From NCBI RefSeq assembly GCF_037948395.1, contig NZ_CP149940.1, forward strand, positions 2,418,001-2,482,000: a stretch of 64,000 nt of DNA, given 5' to 3'. How positions within the stretch are numbered: the stretch's first letter is position 1; each line of letters begins with the position of its first letter. A model generated the notes under the pieces. That model was not told where the DNA came from. It was given only the letters and a program-made list of their open reading frames with translations, and ran no database searches. The position numbers and the translations under genes were made by a program. Shown piece after piece: positions 1 through 64,000 of this stretch. The DNA comes from Serratia nevei (GTDB lineage Bacteria > Pseudomonadota > Gammaproteobacteria > Enterobacterales > Enterobacteriaceae).

Positions 1-75
1 CAGGGCATTGGTGAACTGAATAAAGGCGATGACCAGCGCTATCGCCGTCAGCTTTCTCGCGGGTGTCATAAGCAT
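1..75 (-). CDS. MFS transporter, N-terminal fragment cut by the window edge
   Basis: The minus strand is open from an ATG at 75 to the window edge, giving 25 residues: a short basic start followed by a hydrophobic helix (LTAIALVIAFIQFTNAL). This is the usual opening of a 12-helix major facilitator transporter. A second in-frame ATG lies at 69, so the exact start is uncertain. The gene is divergent from the LysR gene at 173, the common arrangement of a transporter under its own regulator. Only the first helix is visible, so the family call is an inference and the substrate is unknown. Confidence 0.5.
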   Translation of the reverse strand, partial: MLMTPARKLTAIALVIAFIQFTNAL

Positions 76-172
76 CCATGGGTTGCAGAATCAGGCCGGC
101 AGTGTAGCGTTTGGCGTTGGTCGGGATTAGATGGTAGAAATGGCATGGTTTGTTATCAAATTAGGGATAATT

Positions 173-1087
173 ATGCGCGCCAAATTGGATTTAAACCTGC
201 TACGCATTTTCGTGACGGTGGTGGAGCAAGGTAGCTTCGTCGGGGCGGCGCGGGCGCTGGCGATGCCGACCTCCAACGTCAGCCGCTATATCTCTCAGCT
301 GGAGCGCCAGCTCGAGCAGCGATTGCTCGAACGCAGCACCCGTTCGATGCGGCTGACGCCGAACGGCCAGCTATTGCATGAACGCACCCAGCCGCTGCTG
401 GCGTCGCTGGAACACACCGCGCAAACCCTCAGCGAGCGGCAGCAACAGCTGCGCGGGCCGCTGCGCCTGTGCGTGCCCAATGAAGTGGGGCCATACCTGT
501 TGGGCGAGCCGCTGGCGGCGTTCGCCGTGCAGCATCCGCAGATCGAAATCAGCTGCGTGACCAACCTGGCGGGCATGGCGTCACTGCTCGATGATGTCGA
601 TCTGGCGGTGATGATCAGCCGGGGCATGCTGGACGACAGCGACTATGTCGCGCAGCCGCTGGCGTCTTTCCCCTGCATCGTGGTGGCCGCTCCGGCGTTG
701 CTGGCGCAGTGGCCGCCGTCGTCGGCGATTGAACAATTCACGCAATTGCCCTGCATCAGCACGGTGGATGCGCTGAAGGGGATGCCGTGGCAGTTCGTCC
801 GCCCGGACGGAACCTTCGTTACCGTCCCGGTCAATACGCGCTATCGCGTCAACAGCGGGGAGATGGCGCTAAAGGCGGCCTTGGCCGGCGTGGGGTTCGC
901 CATGCTTTCCGAACTCGGCTGCCGGCCGTTTCTGGCCGACGGCCGTTTGGTTGAGGTGCCGCTGGCACTGCCGCCGGCGCCGTTGCAGCTGTATGCCGTT
1001 TACCCCGGTCGCCGCTATCTGCCGGCCAAAACGCGCGCGTTGCTGACGTTCCTGACACAGCAGGTTGGCGAGGCGGCTAACTTCTAA
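173..1087 (+). CDS. LysR-family transcriptional regulator
   Basis: A 304-residue DNA-binding regulator. Residues 1-60 form the LysR winged helix-turn-helix (LNLLRIFVTVVEQGSFVGAA, then SNVSRYISQLERQL), and residues 90-300 are the substrate-binding effector domain. The ATG at 173 is preferred over an upstream in-frame ATG at 131: it has an AGGGA ribosome site 6 bases away and puts the DNA-binding domain at the very N-terminus, as usual. It is divergent from the truncated transporter at 1-75 with under 100 bp between them, so it probably controls that gene. The inducer is not known. Confidence 0.9.
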   Translation: MRAKLDLNLLRIFVTVVEQGSFVGAARALAMPTSNVSRYISQLERQLEQRLLERSTRSMRLTPNGQLLHERTQPLLASLEHTAQTLSERQQQLRGPLRLCVPNEVGPYLLGEPLAAFAVQHPQIEISCVTNLAGMASLLDDVDLAVMISRGMLDDSDYVAQPLASFPCIVVAAPALLAQWPPSSAIEQFTQLPCISTVDALKGMPWQFVRPDGTFVTVPVNTRYRVNSGEMALKAALAGVGFAMLSELGCRPFLADGRLVEVPLALPPAPLQLYAVYPGRRYLPAKTRALLTFLTQQVGEAANF

Positions 1088-1193
1088 TCACTTGTTTTTG
1101 CTCAAACTGCCAACTGCACCTAAGCTAGGAGGTGACTCAGAGGGAGCGATTCCCCGAGACCTTATTCCGTGAACATGGAGGAGTTTCGATTTG

Positions 1194-3395
1194 ATGCGTT
1201 TATCCACATTGGTGCTGGCGATCGGCATGGCGCTGGGCTCGCAGGCACAGGCAGCAGAAACCCAACCTCACGCCGACCATAGCGCGCTGCCCAGCGGCCA
1301 GGCGAAGGAGGCTACCGTGACCGGTGAAGCCAATCAGCACGACAAGCAAAAGACTCAGAATCCGTTCTTCTATCAAAGCCGTCTGCCGTTCCAGGCGCCG
1401 CCGTTCAACCTGATCAAGGAGAGCGACTACGCGCCGGCGATCGAGGCGGGCATCAAGCAAAAGCGGGAAGAGGTGGAGAAGATCGCCAACAACCCGGCCA
1501 AGCCTAATTTCAAGAATACCTTCGTGGCGCTGGAGCAGGCCGGTTCGCTGCTGACGCGGGTGATGAACGTGTTCGGCGCCATGACCTCGGCCAACACCAG
1601 CGACGCGCTGCAGAAACTGGATGAAGAAACCTCGCCGAAGCTGGCGGCATTGAACGACGACATCATGCTCAACGGCAAGCTGTTCGCTCGCATCAAGGCC
1701 ATCTATCAGGATCGCGATGCGCTGAAGCTGGATCCGGAATCGCGCCGGCTGGTGGAAGTGACCTACAAGAACTTCGAGCTGGCGGGCGCCAACCTGTCGG
1801 ACGCCGACAAGGCCAAGCTGAAGGCGCTGAACCAGGAAGCGGCGACGCTGAGCACCCAGTTCACCAACAAACTGCTGGCGGCGAGCAAGAACGGCGCGCT
1901 GGCGATAACCGATCCGGCGAAGCTGGACGGCCTGTCGGAAGGCGAACTGGCTGCGGCGGCCCAGGCGGCCGCCGAACGCAAGCTGGAGAAACAGTGGCTG
2001 CTGGTGCTGCAAAACACCACGCAACAGCCGCTGCTGCAGAGCCTGAAAGATCGCGATACCCGCCAAGCGCTGTTCGACGCCTCCTGGACGCGTGCGGAGA
2101 AGGGCGACGGCAACGATACCCGCCAGACCATCTCCCGTCTGGCCAAGGTGCGCGCCGAGCAGGCCAAGCTGCTGGGCTACCCGAACTACGCCGCCTGGAA
2201 ACTGCAAAACCAGATGGCCAAGACGCCGGATGCCGCGCTGAGCTTTATGCGCAACATCGTACCGGCGGCTACCGCGCGCGCCGAGCGTGAGGCCAAAGAC
2301 ATTCAGGCGGTGATCGACCAGCAGAAAGGCGATTTCAAGGTGCAGGCCTGGGACTGGCAGTTCTACGCCGAACAGGTGCGCAAGGCCAAGTACGATCTGG
2401 ACGAGTCGCAGATCAAGCCTTACTTCGAGCTGAACAACGTGCTGAACAACGGCGTGTTCTACGCCGCCAATCTGCTGTATGGCATCAGCTTCAAAGAGCG
2501 CAAGGACATCCCGGTCTACCAGCCGGACGTCAAGGTGTATGAAGTGTTCGACAAGGACGGCAAATCGCTGGCGCTGTTCTACACCGACTACTTCAAGCGC
2601 GACAACAAGGGCGGCGGCGCCTGGATGAGCAACTTCGTCGATCAGTCGAAGCTCAACGGCACCAAGCCGGTGATTTACAACGTCGCCAACTTCACCAAAC
2701 CGGCGCCGGGCCAGCCGGCGCTGCTGTCGTATGACGACGTAATCACCATGTTCCACGAGTTCGGCCACGCGCTGCACGGCATGTTCGCCGATCAGGAATA
2801 CCCGAGCCTGTCGGGCACCAACACCGCGCGCGACTTCGTCGAGTTCCCGTCGCAGTTCAACGAGCACTGGGTCAGCGATCCGAAAGTGTTCAGCCACTTC
2901 GCCAAGCACTACCAGACCGGCGAGGCGATGCCGCAGGAACTGGTCGACAAGATCAAGAAGGCCGACAAGTTCAACAAGGGCTACAGCATGACCGAGCTGC
3001 TGTCCGCCGCGCTGCTGGATATGCACTGGCACATGCTGACGGCCGACCAGCCGCAGCAGGACGTGGACAAGTTCGAGGCCGAGTCGCTGCAAAAAGACAA
3101 GGTCGATCTCAGCTACGTGCCGCCGCGCTACCGTTCCAGCTATTTCCAGCACATCTGGGGTAACGGCTACGCCGCGGGCTACTACGCCTATCTGTGGACG
3201 GAAATGCTGGCGGACGACGCCTTCCAGTGGTTCACCGAACACGGTGGCCTGATCGCCGAAAACGGCCAGCGCTTCCGCGACATGATCCTGTCGCGCGGCA
3301 ACAGCCAGGATCTGGAGAAGCTGTACATCGACTGGCGCGGCAAAGAGCCGAGCATCGAACCGATGCTGATCAACCGCGGGCTGAAGGACGAGTAA
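1194..3395 (+). CDS. dcp: Peptidyl-dipeptidase Dcp, exported M3-family metallopeptidase
   Basis: A 733-residue zinc peptidase that releases dipeptides from peptide C-termini. The M3 signature HEFGH lies at residues 521-525 and the third zinc ligand is E550 in DFVEF. Residues 1-21 form a signal peptide ending AQA, so the enzyme should be periplasmic; a low-complexity linker of about 35 residues follows before the catalytic domain. It is longer than E. coli Dcp (about 680 residues) because of this leader. A GGAGGAG ribosome site sits 10 bases before the ATG at 1194; an in-frame TTG at 1191 is a less likely start. It is followed by a strong terminator at 3423. Confidence 0.93.
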   Translation: MRLSTLVLAIGMALGSQAQAAETQPHADHSALPSGQAKEATVTGEANQHDKQKTQNPFFYQSRLPFQAPPFNLIKESDYAPAIEAGIKQKREEVEKIANNPAKPNFKNTFVALEQAGSLLTRVMNVFGAMTSANTSDALQKLDEETSPKLAALNDDIMLNGKLFARIKAIYQDRDALKLDPESRRLVEVTYKNFELAGANLSDADKAKLKALNQEAATLSTQFTNKLLAASKNGALAITDPAKLDGLSEGELAAAAQAAAERKLEKQWLLVLQNTTQQPLLQSLKDRDTRQALFDASWTRAEKGDGNDTRQTISRLAKVRAEQAKLLGYPNYAAWKLQNQMAKTPDAALSFMRNIVPAATARAEREAKDIQAVIDQQKGDFKVQAWDWQFYAEQVRKAKYDLDESQIKPYFELNNVLNNGVFYAANLLYGISFKERKDIPVYQPDVKVYEVFDKDGKSLALFYTDYFKRDNKGGGAWMSNFVDQSKLNGTKPVIYNVANFTKPAPGQPALLSYDDVITMFHEFGHALHGMFADQEYPSLSGTNTARDFVEFPSQFNEHWVSDPKVFSHFAKHYQTGEAMPQELVDKIKKADKFNKGYSMTELLSAALLDMHWHMLTADQPQQDVDKFEAESLQKDKVDLSYVPPRYRSSYFQHIWGNGYAAGYYAYLWTEMLADDAFQWFTEHGGLIAENGQRFRDMILSRGNSQDLEKLYIDWRGKEPSIEPMLINRGLKDE

Positions 3396-3422
3396 GTTCG
3401 GCCATTCCCGGTAAGTAAACAA

Positions 3423-3450
3423 AAGGGCGCGTTATGCGCCCTTCGTCTTT
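3423..3450. terminator. Bidirectional intrinsic terminator between dcp and nicT
   Basis: An 8-bp perfect stem (AAGGGCGC at 3423-3430 with GCGCCCTT at 3436-3443, 5-base loop) is followed by a T-rich tract on the plus strand and preceded by A residues, so it can also act on the minus strand. It lies between the convergent ends of dcp (3395) and nicT (3468). Confidence 0.85.
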
Positions 3451-3467
3451 TTCGGCTTGGCCGACAT

Positions 3468-4778
3468 TCAGCGGTTTACCACCTTGGCCGGCAGGGCCAC
3501 CACCAGCAGCGAGCTGAGCAGCAGGCAGCCGGCGAAGGCCCAGAGCGCGCCGCCGCTCTTGCCGGTCAGATCCAGCGCCAGCCCCATCAGCGAATTGCTC
3601 ACCAGCCCGGCGATGTTGGCCAGCGAACAGGCCAGTGCGAAGCCGGTCGCCGCCGCCGTGCCGCGCAGGAAGGTGGCCGGCAGGCTGAAGAATACCGGCA
3701 CCGCGCCGATGATCGCCGCCTGGGCGATGGAGAACAGCAGCACCGTGGCCAGCGCATTGTGGGTGAAGAAGGTGCTGCCGGCCATTGCCAGCGCGCCGAC
3801 GATAAATGGCACGATGATATGCCAGCGCCGTTCGCGCAGTCGGTCGGAACTGCTGCCGATCAGCAGCATGCCGAGCAGGGCGGCGACGCTGGGGATCGCC
3901 GTCAGGTAGCCGATGGTGGTGATGTCGGTGACGCCGGCGGTTTTGATGAAGGTCGGCATCCAAAAGCCCATGGCGTAGGCGCTGAGCAAAATGGCGAAGT
4001 CGATGCCGCCGAGCATCCACACTTTCAGGTTGAAGAAGCCGTCGCGGAAGCTGTGCTTGCCGTGATCGGCCTCGGCGTCGTCACGCGCCAAATCGTCGGC
4101 GATGCGCTGTTTTTCCTCGGGCGTCAGCCACTTGGCCTGCTGATAAGTGTTAGGCAACAGCCAGAAGGTCAGCACCCCCAACAGCACGCTGGGAATGCCC
4201 TCCAGCAAAAACAGCCACTGCCAGCCGTGCAGCCCGTGGCGCATGTCGAAATGGCCCATGATCCAGCCAGAGAGCGGCCCGCCGATCACGCTGGACAGCG
4301 GCAGGCCGATCATGAACAGCGCGATGATGCGGCCGCGGCGATAGGTCGGGAACCACAGCGTCAGGTAAAAGAGCACGCCGGGCAGAAAACCGGCCTCCGC
4401 CACGCCGAGCAGAAAGCGGATGACGTAGAACTGGGTGGGCGTGGTGACGAACATGGTGGCGGTGGACAGCAGCCCCCAGGTGATCATGATGCGGGCGATC
4501 CACATCTTGGCGCCGACGCGCTGCAGGATCAGGTTGCTCGGCACCTCGAACAGAATATAGCCGACGAAGAACAGCCCGGCGCCCAGGCCGAAGGCCGCTT
4601 CGCTCAGCAGCAGCGCATCGGCCATCTGCAGCTTGGCCAGCCCGACGTTGATGCGATCGAGGTAGGCCGCCAGGTAACACAGGCAAAGAAACGGGATCAG
4701 TTTCCAGGTGATTTTGCGGTACAGCAGCAGCGATTCTGCGTCCGCTTTCCCCGCCAGCGGGGTGTCGACAATGGCCAT
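3468..4778 (-). CDS. nicT: NicT-like MFS transporter, probable nicotinate-pathway importer
   Basis: A 436-residue inner-membrane protein of the anion:cation symporter branch of the major facilitator superfamily, with 12 predicted helices and the loop motif PTYRRGRIIALFM after helix 4. It is the last gene of the leftward nicC-D-E-F-T set, 142 bp after nicF. In P. putida the same family member, NicT, is assigned to uptake of nicotinate-pathway substrate. Position and family support that role here; the substrate cannot be read from sequence. The 142-bp gap is GC-rich and shows no clear terminator, so co-transcription with nicF is plausible. Confidence 0.82.
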   Translation of the reverse strand: MAIVDTPLAGKADAESLLLYRKITWKLIPFLCLCYLAAYLDRINVGLAKLQMADALLLSEAAFGLGAGLFFVGYILFEVPSNLILQRVGAKMWIARIMITWGLLSTATMFVTTPTQFYVIRFLLGVAEAGFLPGVLFYLTLWFPTYRRGRIIALFMIGLPLSSVIGGPLSGWIMGHFDMRHGLHGWQWLFLLEGIPSVLLGVLTFWLLPNTYQQAKWLTPEEKQRIADDLARDDAEADHGKHSFRDGFFNLKVWMLGGIDFAILLSAYAMGFWMPTFIKTAGVTDITTIGYLTAIPSVAALLGMLLIGSSSDRLRERRWHIIVPFIVGALAMAGSTFFTHNALATVLLFSIAQAAIIGAVPVFFSLPATFLRGTAAATGFALACSLANIAGLVSNSLMGLALDLTGKSGGALWAFAGCLLLSSLLVVALPAKVVNR

Positions 4779-4920
4779 GATGTTGTCTCCAGGTGGTGCG
4801 TGTTGGCCTCCGCAGGAGGCGCCTGTTGTGTTTGCGTTGCAGGGGCGCCGCCCTGTTTCGGGCGGTCGCGTGAGGCGCTGTCTGCGCCTTCGTTATTGTC
4901 GTTGCAGGTGAGTCGTTGAT

Positions 4921-5553
4921 TCATAACCGGTTCAGGTAGTCGAGCGCCTCCCGTTTGTGCACCACGTCGCCGTATTTGCTGTCGATGTCGAACAGGTTGG
5001 CTTCGTGCGGGCCGGGGTGACGATCGCCGACGCACTCGCGCACCACCATGGCGCGAAAGCCGTGCTGCACCGCGTCCACCGCGCTGGCGCGGATGCAGCC
5101 GCTGGTGGAGCAGCCGATCATCAGCAGCGTGTCGATCCCTTGCGCCACCAGCAGCGGCGCCAGCGCGGTGCCGAAGAAGGCGCTGGCGTATTGCTTGCTC
5201 AGCACCACCTCATCGGCCAGCGGCGCCACCGGCGGGCAGAACGCCGCCAGCGGGTTGCCCGCCACCATGTCCTTCATCACCGGCGCTTTTTTGACCCACA
5301 GGCCGCCATCGGCAAAATGGCCTGCATGATAGCGGATATGGGTGTGGATCACAGGAATTCCCGTGCGGCGCGCACAGGCCAGCAGCTCGCGGCTTTCCTC
5401 GACCGCGCTCACCACGCCCGTCGCGAACAGCGGCGCGCCTTCGGTGGTGTAGGCCTGCATGAAGTCGATCGCCAGCAGCGCCGGGCGCCGGCCGAAGCCG
5501 AGGCGCTGGCCCCAGACGCCGCGATAATTGTCGCTGAGGGTGTCGTTCATCAT
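4921..5553 (-). CDS. nicF: Maleamate amidohydrolase NicF
   Basis: A 210-residue cysteine hydrolase of the isochorismatase-like fold. It hydrolyses maleamate to maleate and ammonia, the fourth lower-pathway step of nicotinate degradation. The nucleophile is the cysteine in IGCSTSGCIRASA, the general-base aspartate lies in LLAIDFMQAY and the lysine is in the KKAP region. It starts 6 bp after the nicE stop, so the two are co-translated. Neighbouring nicC, nicD and nicE make the substrate assignment firm; alone it could be any small amidohydrolase of this fold. Confidence 0.92.
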   Translation of the reverse strand: MMNDTLSDNYRGVWGQRLGFGRRPALLAIDFMQAYTTEGAPLFATGVVSAVEESRELLACARRTGIPVIHTHIRYHAGHFADGGLWVKKAPVMKDMVAGNPLAAFCPPVAPLADEVVLSKQYASAFFGTALAPLLVAQGIDTLLMIGCSTSGCIRASAVDAVQHGFRAMVVRECVGDRHPGPHEANLFDIDSKYGDVVHKREALDYLNRL

Positions 5554-5559
5554 GCCTCC

Positions 5560-6312
5560 TCAATAGGCGCCGGACAGCAGGGCGCCGGCGCCGGGGACGA
5601 TCGGCTCCAGCTCCAGCGCGGTCAGCATCGCGTAAGTGGTGGCGATGGCGGCGGTGATCACCGGTTTGCCGGTTTGGGCCTCCACCGTCGGAACGGCCGG
5701 CAGCGAAGGCATCTGCACGCAGGCGGACAGCACGATAGCATCGACCTCGCGTAAATCCATCTCGGCGACGATCCCCGGCAGCCTGGCCGGATCGTGCCGG
5801 CCGACGTCGAGGTTGTCCGGGATCTCCAGCGCGCGCCATACCTTGACCTCAATGCCTTCGTGCTGGATGTAGTCCACCACCAGCTGGGTCAGCGGTTTCA
5901 TATAGGGCGCCACCAGCGCGATGCGTTTGGCGCCGATCACCTTCAGGCCGTTGACTAGCGCGCCGGCGCTGCTGATAACCGGCGCGGCGGCCTGATTGTC
6001 TTTCGTCACCTGCGCCAGCCGGGCCTGCGATTCGCGGTGGTAGCCCAGCCCCATTGCCATGATGGCCACCAGGCAGGCGTAGCCGAGCACGTCGACCCGC
6101 GCGTCGGAGAGTTCCAGCGCGCAGCGATCGGACTCGGCGTCCATCGCCGCCAGCTCTTCTTTATTGACGTGTTTCATGCGCATGCGGCTGGAGTGAAAGG
6201 TGAAACGCTCCGGGCGTATCAGCTGGCGCGCGCCCAGCATCGCCGGGATCTCGGTTTCCATCGTGGTGTTGGAGCTGGGCACGATCTGGCCGATGCGGTA
6301 GTGGTTGCTCAT
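5560..6312 (-). CDS. nicE: Maleate cis-trans isomerase NicE
   Basis: A 250-residue member of the Asp/Glu racemase superfamily that converts maleate to fumarate, delivering the nicotinate carbon skeleton to the TCA cycle. The paired catalytic cysteines expected of the family are visible at C80 (LGYACLVAIM) and C198 (VLSACVQMP). The N-terminal substrate-binding segment PSSNTTMETE is typical of maleate isomerases. It lies 15 bp after nicD and 6 bp before nicF in the leftward operon. Confidence 0.94.
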   Translation of the reverse strand: MSNHYRIGQIVPSSNTTMETEIPAMLGARQLIRPERFTFHSSRMRMKHVNKEELAAMDAESDRCALELSDARVDVLGYACLVAIMAMGLGYHRESQARLAQVTKDNQAAAPVISSAGALVNGLKVIGAKRIALVAPYMKPLTQLVVDYIQHEGIEVKVWRALEIPDNLDVGRHDPARLPGIVAEMDLREVDAIVLSACVQMPSLPAVPTVEAQTGKPVITAAIATTYAMLTALELEPIVPGAGALLSGAY

Positions 6313-6327
6313 GTCGGTGTTCCTCAG

Positions 6328-8597
<2,270 letters not shown>

Positions 8598-9656
8598 ATG
8601 GCGGTCAATGAAACCCAGTTGGTACAGCTGTTCGAGCAGGTGCTTACGCTGTCGAAGGTCGATGCTTCGCAGAGCGTGGCGATTTTGAAAAGCCATTATT
8701 CCGATGCGCGCACGGTGCGCGCCGCGACCGACGCGGCGCTGCGGCTGGGCGCCAGGGTGTATGCCGTCGAACTGCCGGCGTTCAACCATCCGCGGGCGAT
8801 GGGCAACGACATGACCGCCTATTGCGGCGATACCGCGCTGACCGGCAACCTGGCGGCGCAGCGTGCGCTGGAGGCTGCCGATCTGATCGTCGATACCATG
8901 ATGCTGCTGCATTCGCCGGAGCAGGAGCAGATCCTGAAAACCGGCACCCGCATCCTGCTGGCGGTGGAGCCGCCGGAGGTGCTGGCGCGCATGTTGCCCA
9001 ACGCGGATGACAAGGCGCGGGTGCTGGCCGCCGCCGCCGTACTGGAGCAGGCGAAGCTGATGCAGGTGACCTCCGCTGCCGGCAGCGATTTCCGCGCGCC
9101 GCTCGGGCAATACCCGACGGTGACCGAGTACGGCTATGCCGATGAACCGGGGCGCTGGGATCACTGGCCGAGCGGCTTCCTGTTCACCTGGCCGAATGAG
9201 GAGCAGGCGGAAGGGGTGCTGGTGCTGGAGGTCGGCGATATCTTGCTGCCGTTTAAAAGCTACGCGCGCGAACGCATCACGCTGGAGATCGAACAAGGGT
9301 TCGTTACCCGCATTCACGGCGGTTTCGAGGCGGAATACCTGCGCGAATACATGAAATACTTTGACGATCCGGAGGTGTACGGCATCTCGCACATCGGCTG
9401 GGGCCTGCAGCCGCGCGCCCAGTGGACGGCGATGGGCCTGCACGACAAGAGCGACGGCATGTGCATGGACGCGCGTGCGTTTTACGGCAACTTCCTGTTC
9501 TCCACCGGGCCGAATACCGAAGTGGGCGGCACGCGCAAAACGCCTTGCCATATGGACATCGCGCTGCGCCGCTGCGACATCCGCCTCGACGGGCAAACGG
9601 TGGTGGCGGACGGGGAAGTGGTGGCGCCGGAGGCCTCGCGCGTGCGCCGGGCTTAA
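8598..9656 (+). CDS. nicX: 2,5-dihydroxypyridine 5,6-dioxygenase NicX
   Basis: A 352-residue Fe(II) extradiol-type dioxygenase that opens the 2,5-dihydroxypyridine ring to N-formylmaleamate. It belongs to a fold related to leucine aminopeptidases rather than to classical extradiol enzymes. The iron ligands fall at H265 (GISHIGW), H318 and D320 (PCHMDIA), the same residue numbers as known for P. putida NicX. It is the first gene of the rightward operon; nicR follows after 66 bp. Confidence 0.95.
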   Translation: MAVNETQLVQLFEQVLTLSKVDASQSVAILKSHYSDARTVRAATDAALRLGARVYAVELPAFNHPRAMGNDMTAYCGDTALTGNLAAQRALEAADLIVDTMMLLHSPEQEQILKTGTRILLAVEPPEVLARMLPNADDKARVLAAAAVLEQAKLMQVTSAAGSDFRAPLGQYPTVTEYGYADEPGRWDHWPSGFLFTWPNEEQAEGVLVLEVGDILLPFKSYARERITLEIEQGFVTRIHGGFEAEYLREYMKYFDDPEVYGISHIGWGLQPRAQWTAMGLHDKSDGMCMDARAFYGNFLFSTGPNTEVGGTRKTPCHMDIALRRCDIRLDGQTVVADGEVVAPEASRVRRA

Positions 9657-9722
9657 TCGTTGCTGCCAACGGCGGGGGTTTGTACTATTCTCGTGGATTC
9701 CATAGATGGTGAGAGTAACGCA

Positions 9723-10196
9723 ATGACGCCCCCCGAATACCCGTCAGCCGTGAGCGGCCAACCCGAAAATTATCATTTTACCGAGCAAGTTGGGCACCTG
9801 CTGCGCAAGGTTTATCAGCGCCACCTGGCGATTTTCCAGCAAAACGTCGGCGATTCGCAACTGACGGCGGTGCAGTTCATCACCCTGTGCGCGGTGCGCG
9901 ATATGGGGCCGAGCTCGCTGACCGAGCTGGTGCAGGTGACGGCGGTGGATCAGGCCACCATACGCGGCATCGTCGAGCGGCTGAAGGCGCGCGATCTGAT
10001 CACGGTGACGCCGGATCCGGTGGATCGGCGCAAGGTGGTGGTCGGCCTGACCGACGCCGGCGCCGTGCTGCTGACGGAAACGGTGCCGCAGGCGGCGAAA
10101 ATTACAGAGCTGACGTTCGGCACGCTCAACCCGGCCGAACGGATAGCGCTGATATTCCTGCTGAATAAAATGCTGGAAGATCCGCCCACCGGCTGA
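9723..10196 (+). CDS. nicR: MarR-family repressor NicR
   Basis: A 157-residue winged-helix regulator. The DNA-binding segment runs from LTELVQVTAVDQATIRGIVE to the wing containing DPVDRRKVVV. In P. putida, NicR represses the lower nic genes and responds to 6-hydroxynicotinate. The ATG at 9723 is chosen over an in-frame upstream start at 9660 because it restores the normal MarR length. It sits between nicX and nicA, so it is probably transcribed with the operon it controls (autoregulation). Confidence 0.9.
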   Translation: MTPPEYPSAVSGQPENYHFTEQVGHLLRKVYQRHLAIFQQNVGDSQLTAVQFITLCAVRDMGPSSLTELVQVTAVDQATIRGIVERLKARDLITVTPDPVDRRKVVVGLTDAGAVLLTETVPQAAKITELTFGTLNPAERIALIFLLNKMLEDPPTG

Positions 10197-10281
10197 TTCG
10201 CCCGCGCAACGTCGGTTGCCTGGTGGTCGGTGGCGAGAGGCCAGCCCATAAGACCATCAAGTGCAGGCGGAGACGCGAACA

Positions 10282-10824
10282 ATGGCGATATCTGAAGTGC
10301 AGTCGCCCAGGGAAGGCGCAAAAACCACGCTGACGGAGCATCCGCTGATGCTGTCGGTGAACGGCGAACAGCTTCATGCGCAGGTGATGGCGGATACGCC
10401 GCTCTTGCTGGTACTGCGCAACGATCTGGCGCTCAACGGCCCGAAATACGGCTGCGGCCTGGGCGAATGCGGCGCCTGTACCGTGTTGATCGACGGCGTG
10501 GCGGCGCGCTCCTGCGTGATCCCGGCGCTCGGCGTGTCCGGCCGGGCGATCGTGACCCTGGAAGGCCTTGGCGATCGCCAGCGCCTGCATCCGGTGCAGC
10601 GTGCCTTTATCGAAGAGCAGGCGGCGCAATGCGGCTACTGCCTCAACGGCATGATCATGACCACCAAAGCCCTGTTGGATCGCAATCCCGCCCCGAGCGA
10701 GGCGGAGATCCGTCAGGCGCTGTCCGGCAACCTGTGCCGCTGCGGCACCCATCTCGAAATCCTGCGTGCGGTTCAGCGCGCCATCATTCTCTGCCGCGAT
10801 GAGGACGCCCACGCTCATGACTGA
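10282..10824 (+). CDS. nicA: Nicotinate dehydrogenase small subunit NicA, [2Fe-2S] protein
   Basis: A 180-residue electron-transfer subunit of the xanthine dehydrogenase family. The plant-type ferredoxin cluster is bound by CGLGECGACTVLIDG plus the later ARSC, and the second [2Fe-2S] by QCGYC and NLCRCG. It passes electrons from the molybdenum centre in NicB towards the NicB haems. The ATG at 10282, with GGAG 10 bases upstream, is preferred; a GTG at 10261 is in frame. The N-terminal tail before LMLSVNG is about 22 residues longer than in P. putida NicA. It overlaps nicB by 8 bp. Confidence 0.93.
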   Translation: MAISEVQSPREGAKTTLTEHPLMLSVNGEQLHAQVMADTPLLLVLRNDLALNGPKYGCGLGECGACTVLIDGVAARSCVIPALGVSGRAIVTLEGLGDRQRLHPVQRAFIEEQAAQCGYCLNGMIMTTKALLDRNPAPSEAEIRQALSGNLCRCGTHLEILRAVQRAIILCRDEDAHAHD

Positions 10825-13800
10825 TTCCCGTCCCTCATCGCCGAGCCAGGCCGAATTGCTGCAGCGCGACGGCGTGCTGCTGATCGTCGACAGCGTGCAA
10901 CCGCCTTCGGGGCCGGTGCCCAAAGGGCAAACGCCGGTGCTGAAGCCCAGGGAGCAAGGGCTGTTTATCGCCCTGTGCGGCAGCGGCGAAATCTATGCCT
11001 TTAACGGCCATGTCGATCTCGGCACCGGCGTGCGCACCGCGCTCGGCCAGATCGTCGCCGAAGAGCTGTACCTGCGCATGGATCAGGTGCGAATGGTGCT
11101 GGGCGATACCGAGCGCGCGCCGAATCAGGGCGCCACCATCGCCAGCGCCACGCTGCAGATCTCCGCCGTGCCGCTGCGCAACGCCGCCGCCGAAGCGCGC
11201 CGTTGGCTGTTGCGCCAGGCGGCGCAGCGCTTCGATGCGCCGGTGGAACAGCTGACGCTGGAGGAGGGCGTGATCCGCAGCCCGCAGGGGCAGGCGCTCA
11301 GCTACGCCGAGCTGGTGGCCGGCGGTCATGTCGAGCTGTCGATTTCCGGCGACGCGCCGCTGAAACCTCAGACGGAGTATCGCCTGGTGGGCACCAGCGC
11401 CGCGCGCGTCGATATTCCGGCCAAGGCGACCGGCGAAACCACCTACGTACACGATATGCGCCTGCCAAACATGCTGCACGGCCGGGTGGTGCGGCCGCCC
11501 TATGCCGGTTACGACAGCGGCGAATTTGTCGGCACCAGCCTGCTGGCGGTGGACGAAACCTCGATCGCGCATATTCCCGGCATCGTCAAACTGGTGGTGA
11601 TCGGCGATTTCATCGGCATTGTCGCCGAGCGCGAAGAGCAGGCGATCAAGGCGGCGCAGGCGCTGCAGGTCAGCTGGAAAGACTGGCGGCGCAATTTGCC
11701 GCAGATGACCGACGTGGCGCAGGCGCTGCGCGACAACCCGCATTCGACCCGGGTGGTGCACGATACCGGCGATGTGGACGCGGCGCTGGCGGCGGCCGAC
11801 AGGCGTTTCACCCGCAGCTACCTGTGGCCGTATCAGCTGCATGCCTCGATTGGCCCTTCCTGCGCGCTGGCGGACTACCGGCCGGAGCGCCTGCAGGTCT
11901 GGTCAGGCAGCCAGAACCCGCACCTGCTGCGCGCCGATCTGGCCTGGCTGCTGGAATACCCGGAAGCGCAGATCGAGATCGTGCGCATGGAGGCGGCCGG
12001 TTGCTATGGCCGCAATTGCGCCGATGACGTCTGCGCCGACGCGGCGCTGCTGTCGCGCGCGGTGGGCAGGCCGGTGCGGGTGCAGCTGACCCGCGAACAA
12101 GAACATGTGTGGGAACCGAAGGGCACGGCGCAGCTGATGGAGGTGGACGGCGGGCTGGACGCCGCCGGGCACCCGGTCGCCTACGACTTTCGCACCTATT
12201 ACCCTTCCAACGGCGCGCCGACGCTGGCGCTGCTGCTGACCGGTCGGGTCGAGCCGTTGCCGGTGGCCTATGAAATGGGCGACCGCACCTCGGTGCCGCC
12301 TTATGAATATCCGGCGCTGCGTGTCAGCATCGAAGACATGGCGCCGATCGTGCGCGCCTCCTGGATGCGTGGCGTTTCCGCCTTGCCGAACACCTTCGCC
12401 CACGAATCTTATATCGATGAGCTGGCCCACGCCGCCGGCGTCGATCCGCTGGAATACCGGCTGCGCTATATCCATGACGAACGCGCCAGTGAGCTGATGC
12501 GCAGCACCGCAGAGCGCGCCGGCTGGACGCCGCATACCGAACCGATGCAGACCCCGGCGGAAGACGGCGTGCTGCGCGGGCGCGGCTTTGCCTACGCCCG
12601 TTACATCCACAGCAAGTTTCCCGGCTTTGGCGCGGCCTGGGCCGCCTGGGTGGCCGACGTGGCGATCGACAAAGCCAGCGGCGAAGTGGCGGTGACGCGC
12701 ATCGTGGTCGGCCACGACGCGGGCATGATGGTCAACCCGGACGGCGTGCGTCACCAAATTCACGGCAACGTGTTGCAATCGACCAGCCGGGTGTTGAAAG
12801 AGCGCGTGACCTTTGAGGAATCGACGGTCTCCGCCAAAGAATGGGGGGCTTACCCGATCCTGACCTTCCCGGAGGTGCCGGAGGTGGACGTGGTGATGAT
12901 GCCGCGCCCTTACGATCCGCCGCTGGGCGCCGGGGAGTCGGCGTCGGTGCCCAGCGCGGCGGCCATCGCCAACGCGGTGTTCGACGCCACCGGCATTCGT
13001 TTTCGCGAGCTGCCGATCACCTCGGATAAGCTGCGAGAGGCGCTGAACGGGCCGGACGCCGAGCGGCAGGCCGCACCGCCCAAGAAAAAGAAGCGCGGCA
13101 AATGGTGGTTTGGCGGTGCGGCGGGGCTGTTCGGCGCGGTGCTGGGCATCGCGGGCAGCGCCCTGCCATGGCGGGCGGAGATCGCACCGGTGGCGACGCC
13201 CGGCGCCGGCACCTGGTCGGCCGCCACGCTGGAGCGCGGTCGCCAGTTGGCCGCCGCCGGAGACTGCGCGGTTTGCCATACCGCGTCGGAAGGGGCGACC
13301 AACGCCGGCGGGCTGGCGATGGCGACGCCGTTCGGCACGCTCTACAGCACCAACATTACCCCGGACGTGGCAACCGGCATCGGCAACTGGTCGTTTACCG
13401 CGTTCGATCGGGCGATGCGCCAGGGCATCGCCCGCGACGGCCGCCATCTGTATCCGGCATTTCCCTACACCGCATTCAGTAAAATGACCGACGGCGACAT
13501 GCAGGCGCTGTACGCTTATCTGATGTCGCAACCGGCGGTGCGCCAGAGCAATCCGGCCAATCAGATGCGCTTCCCGTTTAACCTGCGGCCGCTGATGGCG
13601 GGTTGGAACGCGCTGTTCCTGCGCCAGGGGGAATTTCAACCCGATCCGCAACAAAGCGCGCAGTGGAATCGCGGCGCCTATCTGGTCAACGGGCTCGGCC
13701 ACTGCGCCGCCTGCCATTCGCCGCGCAATCTGCTGGGGGCAGAAAAGGGCGGCGCGGCTTTCCTGGCGGGGGGGATGGTGGACGGGTGGGAAGCGCCGGC

Positions 13801-14389
13801 GCTGAATCAATTGGCCAATGCGGACAAGCCCTGGACCGAGGAGCAGCTGTTTCAGTACTTCCGCAGCGGGCATTCCGCCGAGCACGGCGTGGCGGCCGGG
13901 CCGATGGGGTCGGTGGTCAGCGAACTGGCGACGTTGCCGCAGAGCGATCTGCGGGCGATGGCCAACTATGTGATGTCGCTGAGCACCAAGGCGACGCTGA
14001 ATGTGGAGCCGCAGGCGCAGTTGGCGGCCCGCGCCTTGCCGGTGGCGGGGCAGCTGGCCGGCGAGCGGTTGTTTCAGGGCGCTTGCCAGGCCTGCCACAG
14101 CGCCGCTGCCGGTGGGCCGCAGCTGTTCGGCGTCAGCCCGGATCTGGCCAATAACACCAATATCTTCAGCGATCGCCCCGATAACCTGATCAAAGTGATC
14201 CTGCAAGGGATCCCCAAACCGGCCACCGCCGAATTGGGCTTTATGCCGGGCTTTAAGGACAGCTTTTCCGATCGGCAGGTGACGGCGCTGGTGAATTATC
14301 TGCGCCAACGCTATGCCGGCGACAAACCGGCCTGGCGCGACGTGGAGGCGCAGGTGGCGCGGCTGCGCGCGGAGCCGGGGAATCATTAA
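10817..14389 (+). CDS. nicB: Nicotinate dehydrogenase large subunit NicB, molybdopterin plus tri-haem cytochrome c fusion
   Basis: A 1,190-residue enzyme that, with NicA, hydroxylates nicotinate to 6-hydroxynicotinate. Residues about 30-750 are the aldehyde oxidase/xanthine dehydrogenase molybdopterin domains (note GAGESASVPSAAA near the end). A KKKKR stretch and one hydrophobic helix follow at about 763-785, then three c-type haem motifs: CAVCH at C817, CAACH at C963 and CQACH at C1090. The haem part must be outside the cytoplasm. Length matches P. putida NicB (1,187). The ATG at 10817 overlaps the nicA stop; an in-frame ATG at 10766 inside nicA is not used here. Electrons go to the respiratory chain, not NAD. 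Confidence 0.94.
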   Translation: MTDSRPSSPSQAELLQRDGVLLIVDSVQPPSGPVPKGQTPVLKPREQGLFIALCGSGEIYAFNGHVDLGTGVRTALGQIVAEELYLRMDQVRMVLGDTERAPNQGATIASATLQISAVPLRNAAAEARRWLLRQAAQRFDAPVEQLTLEEGVIRSPQGQALSYAELVAGGHVELSISGDAPLKPQTEYRLVGTSAARVDIPAKATGETTYVHDMRLPNMLHGRVVRPPYAGYDSGEFVGTSLLAVDETSIAHIPGIVKLVVIGDFIGIVAEREEQAIKAAQALQVSWKDWRRNLPQMTDVAQALRDNPHSTRVVHDTGDVDAALAAADRRFTRSYLWPYQLHASIGPSCALADYRPERLQVWSGSQNPHLLRADLAWLLEYPEAQIEIVRMEAAGCYGRNCADDVCADAALLSRAVGRPVRVQLTREQEHVWEPKGTAQLMEVDGGLDAAGHPVAYDFRTYYPSNGAPTLALLLTGRVEPLPVAYEMGDRTSVPPYEYPALRVSIEDMAPIVRASWMRGVSALPNTFAHESYIDELAHAAGVDPLEYRLRYIHDERASELMRSTAERAGWTPHTEPMQTPAEDGVLRGRGFAYARYIHSKFPGFGAAWAAWVADVAIDKASGEVAVTRIVVGHDAGMMVNPDGVRHQIHGNVLQSTSRVLKERVTFEESTVSAKEWGAYPILTFPEVPEVDVVMMPRPYDPPLGAGESASVPSAAAIANAVFDATGIRFRELPITSDKLREALNGPDAERQAAPPKKKKRGKWWFGGAAGLFGAVLGIAGSALPWRAEIAPVATPGAGTWSAATLERGRQLAAAGDCAVCHTASEGATNAGGLAMATPFGTLYSTNITPDVATGIGNWSFTAFDRAMRQGIARDGRHLYPAFPYTAFSKMTDGDMQALYAYLMSQPAVRQSNPANQMRFPFNLRPLMAGWNALFLRQGEFQPDPQQSAQWNRGAYLVNGLGHCAACHSPRNLLGAEKGGAAFLAGGMVDGWEAPALNQLANADKPWTEEQLFQYFRSGHSAEHGVAAGPMGSVVSELATLPQSDLRAMANYVMSLSTKATLNVEPQAQLAARALPVAGQLAGERLFQGACQACHSAAAGGPQLFGVSPDLANNTNIFSDRPDNLIKVILQGIPKPATAELGFMPGFKDSFSDRQVTALVNYLRQRYAGDKPAWRDVEAQVARLRAEPGNH

Positions 14390-14488
14390 CATTGTAAATT
14401 GTTACATTGGGTTATTGACTGGCGGCGCTCATTCGGGGATTAATGTTAGCCTGATTTTTACCTTACCTATAAAAAACAGGGAGTTAAC

Positions 14489-15349
14489 ATGACATTAACC
14501 ACGCATAAAATGGAAAGCGGCCTGGCCGTAACAGTTCGTTTACCTGATAACCCGGCCAAGGTTCCGGCGATTATTCTGTGTCACGGCTTCTGCGGCATTC
14601 AGGAGCTGTTGCTGCCGGCCTTTGCCGAGGCCTTCGTCAACGCCGGTTTTGCGGCGGTGACGTTTGACTATCGCGGCTTCGGCGCCAGCGAGGGCGAACG
14701 CGGGCGGCTGGTACCGGCGCTGCAGATTGAGGATATCCTGGCGGTGAGCCGGTGGGTGCAAACGCAGCCGCAGATCGACAGCGAGCGCATCGGCCTGTGG
14801 GGCACGTCGTTTGGCGGCTGCCACGTGTTCGGCGCTGCCGCGGCCGAGCCGGCCATCAAGTGCGTCGTTAGCCAGCTGGCCTTCGCCGACGGGGAAACCA
14901 TCGTGACGGGGAAAATGGCCGCCGACGAAAAACAGGCGTTCATCGCCACGCTGGACAAAATGGCGGAGAAGAAGCAGGCCACCGGCAAAGAGATGTTTGT
15001 CGCCGTCACCCGGGTGTTGAGCGATGACGAGTCGAAAGCGTTCTTCGAGGAGAACAAGGTGCGTTACCCGGCGATGGACATCAAGATCCCGTTCCTGACC
15101 GTGCGCGAAACGCTGCGCTATCAGCCGCGTGACAATGCGGCGCGAGTCACATGCCCGGTACTGGTGGTGGTGGCGGGCGGCGATACCGTGAATCCGCCGG
15201 AGCAGGGCATCGCGCTGTATGAGGCGGTAGGCAGCGCGAAGAAGGCGCTGCATGTCGAGCAGAATGCGAAGCACTATGACATGTACGCCGGCCCGCATTT
15301 CGCCGGCATCATCGGCCGTCAGATCGCCTGGTTCAACGATCACCTGTAA
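14489..15349 (+). CDS. Alpha/beta hydrolase downstream of nicB
   Basis: A 286-residue serine hydrolase of the dienelactone-hydrolase/FrsA-like group. The nucleophile elbow is GTSFGG, the oxyanion region is CHGFCGIQ, the acid is likely the D of VVAGGDTVNP, and the histidine lies in AKHYDMY. It begins 99 bp after nicB behind an AT-rich stretch and a GGGAG ribosome site, so it may have its own promoter. No known step of the nicotinate pathway needs it. Its 3' end overlaps the convergent LysR gene by 17 bp. Confidence 0.8.
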   Translation: MTLTTHKMESGLAVTVRLPDNPAKVPAIILCHGFCGIQELLLPAFAEAFVNAGFAAVTFDYRGFGASEGERGRLVPALQIEDILAVSRWVQTQPQIDSERIGLWGTSFGGCHVFGAAAAEPAIKCVVSQLAFADGETIVTGKMAADEKQAFIATLDKMAEKKQATGKEMFVAVTRVLSDDESKAFFEENKVRYPAMDIKIPFLTVRETLRYQPRDNAARVTCPVLVVVAGGDTVNPPEQGIALYEAVGSAKKALHVEQNAKHYDMYAGPHFAGIIGRQIAWFNDHL

Positions 15350-16238
15350 TACCGCCTTCCCCCTGGCGCAGGAACGCCACCAGCCGCTGCGCCGGCAGCG
15401 GCAGCAGCGCCCATTCGCGCACCACCAGCGACAGGCGCCGGGTCGCCCAATCGTCCGTCAGCGGCAGGGCGCCGTGTCGGATCTGCGGATGGCGTTGGGC
15501 ACTCTCTTCCGGCACCACCGCCAGCCCGGCGCCGCGCCACACCATGCGGCAGATGGCGTCGAAATTAGCGGCGCGCGCCCGTAGCCGCATCGGGCCGCCG
15601 CTGCGTATCGCCAGCCGTTCCAAATGCTGTTGCAGCGCACTCTCTTCCGGCAGGCCGATAAACTCAAAAGACAGGGTGTCTGCGAAGCTGACCGTGCGGC
15701 GGCCGCTGAGCGCATGCTCCGGCGGCAGCGCCAGCACCAGACGATCCTGCCGGAAGGGGTAGCTTGCCAGCCCGCGCAGATCGGCGTGATCCGCCACGAT
15801 GCCGATATCCGCCGCCTGTTCGGCGATCGCCTGCGCGATGACCGGGCTGGGCAGCTCCTCCAGCGCGATGTCGGTGTGCGGGTGCAGCACCAGAAAATCC
15901 GCCAGCAGCTCCGGCAGAAAAGCGTCGGCGGCGACGGTATTGGCGACGATGCGCAGCTGGCTGCGCTGGCCCGGCGCGAACTCGGCCATGTCGCCCCGCA
16001 GCCGGTCGCGCTGTTGCAGCAGCACGCGCGCGTGCTGCAACAGGCGTTCACCGGCCGGCGTCGCCTGGACGCCGCGCGGATTGCGCGTCAGCAACGCCAC
16101 GCCGGCCTGTTGCTCCAGCCCGCGCATGCGTGCGCTGGCGGCGGCCAGCGACAGCCCGACGCGCTCGGCGCCGGCGGTGATGCTGCCGGTCTCGAGCACC
16201 GCCGCCAACAGTCGCAGATCGATAAAGTCAAAATGCAT
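15333..16238 (-). CDS. LysR-family transcriptional regulator
   Basis: A 301-residue LysR protein. The helix-turn-helix occupies residues 1-60 (FIDLRLLAAVLETGSITAGA, SLAAASARMRGLEQ) and the effector domain the remainder. The ATG at 16238 with a GAGGAA ribosome site replaces an upstream in-frame start at 16286. It is divergent from the TauE/SafE permease at 16345 with 106 bp between, so it probably regulates that gene. Confidence 0.9.
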   Translation of the reverse strand: MHFDFIDLRLLAAVLETGSITAGAERVGLSLAAASARMRGLEQQAGVALLTRNPRGVQATPAGERLLQHARVLLQQRDRLRGDMAEFAPGQRSQLRIVANTVAADAFLPELLADFLVLHPHTDIALEELPSPVIAQAIAEQAADIGIVADHADLRGLASYPFRQDRLVLALPPEHALSGRRTVSFADTLSFEFIGLPEESALQQHLERLAIRSGGPMRLRARAANFDAICRMVWRGAGLAVVPEESAQRHPQIRHGALPLTDDWATRRLSLVVREWALLPLPAQRLVAFLRQGEGGITGDR

Positions 16239-16344
16239 GCGTTCTTCCTCTGTCTTTGCCGCAGGCAGGCTCTGCCATTGCCGCATTGTGCCGCGCCGCG
16301 CCGCCGGTCACAATCGGGCCGTTGATTGCCATAAGGATAGACGC

Positions 16345-17091
16345 ATGTCGCTGACGTTACTCGAGATTATCGCCCTGACGGGCATTTTTACGCTGGCCGG
16401 CACGGTCAAGGGGGCGATCGGTTTGGGATTGCCGACGGTGTCGATGGGGCTGCTCAGCCTGATGATGCCGCCGGGGCAGGCCGCCGCGCTGCTGCTGTTG
16501 CCTTCACTGGTCACCAATCTGTGGCAGTTGCTGTGCGGGCCGCGGCTGGGGGCGCTGTGCCGCCGGCTCTGGCCGATGATGCTGTGCGTCACGCTGGGCA
16601 CGTTGCTGAGCGCCGGCGCGCTCACCGCCACCGACGGCCGCCTGGCGCCGCTGGCGCTGGGCGTTTGCCTGATCGGCTATGCGCTGTTGGGATTCACTCG
16701 TTTCGACTGGCGCGTTTCCGCCACGGTGGAGCCATGGCTGGGGCCGCTGTGCGGCCTGGTGACCGGTACGCTGACCGGCGCCACCGGCGTATTCGTCATA
16801 CCGGCGGTGCCCTATCTGAACGCCTTGGGCCTGGCGCGTGACGATCTGGTGCAGGCGCTGGGGCTGTCGTTCACCGTCTCGACGCTGGCGCTAGCCGCCG
16901 GATTAGCCTGGCATCAGGCGCTGCCCGGCGCGCTGCTCGGCGGTTCGCTGCTGGTGCTGCTGCCGGCGCTGGGCGGCATGTGGCTGGGCGGGATCGTGCG
17001 TCGTCACAGCAGCCCGCTGATTTTTCGCCGCCTTTTCTTTATCGGGTTATTAATCTTGGGAATTGAGATTGTTTGGCGTTCAATTAATTAA
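16345..17091 (+). CDS. TauE/SafE-family membrane permease
   Basis: A 248-residue inner-membrane protein of the sulfite exporter TauE/SafE family (formerly DUF81), with two internal repeats of about four helices each: GTVKGAIGLGLPTVSMGLL in the first half and TGTLTGATGVFVIPAVPYL in the second. Family members move small anions such as sulfite, sulfoacetate or carboxylates. An in-frame frame extends upstream to 15799 through the LysR gene, but the ATG at 16345 with an AGGATAG ribosome site is the credible start. Confidence 0.88.
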   Translation: MSLTLLEIIALTGIFTLAGTVKGAIGLGLPTVSMGLLSLMMPPGQAAALLLLPSLVTNLWQLLCGPRLGALCRRLWPMMLCVTLGTLLSAGALTATDGRLAPLALGVCLIGYALLGFTRFDWRVSATVEPWLGPLCGLVTGTLTGATGVFVIPAVPYLNALGLARDDLVQALGLSFTVSTLALAAGLAWHQALPGALLGGSLLVLLPALGGMWLGGIVRRHSSPLIFRRLFFIGLLILGIEIVWRSIN

Positions 17092-17188
17092 ATCGATAGC
17101 ATTTATGTGTAATTAGGTCAGGTATATTATTCTGTATTTTATTCTAATATGATTATTTCCTGCATTGAGAATACACTTTCAGTCATTC

Positions 17189-17323
17189 TTGTCAAAAAAC
17201 AGCCCTTGTGGCAGCGGTTACGGAGCCAGTGGTTTCTGGGGGAATGGCAGCTCTACAGGAAATGGGTATGGCGGCAATGGCACTGGACCGAGAGAGGCCA
17301 GAGAATCCGGAACCAAACGCTAA
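17189..17323 (+). pseudogene. Glycine-rich frame without start codon, possible gene relic
   Basis: From 17189 to a TAA at 17321 the sequence encodes a glycine/asparagine-rich stretch (GYGASGFWGNGSSTGNGYGG) that ends in a charged tail. It lacks an ATG and a ribosome site, and a different frame runs through the same bases. Gly-rich tracts like this occur in colicin-type proteins and some surface proteins, but I cannot assign it. It precedes an AT-rich small gene at 17380. Confidence 0.25.
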
Positions 17324-17379
17324 TTAACCGTTGCAATCCTAGCACAGAAGTAAAATTCTGTGCTTTTATGGGGGATATG

Positions 17380-17646
17380 ATGAGTAAATATGTTGTTTTT
17401 ATAAAGAGTGATGAGTCAAGGGTGCTGAGAAAGGAAGTGGTTACACGAGAAATAATTAAAGATATGAAGCAAAAGGGGTTCAGAAAGCATCATGTTGAAG
17501 TAGACGCTGAGAACGAGAATGATGCCATTAACAAACTAAATAAGAACAGCAATGACTATTTGGACTCATTGAGAAACTTTTCCGGTGATTTATTACTCTG
17601 TTCTATTTTTGTCATTGCTATGGTCATGGTTTATTTATTCAGATGA
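17380..17646 (+). CDS. Small AT-rich membrane-anchored hypothetical protein
   Basis: An 88-residue protein: a lysine-rich soluble N-terminus (residues 1-62) and one C-terminal transmembrane helix (LLLCSIFVIAMVMVYLF) at the very end. Two consecutive ATG codons at 17377 and 17380 follow a GGGG tract. An in-frame ORF reaches back to 17149 but that part reads as non-coding. Base composition is strikingly AT-rich against GC-rich neighbours, suggesting acquisition. I do not recognise the family; a small immunity or stress protein would fit the layout, but there is no direct evidence. Confidence 0.6.
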   Translation: MSKYVVFIKSDESRVLRKEVVTREIIKDMKQKGFRKHHVEVDAENENDAINKLNKNSNDYLDSLRNFSGDLLLCSIFVIAMVMVYLFR

Positions 17647-18041
17647 GCCATAATCCAGTTTTGAATCATTCAATTTTTTATACTATACGATTGCCCGCTA
17701 AAACCCCAATAAGGCTCAGGCCTGCGGCCCACCTCAAATGGTCTCCTGTATGCCGGAGAGGAGGCCTTCGCCGATTTTGCTCTCCCGTTCTTCATACCCG
17801 CCGTGGGCGATGACCCTGCCTTTGCCGTGCGTGAGGTCGCAGCGCTTGCACGCTTTCAACACCCGTTGTTTCACTCGATAGCGGCGTCGCCCTGGCCGTA
17901 GAGGCGGCAAAAAAGTGGTGCAGGCAATGAACGGTGATGGGGCCAGGCTATTTTTTCTGCCCGCTCCGGTTTTCAATTTACGGCGCGGCGCATTGCGCGA
18001 TATTCTGGTTTTCTGATGGGCTAACGGCAGATGAGGGAACC
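17647..18041. other. Gap of about 400 bp with one decayed GC-rich frame
   Basis: No intact gene. Plus-strand bases 17713-17901 form a 62-codon open frame without a start codon, with coding-like codon use (for example LYAGEEAFADFALPFFIP, then VREVAALARFQHP) ending in TAG. It could be the tail of a decayed gene or chance. The last 60 bp should carry the promoter of the peptidase operon starting at 18042. Confidence 0.3.
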
Positions 18042-19100
18042 ATGACAGACAGCCAGGTGTTTGAACAACAAAGCCTCGACAATCTGCTGAGCTATTGGCG
18101 GCGCCATCGCCGCCTGCCGGGCGCGCGCTATCCGGCCGGGCCGACCGACAGCCTGTGCGACGTGCCGGGCGTCAGCGTTGGGCATCACACCCTGACCGAC
18201 GGCGAATGCCAGACCGGCGTCACCGCCATCGTGCCGCCGGGCGATCTGTTCAACCAGCCGCTGCCGTGCGGCAGCGCGGTGCTCAACGGCTTCGCCAAGC
18301 CGCTGGGATTGGTGCAATTGAATGAGCTGGGGGAGTTGCAGACGCCTATTCTGCTGAGCAACACCTTCGCCGTCGGCACGCTGTTCAACGCCATGGTGCG
18401 GCGCAGCTGCCTGCGCTACCCACAGATCGGCCGCGGCAGCGCCACCATCAACCCGCTGGTACTGGAGTGCAACGACGGCTACCTCAACGATATTCAGGCG
18501 ATGGCGGTGCGTGAGGAGCACGTCTTCAGCGCGCTGGATAACCATTCCACCCGCTTTGCGCGCGGCAGCGTCGGTGCCGGGCGCGGCATGAGCAGCTTCG
18601 GCCTGAAGGGCGGCATTGGCACAGCCTCGCGCTATTGCCCGGGGTTAGGCACCATGCTCGGCGTGCTGGTGCTGGCCAACTTCGGCACCCTCGACTCGCT
18701 GACGCTGAGCGGCGTGCGCGTTGGCCCGGCGCTGGGCAAGCTGTTGGCGGATCCGCCGCCGCAGGTGGACGCCGGCTCGGTCATTATCATCATCGCCTGC
18801 GATCGGGCGCTGGACAGTCGCCAGCTGAACCGCATCGCCCGCAGAGCGGGCGCGGGCCTGGGGCGGGTGGGCAGCCATTGGGGACACGGCTCCGGCGATA
18901 TCGCGCTGGCGTTTTCCACCCGGTTGCTGGGGGCCACGCTGCCGGACGAAAGGCTGGAGCCGCTGTTTGCGGCGGCGGCGGACGCCACCGAATACGCGGT
19001 GCTGGATGCGTTGCTGAGCGCCGAAGGCGTCAGCGGCTTCCTGCAGCATGCGCGCGCAGCGCTGGGCCCGCTGCTCGACCGGCTGGCGGCGGCAAATTAA
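18042..19100 (+). CDS. P1 family (S58) peptidase, DmpA-like aminopeptidase
   Basis: A 352-residue self-cleaving N-terminal nucleophile enzyme of the DmpA/P1 family, which act as L-aminopeptidase/D-esterase or beta-peptidyl aminopeptidase. The expected Gly-Ser autoproteolysis site is at G245-S246 in DAGSVIIIIACD, leaving S246 as nucleophile of the small chain; the downstream segment HGSGDIALAFST matches the family. The ATG at 18042 replaces an in-frame start at 17934. The next gene, a D-aminopeptidase, starts 16 bp after the stop. Confidence 0.9.
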   Translation: MTDSQVFEQQSLDNLLSYWRRHRRLPGARYPAGPTDSLCDVPGVSVGHHTLTDGECQTGVTAIVPPGDLFNQPLPCGSAVLNGFAKPLGLVQLNELGELQTPILLSNTFAVGTLFNAMVRRSCLRYPQIGRGSATINPLVLECNDGYLNDIQAMAVREEHVFSALDNHSTRFARGSVGAGRGMSSFGLKGGIGTASRYCPGLGTMLGVLVLANFGTLDSLTLSGVRVGPALGKLLADPPPQVDAGSVIIIIACDRALDSRQLNRIARRAGAGLGRVGSHWGHGSGDIALAFSTRLLGATLPDERLEPLFAAAADATEYAVLDALLSAEGVSGFLQHARAALGPLLDRLAAAN

Positions 19101-19116
19101 ATAACGGGAGTGTGAT

Positions 19117-19941
19117 GTGAAGGTCTTTATCTCTGCGGATATCGAAGGTATTGCCGGCGTGATGCGGCTGGAGCAGTGCAACCCGGCCCACGCCGACTAT
19201 GCGGCGGCGCGTGAACTGATGGAGCAGGAGGTCAACGCCGCCATCGACGGCGCTTTCGCCGGCGGGGCTACCGAGGTGACGGTGGCCGACAGCCACGCCA
19301 TGATGCAGAACCTGCGCGCCGATCGCATCGATGGGCGTGCGCGGCTGGTGCAGGGCAAACCGCGCGGGCTGTCGATGGTGGAAGGGCTGCAACACCAACG
19401 CTACGACGGCCTGATGTTTATCGGCTACCACAGCGCTGCCGGTGAACATGGCGTGCTGGCGCACACCATCAACGGCCGGGCCTTTTACCGCGTCAGCCTG
19501 AACGGCGAAGCGGTGGGCGAAAGCGATCTGTATGCAGCGGCGGCGGCCGAATTGAACGTGCCGCTGTGGCTGGTGAGCGGTGACGACGAGCTGCAACGCT
19601 GGATTGCTGAACGTTATCCTCAGTCCGGCTATGTGTGCGTGAAGCGCGCCATCTCGCAAACCGCCGCCGAATCGCTCAGCCCGCAGCGGGCGCGCGCCGA
19701 GATCCGTGAACGGGCGATGCAACAGGTGCGCCAGGGCGGGAAGCTGCCGGTGGAACGCCGCTTCATGCCGCCTTATCGGCTGACGTTGATGGCGGCCAAA
19801 CCGGTGCTGGCGGATCTGTTCAGCCTGGTGCCCGGCGTGCAGCGCCAGGACGCGCTGACCGTGGCCTTCGACAGCGACAACATGGCGGCGCAAATCAACC
19901 TGCTCAGCGTCTTCTCCTATCTGGCGACGACGCAGAACTGA
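19117..19941 (+). CDS. M55-family D-aminopeptidase (DppA-like)
   Basis: A 274-residue zinc peptidase related to Bacillus DppA, which removes N-terminal D-amino acids from short peptides. The metal motif SADIEGIAG is at residues 5-13; further ligands are the histidines of VADSHAMM and GYHSAAG. The start is GTG at 19117 with GGGAG upstream. It forms a two-gene operon with the P1 peptidase, which suggests joint breakdown of D-residue-containing or cell-wall peptides. No transporter gene is attached. Confidence 0.88.
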   Translation: MKVFISADIEGIAGVMRLEQCNPAHADYAAARELMEQEVNAAIDGAFAGGATEVTVADSHAMMQNLRADRIDGRARLVQGKPRGLSMVEGLQHQRYDGLMFIGYHSAAGEHGVLAHTINGRAFYRVSLNGEAVGESDLYAAAAAELNVPLWLVSGDDELQRWIAERYPQSGYVCVKRAISQTAAESLSPQRARAEIRERAMQQVRQGGKLPVERRFMPPYRLTLMAAKPVLADLFSLVPGVQRQDALTVAFDSDNMAAQINLLSVFSYLATTQN

Positions 19942-19953
19942 GGGATAACGCCG

Positions 19954-20460
19954 TTACAGGCGCTCGCGGTTGGCGAGCTGAAGGGTGAGGTTTTCAATGC
20001 GCTCGGCCATCTGCTTCGTCAGGGCGGTTAATTCCGTATTTTGCTTCAGCAGCTCGAGCAGCTGTTCGGACTGCCGTTCGGCCAGGGTTTGCCGCTGTGC
20101 CATCGCCTCATCCAGATCTTCCCGGTGCCGGGCATCGGCCAAGGCATGCGCCTGGTCGCGCTCGGCCTGGCGGGTTTGCGCCAGCAGGATCAATGGCGCG
20201 GCGTAGGCGGCCTGCAGACTGAACGCCAGATTCAGCAGAATGAAGGGGTAAGGGTCAAATTTGGTGAAGCCGGCGAGGTTGAGATAGATCCACACGCCGA
20301 CCACCACCGTTTGTCCCACCAAAAAAGTCGGCGTGCCGAAGAAGCGGGCGAACGCTTCGGCTTTCAGGGCAAACCATTGATCGCCAAAGGTATGGCTTAA
20401 CCCTTGCAGCGGCCGATACAGACGAAATTTCTTGTGTTCCGACATAGCGGTAAGGCTCAT
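19954..20460 (-). CDS. DUF1003 family membrane protein
   Basis: A 168-residue protein with two hydrophobic helices (about residues 45-62 and 72-92, including FLVGQTVVVGVWIYLNL and PFILLNLAFSLQAAYAAPL) and a C-terminal region rich in Q, E and L that should form a coiled coil. This is the DUF1003 layout, whose function is not established. Starts at 20460 or, in frame, 20445; neither has a strong ribosome site. It is convergent with the peptidase operon. Confidence 0.85.
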   Translation of the reverse strand: MSLTAMSEHKKFRLYRPLQGLSHTFGDQWFALKAEAFARFFGTPTFLVGQTVVVGVWIYLNLAGFTKFDPYPFILLNLAFSLQAAYAAPLILLAQTRQAERDQAHALADARHREDLDEAMAQRQTLAERQSEQLLELLKQNTELTALTKQMAERIENLTLQLANRERL

Positions 20461-20671
20461 AGAGATTGGAAGTGTTTCATTTATAGCACAAATGCATTTA
20501 AAGACGCGCCCAGCGGCCGCCTGGCGCCGATGGCCCGCAGCGCACGATTCCTCAACGAAAAATCCCTTATCAAGATTAGGCCTGCTGGATAATAGGCTAC
20601 GCTAATTATTGCTCTGTTGCGCTATATCACCTGACGGGCGCGACAAGCCATTCCATAACAAGATTTGTTTC

Positions 20672-20701
20672 GCCGAAGGCAGTGACGCCTTCGGCTTTTT
20701 T
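20672..20701 (+). terminator. Perfect hairpin terminator or attenuator just before the molybdoenzyme operon
   Basis: GCCGAAGGC (20672-20680) and GCCTTCGGC (20687-20695) form a perfect 9-bp stem with a 6-base loop, followed by six T. It ends one base before the GGAG ribosome site of the next gene (ATG at 20715). No plus-strand gene ends upstream; DUF1003 reads leftward. It is therefore more likely to act on the operon's own leader than to end another transcript. Confidence 0.8.
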
Positions 20702-20714
20702 GGAGTCATGAGCA

Positions 20715-22937
20715 ATGAGCATATCCCAAGTTCCGCTTTCGCGGCGGCGGTTTATCGTCGGCGCCGGGGCGTTGGTGATCGGCGCCTATCTGCCGTCCAC
20801 CGGCGCGCTGGCGCGTTCGGCTGCCCCGGCCGCCTCCGGCGCGGCGACGTTTGACGCCAACGCCTTCGTTCAGATCGGCGCCGACGGCGTCGTCACCGTG
20901 ATCAGTAAACACACCGAAGTGGGCCAGGGGGTCTATACCGGCATGGCGACGCTGGTCGCCGAAGAGCTCGATGCCGATTGGGCGCAGGTACGGGTCGTCG
21001 CCGCGCCGGTGGACACCAATATCTACAAAAACCTGACCTTCGGATTCCAGGGCACCGGCGGTTCCAGCTCGGTGGCCAATGCCTATGAGCAGATGCGGCG
21101 CATGGGCGCCATGGCGCGTGCGCTGCTGGTGCAGGCCGCCGCACAGAGTTGGAAAACCTCGGCGCAGGAAATTACCGTGCAGGCGGGCAAGATCCGCCAT
21201 GCCGCCAGCGGGCGCGAGGCGGGCTTCGGCGAATTCGCCGCGCTGGCCGCCACGCTGCCGCCGCCCGATCCCGCCAGCCTGACGCTGAAGGATCCGGCCA
21301 ATTTCACCCTGATCGGCAAAACGCGTGGCCTGCACCGCGTCGATTCGCTGGCGAAAACCAACGGCAGCGCGCAGTTCTCGCAGGATATCCATGAGCCGGA
21401 CATGTTGACCGTCACCATCAAGAAGCCGCCGCGCTTCGGCGGCAAGGTGGCGACCTTCGACGCCGAACGAGCGCTGGCGGTGCCGGGGGGGGTGGCGGTG
21501 AAGCAAATCGCTACCGGCGTGGCGGTTTACGCCAAAAACACCTGGGCGGCGATCCAGGGGCGGGAGCGGCTGAAGGTGACGTGGGACGACGCGCAGGCCG
21601 AACGGCGCAACACCGAGGAGATCTACGCCGAATTTCGCCAGGTGGCGCAGAAAACCGGCGTGGTGGCGAAGAGTTCCGGTAAGCCGGACGAGGTGTTCGA
21701 CAAGGCCGACAAGGTGATCGAGGCCGAATACACCTTCCCCTATGTCGCCCACGCGCCGATGGAGCCGCTGGACGGCTATCTGTTCTGGGACGGCGAGAGC
21801 GTCAAGGCGCGCTACGGCTGCCAAATCCAAACCCTCGATCACAAGCAGCTGTGCGATCTGTTCGAGTTGCCGCCGGACAAGGTGCAGATTGAAACCATTC
21901 TGGCGGGCGGCAGCTTCGGCCGGCGCATCGATTTAGGCAACCCGACGCTGGGGCCGGATCTGGCGGCCGACATGGCGGCGGCGGCCAAGGGCATCGGCCC
22001 CGGCCACGGCGTGAAGGTGGTATGGACGCGCGAGGACGACATTCGCAACGGCTGGTATCGCCCGATGATCCTGCACCGCCTGCGCGGGGCCATCCGCGGC
22101 GGCAAGGTGGTGGGCTGGACCGATACCGTGGTCGGCCATTCCTGGACGCGCCACAGCGCGATGGATGCGCTGGTGGTCAACGGCCTCGATCAGATGATGG
22201 TCGAGGGCGCCAGTGAGGTGTCATACACCTTCGAAGCCTTCCGCTGCGATGCGCACATCGTGCCGGGCAAGGTGCCGACCACCTCGCTGCGGTCGGTGGC
22301 CAGCACCCACACCGGCCACGCGGTGGAGAGCTTTATCGATCAGCTGTTGCAGGAAACCGGGCAGGATCCGGTCGAAGGGCGGCTGGCGCTGATGGGCGAT
22401 GCGCCGCGTGCGGCGGGCGTGCTGCGCGCGGTAGCGAAAGCCGCTGACTGGCAGGGCGCGAAAGTGGTGGACGGACGCGCGCGCGGCGTGGGCGTCGCCA
22501 AGGCGTTCGATACCTATGTGGCGCAGGTGGCCGAGGTCTCGATCGGCGAAGGCGGCATCCCGAAAGTGCACAAGGTGTGGTGCGCGGTGGACTGCGGCGT
22601 GGCGGTGAACCCCGACGTGATCCGCGCGCAGATCGAGGGCGGCATCGGCTACGGCCTGAGCATGGCGCTGTACGGCAATATCACGCTGAAAGATGGCGTG
22701 GTCGAACAGTCCAATTTCAATAACTTCCGCCCGCTGCGCATCGATGAGATGCCGGAGATCGAGGTGATCATCGTGCCCTCGAGCGAGAAACCGACCGGCG
22801 TGGGCGAGCTGGGGGTGCCGACCATCGCCCCGGCGGTCGGCAACGCGCTGGCGCTGCTCGGGCGGCCGCGCACCTCGCTGAGCCTGCCGCTGCATAATCC
22901 TACCGCGAACCCGGCGTCTGACAAGGAGAGAACCTGA
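20715..22937 (+). CDS. Molybdopterin-binding large subunit of a periplasmic aldehyde/isoquinoline oxidoreductase
   Basis: A 740-residue IorB-like enzyme of the xanthine oxidase family. Residues 1-35 are a twin-arginine signal ([17 protein letters not shown]), so the folded enzyme is exported by Tat. Two molybdopterin domains follow, with the family end motif [18 protein letters not shown]. With the next two genes it matches the three-subunit, cytochrome-linked dehydrogenases (isoquinoline oxidoreductase-like; AldH of acetic acid bacteria). The true substrate, aldehyde or N-heterocycle, cannot be read from sequence. The ATG at 20715 is preferred over an out-of-frame ATG at 20708. Confidence 0.88.
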
Positions 22938-23395
22938 TGATTCAATTAACCGTAAACGAGCAGCCGCTGACCTTCGAGGGCGATCCGCACATGCCGCTGT
23001 TGTGGTTTTTGCGTGACGAAGCCGGCCTGACCGGCACCAAGTTCGGCTGCGGCATCGCCATGTGCGGCGCCTGTACCGTGCATCTGGACGGTGTGCCGGT
23101 ACGATCGTGCATGACGCCGGTCTCCGCCGCCGTCGGCAAAAAAATCACCACCATCGAAGCCGTGGGCGCCACGCCGGAAGGCAAGGCGGTGCAGGAAGCT
23201 TGGCTTGATCTGGATGTGGTGCAGTGCGGCTACTGCCAGTCCGGCCAGATCATGAGCGCCACCGCGCTGCTGGCGCAAAGCAAGGATCCGAGCGATGCGG
23301 ACATCGACGCGGCGATGGGCGGCAACGTCTGCCGCTGCGCCACCTATGTGCGCATTCGCGCCGCCATCCACCAGGCCGCCAAGGCGTTGGGTTAG
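22937..23395 (+). CDS. [2Fe-2S] small subunit of the molybdenum hydroxylase
   Basis: A 152-residue IorA-like electron-transfer subunit. The N-terminal ferredoxin domain binds iron-sulfur through [15 protein letters not shown] and the following VRSC; the C-terminal helical domain binds the second cluster through QCGYCQSG and NVCRCATY. Its ATG overlaps the stop of the large subunit by 1 base (TGATG), so translation is coupled. It has no export signal of its own and is presumably carried across the membrane with the Tat-bearing large subunit. Confidence 0.92.
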
Positions 23396-23406
23396 GGAGA
23401 GATGCG

Positions 23407-24711
23407 ATGAGCAATGCCTTGAAAGGGCTGTTATGGCTGATTATCGCCGTGGTGGTGTTGGCGGGAGGATACGCGCTGTACACGCTGCTGCGGCCCACCG
23501 GCGCGGAGCCTGCGGCGCCGATCGCCGGGGCGCCGGCCGGCATCACCGATAAACTGGCGCGCGGCGAGTACCTGGCGCGCGCCGCCGACTGCGTGGCGTG
23601 CCACACCGCGCCGGGCGGCACGCCGTATGCGGGCGGCTTCGCCTTCAAACTGCCGTTCGGCACCATTTACGGCACCAACATCACCGCCGACAAGGAGACC
23701 GGCATCGGCAACTGGAGCGACGATCGGTTCGTGCGCGCGGTGCGTGAGGGCATCGGCCCGCAGGGCAACCTGTATCCGGCGATGCCGTACACCTCGTACA
23801 CCGAACTGAGCCGCGACGACGTGCTGGCGATCAAGGATTATCTGTTCAGCCTGCCGCCGGTGAAGCAGGCCAACCCGCAAAACGATTTGTCGTTCCCGTT
23901 CAACCAGCGTTGGGGCATGAAATTCTGGAACCTGGCGTTCTTCCATGAGCAGCGCTTTGCGCCGGATCTCAACAAGGACGAGCAGTGGAACCGCGGCGCC
24001 TATCTGGCGACGGCGCTCGGCCACTGCGGCGAGTGCCATACGCCGCGCAATCTGGGGTTCGGCCTCAACCAGAGCAAGCACCTGAGCGGTGAAGTGGTGC
24101 AGGGCTGGTTCGCCGCCAACATCACGCCGGATAAGCAGACCGGCATCGGCGGCTGGAGCGACCAGCAGCTGTCGCAATATCTGGCCACCGGCCATGCCCC
24201 GGGGCGCAGCAGCGCCGCCGGCCCGATGGCGGAAGCGGTAGAAAACAGCCTGCAGTTCCTGACGCCGGAAGACAATCTGGCGCTGGTGAAATACCTGCGC
24301 GATATCGAACCGATCGCCGGCGACGGCGCGGCGGCGGTGAACCTGCAGCCGAAGGGCGCGGGGGCCTCCACGCCGATCCTGCCGGGCGGGCAAGACAGTT
24401 CGCTCGGGCGCCGGGTATTTGCCAACGACTGCAGCGGCTGCCACCAGTGGAACGGGCCGGGCCGCCAGAGCGAGTACGCGTCGCTGGTAGGCAGCACGGC
24501 GGTGAACGATCCGCAGGGGCGCAGCGTGGTGCAGGCCATCCTGAAGGGGACGAGCATCAGCATCGGCGATCGGCATGAAATGATGCCGGCGTTCGGCAGC
24601 GCCTATTCCGACGAGGAAGTGGCGGCGGTCGCCAACTTCGTGGTCGGCCACTTCGGCGATAAGCAGGGCAACGTCACCGCCAAACAGGTGGCGGAGCAGC
24701 GCAAGCAGTAG
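23407..24711 (+). CDS. Membrane-anchored tri-haem cytochrome c subunit
   Basis: A 434-residue c-type cytochrome with an N-terminal helix (LLWLIIAVVVLAGGYALYTL) and three haem motifs: CVACH at C62, CGECH at C207 and CSGCH at C342. Spacing is that of the cytochrome subunit of alcohol and aldehyde dehydrogenases, which pass electrons to ubiquinone. The ATG at 23407 lies 11 bp after the small subunit. The same three-cytochrome module is fused to NicB about 10 kb away. Confidence 0.9.
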   Translation: MSNALKGLLWLIIAVVVLAGGYALYTLLRPTGAEPAAPIAGAPAGITDKLARGEYLARAADCVACHTAPGGTPYAGGFAFKLPFGTIYGTNITADKETGIGNWSDDRFVRAVREGIGPQGNLYPAMPYTSYTELSRDDVLAIKDYLFSLPPVKQANPQNDLSFPFNQRWGMKFWNLAFFHEQRFAPDLNKDEQWNRGAYLATALGHCGECHTPRNLGFGLNQSKHLSGEVVQGWFAANITPDKQTGIGGWSDQQLSQYLATGHAPGRSSAAGPMAEAVENSLQFLTPEDNLALVKYLRDIEPIAGDGAAAVNLQPKGAGASTPILPGGQDSSLGRRVFANDCSGCHQWNGPGRQSEYASLVGSTAVNDPQGRSVVQAILKGTSISIGDRHEMMPAFGSAYSDEEVAAVANFVVGHFGDKQGNVTAKQVAEQRKQ

Positions 24712-24747
24712 CGCATCGCGGCCGCCACGGCGGCGTGCAGGTTAAAG

Positions 24748-24779
24748 GCGGCGATATCGCGGATATTGCCGCTTTTTTT
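24748..24779 (+). terminator. Intrinsic terminator after the cytochrome c gene
   Basis: An 11-base stem (from 24748) with one G-T pair, GCGGCGATATC against GATATTGCCGC, and a 3-base loop is followed by seven T at 24773-24779. It closes the three-gene molybdoenzyme operon. Confidence 0.85.
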
Positions 24780-24834
24780 ATTGCCGGCATGCCGGCGGCA
24801 GTGTGACGCTCAATCAAAAATCAGAGGGGGGACC

Positions 24835-24981
24835 GTGATAAAAATCGTAACGTTGTTAACCAATCAAAACTACCTGGCCTGTCTTGTAGCAGCATTACTC
24901 TTCATCGTTACGGCCGATACCAACCATCTGCGTGATAGCATTAACTATGGGCTGCAGACCGTCTTTGATGCTGAAGGATAA
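24835..24981 (+). CDS. Small phage-remnant membrane peptide
   Basis: A 48-residue peptide with one hydrophobic helix (LACLVAALLFIVTA). The start is a GTG at 24835 behind a purine-rich AGAGGGGGGA ribosome site; an ORF extending back to 24766 runs through the terminator and is not credible. A terminator follows at 24994. Function unknown. Confidence 0.5.
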   Translation: MIKIVTLLTNQNYLACLVAALLFIVTADTNHLRDSINYGLQTVFDAEG

Positions 24982-24993
24982 CAGTAAACAAAC

Positions 24994-25017
24994 CCACCGA
25001 TGAGGTGGTTTTTTTGC
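24994..25017 (+). terminator. Intrinsic terminator in prophage remnant
   Basis: CCACC (24994-24998) pairs with GGTGG (25004-25008) around a 5-base loop and is followed by a run of seven T. Confidence 0.7.
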
Positions 25018-25094
25018 TTTCTAGGGGGTGCTTTACCCAGCAAGTGAGATTCGTTATCATTTGCCTGGTTGATTGTTACTATAAGGATGTAGAA

Positions 25095-25295
25095 ATGCAA
25101 AAGTCACTATTGGTTGCCCTGGGGGTGATAGTTCTATCAGGATGTGCAGGCCAGAACGATGATTATCAATTGAATAGCAAACAATCGTCTGCTCAGAAAG
25201 ACAGCAAAGAGTGGAAGGAGTTTGTTGCTCCTCTGTCTACCAAAACGCAATCACCACAAGACAGACTGATGAAGCGTGCTGAGAGAAACTACTAA
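25095..25295 (+). CDS. Small phage-type lipoprotein
   Basis: A 66-residue lipoprotein precursor. The signal MQKSLLVALGVIVLSGCAG holds the lipobox LSGC, with the acylated cysteine at residue 17, and a short charged, glutamine-rich mature part follows. The ATG at 25095 with an AAGGA ribosome site is chosen; an upstream in-frame start at 25005 lies in the preceding terminator. It resembles small prophage lipoproteins, but I cannot name the family. Confidence 0.65.
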   Translation: MQKSLLVALGVIVLSGCAGQNDDYQLNSKQSSAQKDSKEWKEFVAPLSTKTQSPQDRLMKRAERNY

Positions 25296-25306
25296 CAGAG
25301 AAAAGC

Positions 25307-25328
25307 CCATTGGAGTGGGATTTTTGCT
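25307..25328 (+). terminator. Weak intrinsic terminator after the lipoprotein gene
   Basis: CCCA (25308-25311) pairs with TGGG (25318-25321), flanked by A and T runs. Of the same style as the terminator at 24994. Confidence 0.55.
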
Positions 25329-25336
25329 TTCTGGCA

Positions 25337-25447
25337 TTAGTGTTTTTTTAATGGTATATCACTCCCAAAATTCGCTATGAACTCAGGGTTAAAAGCTATC
25401 GCGAGCACGACTGCTGCCAGAACCAGTATCAACATTTTCTTTTGCAT
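25337..25447 (-). CDS. 36-residue membrane peptide in prophage remnant
   Basis: A minus-strand gene too short for usual ORF calling: ATG at 25447, TAA at 25337, with GAGG 7 bases before the start. The product begins MQKKM, continues as a single hydrophobic helix (LILVLAAVVLAIAF) and ends in a short polar tail with KKH. The first residues (MQKK) echo those of the convergent lipoprotein (MQKS). Function unknown; a small phage membrane protein is likely. Confidence 0.5.
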   Translation of the reverse strand: MQKKMLILVLAAVVLAIAFNPEFIANFGSDIPLKKH

Positions 25448-25612
25448 AGTGACCTCATAGCTATTTAGCCAGAAGCCATGTTGTCACGCTGACCACACTT
25501 GATTCCAGGGAAAAGCCCGACAAATCGCGGGCGAAAACCGCTTTTCGTTGCCTACTTCATGCTCTCTGTTACCATGTAACGACTTGTTACTTGTCTATGG
25601 GAAAAGGACGAA

Positions 25613-25894
25613 ATGCTTAAGTTGATTGGTGGGCTGCTGATTTTAGTTGGTGCAATTACTGTTGGTTACGCTATCGGCATGGAAGTTACTGTTGGCTACG
25701 TTGATAAGGTTTACAACAGTGGGCTGATGGCAAACCGAGAGATTTACACAATTGCAGGTAGTGCAACGGCTATTATCGGCACCTTAGTTGCTATGACTGG
25801 GGTGATTGCTGAGTTTTTGGAAAAAAGAGAAAACGAAAAGTTAGACATCTTGAAAAATATCAAGAATGGCTTAGCTGACCACCTAGAGAAATAA
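25613..25894 (+). CDS. Two-helix membrane protein in prophage remnant
   Basis: A 93-residue protein with two hydrophobic segments (residues 4-22 and about 46-66, including LIGGLLILVGAITVGYAIG) separated by a short loop and followed by a lysine- and glutamate-rich tail of about 27 residues. An AAAAGGA ribosome site lies just before the ATG. It precedes a terminator and the tape-measure fragment. I do not recognise the family. Confidence 0.6.
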   Translation: MLKLIGGLLILVGAITVGYAIGMEVTVGYVDKVYNSGLMANREIYTIAGSATAIIGTLVAMTGVIAEFLEKRENEKLDILKNIKNGLADHLEK

Positions 25895-25919
25895 TCTCTC
25901 TCGAAAAAATTATTTATAA

Positions 25920-25942
25920 CCTCGCTTCGGCGGGGTTTTTTT
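25920..25942 (+). terminator. Intrinsic terminator before the tape-measure fragment
   Basis: CCTCGC (25920-25925) pairs with GCGGGG (25930-25935) around a TTCG loop and is followed by seven T. Confidence 0.75.
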
Positions 25943-25960
25943 ATGCCCGGAGAACACTAA

Positions 25961-26230
25961 ATGTCAGAACAAAACGGCGGCAGCCTCGTCTATCAGGTCG
26001 ATATCGACACTGCAAAAATGATCACCGGGAGCCGTAGGGCATCTGTTGTTCTTGAGGAGATGGAAAAACAGTCAGGAAAGGCAGAGGCCAGCTTATCAAA
26101 ACTCGAGCGCCAGGCTGGTTCTACAGGCTTAACTCTTGGCACTCTGCCACGTGTCGCTAAAGCTGAGCAGATGACCACCGGCGGCAGTGCGCAATATTGG
26201 GTGGGCAAGGCGGGGTTAGCCCTGGCTTAA
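25961..26230 (+). pseudogene. Truncated phage tail tape-measure protein
   Basis: Only 89 residues remain of a protein that is normally many hundreds long. The N-terminus (MSEQNGGSLVYQVDIDTAKM, then a helical segment with EEMEKQSGKAEASLSKLE) matches lambdoid tape-measure starters. The frame ends at 26230, overlapping the 3' end of the convergent LysR gene by 15 bp, so the deletion junction lies at about 26190-26215. Confidence 0.75.
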
Positions 26231-27106
26231 TTGATTGAAAAGATAGTCAAAGACCACGCGCACGCGCGCCGGGCAGGCGTGCTGATGCGTATGATAGAGG
26301 TTGACCGGCCAGGGCGGCGGGGCGTCGCCCGGCAGAACGGCTACCAGCTCACCCGCAGCGAGGTGTTTTTCAACCAAATACCCGGCCAGTTGGCCAAAGC
26401 CTAAACCGGCGAGCACCGCTTTACGCTCTATATCGGGCGTGTCGGTGACGAAGGCGGCGGACTTCGGGTAGAGATAACGTTTTTGGCTAAATTCCCAGGG
26501 CCAGTAGCGCCCGGTCTTGCGGTTCACCAGCGCGACAATCGGCAGATGGGCGAGTTGGTCTACCTGCTCCGGCGGCGGCAGGCGATCGAGCAGCGTCGGC
26601 GAGGCAACCAGATGGAAAGGCATGGTTCTGGGCTGGCGAACGATACAGGTTTGGTCGTGCAGAAAGCCGATGCGAATGCCGATATCAATTCTTTCTTCGA
26701 CCAGATCGCTGTGGATATTCGACAGGTGGAACTCGATCGTAATCGCAGGATACTGGCGCGCGAATTCCGCCAGTATCGGCATGACGACCTCGCTGCCATA
26801 GGTATGCGGCGCCGTAAGGCGCACCACGCCGCCGAGATCTTCCGCCGCTTTCCCCTGCGGCTGAAACAGCCTGTTCAACTGATCCATCGCCGTTTTGGCC
26901 TGCTCAAGAAAGCCGAGGCCGAAATCCGTGATTCTCACGCTGCGGGTATTGCGGTGGAACAGCTGCTCACCGAGCACCGACTCGAGCTCTTTGATGGCTC
27001 GGGTGACTTTTTGCGGGGAAATGCCGAGCCTGGTGGCCGTGTGTTTAAAGTTCATCTCCTCGGCGGCGGCGCAGAAAATGCGCAAGGCTTCTTGTCTGTT
27101 TTGCAC
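26216..27106 (-). CDS. LysR-family transcriptional regulator
   Basis: A 296-residue LysR protein. The N-terminal helix-turn-helix (ALRIFCAAAEEMNFKHTA, SPQKVTRAIKELES) is followed by an effector domain typical of regulators beside oxidoreductase genes. The GTG at 27106 with GAGGT upstream is preferred; an ATG at 27157 adds residues that do not fit the family. It is divergent from the SDR gene at 27217 and probably controls it. Its final residues may have been altered by the prophage deletion next to it. Confidence 0.88.
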   Translation of the reverse strand: MQNRQEALRIFCAAAEEMNFKHTATRLGISPQKVTRAIKELESVLGEQLFHRNTRSVRITDFGLGFLEQAKTAMDQLNRLFQPQGKAAEDLGGVVRLTAPHTYGSEVVMPILAEFARQYPAITIEFHLSNIHSDLVEERIDIGIRIGFLHDQTCIVRQPRTMPFHLVASPTLLDRLPPPEQVDQLAHLPIVALVNRKTGRYWPWEFSQKRYLYPKSAAFVTDTPDIERKAVLAGLGFGQLAGYLVEKHLAAGELVAVLPGDAPPPWPVNLYHTHQHACPARVRVVFDYLFNQLSQG

Positions 27107-27216
27107 GTTGACCTCTTTGTTCCAAAAAATGGAATTCTCAAAGCATAACACTTCCATTTACCGGGCGGAAACGGCGGATAAAGTATTCGCACTGGCCCTA
27201 ACAAGAGGAACGAGAG

Positions 27217-27960
27217 ATGAACCGTATTTCAGGCAAAGTGGTGGTGATTACCGGCGCCAGCAGCGGGCTGGGCGAGGCGACCGCATTACATCTGGCCGCG
27301 CAAGGGGCGACGGTGGTGGTGGCGGCGCGCAGGAAAGATCGTCTTGATGCGCTGGTTCGGCAAATCGTTGGCGACGGCGGCACCGCGTTGGCGCTGCAGG
27401 TGGATGTGACGAAGCGTCAGGAGGTCGAAGCGATGATCGCCCAGACCGTCAGGCAGTTTGGCAAGATTGATGTCCTGGTCAACAACGCGGGGCTGATGGC
27501 GATCGCACCGCTGAGTGCCGTGAAGGTCGATGAATGGGAACGGATGATCGATATCAATGTGAAAGGCGTGCTGTACGGCATCGCGGCAACCTTGCCGCTG
27601 TTCGAAAAGCAGCAATTCGGTCATTACATCACCATTTCCTCCATTGCCGGCAAGAAGGTGTTCAGCCCCGGCGGCACGGTCTATAGCGGCACGAAATTCG
27701 CGGTCAGCGCGATCGCCGAAGGTTTGCGTCACGAAGTTGGCGGAAAGATCAGAACCACGACGATCGCCCCCGGCCTGATCGACACCGAACTGAAACAGGG
27801 CAGTTCGCACGCGGAAAGTTTGCAGGCCGTCGGCGAACTCTACCAGAGCCAGGCAATTTCCGCTGATGCCATCGCGCGCGCCATCGCCTATGCGATCGAG
27901 CAGCCTTCGGACGTGGATGTGAGTGAGATTGTCATCAGGCCGACCGTGCAGGAGTTTTAA
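27217..27960 (+). CDS. Short-chain dehydrogenase/reductase
   Basis: A 247-residue classical SDR. The nucleotide-binding motif is TGASSGLG, the structural motif NNAG, and the catalytic residues are S in TISSIAGK and the Y and K of YSGTKFAV. Substrate unknown. It is divergent from the LysR gene and 60 bp before the metallo-beta-lactamase-fold gene, with which it may form an operon. Confidence 0.9.
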   Translation: MNRISGKVVVITGASSGLGEATALHLAAQGATVVVAARRKDRLDALVRQIVGDGGTALALQVDVTKRQEVEAMIAQTVRQFGKIDVLVNNAGLMAIAPLSAVKVDEWERMIDINVKGVLYGIAATLPLFEKQQFGHYITISSIAGKKVFSPGGTVYSGTKFAVSAIAEGLRHEVGGKIRTTTIAPGLIDTELKQGSSHAESLQAVGELYQSQAISADAIARAIAYAIEQPSDVDVSEIVIRPTVQEF

Positions 27961-28020
27961 ATCGCCAGGGGGCATTCCCAGGGTTTTTAGCCGTATCTTC
28001 TTATCGTTATGAGGTTTTCT

Positions 28021-28971
28021 ATGCGTCGCAATCTGCTTATTGGCGCCTTTTTCGCCGCTTTTTCTGCCGCTGCAATGGCCGCGGCGCCTTTTTCTACAAT
28101 AGACAATCCCGGGTTCTACCGGATCATGCTGGGCAATGTGGAAGTGACGGCCCTGTCTGATGGCATCAGCCCGATGCCCGCCGATAAAATCTTGATCAAC
28201 ACCCGGCCGCAGCAGCTTGAAAAGGCGATGGCGGCCAACAACCTGTCGCTGCCGTTGCCGACCTCGGTGAACGCCTACCTGATCAATACCGGAAGCAAGC
28301 TGGTTCTGGTCGATGCAGGCACCGGCGCGCTGCATGGCAAAGCGCTGGGCAAAATGATGAAAAACCTGAACGCTTCCGGCTATCAGGCGGAGCAGGTGGA
28401 TGAGATTTATTTAACGCACCTGCATCCCGACCATGTGGGCGGGTTGATGGCGGACAAGCGTCTCGCCTTCCCGAACGCCACCGTCTGGGTGGAAAAAGAC
28501 GAAGTCGCTTTTTGGCTGAGCGAAGAGAAAAAACGGCAGGCGGAAGAGAAAGATAAACGTTTCTTCGATGCCGCCATCGCCTCATTGCAGCCTTACGTCA
28601 CGGCGGGGAAGCTGAAAACGTTTGAAGGCAATCAGGTGCTCACCCCGGGCATTTCGGCTATCGATACGCGTGGGCATACGCCAGGACACAGCGTGTTCGC
28701 CGTCGAAAGCAAAGGGCAAAAGATGGTGATTCTGGGGGATATGATCCACGTCGCCTCGGTGCAGTTTTCCGATCCGAATGTCGCCATCGCCTATGACATC
28801 GACGTCCCCGCCGCCGTTGCGCAGCGCAAGCGGCTGTTCGATGACCTCGCGCAGCAAAGGGCGCTGGTCGCGGGGGCGCATTTGTCCTTCCCGGGCCTTG
28901 GCTACATCAATAAACAGGGGAAAGGTTACGACTGGCAGCCGTTGAACTATGGCGCGATGAATCCACATTAA
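28021..28971 (+). CDS. Periplasmic metallo-beta-lactamase-fold hydrolase
   Basis: A 316-residue protein with a signal peptide (MRRNLLIGAFFAAFSAAAMA). The zinc-binding motif THLHPDHVGG is followed by the later histidine ligand in RGHTPGHS and the bridging aspartate in ILGDMIH. This is the lactonase-like branch of the superfamily, so a lactonase or general esterase is possible; a beta-lactamase role is not indicated. The ATG at 28021, with GAGG 6 bases upstream, is chosen over 28009. A terminator follows at 29012. Confidence 0.87.
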   Translation: MRRNLLIGAFFAAFSAAAMAAAPFSTIDNPGFYRIMLGNVEVTALSDGISPMPADKILINTRPQQLEKAMAANNLSLPLPTSVNAYLINTGSKLVLVDAGTGALHGKALGKMMKNLNASGYQAEQVDEIYLTHLHPDHVGGLMADKRLAFPNATVWVEKDEVAFWLSEEKKRQAEEKDKRFFDAAIASLQPYVTAGKLKTFEGNQVLTPGISAIDTRGHTPGHSVFAVESKGQKMVILGDMIHVASVQFSDPNVAIAYDIDVPAAVAQRKRLFDDLAQQRALVAGAHLSFPGLGYINKQGKGYDWQPLNYGAMNPH

Positions 28972-29011
28972 TCGGCATGAGAGCAAGGCAAGAAGGCAGA
29001 CGAACAATGTG

Positions 29012-29035
29012 AAGGGGCCAGGCGGCCCCTTTTTG
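29012..29035 (+). terminator. Intrinsic terminator after the hydrolase gene
   Basis: GGGGCC (29014-29019) pairs with GGCCCC (29024-29029) with flanking AA/TT pairs, followed by five T. Confidence 0.85.
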
Positions 29036-29138
29036 CCGACGTTCAGAAAGCCGCTTCCGTGCAGAGCGCAGGGCTTTCACACCGTACGTTGTGTGTTATT
29101 TTGGCCGCTGTGGATAACCGGCAATCGGGTAAAAGAGG

Positions 29139-29954
29139 ATGGGCAATTCGGCATTTATGCATCGTTTTGACGCATTGGGCGGGCTTGAACTGCTCGTCGC
29201 GGACTTTTCAGACCATCGGTTTGACGTGCATTGGCATGATACCTGGTCGATTGGCGTGGTCCTGCGCGGCGCCAATAACAACAGCGCCAAAGGCGATGCC
29301 GACGGTATCGTCAGCCGCGGGCAAGTCAGCCTCATCGCGCCGGGGCAGATGCATGCCGGGACGGTGCTGGGAGAAGAGGGATGCCATTATTTCATGTTTT
29401 ACCCCAGCCACGAGATGCTGCTGGACGTGGCGGAAAACATGGAGATGCCACTGCCGTCGGCAGTGAAGGGGAAGCATATCGACCATGCGCCTTTCGCCAA
29501 CCGGCTGTGTGAGGCCGCGACGGTATTGACCGCGGCGCAATCCAGCCGTTTCGACCGGGAGGTGGCCTGGAGCCACTGTGTGGCGGATCTGCTGGCGGTG
29601 TGTTCCCCGCGGCGCGCGCCATTGGCAGATGCCGGCATCGCACCGGGCTTGCGCAGGGCGAAAGAGTATCTGCACGATAACCCGGCGCGGGAAGTGCGTC
29701 TGGAGAGGCTGGCGCAGGCTGCCGGTCTGTCCAGGTTTCACCTTTGCCGCCAGTTCTCGGCAACATTCGGCTTGTCGCCGAGCCGCTATCAGCGGCAGCT
29801 TAGGCTGCAGCAGGCGAAGGTTTTGCTATCCCGGGGCGGCGACATTGCGGAAATCGCCGTCGCCTGCGGGTTCGCCGATCAGTCGCACCTGGGCAGGGCG
29901 TTCAAGTCGAGTTACGGCGTGACGCCGCGCGGCTATCGCGATCGCTGCCTGTGA
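29139..29954 (+). CDS. AraC-family regulator with N-terminal cupin
   Basis: A 271-residue regulator. Residues 1-110 form a cupin-type sensor (HWHDTWSIGVVLRG) and residues 170-270 the two AraC helix-turn-helix motifs (LERLAQAAGLSRFHLCRQF and IAEIAVACGFADQSHLGRAF). It lies directly before the LysE-type exporter on the same strand, an arrangement common for AraC-controlled amino-acid exporters. Confidence 0.9.
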   Translation: MGNSAFMHRFDALGGLELLVADFSDHRFDVHWHDTWSIGVVLRGANNNSAKGDADGIVSRGQVSLIAPGQMHAGTVLGEEGCHYFMFYPSHEMLLDVAENMEMPLPSAVKGKHIDHAPFANRLCEAATVLTAAQSSRFDREVAWSHCVADLLAVCSPRRAPLADAGIAPGLRRAKEYLHDNPAREVRLERLAQAAGLSRFHLCRQFSATFGLSPSRYQRQLRLQQAKVLLSRGGDIAEIAVACGFADQSHLGRAFKSSYGVTPRGYRDRCL

Positions 29955-30021
29955 GCAATATCGTTCTATCTCGCCGACTTGCGGGGGCCGACAATGCGCC
30001 TATTTACGACGCGAGAAAATC

Positions 30022-30654
30022 ATGGTCATCGAATTATCCACGCTGGGTTTATTTGCCCTTTCGGCCGCCGTCTTAACGCTTATTCCCGGCGCTGATATGC
30101 TTTGCGCACTGTCCAATGCCGTCAGCCAGGGAACGAAAGCGGGGCTGATTACCGTATTGGGGGCGGTCACCGGGGTGATATGCCACGTCTGTTTTGCGAT
30201 TGCCGGCGTCACGGCGCTGATCGCCTCTTCGCCGCTGCTGTATCAGCTTTTCGTCATCGGCGGCGCGCTGTACATCATGTGGGTCGGGTTGGGTATTTTT
30301 ACCCAGGCAAATGCGATTGGCCTGGAAAGCCACGGCGAGCGCAAAAGCCGCAAAAGGCTCTATTCGCAAGGATTGCTGACCAACCTGCTTAACCCCAAGG
30401 CCATTATTTTCATGCTGGCGTTTATTCCGCAGTTTATTCGGGTAGAGGCGGGCAGGCCGGGAATGCAGATGCTGATATTAGGCATTGAGCTCATCATCAT
30501 CATGTTTCTGATCGAAGTTCCCCTGGTATTTCTGGCGGGAAAGATCGCGCTGAGTATAAAGCGGCGTCCGGTCATCGGGATTTATATCAATAAATGCTTC
30601 GGTGGCGTCATTCTGTTATTAGCCTGCGCCATTTTGGCCGCGCGTTTACTCTAA
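30022..30654 (+). CDS. LysE/RhtB-family amino-acid exporter
   Basis: A 210-residue inner-membrane protein with about six helices and the family motif TLIPGADMLCALSNAVSQG near the N-terminus. Relatives export threonine, homoserine, lysine or analogues. It starts 67 bp after the AraC gene and is likely under its control. The substrate is unknown. Confidence 0.88.
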   Translation: MVIELSTLGLFALSAAVLTLIPGADMLCALSNAVSQGTKAGLITVLGAVTGVICHVCFAIAGVTALIASSPLLYQLFVIGGALYIMWVGLGIFTQANAIGLESHGERKSRKRLYSQGLLTNLLNPKAIIFMLAFIPQFIRVEAGRPGMQMLILGIELIIIMFLIEVPLVFLAGKIALSIKRRPVIGIYINKCFGGVILLLACAILAARLL

Positions 30655-30781
30655 AAATGCCACTTCTCTTTTGGGCAAAGTTGTTCGTTCGATAAGGTTT
30701 TATGTTCGCCCCGTTATGCTGCACAGCGAGCATTTACCGTAATCTTCTCCCGAGTTTCACAGACACTGAGGAGAATGACGA

Positions 30782-31531
30782 ATGAAACGCTTTGAAAATA
30801 AAGTTGCCCTGGTGACGGGCAGTTCAAAGGGCATTGGCGCCGCCATTGCTAAACGCCTGGCGGCGGAAGGCGCCGTGGTTTTCATTAACTATTCCCGCGG
30901 GCGTGAAGATGCCAACCGGTTGGTTAAAGAGATCAATGAGCAGGGCGGCGTCGCTTTTCCGCTGCAGGCCAATGTCGGCATTGAGGCCGAAGTCAACGGC
31001 CTGATGCAAAACATTGTCGAGCAGTATGGTCGCCTGGACGTGCTGGTCAATAACGCCGGGGTTTATGCCACCAATAGCCTGGAAGCCTTCAGCGACGCGG
31101 AATATGAAAGGCACTTCAATTTAAATGTCAAAGGGCTGATTTATTGCTGCAAGGCGGCGGTCGCCGCCATGCCTGAATCGGGCGGCAGCATCGTCAATAT
31201 CAGCTCCAGCGTGACCTCGTTTACGCCGGCCAATTCGCTGGTGTATACCGCTTCCAAAGCCGCGGTGGACTCGATCACCAAGACGCTGGCCAATGAGCTT
31301 GGCGGGCGCAAGATCCGGGTCAATGCGGTCAATCCTGGCTTGGTCATCACGGAAGGCGTGCATGACAGCGGCTTTTTCGATACCGATTTTAAAACGCACA
31401 TTGAATCCATCACCCCGCTGGGGCGCATCGGCACACCGGAGGATATCGCCCCGGCCGTGGCCTATCTCGCCTCGGACGAGGCGGGTTGGGTGACCGGCGA
31501 GAGCCTGATCGTCGGCGGCGGTTTGCATTAA
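30782..31531 (+). CDS. Short-chain dehydrogenase/reductase, FabG-like
   Basis: A 249-residue SDR with nucleotide motif TGSSKGIG, structural NNAG, catalytic S in NISSSVTS and the Y and K of YTASKAAV. An AGGAG ribosome site lies before the ATG. The aldehyde dehydrogenase gene follows after 22 bp, so the pair probably oxidises an alcohol to an acid in two steps. Confidence 0.9.
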   Translation: MKRFENKVALVTGSSKGIGAAIAKRLAAEGAVVFINYSRGREDANRLVKEINEQGGVAFPLQANVGIEAEVNGLMQNIVEQYGRLDVLVNNAGVYATNSLEAFSDAEYERHFNLNVKGLIYCCKAAVAAMPESGGSIVNISSSVTSFTPANSLVYTASKAAVDSITKTLANELGGRKIRVNAVNPGLVITEGVHDSGFFDTDFKTHIESITPLGRIGTPEDIAPAVAYLASDEAGWVTGESLIVGGGLH

Positions 31532-31553
31532 TTTAGCGAAGAATGGAACAGAA

Positions 31554-33017
31554 ATGACATTAGATAAAGCCTACGGGCCACTGATTAACGGCGTATTCGA
31601 GCTGGATGGCACGGACATTCATCCCGTGATTTCCCCCTCGACCGGGGAGCGTCTGGCGGATTTGCACTACTGCAACGAACGGGACGTCGAGCGCGCCGTG
31701 TTGGCGGCGGAAGCGGCTTTCCCCGCCTGGAAGGCATTAGGGCAGCAGGCCCGCGCTCGCCTGATGGCGCAGCTGGCGGATGTGCTGGAAAGCGATCTGG
31801 AAAGAATGGCGCAAATCGACGCGCGGGATGTGGGCCGCTGTATCAGCGAAGTGCGCCGCGATTATCAAACGGCGGTCAGACATTATCGCTATTTCGCCGC
31901 AGTTGTCATGGGGCACGAAGACAGCGGCAGAAGCATCGCGGACGGCTACAGCCTGGCGAAACGCGAGCCGCTCGGCGTCTGCGGGCAGATTATCCCCTGG
32001 AATGCGCCGGCGATCATGGCGGCGTTCAAGCTGGCGCCGGCGCTGGTGACCGGCAACACGGTGGTACTGAAGGCCGATGAAAACGCCTCGCTCTCCACGC
32101 TGGAGCTGGGCAAGATGATCGCCAACATTTTCCCTGCCGGCGTCGTCAACATCATTACCGGGCTCGGGAGCGTGGCGGGGGCGGCGCTGACCGGCAACCG
32201 CAAGGTGCGCAAGCTTTCGTTCACCGGCAGCACGGAGGTGGGCAAGCGGGTGGCCAAGGCCGCCGCGGAGCGGCTGGTGCCCGTCACGCTGGAGCTGGGC
32301 GGGAAGAGCCCCAATATTGTGTTCCCGGACATCGAAGACCTGGACGCGGTGGTGGACAACGTGACCTTTGCCGCCATCCACAATAACGGTCAGTCCTGCC
32401 TGGCGGGCACCCGGCTGTTCGTTCACGCGGACATTTACGACCGTTTCAGCGCCAAACTGGTGACGGCTTTCGAACGGGTGCGCGTCGGTTCACCGCTGGC
32501 CGAGCAATCCCGGGTCAGCTGCCTGGTTTCTGAGAAGCAGGGCGAGCGGGTGCTGGCTTATATTCGGACCGGCCTCGAGGAGGGCGCCACCCTGCTGACC
32601 GGCGGCAAACGCCGCGCCGTCGCCGGCTGCGAGCATGGCTACTTCATTGAGCCGACGATCTTTGCTGCGGAAAATGGCATGCGCATTTGCCAGGAAGAAA
32701 TTTTCGGGCCGGTGCTGACGCTGATCAAATGGTCAGACTACGACGAGATGATCGCCCAGGCTAACGACAGCGAATATGGGCTGGCGTCGGGGATCTACAC
32801 CCGCAGCCTGAAAAACGCCCTGGCGACCGCAGACCGGCTGGAAGCCGGGTCCGTATGGATCAACCGCTACTCGAACATTACCGATGGCACCGCGTTCGGC
32901 GGTTACAAGAACAGCGGGATCGGCCGCGAGTTCTGCAAAGAAACGCTCAATGCCTACACGCAAATAAAAACCATCACGCTGCAGACGGATCTGCCCGCGG
33001 CCTGGTTTGCAGAATAA
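31554..33017 (+). CDS. NAD(P)-dependent aldehyde dehydrogenase
   Basis: A 487-residue member of the aldehyde dehydrogenase superfamily. Visible motifs: the IPWNAP cofactor region, FTGSTEVGK, the catalytic glutamate in LELGGKSPN and the catalytic cysteine in GQSCLAG. It is second in an operon with the SDR at 30782. The convergent AraC gene at 33057 is a candidate regulator. Confidence 0.92.
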   Translation: MTLDKAYGPLINGVFELDGTDIHPVISPSTGERLADLHYCNERDVERAVLAAEAAFPAWKALGQQARARLMAQLADVLESDLERMAQIDARDVGRCISEVRRDYQTAVRHYRYFAAVVMGHEDSGRSIADGYSLAKREPLGVCGQIIPWNAPAIMAAFKLAPALVTGNTVVLKADENASLSTLELGKMIANIFPAGVVNIITGLGSVAGAALTGNRKVRKLSFTGSTEVGKRVAKAAAERLVPVTLELGGKSPNIVFPDIEDLDAVVDNVTFAAIHNNGQSCLAGTRLFVHADIYDRFSAKLVTAFERVRVGSPLAEQSRVSCLVSEKQGERVLAYIRTGLEEGATLLTGGKRRAVAGCEHGYFIEPTIFAAENGMRICQEEIFGPVLTLIKWSDYDEMIAQANDSEYGLASGIYTRSLKNALATADRLEAGSVWINRYSNITDGTAFGGYKNSGIGREFCKETLNAYTQIKTITLQTDLPAAWFAE

Positions 33018-33056
33018 GGATAAGACCGGCACAGGGACGTGCCGCCGTTGGCTGCT

Positions 33057-33971
33057 TCAGGAAATATGGCTGCCGATATAACTCCTTGGCGACGCGCCCA
33101 TGCTTTTCTTGAACGCGGTGCTGAAGGCGCTTTCCGATTCATATCCCAGGTCAAAGGCGATCTGGGATATTTTTTCTTTATTGGCGACCATTCGCTCGAT
33201 GGCCAGGCTAAAACGCCAGATGCGAATGTATTCGTTGACGCTGTAGCCGGCCAGCTTTCTGAAGCGGGTGGTGAAGGCGGTGCGCGACATGCCGGCCACG
33301 CCGGCGAGCTCGTCCAGGCGCCATTTTCTGCCCGGCTGGTCGTGTATGCGGGTCAGCGCGAGGCCAATATGTTTGTCCGCCATCGCGTAAAACCAGCCCT
33401 CGCCGCGGCCGAGCGCGCCGGAAGAGAGCAGCATGCGCAGCGCCTGCGTCAAAATGATCTGCAGCAGATGCTCGGTGATGAGTTCACTGCCCGGGCCGGG
33501 ATTCTCTATCTCCGACGAGAGGCGGCTCAGGAAATCCTTGATGCCGGCGTTCTCCTCCCGCTGCGTTTTGATCACGATGGGTTCGGGCAGGCTGGTGATA
33601 AAGCGGAAGGTATCGTTGATCTGAAATACGAAGCGGCAACCCACAAAGGAGAAATCGCACCCGCCGTTGCTGAAGCATGATGAGCGGTCTTTCATCACGT
33701 GAATTTTTGTTATATCGATGGCCGGCGCGTTAGGGTGATCAAAAATGCTGAATTCGCGCCCGCTGGATAAGATCAGCACATCGCCTTGTTCAATCGGGTA
33801 ACTGTTGGCGTCGCCCGCCAGTTTAATGAAAAAGGATCCGCGCTTGGCGATATAAATTTTCATCCCGGAATAGTCGGGAAACAGCGCTTTGGTATTAGCG
33901 CTCATGTCAAACGTCACAATTTTCTGGCTGCTGATTTTTAGCCTGGAAACAATATCGGATAGCGGATCCAT
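33057..33971 (-). CDS. AraC-family transcriptional regulator
   Basis: A 304-residue protein with an N-terminal cupin-like sensor domain and C-terminal AraC DNA-binding domain (LDELAGVAGMSRTAFTTRF and ISQIAFDLGYESESAFSTAF). The reading direction makes it convergent with the SDR/ALDH operon and divergent from the MFS gene at 34197, so it could serve both. The upstream region holds a palindrome at 34133. Confidence 0.9.
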   Translation of the reverse strand: MDPLSDIVSRLKISSQKIVTFDMSANTKALFPDYSGMKIYIAKRGSFFIKLAGDANSYPIEQGDVLILSSGREFSIFDHPNAPAIDITKIHVMKDRSSCFSNGGCDFSFVGCRFVFQINDTFRFITSLPEPIVIKTQREENAGIKDFLSRLSSEIENPGPGSELITEHLLQIILTQALRMLLSSGALGRGEGWFYAMADKHIGLALTRIHDQPGRKWRLDELAGVAGMSRTAFTTRFRKLAGYSVNEYIRIWRFSLAIERMVANKEKISQIAFDLGYESESAFSTAFKKSMGASPRSYIGSHIS

Positions 33972-34132
33972 TATTACCTGCTTGTCTGATGCGTTTACTG
34001 TTGAGCATAGTCGCTATTGCGCCAGGGTTATGCATGATCCCGGCAGTGCGGCGAGGTGAACGCATTATGGGTGAGGCGCCAGCCGGTGTACAGGCTATCC
34101 CGCCGTCCTGTCCGAACGATAAGAAAAAAAGT

Positions 34133-34150
34133 GCGAACGCGAAAGTTCGC
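34133..34150. promoter_or_regulatory. Inverted repeat upstream of the MFS gene
   Basis: GCGAAC (34133-34138) and GTTCGC (34145-34150) flank a 6-base spacer, 47 bp before the MFS start. It may be an operator or a leader hairpin; there is no T-run, so it is not a terminator. Confidence 0.35.
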
Positions 34151-34196
34151 GATCCGGTCGGGTGCTACGATCGGTATTTTCCATGATGGTGGCATA

Positions 34197-35399
34197 ATGA
34201 CTTCTGACCAGACAAACCGCAGCCAGGTGAGCCTATTGGCGGCGTTGACGATCGCTTTATTTTTTATCTTGTTGAACAGCGGCTCTCCTACGCCGTTATA
34301 TCCCCTCTATCAAGAAACCCTTGGCCTGAGTAATATCGACCTGACCTTCATTTTCTCTTCCTATGGGTTTGGCGTATTGCTGGCCTTGTTTTTATCACGC
34401 AGGCTCACCATCACCGATAAAAATGCCCGGCTGCTGGTGGTGGTGTCGCTGATGGTGGTGGTGGTGCCAACGCTGTGCTTTTCCTTTGCTCGTTCTTTGC
34501 AGGCGCTGTGCCTGTTCAGGTTTATCTCCGGTTTAGGGGCCGGTACGGCCACGGCCATCATCAACATCTTGTTGATTAACGTCAGCCGCGGCGACAGCGC
34601 CAAACGCGCCGCGCTGTTGGGTAGCCTGGCTTTGGTGACCGGCCTGGCGCTGGGCCCGGTGATCAGCAGCGTTTACGCCCAGCTGGCGTTTTACCCGCTC
34701 ACTTCGCCGGCGGTGACCATCGCCGCATTGGTTTTCCTCTCTGCGATCGCCATCGTCCTGCTTTGGCCGAAGAAAGGATTGCCTACCCTCGGCGTTGCGG
34801 ACACGAAAACGGCAGAAAAGGGCGCCGGTTTTAGCCAACCGCTGTTCTATCTGCTTGCGCTGTGCGTGTTTATCTCCTGGTCATACGCCGCGCTGATCCT
34901 GTCGTTGGGGCCGACGGCCGCGATCCAGGTCTTCGGGCTCCAGTCACCCGCGGGCTTTGGCTATATCGCCACCGGTTATTTACTGGTGGCCGGCGTGGTG
35001 CAGTTCACGATCCCGCGTTTTCTGAAGCCTGAGTTTTCTTTGGTGCTAGGGCTGATTGCGCAGGTTTTCTCTATGGTGATGATGACCATGGCGCTCGAAA
35101 GCGGTTCTGTGGCCAGCGCGGCGGTGAGTCTGGCGCTGTCCGGCTTCTCATACGGCGCGGTTTTTGTGGGCGGTGCCATCCTGGTCAATAAGCTCTCGCT
35201 AGCGGCGCCAGGGTGGAACGCGGTGTCGAAGTTTTACTTTATCGTCTATTTGTTCAATATCATGCCGCCGGCCGCAGGTTGGCTGGCGGATAAAATAGGG
35301 GTAGTGGGCGCCTTGTTCGCCGCCATTGTCCTTTTTATGGCGATATACATCGCCTTTGCCGTGCTGGCGCTGTGGGCGCTGTTGCTGAGAAAGGCCTGA
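34197..35399 (+). CDS. MFS transporter, drug or metabolite exporter type
   Basis: A 400-residue, 12-helix transporter that opens with a polar TSDQTNRSQ segment and helix LLAALTIALFFILLN. The ATG at 34197 is chosen; the in-frame extension back to 34056 is basic and lacks membrane character. The SPTPLYPLYQ motif after helix 1 is found in a group of small exporters of unknown substrate. It is divergent from the AraC gene. Confidence 0.88.
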   Translation: MTSDQTNRSQVSLLAALTIALFFILLNSGSPTPLYPLYQETLGLSNIDLTFIFSSYGFGVLLALFLSRRLTITDKNARLLVVVSLMVVVVPTLCFSFARSLQALCLFRFISGLGAGTATAIINILLINVSRGDSAKRAALLGSLALVTGLALGPVISSVYAQLAFYPLTSPAVTIAALVFLSAIAIVLLWPKKGLPTLGVADTKTAEKGAGFSQPLFYLLALCVFISWSYAALILSLGPTAAIQVFGLQSPAGFGYIATGYLLVAGVVQFTIPRFLKPEFSLVLGLIAQVFSMVMMTMALESGSVASAAVSLALSGFSYGAVFVGGAILVNKLSLAAPGWNAVSKFYFIVYLFNIMPPAAGWLADKIGVVGALFAAIVLFMAIYIAFAVLALWALLLRKA

Positions 35400-35886
35400 C
35401 GTTTCCGGCGTTGGGGAAGGGCTTTACAAGACCCCCTGGCTTTCATAAGCTTGGCGGCGTGTTTTGGCGCTGATGGTTGGCGATGGTCGCGCATAACAGC
35501 GGCTGCCGGCGAACACTCTGCTTTAACACGCCATGTTTTACATAGGTTCAGGTAAGAGAACGGCCCCATCGATGATTGCCGGCGCCCATAGAAGTCGGGC
35601 GTTGCAGTGAGGATGGGGTGATGCCGTGCCGGCTTCGGTGATGAGAGGTGTCACCGGTTGCCGCACGCATAGGTTACTGACCTGTTGATGAATTTTTGGA
35701 TGGCCTGCCATCTAACTCATTACAGGATTAACAGATTGCGATGCTTACCCTAGATCATTCCTCGTTTCACCGCGTTTTTTACCGCATTCACTCCCCCTTC
35801 AGCGAGGCCTTCGCACCCATGCCGTCACTCACGGTGCGCGAAAAGGTGCTCGTTGGCCTGCATAAGTAACCCTTGGGAGCCATTTT
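35400..35886. other. Intergenic region before the adenosine deaminase operon
   Basis: These 487 bp contain no long gene. The first 300 bp show no clear feature. The right part is more AT-rich and should hold the operon promoter. A 42-codon open frame (35741-35869) is listed separately. Confidence 0.5.
35741..35869 (+). CDS. Possible 42-residue leader peptide or gene relic
   Basis: ATG at 35741 to TAA at 35867-35869, ending 17 bp before the adenosine deaminase start. The product (beginning MLTLDHSSFHRVFYRIHSPF) is aromatic- and histidine-rich and has no membrane helix. A recognisable ribosome site is missing. It could be an upstream leader frame or the tail of a lost gene; I do not recognise it. 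Confidence 0.3.
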   Translation: MLTLDHSSFHRVFYRIHSPFSEAFAPMPSLTVREKVLVGLHK

Positions 35887-36942
35887 ATGGAATGGAATGT
35901 AAACCAAACCACGCTCTCTCGAGCGCAGATGGTTTCCCTGCCGAAGGCGGAAGTGCATGTGCATCTGGAGGGCTGCTTTGAGCCGGAACAGCTCTCGGCC
36001 TGGGCGTTATCCTCGGGGATACCGATGCCCAGAAAGCAGGCCGAGCTGCTGAATTTTAACGGGCTTGCCGACTTTCTCGATTTCCTCGATTGGTCCTGCA
36101 GCCTGGTGAGCAGCCGCGAACGCCTGGCGCAGTTAAGCTACTCCTATGCACAACGGCTGTCGCGGGATGGCGGGCTGTACGCCGATCTGATTTTCAACCC
36201 GACCCATTGGAAAGCGTGGCGCGGCAGGCTCGGTGACATGATCGACGCGATTGACGCCGGTTTGCGCGCGGCCGAAGAAGATGGATTGGCGTCCGTTGGG
36301 CTGTGCGTCAGTTTGCTCCGCCGGCAAACCGCCGCCGAGGCGAGTGAGCTGGTGGATTTTTTAACCGCGCTGCGGCACCCCAGAGTGGTCGCGTTGTCCG
36401 TCGATGGCAATGAGGCCGTCACCAAAGGCAGCGGTGCGCGTTTCGCGCAGGCTTTCGCCCAGGCGGGCAGGGCCGGGTTGAAGCGAACCGTGCATGCCGG
36501 GGAGTCTAGCGGCGCAGAGGGCGTGCGCGACGCCATCTTGCTGCTGGGGGCCGACCGCATCGATCACGGCGTTCGGGCGATAGACGACCCGGCCGTCGTG
36601 GCGCTGTTGGCCGAACGGCGTATCCCCATCGGCGTATGCCTGACCTCGAACATCAAACTGGGCGTCTATCCCGGCTACGCGGAACATCCGCTGCGCCGGC
36701 TGCGGGATGCCGGGGTCATCGCGACCATCAATACCGACGACCCGGTCTTATTGCACACCACGTTGGTGGATGAATATCTGATCTGTCAGAGCGAATTTGC
36801 ATTTTCCACCCAGGATATCGTCGATGTGGCCCTGAATGCTTTTGCCGCCAGTTTCGCCGGCGACGAGGCAAAAACGGAGTATCGGAAGAAAATGGATCTT
36901 TGGGTTGCCTCTCTTAATACAGAAAATGGAGACAAGCGGTGA
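35887..36942 (+). CDS. Adenosine deaminase-family protein
   Basis: A 351-residue zinc amidohydrolase. The family motifs are all present: HVHLEG (metal), TVHAGES (catalytic glutamate), RIDHGVRA and INTDDPVL (final aspartate ligands). It deaminates adenosine or a related aminated purine. The nucleoside hydrolase gene overlaps its stop by 4 bp, so both act on the same nucleosides. Confidence 0.9.
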   Translation: MEWNVNQTTLSRAQMVSLPKAEVHVHLEGCFEPEQLSAWALSSGIPMPRKQAELLNFNGLADFLDFLDWSCSLVSSRERLAQLSYSYAQRLSRDGGLYADLIFNPTHWKAWRGRLGDMIDAIDAGLRAAEEDGLASVGLCVSLLRRQTAAEASELVDFLTALRHPRVVALSVDGNEAVTKGSGARFAQAFAQAGRAGLKRTVHAGESSGAEGVRDAILLLGADRIDHGVRAIDDPAVVALLAERRIPIGVCLTSNIKLGVYPGYAEHPLRRLRDAGVIATINTDDPVLLHTTLVDEYLICQSEFAFSTQDIVDVALNAFAASFAGDEAKTEYRKKMDLWVASLNTENGDKR

Positions 36943-37904
36943 GCGAGAAGAAAATAAAATTATATTTTGACTGCGATACCGGCATCGATGATGCGATGGC
37001 GCTGGGCTATTTGCTCGCAGAAAGCGACAAGGTGGATATTCTGGCGATCGGCACGGTTTGCGGCAACGTCGCCGCCGATGCCGGAGCCAGAAATACGCTG
37101 GAGCTTGCCCGCCTGGCCGGTTTTCCCGCGATCCCCGTCGCCGTGGGGGAACGGGACTACCTGCGCCAGGCGTATCTTTGCGATGTGCAGCATATACACG
37201 GTGACAACGGCATCGGCGACATCGCGCTGGAAGCCTCACACGCCAAGCTGGCGCCGCTGCCGGCCCCCGACCTGTTGGTTGAGCTGGCCAGAGCGCACCC
37301 GGGGGAGCTGGACATCTTGGCGACCGGCCCGCTGACCAACATCGCCAAAGCCTTGCAGCTTGAGCCCGCGCTAGGAGAGCTTATCGGCACGCTGACGATC
37401 ATGGGCGGTGCGGCTCTGGCGCCCGGCAACCGAACGCCCGTTGCGGAGGCGAATATTGCCTGCGATCCGGAGGCGGCGGCCATGGTGTTTAAGGCGATGA
37501 AGAATATCGTGATGGTGCCGCTTGATGTCACCATGTCGCATACCTTTGAAGAGGCGGATCGGCTCACACTGCTGTCGGCCGAGAGCCGGTTTGCGCAGGC
37601 GATAGGGCAAATGCTGGAGCGGTATATCCAGTTTTATATCAATACCTACGGCCGCAAAGCCTGCGCGCTGCACGATCCGGTGGCTGCGGTGTTGGCGGTG
37701 CAGGGCATCGGCGCCTGCCTTGCGCCTAACGTGAAGGTGACGATCGATGATTCCGACGGGCCAGGCCGCGGGCAAACCCTGTGTGATATGCGGGGACGAT
37801 ATATGAACTATCCGCCGCAGCCCGATGCCAACTGCCATGTGGTATTAAGCACCGAGCTTAATATGTCGGAGTTGCTGCTCGCGAAGCTGTTGTCGTTGGC
37901 GTAA
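36939..37904 (+). CDS. Inosine-uridine-type nucleoside hydrolase
   Basis: A 321-residue calcium-dependent N-ribohydrolase. The N-terminal aspartate cluster DCDTGIDDAMAL binds the metal and ribose; VATGPLTN-type segment reads LATGPLTNIA and the late ligand region is ALHDPVAAV. It cleaves nucleosides to base and ribose. Translationally coupled (ATGA overlap) to the adenosine deaminase gene: deamination followed by glycosidic cleavage would turn adenosine into hypoxanthine and ribose. Confidence 0.92.
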   Translation: MSEKKIKLYFDCDTGIDDAMALGYLLAESDKVDILAIGTVCGNVAADAGARNTLELARLAGFPAIPVAVGERDYLRQAYLCDVQHIHGDNGIGDIALEASHAKLAPLPAPDLLVELARAHPGELDILATGPLTNIAKALQLEPALGELIGTLTIMGGAALAPGNRTPVAEANIACDPEAAAMVFKAMKNIVMVPLDVTMSHTFEEADRLTLLSAESRFAQAIGQMLERYIQFYINTYGRKACALHDPVAAVLAVQGIGACLAPNVKVTIDDSDGPGRGQTLCDMRGRYMNYPPQPDANCHVVLSTELNMSELLLAKLLSLA

Positions 37905-37935
37905 TTCGTCTCTATCGACAACGTCTGAGTGTATA

Positions 37936-37957
37936 AGAGGCCTTTCCGGAGGCCTCT
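37936..37957. other. Perfect hairpin after the nucleoside operon
   Basis: AGAGGCCT (37936-37943) and AGGCCTCT (37950-37957) form an 8-bp stem with a 6-base loop. There is no T-run, so it may be a Rho-associated end or mRNA stabiliser. Confidence 0.6.
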
Positions 37958-38175
37958 GAATGAGCACTGAATAAGGGGGAAAGAGATCGGGCTGGATTTA
38001 TCGATCCGCAGAAGTGCGAATCCAAATCGATGGATGCGTTTGGTATTTGTTTAGCGCATGTTGAGTACAGTGTTTCCCCTGTGCAGTCTGATTATTGATG
38101 CGTTTTGCCGAATTAATCCGGGCCATAAAGTATTAACCAATCTTCCTTTTTTATTTTATATATGCGGAACATGTT

Positions 38176-38586
38176 GTGGGAAATGAAAATTTAACGTTGC
38201 ATCATGACAATGATGCACGCTCCTTTCTGGAGGGGCAGCTCGATAGATTTAATTCAAAGTTCATGGGGTTAAATGCTCACGAGTATGGTGTTTATTATAA
38301 AGACGGCGATGAGAAAATAATCGCGGGACTTTATGCAGAGTCTTACGGGGCCGTTTTTTACATCCATTATCTTTGGATTGATGAAGCGCAGCGCGGCCGG
38401 CGTTTAGGCCACCGTCTGCTGGAAGCTGCAGAGGCTCATGCCAGACAGTTGGGATGCGCCAGCGTCTCCGTGGACACGTTTAGCTTTCAGGCGCCCAATT
38501 TCTACCTGAAACAGGGTTTTCAAATGATTGGCGAGTTGGATTGCGGCAATGAAATAACACGCTCCTATCTGAACAAACAACTGTAA
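38176..38586 (+). CDS. GNAT-family N-acetyltransferase
   Basis: A 136-residue acetyltransferase. The acetyl-CoA pyrophosphate loop is in EAQRGRRLGHRLLEAA, preceded by the LWIDE strand and followed by SVDTFSFQAPNFYLKQGF. It starts with GTG at 38176 in an AT-rich 5' region that may hold its promoter. Substrate unknown. It is monocistronic. Confidence 0.85.
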   Translation: MGNENLTLHHDNDARSFLEGQLDRFNSKFMGLNAHEYGVYYKDGDEKIIAGLYAESYGAVFYIHYLWIDEAQRGRRLGHRLLEAAEAHARQLGCASVSVDTFSFQAPNFYLKQGFQMIGELDCGNEITRSYLNKQL

Positions 38587-38679
38587 TATCTGTTTTTTAT
38601 AAAAGGAATTCGGTTAACTCACTGAGAGCAAGGTGTTGTTCTTAATATGAAATATGACGCTTTGGCCGATGTGACGGAG

Positions 38680-38702
38680 GGCGAGGGAGTTTCTCCCTCG
38701 CC
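38680..38702. terminator. Strong hairpin at the end of the bicupin gene
   Basis: GGCGAGGGAG (38680-38689) and CTCCCTCGCC (38693-38702) form a perfect 10-bp stem with a TTT loop, 7 bp after the bicupin stop codon on the minus strand. There is no U-tract on either side. Confidence 0.6.
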
Positions 38703-38708
38703 GTGGCG

Positions 38709-39878
38709 TCAGCGGCTGCGCCGTGACATGACCCGTTTGTCTTTCGGCCGATCCTGCCAGTCCTCAGCCTGGTTGTTGAAGTTATCCGCCAGCAGGTAGG
38801 CCGGGGTTTTCGCCAGCCAGTCGGACAACGAAATATCCTGATAAATGCCATTGTCCATCACGATCAGCACCTTCAAATCCTCATCGCCGATGTTCTCGAT
38901 GTAATGGCCGAAGCCCTGCGGCACGTAACCGACGTCTGAAGGGGCGTACTCTTCCGTCTGTGCGTGGCCGTGCGAGCTGAACACCGTCATGCGGCCTTTG
39001 CCGGCAATATAGTATTGCCATTCGTTGGCATTGGGGTGCCAGTGCAATTCCCGGATCGCGCCGGGTTTCACGATCTCGATGATGCCGGTCATGGTGGTGG
39101 AAATGGGAAATTCTTTCGATGACACCAAATGCACGCTGCCGGCGTCATTTTCAAAGAACGGCTTTTGCTTCATTAATTCATAGCGGTGGGTCAGCGGGGC
39201 GTTATTTAATCCGCCGTCGTTTTTCGGCAATGGCAGGGCGGGCGGAACGGCGCCGCCAACAATATAGGCCTCACCCTGTTTGGCCTTGGAAAATACCGCC
39301 GCCGGCATGTCGACGCTTTTTTCCAATACCTCTTTCGGCATATGCGCCACCCAGTCGGTGATGCTGAAGGTGCCGAATTCGGAGAAATGGCCGTTATCGA
39401 ACGCCAGAATAAAATGCGCGCCGTCCGCCAGCGCCTGAATGGAATGGCCGTAGCCTTTCGGGAAATACCACACGTCGCCGGGCCCGAAATCCGCCACTTC
39501 GCATTTGCCCTCGGGATCGAGGATGGTGATGCGCGCATGGCCTTCCAGCATAAACGCCCATTCGGCGGCGATGGCGTGCCAGTGCAGCTCGCGCACGCCG
39601 CCCGGCTCCAGCGTCATGTCGACGCCAGCCACGCCTTCGGAGATTGGAAACTGCTCGACGGTGGCCTCGCGCGCCCAGCCGCTGGGCAGGCTGCGTTTCT
39701 TGCTGTCGGTGAATTTGTACTTATAGAGATGCTGCGCATTAGCAGGCGGCTGGTAGCTGCTGGGGGGCACGATATTGCGGTGGTCGTCGGCAGCGGCATT
39801 TTTAGCGATGCCGCCGATCATGCCGGCGGCGGCCGCGCTGACGGCGGACACTTTCAATATATCACGACGCGATAGCAT
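38709..39878 (-). CDS. Tat-exported bicupin, oxalate decarboxylase family
   Basis: A 389-residue protein with two cupin domains. A twin-arginine signal (LSRRDILKVSAVSAAAAG) starts it, so it acts outside the cytoplasm. Both manganese sites are intact: HWHAIAAEW and HWHPNANEW each give H-H-E, with a later histidine in GYGHS and GFGHY. The lid that in Bacillus OxdC reads SENST here reads SEFGT; the glutamate used as proton donor is kept. Decarboxylation of oxalate is the best guess; oxidase activity or another substrate is possible. The ATG at 39878 has a GGAGAA ribosome site. Confidence 0.85.
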   Translation of the reverse strand: MLSRRDILKVSAVSAAAAGMIGGIAKNAAADDHRNIVPPSSYQPPANAQHLYKYKFTDSKKRSLPSGWAREATVEQFPISEGVAGVDMTLEPGGVRELHWHAIAAEWAFMLEGHARITILDPEGKCEVADFGPGDVWYFPKGYGHSIQALADGAHFILAFDNGHFSEFGTFSITDWVAHMPKEVLEKSVDMPAAVFSKAKQGEAYIVGGAVPPALPLPKNDGGLNNAPLTHRYELMKQKPFFENDAGSVHLVSSKEFPISTTMTGIIEIVKPGAIRELHWHPNANEWQYYIAGKGRMTVFSSHGHAQTEEYAPSDVGYVPQGFGHYIENIGDEDLKVLIVMDNGIYQDISLSDWLAKTPAYLLADNFNNQAEDWQDRPKDKRVMSRRSR

Positions 39879-40179
39879 AGCATTTTCTCCAATATAAAAC
39901 CGTGCGCCCGCAGAGGCAGGCGACAGGGAAGGCGCGAGCGCCATTGAAATGATTTTTTGTCATCGGCGGGAACAGGCTGTGACCCTTAAATCCTAGTGGC
40001 TGGAATTTATTGGGTAGGCGCTTATTTGTTTGCGTTTGTTACTAAGTGAGAGCGGGTTTGATTAATTACTCGGAAGTTGAATAGTCATTAATTGGAATTA
40101 ATTTTAGTCGCCGACCGGTTTAAATAAATAATAAACGAACGGCATTTTTTATTGGCCGTTCGGGCTTTTTATGACTGCG
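39879..40179. promoter_or_regulatory. Bicupin promoter region and ancestral lysR terminator
   Basis: The AT-rich 39950-40130 stretch should hold the bicupin promoter. At 40136-40162 CGAACGGC and GCCGTTCG form an 8-bp stem with an 11-base loop. Read on the minus strand it lies 7 bp after the displaced lysR stop codon (40169-40171) and is followed by a T-rich tract, so it is the original lysR terminator. Confidence 0.65.
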
Positions 40180-40218
40180 CCACGGTCTCCAGCACCAGCT
40201 GACGAAACCGTTCGACGA
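40169..40218 (-). pseudogene. Displaced 3' end of the lysR gene now at 47152
   Basis: On the minus strand these bases encode VERFRQLVLETVAQS and a TAA, in the same frame as the C-terminus of the LysR gene at 47152-48063 (which now ends LETVGKS). It is the severed original gene end, separated by the restriction-modification island. Confidence 0.85.
40180..40218. repeat. 39-bp direct repeat, left end of the hsd island
   Basis: Identical over 39 bp, in the same orientation, to 47163-47201. Outside the repeat the two flanks differ at once. The repeat lies within the lysR coding end. Confidence 0.95.
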
Positions 40219-40320
40219 GGCTGAACGGTGACAACAGCCTGAAAACCCGTTTCAAGTCATTACGTAATGCATTAATTTGTGTAAAATCAGAGTTAACCCA
40301 ATACCGTTGAGAACTTTGCT

Positions 40321-42753
40321 ATGGCTGGCGTAAACAAAACACATCTGACCGAAACGGACATCATCACCAAATTTATTCTGCCTGCGGTCAAGGAAGCCGG
40401 TTGGGATGTGATGTCACAGATTCGGCAGGAAGTGAAACTCCGGGATGGTAAGATCGTAGTGCGCGGAAAACTGGCTTCCCGTATCAAAGTCAAATCCGCC
40501 GATATCGTTCTCTACCACAAGCCAAACTTGCCATTGGCGGTGATCGAGGCAAAAGCCAATCAGCACGCCATCGGCAAAGGGATGCAACAGGGGCTAAATT
40601 ACGCCGGTCTGCTTGACGTTCCCTTTGTGTTTGCTTCCAACGGCGACGGTTTTATCTTCCATGACAAAACCAATCCGCAGCAGTTGGAGTCCGAAATTGC
40701 ACTTAGCGATTTTCCGACGCCTGAACAGCTATGGCAGAAGTACTGTGTCTGGAAAGGGTTCACGCAGGAGCAATTGCCGGTCATCAGCCAGGATTATTAC
40801 GATGACGGCAGTGGCAAGTCCCCCCGTTACTATCAGATGCAGGCGGTCAACCGAACGGTCGATGCCGTATCGGCAGGGAAAAACCGCGTTTTGTTGGTGA
40901 TGGCGACCGGTACGGGCAAAACCTATACCGCGTTTCAGATCATCTGGCGGTTGTGGAAAGCGAAAAACAAAAAACGCATTCTGTTCCTGGCGGATCGCAA
41001 CATTCTTGTCGATCAGACCAAAAATAACGATTTCCAGCCGTTTGGCAACGCCATGACCAAAATTACCGGGCGTACCATCGATCCGGCCTATGAGGTTCAT
41101 CTGGCATTGTACCAGGCGATAACCGGCCCCGAAGCGTATCAAAAAGCCTACAAACAGGTGGCGCCCGACTTCTTCGATCTGATCGTGATCGACGAATGCC
41201 ACCGTGGCAGCGCCTCCGAAGACTCCGCTTGGCGTGAAGTTCTGGAGTATTTCGGCAGCGCCACCCAGATTGGCCTGACGGCGACGCCGAAAGAAACCGA
41301 AGACGTCTCCAACATCGACTACTTCGGTGATCCGGTATACACCTACTCGCTGAAAGAGGGCATTGAAGATGGCTTCCTCGCGCCGTACAAAGTGGTGCGT
41401 GTGGATATCGACGTTGATGTCCAGGGCTGGCGGCCGCTTAAAGGACAGTTGGATAAATACGGCGCAGAAATTGAAGATCGTATTTATAACCTGAAAGATT
41501 TTGACCGCACGTTGGTGATTGAAGAGCGCACCATGCTGGTGGCGCAGACCATCACCGATTACCTCAAGCGCACCAACCCGATGGATAAAACCATCGTCTT
41601 CTGCAACGACATCGATCATGCCGATCGCATGCGCCACGCGTTGGTGGTGCTGAATCCGGAACAGGTCCTGAAGAACGAAAAGTATGTGATGAAAATCACC
41701 GGCGATGATGACGCAGGCAAGGCGCAGCTGGATAACTTTATCAATCCTAAGAAAGCCTACCCGGTTATCGCGACGACCTCGGAGTTGATGACTACCGGCG
41801 TGGATGCCCAAACTTGTAAATTGGTCGTGCTGGATCAGAACATCCAGTCGATGACCAAGTTCAAACAGATCATCGGGCGCGGCACGCGCATTAACGAAAA
41901 GTACGGCAAACTGTGGTTCACCATTCTCGATTTCAAAAAAGCGACCGAGCTGTTTGCGGATGAGCGCTTTGACGGCGTGCCGGAAAAAGTGCTGATTGTG
42001 AAGCCTGACGATATTTCAGACGCGGGGTCTGATTTTAATGAACGGTTGGATGCTGAAGAGAACGCAGAAGAGACCTGCGGCGCTGCGCATGAAGAACCGG
42101 CGGAATACCAGACCAACCCGGATAAATCGGCGGGGAACGGTGAATTCCATCCGAATGACGACGACAAAACCCGTAAATTCTATGTCAATGGCGTGACCGT
42201 CAGCGTGCTGGCCAAACGCGTTCAGTATTACGATGCCGATGGCAAACTGGTCACTGAATCTTTCCAGGATTACACCCGTAAAACCTTGCTCAAAGACGGT
42301 GAGTTCGCCTCGCTTGATGGCTTTGTGCGTAAATGGCAGGCGGCGCCGCGCAAACAGGCCATTATCGAAGAGCTGGAACAATTGGGTATCCTGTGGGATG
42401 TGCTGGCCGAAGAGGTGGGGAAAGATCTCGACCCGTTTGATTTGCTCTGCCATGTGGTGTACGGTCAGCCGCCGTTAACGCGCCAGGAGCGTGCCGCCAA
42501 CGTGCGTAAGCGTGATTATTTCACCAAATACGCCGAGCCGGCGCAGCAGGTGCTCAGCACGCTGCTGGATAAATATGCCGATGAAGGGGTCCAGGAAATC
42601 GAAGACGTTCAGGTCTTGAAACTGAAGCCGTTCGATACGCTGGGGCGCCCGCTGGAAATCATCAAAACCCGCTTCGGTGACAAGCAGGCTTACGAACAGG
42701 CGGTTAACGAACTGGAAAACGAAATCTATCGGTTACCGCCGCGTTTCGCCTGA
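40321..42753 (+). CDS. hsdR: Type I restriction subunit HsdR
   Basis: An 810-residue motor and nuclease subunit. The N-terminal PD-(D/E)XK site is D61, E76 and K78 ([15 protein letters not shown]). The superfamily 2 helicase follows: Walker A MATGTGKT at residues 194-201, DECH at 291-294, TATPKE, and [10 protein letters not shown] near 520. With HsdM and HsdS it translocates unmodified DNA and cuts at random distance. Its length fits the EcoAI-like (type IB) group better than EcoKI. The sequence upstream, 40219-40320, is AT-rich and holds the promoter. Confidence 0.95.
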
Positions 42754-42825
42754 TAGCGCATAAACCTTTCGCCACGGGTTGCTTCCGCAGCCGGTGGCAT
42801 CCTTTTTTAAGTATGGAAAGAAAAC

Positions 42826-44298
42826 ATGTCGATTAGCTCAGTGATTAAATCCCTTCAGGACATTATGCGCAAAGACGCCGGCGTAGATGGCGACGCGCAG
42901 CGCCTTGGCCAGCTTTCGTGGCTACTGTTTCTGAAAATTTTCGATACTCAGGAAGAAGAGCTGGAATTGGAGCAGGATGATTACCAGTTCCCGATCCCGC
43001 AGCGCTATTTATGGCGCAGCTGGGCGGCGAACAGCGAAGGGATCACCGGGGAGGCGCTGCTGGAGTTCATCAACGACGATCTGTTCCCGACGTTGAAAAA
43101 CCTCACCGCGCCTATCGACAAAAATCCGCGCGGTTTTGTGGTCAAACAGGCGTTCAGCGATGCCTATAACTACATGAAGAACGGCACGTTGCTGCGCCAG
43201 GTGATCAACAAGCTCAACGAAATCGATTTCAGCAGCAGCCAGGAACGCCATCTGTTCGGCGATATCTACGAACAGATCCTGCGTGACTTGCAAAGTGCCG
43301 GTAATGCGGGCGAGTTCTATACCCCGCGTGCCGTGACGCGCTTTATGGTCAACCGTATTGACCCGAAACTGGGCGAGTCGATCATGGATCCGGCCTGCGG
43401 CACCGGCGGCTTCCTTGCCTGCGCGTTCGACCATGTGAAAGAGCATTACGTCAAAACGACCGAAGACCACAAAACGCTGCAAAAACAGATTCACGGCGTA
43501 GAGAAGAAACAGCTGCCGCACCTGCTGTGCACCACCAATATGTTGTTGCACGGCATTGAGGTGCCGGTACAAATTCGCCACGACAACACACTCAACAAAC
43601 CGCTGTCCTCCTGGGATGAGCAGATTGACGTGATCGTCACCAACCCGCCGTTTGGCGGCACCGAAGAAGACGGCATCGAGAAGAACTTCCCGGCCGAGAT
43701 GCAAACCCGTGAAACGGCGGATCTGTTCCTGCAGCTGATTATCGAAGTGCTGGCCGATAAAGGCCGTGCGGCGGTGGTATTGCCGGACGGTACGCTGTTT
43801 GGCGAAGGCGTAAAAACCAAAATCAAAAAGCTGCTTACCGAAGAGTGCAACCTGCACACCATCGTGCGTTTGCCGAACGGCGTGTTTAACCCGTATACCG
43901 GCATCAAAACCAATATTCTGTTCTTCACCAAAGGTCAACCGACTAAACAGGTGTGGTTCTACGAGCATCCGTACCCGGACGGTGTGAAGAACTACAGCAA
44001 AACCAAACCGATGAAGTTCGAAGAGTTCCAGGCCGAAATCGACTGGTGGGGCAACGAAGCGGACGGTTTTGCCGGCCGTGAGGAAAACAATCAGGCGTGG
44101 CAAGTCAGCATCGACGACATCATCGCCCGCAACTTCAACCTCGATATCAAAAATCCGTACCAGGGTGAAACCGTCAGCCACGATCCGGATGAACTGCTGG
44201 CGCAGTACCAGAAGCAGCAAGCGGAAATCAGCGATCTGCGCAACCAGCTGCGCGATATCCTCGGCGCTGCGCTGGCCAGCAATAAAGGGGCGAACTGA
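42826..44298 (+). CDS. hsdM: Type I DNA methyltransferase subunit HsdM
   Basis: A 490-residue N6-adenine methyltransferase. S-adenosylmethionine motif I is DPACGTGGF at residue 188 and the catalytic motif IV is NPPFGG at residue 273. It starts 72 bp after hsdR with a GAAAGAAAA upstream stretch. Its stop overlaps the hsdS ATG by one base (TGATG). With HsdS it forms the modification enzyme that protects host sites. Confidence 0.95.
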   Translation: MSISSVIKSLQDIMRKDAGVDGDAQRLGQLSWLLFLKIFDTQEEELELEQDDYQFPIPQRYLWRSWAANSEGITGEALLEFINDDLFPTLKNLTAPIDKNPRGFVVKQAFSDAYNYMKNGTLLRQVINKLNEIDFSSSQERHLFGDIYEQILRDLQSAGNAGEFYTPRAVTRFMVNRIDPKLGESIMDPACGTGGFLACAFDHVKEHYVKTTEDHKTLQKQIHGVEKKQLPHLLCTTNMLLHGIEVPVQIRHDNTLNKPLSSWDEQIDVIVTNPPFGGTEEDGIEKNFPAEMQTRETADLFLQLIIEVLADKGRAAVVLPDGTLFGEGVKTKIKKLLTEECNLHTIVRLPNGVFNPYTGIKTNILFFTKGQPTKQVWFYEHPYPDGVKNYSKTKPMKFEEFQAEIDWWGNEADGFAGREENNQAWQVSIDDIIARNFNLDIKNPYQGETVSHDPDELLAQYQKQQAEISDLRNQLRDILGAALASNKGAN

Positions 44299-46010
44299 TG
44301 AGCGTTGAGAAACTGATTACCGATCATATCGATATCTGGTCCTCGGCCCTGCAAACTCGCTCCACCGCCGGGCGCGGCAGCAACGGTAAAATCGACCTCT
44401 ATGGCATTAAGAAACTGCGTGAGCTGATTCTGGAACTGGCGGTGCGCGGCAAACTGGTGCCGCAGGATCCGAATGATGAACCGGCGTCTGAGTTGTTGAA
44501 GCGTATTGCGGCTGAAAAAGCGGAGCTGGTAAAGCAGGGGAAAATTAAAAAGCAGAAGCCGCTGCCGGAAATTAGTGAGGATGAGAAGCCGTTTGAGTTG
44601 CCGAAGGGGTGGGCATGGATCAGATTAGGTGATGCGACAATTAACCGTGATTCTGAAAGGATTCCACTTTCATCTGATGAACGCTCCAATCGACAAGGGA
44701 TATATGACTATTATGGTGCGTCAGGAGTTATTGACAATATTGATGACTTCCTGTTCGATGAAACACTCCTTCTTATTGGTGAGGATGGAGCTAATTTGAT
44801 AAACAGAACAACATCAATAGCTTTCATGGCTCACGGTAAATATTGGGTGAATAATCATGCGCATGTATTAGATGGTATTTGCGTGAGTTTTCTTGAATAT
44901 GTCTGCTTGTATATCAACTCTATTAATCTTGAGCAATATATTACGGGGACGGCCCAGCCTAAAATGAATCAAGCAAAAATGAATACTATTTTGCTTGGAT
45001 TAGCACCAAAAAGAGAACAGTCTCGAATACTATCAAAAGTTAACATACTTATGTCCCTCTGCGATCAACTGGAACAGCACTCGCTAACCACTCTGGATGC
45101 CCATCAGCAACTGGTGGAAACCCTGCTGGCAACGCTGACCGACAGCCAAAATGCCGAAGTACTCGTCGAAAATTGGGCGCGAATCAGCCAACATTTCGAT
45201 ACGTTGTTTACCACCGAAGCGAGCATCGACGCACTTAAGCAAACCATTCTGCAACTGGCAGTGATGGGTAAATTGGTACCGCAGGATCCTAACGACGAAC
45301 CGGCTTCTGAACTGCTTAAGCGTATTGGGCAGGAAAAAGCGCAGCTGGTGAAAGAAGGCAAAATTAAAAAGCAAAAGCCGTTGCCACTAATTAATGATGA
45401 TGAGAAACCGTTTGAGTTGCCGGAAGGTTGGACGTGGGTAACGCTATCACATCTGGGGATTTTCTCTGGTGGTAAAACCCCTAGCAAGATGAGAGATGAG
45501 TATTGGGGCGGAGATATTCCCTGGGTGACACCAAAGGATATGAAAACGTGGCTAGTAACGAACTCAGAGGATTTCGTTACTAGCTTGGCAATTGAAAGTG
45601 GGTTAAGTAAATTCTCTCCAGGATGTTTGTTGTTTGTTGCAAGGAGTGGAATCCTGAGAAGAACATTTCCTGTTGCAATAACAGCTATTGAATGCACTGT
45701 TAATCAAGATTTAAAAGTTTTGAAACCTTTCGTTTTAAACACTAATAGCTATATTCTTTTGATGATGCGTGGTTTTGAAAAATATATACTTGAGAACCTT
45801 ACCAAGGTAGGAACAACTGTTGAAAGTTTATTGTTCGATGAGTTTTCATCACATCCTTTCATGTTGCCTCCCTTAGAGGAACAACTCCGTATCTGCGATA
45901 AAGTAAATGAAATATTGAATGTTTGCGATACCCTCAAGTATAACCTCCATTCCGCCCAGCAAACCCAGCTCCATCTGGCGGACGCACTCACAGACGCAGC
46001 ATTAAACTAA
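44298..46010 (+). CDS. hsdS: Type I specificity subunit HsdS
   Basis: A 570-residue protein with two target-recognition domains, each reading one half of a bipartite site. The conserved regions are an internal repeat: LVPQDPNDEPASELLKRI begins at about residues 53 and 326, each followed by a KIKKQKPLP helix. The recognition domains themselves (about 44620-45050 and 45440-45950) are clearly AT-richer than the conserved parts, a sign of domain exchange. The target sequence cannot be predicted from sequence alone. Confidence 0.93.
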   Translation: MSVEKLITDHIDIWSSALQTRSTAGRGSNGKIDLYGIKKLRELILELAVRGKLVPQDPNDEPASELLKRIAAEKAELVKQGKIKKQKPLPEISEDEKPFELPKGWAWIRLGDATINRDSERIPLSSDERSNRQGIYDYYGASGVIDNIDDFLFDETLLLIGEDGANLINRTTSIAFMAHGKYWVNNHAHVLDGICVSFLEYVCLYINSINLEQYITGTAQPKMNQAKMNTILLGLAPKREQSRILSKVNILMSLCDQLEQHSLTTLDAHQQLVETLLATLTDSQNAEVLVENWARISQHFDTLFTTEASIDALKQTILQLAVMGKLVPQDPNDEPASELLKRIGQEKAQLVKEGKIKKQKPLPLINDDEKPFELPEGWTWVTLSHLGIFSGGKTPSKMRDEYWGGDIPWVTPKDMKTWLVTNSEDFVTSLAIESGLSKFSPGCLLFVARSGILRRTFPVAITAIECTVNQDLKVLKPFVLNTNSYILLMMRGFEKYILENLTKVGTTVESLLFDEFSSHPFMLPPLEEQLRICDKVNEILNVCDTLKYNLHSAQQTQLHLADALTDAALN

Positions 46011-46020
46011 GGAACGGACG

Positions 46021-47124
46021 ATGCCGCTTCATCATGCAATCTGGCGGGTGGGGGATGCCCCACAGCCACTGGCTATCAGCAAGCTCCCCAGCGAACAACT
46101 GCTGGAGAAGATGATCTTAAGCGATCCGACCATCCTCTCCGACCAGTGGATGCTGATCGGCCATCAGGAAAATACCCTTGATAAGGGGCGTATCGATCTG
46201 CTGGCTATCGCGCCGGATGCCTCGTTGATTCTGATTGAGCTGAAGCGCGATCGCACACCGCGTGAGGTGGTGGCGCAGGCGTTGGACTATGCCTCCTGGG
46301 TGGATGATCTCACCGCCGATCGTCTGTCGCAGATTTACGAAAAATTCTCCGGCGGCGGCAATCTGGGGGAGGCGTTTAAGCAACGCTTTAACACTGAACT
46401 GGAAGAGGACTCCCTGAATCAGTCACACCAAATTATCATCGTGGCGGCAGAGCTGGATCCCTCGACCGAGCGTATCGTGGACTATCTCAGCAAAAATGGC
46501 ATCTCGATTAACGTGCTGTTCTTTAAAGTGTTCCAGCACGGCGACGATCAGTTCTTAAGCCGCGCCTGGCTTCTCGATCCGAGCGAAACGCAAACCAATG
46601 CTGCACAAGCCACCGCAGGAACCAGCGCCAAAACCAAAGATCCCTGGAACGGGGAGTTCTATGTTTCATTTGGCGATCCGTTAAGCCGGAGCTGGGAAGA
46701 GGCGCGTCGCTACGGGTTTATCAGCGCCGGTGGCGGCAGTTGGTACAGCCAGACCTTAAAGCAGCTCCAGCCCGGCGACCGCGTGTGGGTAAAGATCCCG
46801 GCAACGGGCTATGTAGGCGTCGGTTTGGTCCAGAGCGCTGTAGAGCCCGTCAGCAGTTTTACGGTTAACACCGAAGACGGTGAAAAACCGGCGATGGAAG
46901 TGCTTAAGTATCGCGAGCTGTATCGCCGCAATGCCGATGATCCGGACAAATCAGAGTATTTTGTCCCGGTGAAATGGCTGGAAACCCGCAGTGAAGAAGA
47001 TGCGGTCAATGAAGTGGGCTTTTTCGGTAATCAGAATACGGTATGTAAACCGACGGCGCCGAAGTGGCGCCATACCATTGAGAAGCTGAAACGCTATTTC
47101 CGCCACTGGGATGCGGACGCGTAA
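46021..47124 (+). CDS. PD-(D/E)XK nuclease with C-terminal PUA/EVE-like domain, fourth hsd gene
   Basis: A 367-residue protein starting 10 bp after hsdS, so in the same operon. The N-terminal half has a restriction-type active site, D59 in GRIDLLAIAPD and E73 with K75 in LIELKRD, as in NucS/DUF91-like nucleases. The C-terminal half (from about residue 210: WNGEFYVSFGD, then LQPGDRVWVKIPATGYVG) looks like a PUA/ASCH/EVE-type small beta-barrel that binds RNA or modified bases. A role as accessory nuclease beside the type I system is inferred from position. Confidence 0.75.
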   Translation: MPLHHAIWRVGDAPQPLAISKLPSEQLLEKMILSDPTILSDQWMLIGHQENTLDKGRIDLLAIAPDASLILIELKRDRTPREVVAQALDYASWVDDLTADRLSQIYEKFSGGGNLGEAFKQRFNTELEEDSLNQSHQIIIVAAELDPSTERIVDYLSKNGISINVLFFKVFQHGDDQFLSRAWLLDPSETQTNAAQATAGTSAKTKDPWNGEFYVSFGDPLSRSWEEARRYGFISAGGGSWYSQTLKQLQPGDRVWVKIPATGYVGVGLVQSAVEPVSSFTVNTEDGEKPAMEVLKYRELYRRNADDPDKSEYFVPVKWLETRSEEDAVNEVGFFGNQNTVCKPTAPKWRHTIEKLKRYFRHWDADA

Positions 47125-47151
47125 TGGGGCTGGGCGATGGGATCGCCATCA

Positions 47152-48063
47152 TCAGCTCTTCCCCACGGTCTCCAGCACCAGCTGACGAAACCGTTCGACG
47201 ATCGGCGAAGCCGGGCTGCGGCGCAGCGCCAGGTAAAGCGGGGCGCTGAGCTGCGCCTCTTCGGCGAGGGTGCGGTAGACGATACCGTCGCCGCCCAGCC
47301 GCCGCATTGAGCCGGGCACCACTGACAGCCCCAGCCCGGCGCCGACCAGGCTGAGGGTGGCCGGCAGGCGCGGCGCTTCCTGCACGATGCGCGGGCTGAA
47401 GCCGGCGCGGTGGCAGGCGGCCAGGATGGCGTCGTACAGCCCCTGGCCGGCCGGGCGGCGATAGAGAATAAACGCCTCGTGGGCCAGTTCGGCCAGCGGC
47501 AGCGGCTGCTGCGTTTCTTGCGCCAGCCGGTGGCCCAGCGGCAGGGCGACGATCATCGGTTCGCTGAGCACCGGCACCACGCTCAGGCCGGGAATGCCGC
47601 TGGCCGGCGAACGCACAAAGGCGGCGTCGAGGCGCTGTTCCAGCAACGCCTCCATCAGTTCGCCGCTGCCGGCTTCTTCCAGCTGGGTGGTGATGCCCGG
47701 CAGGATGTCGCGGTAGCGGCGCAGCAGGTTGGGCACGAACGGGTGCAGCGCGGCGGAGCTGGTGAAGCCGATGGCGATGTGCCCCTGCTCGCCGCGAGCG
47801 GCGCGCTGCACCGCTTCGCGCAGGCGTTCGGCGCGCGCCAGCAGGGCGCGGGCCTCTTCGAACAGCACGCCCCCCGCTTCGGTAACGCGCACGCCGCGCG
47901 GCAGGCGCTGCAACAAGGTGACGCCCAGTTCATCTTCCAGCCCCTGCAGCAGGCGGGTCAGCGGCGGCTGCTGGATAAACAGCCGCTCGGCGGCGCGGGT
48001 GATGTTGCCTTCTTCCACTACGGTGACGAACGCCCGCAGGCGACGCAGTTCGATCATAGCCAT
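47152..48063 (-). CDS. LysR-family regulator, 3' end exchanged by the hsd island
   Basis: A 303-residue LysR protein with N-terminal helix-turn-helix (IELRRLRAFVTVVEEGNITR, QPPLTRLLQGLEDEL). It is divergent from the chromate transporter genes at 48166 and probably regulates them. Its last residues are now VGKS and the stop is TGA at 47152; the earlier end VAQS with TAA is stranded at 40169-40218 beyond the island. The protein is intact. Confidence 0.92.
   Translation of the reverse strand: MAMIELRRLRAFVTVVEEGNITRAAERLFIQQPPLTRLLQGLEDELGVTLLQRLPRGVRVTEAGGVLFEEARALLARAERLREAVQRAARGEQGHIAIGFTSSAALHPFVPNLLRRYRDILPGITTQLEEAGSGELMEALLEQRLDAAFVRSPASGIPGLSVVPVLSEPMIVALPLGHRLAQETQQPLPLAELAHEAFILYRRPAGQGLYDAILAACHRAGFSPRIVQEAPRLPATLSLVGAGLGLSVVPGSMRRLGGDGIVYRTLAEEAQLSAPLYLALRRSPASPIVERFRQLVLETVGKS
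47163..47201. repeat. 39-bp direct repeat, right end of the hsd island
   Basis: Perfect copy of 40180-40218, encoding the C-terminal codons of the lysR gene. Confidence 0.95.
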
Positions 48064-48165
48064 ACCTCAAAGGTATCTTTAGTTGTTCCGGAATGCATTA
48101 GACATCATGGCACGGCGGCGCGCATGATACCAGACATCAAAAAAGCGATATGGAATGGCAATGTC

Positions 48166-48732
48166 ATGTCAGATATCAATACGTTAAAACCGCACCCGGC
48201 GGCAGCGCCGGGCAACGCGGAGCTGTTTGTGGGCTTTCTGTGGCTGGGGCTGATCGGCTTCGGCGGCGTGCTGCCGCTGGCGCGCAGCATGCTGGTGGAG
48301 CGCCGGCGCTGGCTGAGCGGCGAACAGTTTACCGAGCTGCTCGGGCTGTGCCAGTTTCTGCCCGGCGGCAACGTGATCAACCTGTCGGTGGCGGTGGGCA
48401 TGGAGTTTCGCGGGCTGCGCGGCGCGCTGTGCGCCTTGCTGGGCCTCATCAGCGCGCCGACGGCGATCGTGGTGGGGTTGGGCGTGGTCTACGCCCGCTT
48501 CCAAAACGATCCGCATGTGCAGCATGTGTTCGCCGGGCTGGCCGCCGCCGCGGCCGGGCTGCTGCTCTCGACCGGGATCAAGATGCTGCTGCCGCTGCGC
48601 GGTAAATGGCCGGCGCTGGCGATCGTCGCGCTGGCCTTGATCGCCATCGCCTGGCTGCGCCTGCCGCTGCTGCCGACCATGCTGGTGCTGGCGCCGCTGA
48701 GCATTCTGCTGATGTGGCGGTGGCCGTCATGA
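48166..48732 (+). CDS. Chromate transporter, N-terminal half (single CHR domain)
   Basis: A 188-residue membrane protein with one CHR domain: LWLGLIGFGGVLPLARSML and the LCQFLPGGNVINLS loop. Such half-size proteins pair with a second one to make a full ChrA-like anion transporter. The ATG at 48166 is chosen over a long in-frame extension that runs antisense to the LysR gene. It overlaps the second half by 4 bp. Confidence 0.9.
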   Translation: MSDINTLKPHPAAAPGNAELFVGFLWLGLIGFGGVLPLARSMLVERRRWLSGEQFTELLGLCQFLPGGNVINLSVAVGMEFRGLRGALCALLGLISAPTAIVVGLGVVYARFQNDPHVQHVFAGLAAAAAGLLLSTGIKMLLPLRGKWPALAIVALALIAIAWLRLPLLPTMLVLAPLSILLMWRWPS

Positions 48733-49250
48733 GCGGGGTTCTGATTGCGTTGGCGCTGATCTTCACCGAGCTCTCTCTGCTGGCGTTTGGCGGCGGTATG
48801 ACCATTCTGCCGGAGATGCAGCGGCAGGTGGTGGAGGTGCATCAATGGATGAGCGCCCAGGAGTTCAGCGCGCTGTTCGCCATGGCGCAGGCCGCGCCGG
48901 GGCCGAACATGATGATCGTGCCGTTGGTCGGTTGGCACGTCGCCGGCTGGGCGGGGCTGCTGGTTTCTTCGGTCGCCAAGTTCGGGCCGTCTTCCATCGT
49001 CACGCTGCTGGTGATGGGCGCCTGGCGGCGCTTTAAGGATCGCCCGTGGCGCCGCATCGTGCAGGCCGGGCTGGTGCCGCTGACCGTGGGGTTGGTGGCG
49101 GCCAGCGGTATCTTGATCGCCGAGGCTTCCGCACCCAGCTGGCGGCTGGCGGCGATCGTGGCGCTGGCGACGGGGCTGAGCATGAGCAAGCGCCTCCATC
49201 CGCTGTGGGTGCTGGCGGGCGGCGCGCTGCTCGGGCTGCTGTTCGCCTGA
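48729..49250 (+). CDS. Chromate transporter, C-terminal half (single CHR domain)
   Basis: A 173-residue membrane protein with the second CHR domain: LSLLAFGGGMTILPEMQRQ and MAQAAPGPNMMIVPLVG. The ATG at 48729 overlaps the stop of the first half (ATGA), so the halves are made in equal amounts and likely form a heterodimer. Substrate may be chromate or another oxyanion. Confidence 0.9.
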   Translation: MSGVLIALALIFTELSLLAFGGGMTILPEMQRQVVEVHQWMSAQEFSALFAMAQAAPGPNMMIVPLVGWHVAGWAGLLVSSVAKFGPSSIVTLLVMGAWRRFKDRPWRRIVQAGLVPLTVGLVAASGILIAEASAPSWRLAAIVALATGLSMSKRLHPLWVLAGGALLGLLFA

Positions 49251-49254
49251 GGGA

Positions 49255-49665
49255 TTAGCGCGGGATCAGCACAAAGCGCGAAGGGCCGCCGCGATCGATC
49301 AGCTCATAGCGCTTTGGCGCGGTCAGGGCCAGAAACGCCACCATGCTGCCTTCGGCGTCGGTCAGCGTCATGCCGTCCGGCGTCGGCCGCCAGGCGACCG
49401 GCAACGTTTGCAGCGCCAGCGGTTGCAGGCACTGGGCGGAGGCGCTGAAGCGGAAGGCGTTGGTGTTGGCCACCGCTTCGTCGCTCAGCTGCACCTCGCA
49501 GACGGTTTTACCGTCGCCGATGGCGGCAAGCTGCCAGTCGCCCTTCAGCGCGGCGGGTTCCAGCAACGGCAGTGAACTGCCCAGGGCACTGCTGCACAAT
49601 ACGCTCATAACGACTCCTGTCAGGCTGGCGCGGCGCAAGGCGCGCATAAGGAAATGGGTTGGCAT
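49255..49665 (-). CDS. inh: Serralysin inhibitor of the Inh/AprI family
   Basis: A 136-residue periplasmic inhibitor. The signal peptide ends near residue 30 (SVLCSSALGS). The mature part has the family tryptophan segment LKGDWQLA, the two cysteines (TVCEVQL, AQCLQPL) that form a disulfide, and WRPTPDGMTLTDAEGSMVAF, which is close to Erwinia Inh. It blocks serralysin in the periplasm by inserting its N-terminus into the active-site cleft. Divergent from the protease at 50020. The ATG at 49665 has GGAG upstream; an in-frame ATG at 49647 is possible. Confidence 0.9.
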   Translation of the reverse strand: MPTHFLMRALRRASLTGVVMSVLCSSALGSSLPLLEPAALKGDWQLAAIGDGKTVCEVQLSDEAVANTNAFRFSASAQCLQPLALQTLPVAWRPTPDGMTLTDAEGSMVAFLALTAPKRYELIDRGGPSRFVLIPR

Positions 49666-50019
49666 CGGGTCACTCCTTTCGGCTGTCCGTTCACACCTTA
49701 GCACGTTCCCTGCGGGATGATGAGGCAAGGATTAGGTTTTTTAATCCTCGATAATTCTGATCTAACCGGCGATAACATGCCCATAAAGACGAGTCATTAG
49801 CCCGCCGATACGCTTATCTTTCTCATTAATACTGCGCTAATACAAATCGTTATGATTATTTCCGTCTTAACGCCCGGCGCGATGATGCACGGCGGCGTCG
49901 GGTCGCGCCGTCGGGGTTAATTACTATACTGGTCAATCCTAAGCCTTGGCTTAGATTAGAACGACTGATGAATAGTCTTACAAAGCGAGTGGATTCCTAC
50001 TGTGTAAAAGGAGAATGCA
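49666..50019. promoter_or_regulatory. Divergent inh / serralysin control region
   Basis: This 354-bp AT-rich region contains two inverted repeats: AGGATTA with TAATCCT (49728-49748) on the inh side, and the 16-bp palindrome CTAAGCC-TT-GGCTTAG (49939-49954) on the protease side, 66 bp before the protease ATG. An AAAGGAGAA ribosome site precedes the protease start. No gene is present. Confidence 0.6.
49939..49954. promoter_or_regulatory. Perfect 16-bp palindrome before the serralysin gene
   Basis: CTAAGCC (49939-49945) and GGCTTAG (49948-49954) are separated by TT. Size fits a dimeric repressor or activator site in the protease promoter. No T-run follows, so it is not a terminator. Confidence 0.5.
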
Positions 50020-51636
50020 ATGAGCAGTCGCCACAACGATATTTTGCAAGATGACGATGAGTTCACCAGCCTGTCCGCCACATCTCCCAACGATCATAAC
50101 TATCAGTTTTACTATCACCGACCCGGCAGCCTCTATGATGGGTTAGGGTACGGCGCGCTGTTTACGCTGGACAACGCCAACCTGTACAGCAACCAGCGCG
50201 GCGGAGCAGCCATCAACAATCTGGGTAAAATCCGCGATAACTTCAGCTTCGATCGCGCCGCCGATCAGCTGACGCGGCCGGGCCTGACGCACAACGGCGA
50301 TCAGGTCTATCACCAGCCGGTGGCGCTGACCTATTCCTTCCTGACGCAGAGCGCGCTGAACCGCATCGGCCAAACCGGTGACGGTGACAAGGGGCTGCAA
50401 CCGCTGACTCAGGCGGCGCAGGCACAGGCGCTGAAATCGATGCAGGCCTGGGCCGACGTGGCGAATGTGACCTTTACCGAGGCGGCGTCCACCGATATCA
50501 ACCACCGCGCGGACATCACCTTCGCGTACTTCACCCAGCGCGCCGACGGCAGCACCGCCGCCGGCAGCGGCCCGAATGCCATCAACGCGTACGCCTATTA
50601 CCCGCCGAGCTCCAAGCCGGGCAGCGATAACGCCTTTGCCGGCACGGTGTGGTTCAACAAAAACTTCGCCACCCATCAGGCGCCGGTTAGCGGCGACTTC
50701 AGCAGCCAGACCTTCACCCACGAGCTGGGGCATGCCCTGGGGCTGGCGCACCCGGGATCTTATGACGCCTCGTTGGGCAACCCGAGCTACCAGAACGATG
50801 CCGCTTACTATCAGGATTCGTTGCAATACTCGATCATGAGCTATTTCAACGCCGGTTATACCGGCGCCGACACCAAAGGGATGTACGGCTATGGCCCGAT
50901 GGTGGATGACATCGCCGCGATCCAAAAATTGTACGGCGCTAACATGAGCACCCGCACCGGCGACACGGTGTACGGCTTCAACTCCAACACCGGGCGCGAT
51001 TTCCTGACCGCCACGGCGGACAACGGCAAACCGGTCAACTTCGCGGTGTGGGACGCCGGCGGCAACGACACGCTGGACTTCTCCGGCTACAGCCAGCAGC
51101 AGATGATCAACCTGAACGACGGCGCGTTCTCCAGCGTCGGCGGCGGCACGCAGAACGTCGCCATCGCGCGCGGGGCGATCATCGAGAACGCCATCGGCGG
51201 CAGCGGGCGCGATGTGATCATCGGCAACGATCAGGACAACCTGCTGGCGGGCAACGCCGGTTCGGACATCCTGTACGGCGGGATGGGGGCGGATCATCTG
51301 TGGGGCGGCAAAGACGCCAACAACTTCACCGACTATTTCGTCTATCTCAATGCCAAAGAGTCCACGGTGGCGGCGTTCGACGTGATTGAAGACTTCGAGC
51401 ACGGCATCGACAAGATCGATCTCTCCGGCCTGCGCTTCAACAACAGCCTGAGCGAGCTGCGCTTTATCGACAGCGGCAGCGCCTTCAGCGGCCAGAAAGG
51501 CGAGATCCAGCTCAACTTCGACGCCTTCAACGGCACCACCGATCTGCTGATGAACACCCACAGCAACAGCTACGCCGCCGACTTCAAGATCCATGTGGTC
51601 GGGCAGGTGGAGCAGAGCGATATTCTGTTTGCCTGA
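50020..51636 (+). CDS. Serralysin-family secreted metalloprotease (M10B)
   Basis: A 538-residue zinc protease. The site HELGHALGLAHPGSYD has H234, E235, H238 and H244; the Met-turn is SIMSYF. RTX calcium repeats follow (GGSGRDVIIGNDQDNLLAGN and onwards), then a C-terminal secretion domain. It is a paralogue of, not identical to, the classical S. marcescens serralysin: it has a longer N-terminus and ends DILFA rather than the usual acidic-plus-hydrophobic DxxV. Export should be by a type I ABC system, but no lip/prt exporter genes are adjacent. A strong terminator follows. Confidence 0.94.
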   Translation: MSSRHNDILQDDDEFTSLSATSPNDHNYQFYYHRPGSLYDGLGYGALFTLDNANLYSNQRGGAAINNLGKIRDNFSFDRAADQLTRPGLTHNGDQVYHQPVALTYSFLTQSALNRIGQTGDGDKGLQPLTQAAQAQALKSMQAWADVANVTFTEAASTDINHRADITFAYFTQRADGSTAAGSGPNAINAYAYYPPSSKPGSDNAFAGTVWFNKNFATHQAPVSGDFSSQTFTHELGHALGLAHPGSYDASLGNPSYQNDAAYYQDSLQYSIMSYFNAGYTGADTKGMYGYGPMVDDIAAIQKLYGANMSTRTGDTVYGFNSNTGRDFLTATADNGKPVNFAVWDAGGNDTLDFSGYSQQQMINLNDGAFSSVGGGTQNVAIARGAIIENAIGGSGRDVIIGNDQDNLLAGNAGSDILYGGMGADHLWGGKDANNFTDYFVYLNAKESTVAAFDVIEDFEHGIDKIDLSGLRFNNSLSELRFIDSGSAFSGQKGEIQLNFDAFNGTTDLLMNTHSNSYAADFKIHVVGQVEQSDILFA

Positions 51637-51655
51637 GGGTGAGGAAGGAAAAGAG

Positions 51656-51680
51656 AAAAGGGCCGAACGGCCCTTTTTTT
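51656..51680. terminator. Intrinsic terminator after the serralysin gene
   Basis: GGGCC (51660-51664) pairs with GGCCC (51669-51673) around GAAC, extended by A/T pairs and followed by seven T. It also overlaps the stop codon of the convergent reductase gene at 51679. Confidence 0.85.
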
Positions 51681-52329
51681 ACGCCTGGGCCGCCGCCGCG
51701 CTTTCCGCCACGAAGGAGCCGGTCGCCACCGCGCCGGCGCGGCGGTAGTGGGCCACGATCACGCCGCCGGGCGAGACCACCGATTGGGCCAGCGTAAAGG
51801 CCGCCGGCGCCGCGTTGTCATCGAACAGCCGCTTGCCGCCGCCGAGCAGCACCGGGTAGGTGAGCAGGCGCAGTTCGTCCACCAGATCGTTGGCCAGCAG
51901 CTGCTGCATCAGCGTGCTGCTGCCCTGCACCAGCAGCACCGGCCCCTGGGTGCGCTTCAGCTCGCGCAGCCGGGCGATGATGTCCCGCCCCAGCCACTGG
52001 CTGTTCTGCCACGCCAGCGTCTCGCCGTGGTGGGTGGCGACGTACTTGGTGGCCTGATTGAACACGCGGGCGATATCGGCGGAAAACGGATCGGCCTCGT
52101 CGGTGATCTGCGGCCAGTAGCCGGCGAAAATGTCGTAGGTGCGCCGCCCCAGCAGCAGATCGAACGGCGCGGAGAAAAGATCGCCCATCGTTTCCGCAAT
52201 GGCGTCATCCCAGTAGGGGGCTGTCCAGCCGCCGAATTGAAAGCCGCCGCTGCGATCTTCGTCCTGCCCGCCCGGCGCCTGCATCACGCCGTCGAGGCTG
52301 ACGAAGGCGCTGGCAATAATCTGTCGCAT
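51679..52329 (-). CDS. RibD C-terminal/dihydrofolate-reductase-fold protein
   Basis: A 216-residue reductase-like protein of the YyaP/YwjB group: start IIASAFVSLDGVMQAPGG, the LLGRRTYDIFAGYWP loop and VQGSSTLMQQLLANDLVDEL in the second half, all typical of the NADPH-binding RibD C-terminal fold. The substrate is unknown; the group is not proven to reduce folate. Convergent with serralysin. Confidence 0.85.
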   Translation of the reverse strand: MRQIIASAFVSLDGVMQAPGGQDEDRSGGFQFGGWTAPYWDDAIAETMGDLFSAPFDLLLGRRTYDIFAGYWPQITDEADPFSADIARVFNQATKYVATHHGETLAWQNSQWLGRDIIARLRELKRTQGPVLLVQGSSTLMQQLLANDLVDELRLLTYPVLLGGGKRLFDDNAAPAAFTLAQSVVSPGGVIVAHYRRAGAVATGSFVAESAAAAQA

Positions 52330-52398
52330 GGCTGTCTCCTGCCGTTGAGTGCCAGCTGAAAGTTTAGCCGCCGCGCGGCGGCTACGCCAACCGGCCGC

Positions 52399-53400
52399 TC
52401 AGGGCTGCAGCGCCTTGAGCAGTGCCTGATGGAAACGCTCCGGTTCTTCCATTTGCGGCGCATGGCCCAGCCCGGCGAACTCGATCAGCGTGGCGTGCGG
52501 GATCAGCTTCGCCGCCTGTTTGCCCAGCTCCGCGTAGTGGCCGATCCTGGCCTTGACCGCCGGCGGGGCGATATCGCTGCCGATGGCGGTGGTGTCGGCG
52601 GTGCCGATCATCAGCGTAGTGGGGGTTTGCAGATCCTTGAACTCGTAATACACCGGCTGGGTGAAGATCATGTCGTAGATCAGCGCCGAGTTCCACGCCA
52701 CCAGGCGATGGCCCGGCCCGTTGTTCAGCCCGGCCAGCATATCCACCCAGCGATCGTACTCCGGCTTCCAGTTGCCACCGTAGTAGGTGCGCTGCTCATA
52801 GTTGCGGATGCCCTCGGCGGTGGTGTTCAGCTCGCGCTCGAACCATTGATCGACGCTGCGCCACGGCACGCCTTTGGCCTTCCAGTCCTCGAGGCCGATC
52901 GGGTTGACCATGACCAATTGCTCGACTGCCTGCGGATACATCAGGCTGTAGCGCGTGGCCAGCATGCCGCCGGTGGAGTGGCCGATGACGATGGCCCGGC
53001 TGATTTTCAGGTTCTGCAGCAGGCCGTGGGTATTTTGCGCCAGCTGTTGGAAGCTGTACTGGTAATGCGCCGGTTTTGTGGAGGAGCAAAAGCCGATTTG
53101 ATCCGGCGCGATCACGCGGTAGCCGGCCTTGCTCAGCGCCTTGATGGTGTCCTGCCAGGTGGCGGCGCAGAAGTTTTTACCGTGCAGCAACAGCGCGGTG
53201 CGGCCGTTGGCGGCGCCTTCCGGCGGCACGTCCATATAGCCCATTTTTAACGGCTGCCCCTGCGAGGTGAAGCTGAACTGCTGCAACGGGTAGGGGTAGT
53301 GAAAACCCTGCAGCTCCGGGCCGAACTTCGGCGTTTCGGCGGCGGCGGGGAACGCGGCCAGCGTGGCGCACAGCAGCGCGCTACGGGTGAATCTCAGCAT
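52399..53400 (-). CDS. Secreted alpha/beta hydrolase
   Basis: A 333-residue serine hydrolase with a signal peptide (LRFTRSALLCATLAAFPAAA). The nucleophile is the serine in VIGHSTGGMLA, the acid is likely the D in MIGTADTTA and the histidine in AGLGHAPQME. The ATG at 53400 with GGAGATCAGG is chosen over an upstream in-frame start at 53529. Relatives act as esterases or epoxide/haloalkane-type hydrolases; the substrate is not known. Confidence 0.87.
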   Translation of the reverse strand: MLRFTRSALLCATLAAFPAAAETPKFGPELQGFHYPYPLQQFSFTSQGQPLKMGYMDVPPEGAANGRTALLLHGKNFCAATWQDTIKALSKAGYRVIAPDQIGFCSSTKPAHYQYSFQQLAQNTHGLLQNLKISRAIVIGHSTGGMLATRYSLMYPQAVEQLVMVNPIGLEDWKAKGVPWRSVDQWFERELNTTAEGIRNYEQRTYYGGNWKPEYDRWVDMLAGLNNGPGHRLVAWNSALIYDMIFTQPVYYEFKDLQTPTTLMIGTADTTAIGSDIAPPAVKARIGHYAELGKQAAKLIPHATLIEFAGLGHAPQMEEPERFHQALLKALQP

Positions 53401-53634
53401 CCTGATCTCCTGAAAAACGGACGATAGCCGAGTATAGCCATAATCAGGGCGTCGGCGCGCCGATGGTTTCAGATAATTCTGTAATGTTACGGCCCGATTC
53501 CGGGCAAGGTTCCGGCCACGGCCTTGCACACAGTGAACGCGGTCACGCCGCGCAACATTGGCGGTGCCTGATGGTTTTATTTCAAGGCTAAGTTATGCGA
53601 TGCTTAAGCATTATTTATGCAAAAGGATCCTCGC

Positions 53635-54066
53635 ATGTCCGCTTTATCCCGCTGCGCTTTCAGCGAAGGCAGCGTCGCTTTGCCAGAAGGCTATGCCGAT
53701 CGCACCGTCAACGTGCTGTTGGCCGGCGATGATGTTTCCCCCTCAATCAATATTTCCCGCGATGCGCTGCAGCCGGCGGAAAACCTCGAAGGCTACGTCA
53801 CCCGCCAGCTCGATGCGCTGGCGCAGGGGCTGAAAGGCTGGGCGTTCAAAAGCCGCGAGCCGGCGACGCTGGGCGATGGATTAACCGCCGGTGAATGGGT
53901 GCGCGTCAGCTACCTGCGCGACGGCAAGCGCATCTGGCAAAACCAGGCGGTGTTCGCGCTGGCGGAGGGCCGGGTGCTGGTGTTCACCCTGGCGATGGCG
54001 CGTAAGCTGACGCCGCAAGATGACGCCCTGCTCCAGCAGGTGCTGAGCAGCTACCGGGCGGCATAA
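53635..54066 (+). CDS. eagR: EagR-type chaperone (DcrB/DUF1795 family) for the Rhs effector
   Basis: A 143-residue protein of the DUF1795 family. Eag proteins bind and shield the N-terminal transmembrane helices of PAAR-containing T6SS effectors until they are loaded on the VgrG spike. The ATG at 53635, with AAGGA upstream, is chosen; an in-frame ATG at 53617 is possible. It precedes rhs by 31 bp, the arrangement known for S. marcescens eagR-rhs-rhsI loci. Confidence 0.9.
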   Translation: MSALSRCAFSEGSVALPEGYADRTVNVLLAGDDVSPSINISRDALQPAENLEGYVTRQLDALAQGLKGWAFKSREPATLGDGLTAGEWVRVSYLRDGKRIWQNQAVFALAEGRVLVFTLAMARKLTPQDDALLQQVLSSYRAA

Positions 54067-54097
54067 CGATGAACCCTTCACGTAAAAGGACCTTACG

Positions 54098-57000
54098 ATG
54101 ACCGAAGCGGCCCGCGTCGGCGATACCATCGGGCATTCCCATGCCCTGGCCGGCATGATTGCCGGCACCCTTGTCGGCGGCCTGATCGCCGCCGCAGGCG
54201 CGGTGGCGGCGGGTGCGCTGTTCGTCGCCGGCCTGGCGGCTTCCTGTATTGGCGTTGGCGTGTTGCTCATCGGCGCCAGCCTGGCGGTGGGGTATCTCAC
54301 CGGGGAGGCGGCCACCGCGGCGCGCGACGGCATTGCCGACGCCGGTGCCGGTAGCCTGACCCCCAAAGGCAATATCGTCACCGGCTCCCCCAACGTCTTC
54401 ATCAACGGCAAACCCGCCGCGCTCGCCACCAACAGCCAGGTGGCCTGCAGCGACGACGGCCCGAGCATGCAGATGGCGCAGGGTTCCGACAAGGTCAGCA
54501 TCAACGGCCAGCCCGCCTCGCGTGTGGGGGACAAAACCAACTGCGACGCGCAGGTAATGGAAGGCTCGCCCAACGTGTTTATCGGCGGCGGCACCGTCAC
54601 TACCTTGCCGATCAAGCCCGAAGTGCCGGATTGGTTGTACAAGGTCTCTGACCTGACGCTGCTGTTCGCCGGCCTGGTGGGTGGCGTGGGCGGCGCCGCC
54701 GGCAAGCTGGGGGCGCTCGGCAAACTGCTGGGCAAGCTGCCCGGCATCAACAAGCTGGCGCGCATCGCCTGCCGCGCCGGCACCTTGATGACCGCCACCG
54801 CCGCCGTCGGCATTATCGCCCGGCCGGTGGATATCGTCAGCGGCCAGAAATTCCTCGACGGCGAAGACGATCTCGATTTCGTGCTGCCTTCGCGCCTGCC
54901 GGTCGCCTGGCAGCGCTATTGGCGCAGCGGCAACCCCGGCGACGGCGTACTGGGCCGCGGCTGGAACCTGTTCTGGGAGAGCAGCCTGCAGCCGTATCAG
55001 GACGGCCTGGTATGGCGCGCCCCTTCCGGCGACTTCGTCGCTTTCCCGCAGGTGCCGCGCGGCCACAAAACCTACTGCGAAGCCGAAAAATGCTGGCTGA
55101 TGCACAACGACGACGGCAGCTGGCAGCTGTTTGACGTCGGCGAACAGATTTTCCACTACCCGCCGCTGGCGGGCGACCAGCCGAGCCGGCTCAGCATGAT
55201 CACCGACGCCATCGGCAACGCCACCTCGCTGTTTTACGACGACGAGGGGTTGCTGAGCGAACTGGTGGACAGCGCCGGGCAGCGCCTGATGTGCCGCTAT
55301 GCGCAGGGCCGCCTGCGCGAAGTGGCGCTGCAAACCGCCGAAGGCGAACGGACGCTGGCGCGCTACGGCTACGATGAGCAGGGCCAACTGACGACGGTGA
55401 GCAACCGCGCCGGTGAGGTAACGCGCCGTTTTGGCTGGCGCGACGGCCTGATGATCAGCCACCAGGACGCCGCCGGGTTGCTGAACGAATACCAATGGCA
55501 AGAGATCGACGGCGTGCCGCGCGTGACGGCCTACCGCAACAGCGCCGGGGAATCCCTTGAGTTCGGCTATGACTTCGCCGGCGGGCGCCGCAGCGCGGTG
55601 CGCGGCGACGGCAAGCGGGCGGAGTGGCGGCTGGATGACGACGACAACGTCGCGCAGTACACCGATTTCGACCAGCGCCGCTACGGTTTTATCTACCAAC
55701 GCGGCGAGCTGTGCAGCGTGCTGCTGCCCGGCGGCGCGCAGCGCCAGAGCGAATGGGACCCTTACGGCCGCCTGCTGTCGGAGACCGATCCGCTCGGCCG
55801 CGTGACGCGCTATCAATATTCGCGCAACAGCGGCCGGCTGTTCGCCGTCGCGTACCCGGACGGCAGCAGCGAGGCGCAGCATTGGGACACGCTGGGGCGC
55901 CCGACGCGCTATGTCGATGCCCTGGGCAATGCCACGCTGTACCGCTATCCGGATGACGAAGAGAGCCTGCCGGCCGGCGTGATCGACGCGCTGGGCGGGG
56001 AGGTGAAGCTGGAGTGGGACGCCCGCGGCCAGCTGACGCGCTACACCGACTGTTCCGGCAGCGTCACGGCTTATACCTACGATGCGCTGGGGCAACTGAC
56101 GGCACAGACCGATGCCGAAGGCCATCAGACCCATTACCGGTGGGATAACGGCGGCCGCCTGCACACCCTGATCCACCCGGACGGCGGCGAAGAGCGCTTT
56201 AACTGGAATGCGCACGGCCAGCTGGCCGAACATCAGGACGCGCTGGGCAGCCTGACCCGCTGGCAGTACAACGCCCTGGGGCTGCCGGTCAGCATCACCG
56301 ACCGCATCAACCGCACCCGGCGCTATCACTACAGCCCGCAGGGCTGGCTGACGCGGCTGGAGAACGGTAACGGCGGCGACTACCGCTTCAGCTACGATGC
56401 GGTGGGCCGCGTGCTGGCCGAAGAGCGCCCGGACGACACCCGCCACTATTATCGCTACGGCGCGGCCGGGCTGCTGGAGGAGCACCGCGAGGTTGGCCTG
56501 CCGGGCAGCACGGGCGAGCTGACGCAGCGCGAACAGCGCTTCCGCTTCGACGAGGCCGGGCAGCTGGTCTGGCGCGGCAACGCCAGCGCGGAATGGCATT
56601 ACCGCTTCGACGCCATGGGGCGGCTGCGCGAGCTGAACCGCCTGCCGACGGCGAGCGGCGCGGCGCTGGGCATCGAGCCGGACAGCGTGCAGATGCGCTA
56701 TGACGCCGCCGGGCGGCTGCTCGGTGAGCAGAGCGTGAATGGCGAGCTGCAATACCAGTGGGATGCGCTGGCCAACCTGCAGGCGCTGACGCTGCCGCAG
56801 GGCGATCGCCTGCGGTGGCTGTATTACGGCTCCGGCCACGCCAGCGCTATCAAATTCAACCAGCAGGTGGTGAGCGAATTCACCCGCGATCGCCTGCACC
56901 GGGAAACCGGCCGCAGCCAGGGCGCGCTGCAGCAGCAGCGGCGTTACGACGCCATGGGGCGCCGCAGCTGGCAAAGCAGCGCCTTCGGCCACGACAAACT

Positions 57001-58291
57001 GACCCGGCCGGAAGACGGCGTGCTGTGGCGCGCTTATCGCTATACCGGCCGCGGCGAGCTGGCCGGAGTGAGCGACGCGCTGCGCGGCGAAGTGCACTAC
57101 GGTTACGACGCCGAAGGCCGCCTGCTGCAACACCGCGAGCCCAATCAGGGCAAACCGGGCGCGCGGCTGGTGTACGATCTGGCGGATAACCTGCTGGGCG
57201 AACGCAGCCCGCAGAGCGACATCGACGCGCACCTGCCGCTGGCGCCGATCGCCGATAACCGGCTGACGCACTGGCAAAAACTGTTTTACCGTTACGACGC
57301 CTGGGGCAACCTGATCAGCCGGCGCAACGGCCTGTACGAACAGCACTACCGCTACGACGCCGACAACCGACTGGTGCAGGCGCACGGCCGCGGCCCGCAG
57401 GGCGAGTTCGAGGCGCAGTACCATTACGACGCGCTGGGCCGCCGCAGCCGCAAGGCGGTGCGCTACAAGGGCAAAACCGAACAGACGACCCGTTTCCTGT
57501 GGCAGGGCTACCGGTTGCTGCAGGAGCAGCGCGACGACGGCAGCCGCCGCAGCTGGAGCTATGATCCGGCCAGTCCGTGGAGCCCGCTGGCGGCGCTGGA
57601 GCAGGCGGGCGACAGCCGCTCGGCGGATATCTACTGGTATCACACCGATCTGAACAGCGCGCCGCTGGAAGTGACCGACGCGGCGGGCAACCTGTGCTGG
57701 TCCGGGCAATACGACACCTTCGGCAAGCTGCAGGGCCAGACGGTGGCCGGCGCGGCGAAGCGGCAGGGCGCGCAATATCAGCAGCCGCTGCGCTACGCCG
57801 GGCAATATCAGGACGACGAAAGCGGCCTGCACTACAACCTGTTCCGCTACTACGAACCCGAGGTGGGGCGTTTCACCACGCAGGACCCGATAGGGTTGGA
57901 AGGCGGGTTGAACCTGTATCAGTATGCGCCGAACCCGCTGATGTGGGTGGATCCGTTGGGGTTGAGTAGTAAGCCTTGCAAGACTGAAGAAACAACCCGT
58001 GTTCGCCATTACACCAATCGTAAAGGCTCAAATGCAATTGAAGAAAGTGGCGTAATAAAAGCTCAGGATAATGGTCGAGTTTATGTTGAGCCAGCAAATA
58101 AAAAACCAATGAGTCAAGTTCAGGCTGAAAATAAATATCAAATTAAACCAGGAAGAGGAAGGGATTATGTTGAGACCGATGTTCCCAACTCACAATTAGA
58201 GTGGATTACTAATCCTCGCTATCATACCCAAGAGCTTACTGTGAAGGGTGATGTGCCCTTAAAAAATCCAACGGTCACAAAAAGGAAGTAA
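54098..58291 (+). CDS. rhs: T6SS effector Rhs with prePAAR, two-helix N-terminus, PAAR, YD-repeat shell and ART-like toxin tip
   Basis: A 1,397-residue effector. Residues 1-14 hold the prePAAR motif (ARVGDTIGHSHALAG region), about 15-70 are two hydrophobic helices (GTLVGGLIAAAGAVAAGALF), and the PAAR domain extends to about residue 170. YD/RHS repeats fill the centre. The core closes with GRFTTQDPIGLEGGLNLYQY and DPLGL near residue 1288, where Rhs proteins self-cleave. The last 107 residues (VRHYTNRKGSNAIEESGVIK and on) are AT-rich and fit a HYD1-type ADP-ribosyltransferase toxin; that toxin call is tentative. Confidence 0.93.
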   Translation: MTEAARVGDTIGHSHALAGMIAGTLVGGLIAAAGAVAAGALFVAGLAASCIGVGVLLIGASLAVGYLTGEAATAARDGIADAGAGSLTPKGNIVTGSPNVFINGKPAALATNSQVACSDDGPSMQMAQGSDKVSINGQPASRVGDKTNCDAQVMEGSPNVFIGGGTVTTLPIKPEVPDWLYKVSDLTLLFAGLVGGVGGAAGKLGALGKLLGKLPGINKLARIACRAGTLMTATAAVGIIARPVDIVSGQKFLDGEDDLDFVLPSRLPVAWQRYWRSGNPGDGVLGRGWNLFWESSLQPYQDGLVWRAPSGDFVAFPQVPRGHKTYCEAEKCWLMHNDDGSWQLFDVGEQIFHYPPLAGDQPSRLSMITDAIGNATSLFYDDEGLLSELVDSAGQRLMCRYAQGRLREVALQTAEGERTLARYGYDEQGQLTTVSNRAGEVTRRFGWRDGLMISHQDAAGLLNEYQWQEIDGVPRVTAYRNSAGESLEFGYDFAGGRRSAVRGDGKRAEWRLDDDDNVAQYTDFDQRRYGFIYQRGELCSVLLPGGAQRQSEWDPYGRLLSETDPLGRVTRYQYSRNSGRLFAVAYPDGSSEAQHWDTLGRPTRYVDALGNATLYRYPDDEESLPAGVIDALGGEVKLEWDARGQLTRYTDCSGSVTAYTYDALGQLTAQTDAEGHQTHYRWDNGGRLHTLIHPDGGEERFNWNAHGQLAEHQDALGSLTRWQYNALGLPVSITDRINRTRRYHYSPQGWLTRLENGNGGDYRFSYDAVGRVLAEERPDDTRHYYRYGAAGLLEEHREVGLPGSTGELTQREQRFRFDEAGQLVWRGNASAEWHYRFDAMGRLRELNRLPTASGAALGIEPDSVQMRYDAAGRLLGEQSVNGELQYQWDALANLQALTLPQGDRLRWLYYGSGHASAIKFNQQVVSEFTRDRLHRETGRSQGALQQQRRYDAMGRRSWQSSAFGHDKLTRPEDGVLWRAYRYTGRGELAGVSDALRGEVHYGYDAEGRLLQHREPNQGKPGARLVYDLADNLLGERSPQSDIDAHLPLAPIADNRLTHWQKLFYRYDAWGNLISRRNGLYEQHYRYDADNRLVQAHGRGPQGEFEAQYHYDALGRRSRKAVRYKGKTEQTTRFLWQGYRLLQEQRDDGSRRSWSYDPASPWSPLAALEQAGDSRSADIYWYHTDLNSAPLEVTDAAGNLCWSGQYDTFGKLQGQTVAGAAKRQGAQYQQPLRYAGQYQDDESGLHYNLFRYYEPEVGRFTTQDPIGLEGGLNLYQYAPNPLMWVDPLGLSSKPCKTEETTRVRHYTNRKGSNAIEESGVIKAQDNGRVYVEPANKKPMSQVQAENKYQIKPGRGRDYVETDVPNSQLEWITNPRYHTQELTVKGDVPLKNPTVTKRK
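57115..57963 (+). repeat. 849-bp Rhs core-end repeat, copy 1
   Basis: The end of the main rhs core is repeated in direct orientation at 58751-59599, with only scattered substitutions and no insertion or deletion (offset 1,636 bp throughout). Both copies end at the same base after DPLGL, where the toxin sequences diverge. Confidence 0.95.
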
Positions 58292-58292
58292 G

Positions 58293-58610
58293 ATGTTAAA
58301 AGAAAATGAAACAATCAAACTAACAGGTGAAGAAGCTGTTAATATAATCAAGGAGGTTAATTATTTATTGATCTCACTTGGTAATATCGCACATTATTAT
58401 TACAGCGAGCCAGTTATTAGTGACGATAAGCGGTTAGAGTATGAGAGCGAAACAACTAAATTTATAGACAAGAATAAAGTTACACATAGGCTGGCAGAAA
58501 TTAGAAGGATATTATCCAGTAAGTTTGATAATAGCCTTGGTGATGATGATATGGATGATATAGAGAGAGCTACAGAGGATACCCCTTATTGGGAGAAGCC
58601 GGGGGACTAG
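58293..58610 (+). CDS. Immunity protein for Rhs toxin tip 1
   Basis: A 105-residue acidic, AT-rich protein that starts 1 bp after the rhs stop, behind a AAAGGAAG ribosome site. It is mostly helical with no signal peptide (start MLKENETIKLTGEEAVNII). No family recognised. The position directly after a toxin tip is diagnostic for a cognate immunity protein acting in the cytoplasm. Confidence 0.8.
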   Translation: MLKENETIKLTGEEAVNIIKEVNYLLISLGNIAHYYYSEPVISDDKRLEYESETTKFIDKNKVTHRLAEIRRILSSKFDNSLGDDDMDDIERATEDTPYWEKPGD

Positions 58611-58745
58611 CCTCAAAGAAAATTAGGCACTACAGGAATAGCGTGGTGCCTCCTGCTAAACAAACGAATTTAGAATTTAATTAAAGCGTGAAAAGGCAAT
58701 GTTTGGCTCTTTAAAAATCATATAGAATCAAATGGTTAAGATTGT

Positions 58746-59975
58746 ATGGCAGGCCGCCTGCTGCAACACCGAGAACCCAATCAGGGCAAACCGGGCGTGC
58801 GGCTGGTGTACGATCTGGCGGATAACCTGCTGGGCGAACGCAGCCCGCAGAGCGACATCGACGCGCACCTGCCGCTGGCGCCGATCGCTGATAACCGGCT
58901 GACGCACTGGCAAAAACTGTTTTACCGTTACGACGCCTGGGGCAACCTGATCAGCCGGCGCAACGGCCTGTACGAACAGCACTACCGCTACGACGCCGAC
59001 AATCGGCTGGTGCAGGCGCACGGCCGCGGCCCGCAGGGCGAATTCGAGGCGCAGTATCATTACGATGCGCTGGGCCGCCGCAGCCGCAAGGCGGTGCGCT
59101 ACAAGGGCAAAACCGAACAGACGACCCGTTTCCTGTGGCAGGGCTACCGGTTGCTGCAGGAGCAGCGCGACGACGGCAGCCGCCGCAGCTGGAGCTACGA
59201 TCCGGCCAGCCCTTGGAGCCCGCTGGCGGCGCTGGAGCAGGCGGGCGACAGCCGCTCGGCAGATATTTACTGGTATCACACCGATCTGAACAGCGCGCCG
59301 CTGGAAGTGACCGATGCAACGGGCAACCTGTGCTGGTCCGGGCAATACGACACTTTCGGCAAGCTGCAGGGCCAGACGGTGGCCGGCGCGGCGAAGCGGC
59401 AGGGTGCGCAATATCAGCAGCCGCTGCGCTACGCCGGGCAATATCAGGACGACGAAAGCGGCCTGCACTACAACCTGTTCCGCTACTACGAACCCGAGGT
59501 GGGGCGTTTCACCACGCAGGATCCGATAGGGTTGCGCGGCGGGTTGAACCTTTATCAGTATGCGCCGAACCCGCTGATGTGGGTGGATCCGTTGGGGTTA
59601 TCTCCAGTAAGCCCAAAAACTGTTCTTTTCTCACAAGACAGTATTAATCCTGTCTTCGATGATGGCAGGAATGTTAATGAGTTAATTCATAGATTGAAAA
59701 ACGATCCGTCATATATCAATCAAGTAGAACCTATTAGAAAAGTAAGAATGCGTGATTTACCAGAAAATGTACAAGAAAGGTTAATTTCCCAAGGTGCACA
59801 TAAGGATTCTGTCTTTAGTCTTGATAACCGGCGTCTTTATGCAGCTAAAGAGGCTGGTGTAGCCAAAATCCCTTCTAGGTGGGCAACACAGGAAGAATTG
59901 TCGAAAATTAATCTTAATAGGCGTTTTTCAACTAAGAATTCAGGCAGGTCAATTAGAACTAGAGGATGTGCTTAA
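58746..59975 (+). pseudogene. Displaced Rhs core end with second toxin tip
   Basis: A 409-codon frame. Codons 3-285 repeat the end of the main Rhs core; from VSPKTVLFSQDSI a new 124-residue tip begins, with the pattern VLFSQDSI...SLDNRRLYAAKEAGV...IPSRW that recurs in polymorphic toxin tips (probably a nuclease-type domain; not certain). It has an ATG but no good ribosome site, PAAR or shell, so it cannot be delivered alone. It serves as a silent replacement tip. Confidence 0.85.
58751..59599 (+). repeat. 849-bp Rhs core-end repeat, copy 2
   Basis: Direct repeat of 57115-57963. Recombination between the copies would delete 1,636 bp and place toxin tip 2 in frame on the main Rhs protein. Confidence 0.95.
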
Positions 59976-59976
59976 A

Positions 59977-60330
59977 ATGAATGTACAAGCAATAAAAACT
60001 AAGTATGGGATCATGCTAGGACGAGATGCCTTGATTATTTCTGAACATGAAATGAGTTTTTCTCCTTTTACATTTAAAGTTAAAGCGTTGCTTTCGTTAT
60101 CGGCATGCGAGCCAGAGATTTTGAATGAGGCAGATGTGAAAATAGAGTTCTTTTTTAGTGAAATAGAAAGGATGTCTATTTATAAAGTTGATGACTACCC
60201 TTATGAGAGGTATTCAGAGTCAAGCTTTGATTTGCTGGAAGAATACAGTTCAGGAAAAAAAAGAGTTGCGTTAAGTACTTATGATCATGTTTTCGATGTT
60301 ACAGGTAATTTTAAAATATTGTATGAATAA
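59977..60330 (+). CDS. Immunity protein for Rhs toxin tip 2
   Basis: A 117-residue AT-rich protein that starts at the ATG at 59977, 1 bp after the tip 2 stop, with AGAGGA upstream; a GTG at 59968 is also in frame. Predicted mixed alpha/beta with no signal peptide. Family not recognised; role inferred from position. Confidence 0.75.
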   Translation: MNVQAIKTKYGIMLGRDALIISEHEMSFSPFTFKVKALLSLSACEPEILNEADVKIEFFFSEIERMSIYKVDDYPYERYSESSFDLLEEYSSGKKRVALSTYDHVFDVTGNFKILYE

Positions 60331-60473
60331 CGGGGCGTTTTGAGTCGCAGAAAAAGATCGAAGTGGTAGGAGGCATAGTAACAACAACAGTCGCTGCGCG
60401 ACACCTTTGGATTGATAGAACACACGAAGCAGGACTACTCGATGTCTCAACACCATCGAGTAGGTACCTGTAA
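60327..60473 (+). pseudogene. Relic of an Rhs core end
   Basis: In frame after the immunity gene, the translation reads GRFESQKKIEVVGGI, which aligns without gaps to the core end GRFTTQDPIGLEGGL (identities at G, R, F, Q, I, G, G). It then runs for about 30 codons (RHLWIDRTHEAGLLDV) to a TAA at 60471. No start codon. A third tip was probably inserted here and decayed. Confidence 0.55.
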
Positions 60474-60546
60474 CCTATTAGCTGTTAAACCAATAACGGC
60501 GTGGGCGGTAGCGTGTTAAAACTACGAAGTAGAGACCTTGAAGTAA

Positions 60547-60556
60547 GGGGGGGGGG
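60547..60556. repeat. Run of ten G before an orphan immunity-like gene
   Basis: Ten consecutive G on the plus strand end 5 bases before the GTG start at 60562. This is the longest G-run in the window and lies where a ribosome site would be expected. Confidence 0.8.
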
Positions 60557-60561
60557 CTGTC

Positions 60562-60888
60562 GTGGATGATAGTGAAAACATGATTGTTACTCAGGCTGAA
60601 ATTAGTGCGCTGAAGAAGCTTATCATGTATGTTAAGTTTTCTTGTGATGATGTTGAGTCATTAGAGTATGCTGGTAGTTATGCAATCAATAATTTCTTTG
60701 ATAAGTTGATTGCCATTGATTATCTTGGAGGGTTTGAGCGAAAATTTTATGATATACAAAACCCGGACAATGAGATTGCAGTAATGAACAAAATTAATAA
60801 ATATCAACATAATTCTTTAAATAAAATGAGTGACGAGACTATGAGGGAAGTCTTTAAACAATGTCTTCATCCATTTAAACCAAGATAA
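60562..60888 (+). CDS. Orphan immunity-like protein 3
   Basis: A 108-residue AT-rich protein that starts with GTG at 60562, or with ATG at 60580 (102 residues). Helical, soluble, lacking a signal. No intact toxin lies before it, only the core relic at 60327-60473 and a decayed stretch. Position in the array makes a retained immunity gene likely. Family not recognised. Confidence 0.65.
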   Translation: MDDSENMIVTQAEISALKKLIMYVKFSCDDVESLEYAGSYAINNFFDKLIAIDYLGGFERKFYDIQNPDNEIAVMNKINKYQHNSLNKMSDETMREVFKQCLHPFKPR

Positions 60889-60933
60889 AGTATCTTAATA
60901 GGAGAGTAATACTCTCTCTTACTAACCACATAG

Positions 60934-61089
60934 TTCGAAGAGTTTATAATCCTCCTGTGGCAGCACCGTCGGTTGTCGCAGGAGTGGTGTGACAACGGCG
61001 ACTGTTCGGCGGATATTTTTTGGCGTTACATTGATCGGATTAGTGCGTTATTGGAAGTAAGTGACACGGTGTATAACCTGGGCGGGTAA
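60934..61089 (+). pseudogene. Second relic of an Rhs core
   Basis: The frame reads LWQHRRLSQEWCDNG and then SADIFWRYIDRISALLEVSD. This aligns to core residues LWQGYRLLQEQRDDG and SADIYWYHTDLNSAPLEVTD of the intact rhs, with about 25 intervening residues deleted. It ends in TAA at 61087, overlapping the ATG of the next small gene by one base. Confidence 0.75.
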
Positions 61090-61475
61090 TGATTAATATG
61101 TTTGAAAATAATAGATTAATTGACAAACTGGTGTTTTTGAATGAATCTAATAAAAATGAAAGTGTCACTATAAATTTTTATTCTTGGGTCCATATTATTT
61201 ATGGAGTGATTATTTTTTATGGGAGAAAAAGTGAAGAGGAAGCAAGTTACATAATTAACAATACACCTATGTTTACAACCCCACCCAAGAATTTCATGGA
61301 GGCCTGTATGTTAGGTCATGAGGATGAGTATTATTGGGGTATGGTAATGTCACATGGTGATAGATATTTTGAGAAGGGTTTTACTCGTACAGCACCGGAT
61401 GATTATTATGAATGGGAGGAGGGCTATATAAGAGATCACCAGCTTGAGATAAACACTCTGGTTTTTAATGATTAA
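61089..61475 (+). CDS. Orphan immunity-like protein 4
   Basis: A 128-residue acidic, aromatic-rich AT-rich protein (EYYWGMVMSHGDRYF, DDYYEWEEGYIRDHQ). It starts at ATG 61089 or 61098, directly after the second Rhs relic. It has no signal or membrane helix. It is probably the immunity gene of a lost toxin tip. Confidence 0.65.
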   Translation: MINMFENNRLIDKLVFLNESNKNESVTINFYSWVHIIYGVIIFYGRKSEEEASYIINNTPMFTTPPKNFMEACMLGHEDEYYWGMVMSHGDRYFEKGFTRTAPDDYYEWEEGYIRDHQLEINTLVFND

Positions 61476-61626
61476 AACAAGTGATGTTGTTAGAGCCGGT
61501 AATTCTCAGTCGGTTCTAAATGTCTAGGGTAAAAAAGTATCTAAAAGCAGGTTTGATAATTTTGAAATATCCATCCATAAACATTGATAAATCATTTAAT
61601 ATTACGGTATCATTCCTCCCCCCAAA

Positions 61627-62523
61627 CTAAATACCCAATGTCCCGTTAATCAGGGTGCGGCAGTGCCCGCCGATCCAGGGTTCGCCGTCAATAAAACGCA
61701 CGCTCACGCGGCCATCTCGATTCAGTTGGGTGCCCTGGCGCACCAGGTAGCCCTGTGCGGTCTGGCCGCCGTCGGGAAAGCGGTTGGCCTTCAATAAGCG
61801 CGCCAGGCAGGCGTTGGCGCTGCCGGTCACCGGATCTTCAATCAAGGCACCGCATTCCACCATAAACGCGCGTATTTCGTAATCGGCCGGTTCGGCCGTG
61901 GTGCAGGCGCCATAGATCACCACGCCATCCACATCGCAAGCCGTTTGCAACCGTTTAATCGTGGCCTGATCCGGCGTCACCGCCAGGCAGGATTGTGCGT
62001 CCGGCAGGCGCACCATCAGCCAGCGAATGCCCATCTCGGCAATCACCGGCAGGGGGCCTCCTTCAATCACCGCGGGCCGTAAAGCGGCCATCAGCCGTTC
62101 TGTTTCCTCAGCCGCCATTGGGCGAAACTCAACTTCGGGTGCGGCGAACGCCAATGTGCCTTCCGGCAGGATATTGACCGCCACCAGGCCGACGCCGCAT
62201 TCCTGCATCACCGTTCCAGGCCGTTTGGGCGTCAATCCGGCTTCCAGCAGGGCGTGGGCGGTGCCCAGCGTTGGGTGGCCGGCGAAGGGCAGCTCTTTTT
62301 CGGTGGTGAAAATGCGCACCTTATAATCCGCCACCGGGTGCGTCGGTTTAAGCACAAAGGTGGTTTCCGAAAGGTTGGTCCAACGGGCCAATGCCAGCAT
62401 CTGCGCGCTGCTCAGCCCCTCGGCCTCCAGTACCACCGCCACGGGGTTGCCCTGCAGCGGCGTACGGGTAAACACGTCCACCTGTTTGTAGGCGCGGGGT
62501 GTCACATCATCACTTCTGAGCAT
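61627..62523 (-). CDS. PhzF-family isomerase-like protein
   Basis: A 298-residue member of the PhzF/diaminopimelate-epimerase-like fold. The catalytic glutamate lies in NLSETTFVL and the family motifs are FTTEKELPFAGHPTLG and EDPVTGSANACL. PhzF itself isomerises a phenazine precursor, but no other phenazine genes are near, so this is a stand-alone member of unknown substrate. Confidence 0.9.
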   Translation of the reverse strand: MLRSDDVTPRAYKQVDVFTRTPLQGNPVAVVLEAEGLSSAQMLALARWTNLSETTFVLKPTHPVADYKVRIFTTEKELPFAGHPTLGTAHALLEAGLTPKRPGTVMQECGVGLVAVNILPEGTLAFAAPEVEFRPMAAEETERLMAALRPAVIEGGPLPVIAEMGIRWLMVRLPDAQSCLAVTPDQATIKRLQTACDVDGVVIYGACTTAEPADYEIRAFMVECGALIEDPVTGSANACLARLLKANRFPDGGQTAQGYLVRQGTQLNRDGRVSVRFIDGEPWIGGHCRTLINGTLGI

Positions 62524-62577
62524 TTGCCATCATCCGTTATCAACAAAACCTGATGATAACGATATTCGCCAATGGCT

Positions 62578-63495
62578 TCAAAGGGTTGAGTTTTGTTTTG
62601 AGATACCCGCCCGTCGCCATTTCAGCCCCGGCTTGGCGAACATCACCAGGTTGCCCAGCAGGATCAGGCACAGGCCCAGCACGGCGTTGAAGTGCCACTG
62701 ATAGCCTTCGTAGATCGTTGAGATGGTCAGCGCCACCAGCGGGAACAGCAGGGTGCTGTAGGCCGCCGCGCCGGCGCCGATGCGGCCGAGCAGGCTGAAG
62801 TAAGCGGCGAAGGCGATCACCGATCCGAAAATCGCCAGGTACAGCAGGGAGCCGATATAGCGGCTGCTGTGTTCCATCTGGAACGAGGCGCCCTGCGCCA
62901 AGGCGATCAGCGCCATCAACAGCGCGCCGTAGGTCATGGCGTAGGTGTTGGTGGAAAAGATATCCAGCCCGCGGCGCTGATGGCGCGTGCTGATCATGTT
63001 GCCCAGCGAGAAGCCGTAGGTGCCGAGCGCGCTCAGGCCGATGCCTTTGAGCAGCTCCGGCGCCATGCGGGTGGCGGCCAGATCTTGCCAAAACAGCGCC
63101 ACGATGCCGGTCAACCCCAGCAGCGCCGCCGGCAGCAGGTTGGGGCTGGGGCGCTGGCGGAAAAACAGCAGGCTGTTGAGGGCGTTGAACAGTACCGCCA
63201 TCGAGAAGATCACCGATTCCAGCCCGCTGCTGATGTAGGCCGCCGCATGGTAGAAGCAGAAGAAGTTGAAGCCGAACACGCAGCAGCCCTGCAGCACGCA
63301 GAACAGATGATCGCGCGGAGCGAGGCGGCGCAGGCGGCGCGTTAGCAGCAGCACGGCGAACATCACCGCGGCGGAAATGGCGAAGCGGTAAGCGATCGAG
63401 ACGGGAATGGCCACCGGCCCTTCCTGTTGCAGGGTGATCGCAATCCAGGTGGTGCCCCAAATCAGCACCACGGCGAGGTACAACAGCGCATTCAT
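62578..63495 (-). CDS. EamA/DMT-family exporter
   Basis: A 305-residue inner-membrane protein with ten predicted helices in two EamA repeats (start LLYLAVVLIWGTTWIAITLQ; second repeat from about residue 150). Members export amino acids or drugs. It is divergent from the AraC gene at 63677, which probably regulates it. Confidence 0.9.
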   Translation of the reverse strand: MNALLYLAVVLIWGTTWIAITLQQEGPVAIPVSIAYRFAISAAVMFAVLLLTRRLRRLAPRDHLFCVLQGCCVFGFNFFCFYHAAAYISSGLESVIFSMAVLFNALNSLLFFRQRPSPNLLPAALLGLTGIVALFWQDLAATRMAPELLKGIGLSALGTYGFSLGNMISTRHQRRGLDIFSTNTYAMTYGALLMALIALAQGASFQMEHSSRYIGSLLYLAIFGSVIAFAAYFSLLGRIGAGAAAYSTLLFPLVALTISTIYEGYQWHFNAVLGLCLILLGNLVMFAKPGLKWRRAGISKQNSTL

Positions 63496-63676
63496 TCTAT
63501 TTGTTACTCCGAAAAAACCGATGGCGCAGTATCCGCTTTGGCGCGCGGCGGCGCTTGCAGCGCTTTGCGCTCAGTTGCATATTCTTGCGCTTTTTTTGCC
63601 AAAAGCGCGGGGCGGCGGCTGGTATGCGGCGGCGCCACTCTTTACACTGTCGGCATGTCGAACAACGGGGCCGGCG

Positions 63677-64000
63677 ATGTCCAACTATCAGGCGTTTGAA
63701 ACACTGCGTGAGCACAAGGCGCGGCTGCACGGCAGCGTGCTGCTGGGCACCGGCGTGGAGCTGGCCGCCTGGTCCAACTGCAACGATCGCGTCACGCAGG
63801 AAAGCGCCGACCACCATACCCTGAGCCTGTACGTCGCCGACGGCTATGAGTGCTATCAGCAGGTGCCGGGCGGCTGGCGCAACGGCGGCGGGCCGGATCG
63901 GTTCTGCATCATGCCGCGCCAATACGCCTCCACCTGGGATGTGCGCAGCGATCTGTCGTTCGTGCATCTGTATTGCACCGACGGGCATCTGCGGCAGCTG
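63677..64000 (+). CDS. AraC-type regulator, N-terminal part cut by the window edge
   Basis: An ATG at 63677 opens a frame of 108 codons that runs off the window. The product begins MSNYQAFETLREHKARLHGS and continues with a cupin-like sensor region (CIMPRQYASTWDVRSDLSFVH), as in AraC regulators divergent from exporter genes. The DNA-binding domain is beyond the edge, so the family call rests on the sensor half and context. Confidence 0.65.
   Translation, partial: MSNYQAFETLREHKARLHGSVLLGTGVELAAWSNCNDRVTQESADHHTLSLYVADGYECYQQVPGGWRNGGGPDRFCIMPRQYASTWDVRSDLSFVHLYCTDGHLRQL

Follow-up and report, generated by a model that had tools for sequence, protein, structure and literature searches.

A type I restriction-modification island at the 3' end of a lysR gene in Serratia nevei, most likely an old and stranded att-flanked insertion

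The window (the whole 64-kb stretch of DNA that was analysed, 64,000 nucleotides) carries, behind a lysR-family gene, a four-gene type I restriction-modification (R-M) island enclosed by two identical copies of a lysR 3' end. The locus is most likely an old, stranded, att-flanked defence island, and the explanation is mostly an ordinary one of a known kind. With a probability of roughly 0.55 we read it as an integrase-less, CIME-like remnant, left by an att-flanked element that integrated at the lysR 3' end. Since the empty sites of related genomes match the joined flanks of the island, and the same module occurs elsewhere as island cargo, integration of an element carrying its own lysR tail is supported. 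The features on which the argument draws are given below; G014 and G021 are other genomes of the genus, the latter a second carrier of the island.

38709-39944, minus strand: cupin-domain gene; next to lysR on the left in the empty alleles, and next to the operon on the left in most alleles that have one
40136-40162, minus strand: putative terminator, a hairpin past the stop of the stranded lysR end with a T-rich run after it; G014 lacks most of it
40169-40179, minus strand: stranded lysR end, last codons and TAA stop, at the same place in empty sites
40180-40218, minus strand: left 39-bp repeat, the stranded original lysR 3' end, in frame to VAQS (repeat search, codon comparison)
40209-40218, minus strand: putative crossover segment of at most 10 bp, left copy, with its partner at 47192-47201 (Arg-codon marker, left versus right copies of G021)
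40219-40320, plus strand: inner left edge of the insert, ahead of hsdR, with all 102 bases as in G021
40321-42753, plus strand: hsdR, restriction subunit of the EcoAI/FtnUII family
42826-44298, plus strand: hsdM, methyltransferase
44298-46010, plus strand: hsdS, specificity subunit, unlike G021 in both target-recognition domains
46021-47124, plus strand: NucS-like nuclease, PADLOC PDC-S11 candidate defence protein, below curated Pfam and NCBIfam cut-offs
47152-48063, minus strand: lysR-family regulator, ending VGKS
47163-47201, minus strand: right copy of the 39-bp repeat, the end of lysR as it now stands, which probably arrived with the insert (repeat search, codon comparison)

Repeats, lysR ends and content of the insert

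The two direct repeats match at 39 of 39 bases and lie 6,983 bp apart, just as the first-pass annotation had placed them, and a looser match runs over 44 nt at 95% identity (starts 40175 and 47158). Repeats of 39 bp are not expected by chance in the window, as shuffles gave none, and the whole genome held no further copy at up to three mismatches. The right copy is indeed the 3' end of the present lysR gene with its VGKS ending, and the left copy leads, in the same frame, to VAQS and TAA. The terminator hairpin proposed behind that stop has a weaker standing: it folds as a 7-bp stem, but the stretch does just modestly better than shuffled sequence (z = -1.45), and a scan of the stretch with loops of 3-8 called no terminator. 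Likewise, the insertion was first said to swap the C-terminus of LysR, and the tail has changed, but the wording is too strong for an exchange in which two residues alone differ (VGKS versus VAQS).

Between the repeats, the insert codes for HsdR, HsdM, HsdS and one nuclease and for nothing else, as originally described. HsdR scores 1182 bits against NF046051 (cut-off 550), and together with HsdM and HsdS it makes up an EcoAI-family type I R-M system. The nuclease matches the PADLOC candidate family PDC-S11; its NucS-like region scores below the curated Pfam and NCBIfam cut-offs, and its C-terminal half is without a match in either collection; the predicted model was poor (mean pLDDT 35), and a search for a solved relative found none. 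The unit lies flush with the repeats, with 102 bp to hsdR on one side and 38 bp to the nuclease stop on the other. Its G+C content is 51.2% vs 56.5% and 65.2% in the ~10-kb flanks.

The description of the island as lacking an integrase also held. Neither tyrosine nor serine recombinases (PF00589, PF00239) had a match in the 64-kb window; the 16 PF00589 matches of the genome all lie elsewhere, the nearest on the chromosome more than 380 kb from the window, and neither of its two PF00239 matches falls inside it. A recombinase of its own, a criterion for an active integrative element (ICE, IME or prophage), is thus missing. Tblastn with three integrases gave no integrase next to this lysR in 25 loci fetched from other genomes. 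The repeat core, searched for as an exact degenerate pattern, had 0 matches in IMG/VR, and its best match in phages was a single one of 21 bases. Among the 20 matches listed from plasmids (51 records), the eight covering at least 80% of the core were 80-81% identical. Of 392 family genomes, six of them from the genus, three had matches, and every one of these came from the genus.

Occupancy of the lysR-cupin interval across the genus

Thirty genomes of the genus were surveyed; four had no lysR match, so that the interval was compared in 26. The R-M island occupies it in two, the window genome and G021, which is a second species. A relic remains in one genome of a third species (G010): the nuclease is there together with the last part of hsdS, and the cupin gene is mostly gone as well. 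In this relic (L034:3020-3500 region, the reverse of oriented 14400-14990), sequence resembling that upstream of hsdR lies close to the hsdS end and the nuclease. The interval is empty in seven genomes (G014, G024, G029, G013, G022, G012 and the more distant G002). In the other 16 it holds an operon with a PTS transporter, a family 1 glycosidase and a PRD/CAT antiterminator, the content being read from a Pfam run on the G011 copy and from tblastn for the remaining copies.

The left side had been interpreted as the stranded original gene end, and the six close empty genomes, all from related species, bear this out: six of the 26 genomes show a clean junction between the lysR end and the cupin gene. 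The joined flanks of the window align with them over the full length at 93.2-95.2% identity, the gaps being confined to the terminator region, the edge of the repeat (G012) and one place far upstream (G024). The predicted empty-site junction therefore exists in six species, but not with the predicted VAQS ending, in place of which the gene ends VGQS, VGES or VGQT. The hairpin foreseen there is mostly present as well, G014 lacking most of it and G012 having a shifted stop.

Other cargo between the same repeats, for which the first reading proposed a check, was not found: the 39-mer was absent from the fetched loci of all 16 operon genomes at up to nine substitutions, and equally from G002. Of the suggested repeated homologous exchange at a defence hot spot, exchange at this locus is plausible, because the interval also carries other content in the form of the PTS/beta-glucosidase-type operon (16 of 26). 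The operon is convergent with lysR (L035, L036, L039 and 13 further genomes) and pairs with a different lysR tail, e.g., VAEAVQASG; hence the last dozen lysR codons follow the neighbouring content.

Origin of the two lysR tails and entry of the island

Codon markers, read in the gene direction, separate the two tails. The right copies of all three carriers (window genome, G021 and G010) have CGG, AGC or AGT for serine, and TGA, and the left copy of G021 has CGC, TCA and TAA. The window left copy shares TCA and TAA with the latter, but has CGG as in the right copy. The close empty sites have CGC in six of six and TCA in four of six (ACA in G022, shifted in G012), with TAA as the stop in four, TGA in G014 and a shifted stop in G012. 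Since AGY and TCN serine codons are more than one substitution apart, the right tail most likely arrived with the insert, and the left tail is probably the resident one; with just three to four marker sites, the tails appear to be of different origin. In length, the open frame of the three carriers equals that of five of the six close empty genomes, so the carried tail preserves it.

In G021, the Arg marker and everything 3' of it is of the right type on the right and of the resident type on the left, which would place the crossover within the first 10 bases of the block, at its gene-internal edge. As the window left copy also has CGG, this placement is drawn from the single genome G021. A crossover at the gene-internal edge is what tyrosine integrases targeting gene 3' ends tend to produce, but chance could put a RecA crossover in the same place. 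The repeat copies of G021 differ at three of 39 bases (36/39 identical), and the few sites at hand suggest that the identical copies of the window genome are partly homogenised and not freshly made. A history of excision and reintegration was considered for these identical copies and dropped, as no simple series of crossovers yields the present bases; local conversion or mutation suffices to explain them.

R-M systems have reportedly been found inserted with long target duplications (Nobusato 2000 and Furuta 2010, from the Kobayashi group), and a similar event, by the unit itself or by illegitimate recombination, might have duplicated ~44-50 bp of lysR. We consider this unlikely while leaving it some weight. 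The island resembles such cases, as far as their available descriptions go, in that the R-M unit sits flush between long direct repeats of a target gene that is single-copy in the empty allele, and in that it consists of R-M genes and the nuclease with nothing else; it differs in that the two copies seem to be of different origin at three to four sites and in that the repeat of ~44-50 bp ends at or near the stop. Papers of the group (PMC3031569 and PMC3874152) describe such duplications as long and variable, in the order of 100 bp. A target duplication, however, begins as two identical copies, whereas the right copies here differ from the left and empty ones in serine class, in the Arg codon (not from the window left copy) and mostly in the stop, and the step between AGY and TCN is not a single substitution.

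Integration of an att-flanked element is thus preferred. As the review PMC5704250 defines them, CIMEs share with the island the direct repeats at a gene 3' end, the known empty site and the lack of a recombinase inside. The difference from that definition is that no cognate integrase or parental ICE/IME was seen at this lysR end and that the insert is the R-M-nuclease module alone. By this route, a circular DNA would have carried hsdR-hsdM-hsdS-nuclease together with its own copy of the last 15 lysR codons and the stop, and one reciprocal crossover near the 5' edge of the shared block would have integrated it. The lysR gene would thereby have gained the tail and stop of the element, and the original tail and terminator were left on the other side, as the empty sites show. 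The likeliest agent would be a tyrosine integrase of the original element, lost before the three carrier species diverged; the flush ends of the unit count against such a loss, since it would have needed a very neat deletion. What was left may be described as an att-flanked, non-autonomous remnant, which has since been a resident locus with turnover of its specificity domains and which would have been lost or replaced in some lineages by recombination through the flanking genes.

Age of the island and the same module elsewhere

The identity at third codon positions of nuclease and lysR, respectively, is 88.8 and 90.6% between the window genome and G021, 86.1 and 87.5% between the window genome and G010, and 85.8 and 85.7% between G021 and G010. 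As the two genes have diverged alike, the insert is an old resident. Between the window genome and G021, third positions are 87.8% identical in hsdM and 94.1% in hsdR. The target-recognition domains of hsdS (window positions 44621-45060 and 45441-45930) are 54-55% identical to those of G021 in nucleotides, compared with 80-100% in the other segments of the insert. The left intergenic flank is 90.1% identical to G021, while the 102 left inner bases are identical, which may be the mark of a later exchange at that end.

A rival reading is that the unit is still mobile, with an integrase encoded elsewhere in the genome acting on it in trans and excision taking place at the repeats. The perfect repeats of the window genome and its 16 PF00589 matches outside the window are compatible with this. 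Against it, the repeats of G021 have drifted, the insert is as diverged as lysR, and the GCG (Ala) codon of both island-bearing left copies is absent from all six close empty alleles, so that the latter have probably not arisen by recent excision of these islands. Present mobility is therefore very improbable, and the trans-mobilisation proposed by the first-pass annotation finds no support in its present-day form: lysR and the island have diverged to a similar degree, and the repeats are perfect in the window genome alone.

Trees were built from core sequence of up to 8 kb for 16 genomes and, separately, from both flanks. Island, empty and operon alleles are interspersed in all of them, with several supports low. 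The lysR-side tree places the window island with the G011 operon group (support 0.93), and the core tree separates G010 from the other two carriers and joins the window genome with G021 at a support of 0.15. Later recombination through the flanks is likely, vertical inheritance with losses being the alternative. In the extreme, the island might spread and disappear solely by homologous recombination through the flanking genes, with the repeats a now idle relic of its first arrival. The interspersed alleles would fit, as would the operon alleles, which alternate with the others yet have no repeat, and the divergence of the insert, which tracks that of lysR. We hold it to be quite unlikely, because it leaves the duplicated lysR end and the first junction unexplained, and the tree supports are partly as low as that for the window genome with G021.

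When the GTDB species-genome collection was scanned, 28 loci turned up, and the 20 with full hsdR and nuclease were used for counts. The eight left out were the G010 relic (L048), two loci at contig ends (L049, L072), three with the nuclease alone (L052, L053, L068) and two distant ones (L074, L075); the nuclease match is partial at L070 and L073. This type I system has the nuclease as its constant partner: at 18 of these 20 loci, from several enterobacterial genera, it begins within ~20 bases after the hsdS match, the exceptions being L050, where it is 2.1 kb away, and L071, where the hsdS match is truncated. At L071 (Candidatus Symbiopectobacterium), a second, C-terminal nuclease remnant lies ~1.5 kb upstream of hsdR (L071:2534-2776), which looks like the replacement of one module by another or the joining of two. 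A tRNA or tmRNA gene is present at 12 of the 20 loci and a tyrosine-integrase match at 10 (tblastn with three queries; weak at L058-L060 with 21-24% identity, and split in two frames at L071), with either one at 16. Five IMG/VR contigs code for a relative.

At the module ends of all 20 loci no repeat rose above background, the best ungapped score within 800 bp being at most 13 and 120 control pairs of unrelated flanks reaching 21. The repeats do not travel with the module, which speaks for the target duplication considered above. A search for second tRNA tails (18 bases, up to two mismatches) at 14 loci, limited by the length of the fetched DNA, found one, at L066. This locus, in Enterobacter sp. 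CC120223-11 (L066:2708-11849), is a 9,117-bp unit between perfect 25-bp repeats of a tRNA-Arg 3' end, without an integrase; it codes for a PDDEXK_4 protein, HsdRMS, the nuclease and a 143-aa protein. The genome of this strain had no match to the integrase of the E. coli tRNA-Arg island at E 1e-20. In E. coli itself, eight of 5,426 genomes match the nuclease region, and the three loci examined are all islands with an integrase beside tRNA-Leu or tRNA-Arg; one has a broken hsdS and other genes in between, and another an ATPase gene between hsdS and the nuclease. In the Serratia-type genome G006, the same four-gene module stands bare and without an integrase match behind tRNA-Arg(CCT) (L088:11193-18500). 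Its 7,122 bp stand in place of 94 bp in the empty sister G008; homology to G008 stops 4 bp beyond the tRNA, and a second tRNA tail was not found at this insertion. As the G006 nuclease is 83% identical to that of the window, it represents a separate acquisition.

The bare units behind lysR in the S. marcescens group, behind tRNA-Arg(CCT) in G006 and in the 9.1-kb Enterobacter tRNA-Arg unit are what would suggest that hsdRMS-nuclease is itself a mobile defence cassette, non-autonomous and dependent on integrases that insert it in trans at the 3' ends of genes. We regard this as a speculative and improbable reading; the preferred one is a remnant of an att-flanked element.

The enterobacterial tRNA islands are among the closest known systems, with the same four genes in the same order and often an integrase and tRNA-Arg or tRNA-Leu nearby, in contrast to the present locus, which has a protein gene as its target and lacks an integrase. 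The immigration control region of E. coli, a variable locus that combines hsd with other restriction genes, is alike in having type I genes beside a second restriction-type nuclease, and unlike in locus and nuclease. The literature titles and abstract beginnings retrieved contained none about this lysR locus, and the word "LysR" does not occur in the available main text of the S. marcescens R-M population paper PMC11023947.

If the locus is just a decayed island, as seems likely, it is ordinary. It is a well-resolved case of a type I R-M system turned resident, with an empty site, a stranded gene end, a probable carried-in end and a putative crossover segment. Moreover, enterobacteria have one conserved four-gene defence module in three settings, namely tRNA islands, a bare tRNA site and the end of a protein gene, which makes the idea of trans-mobilised defence cargo testable.
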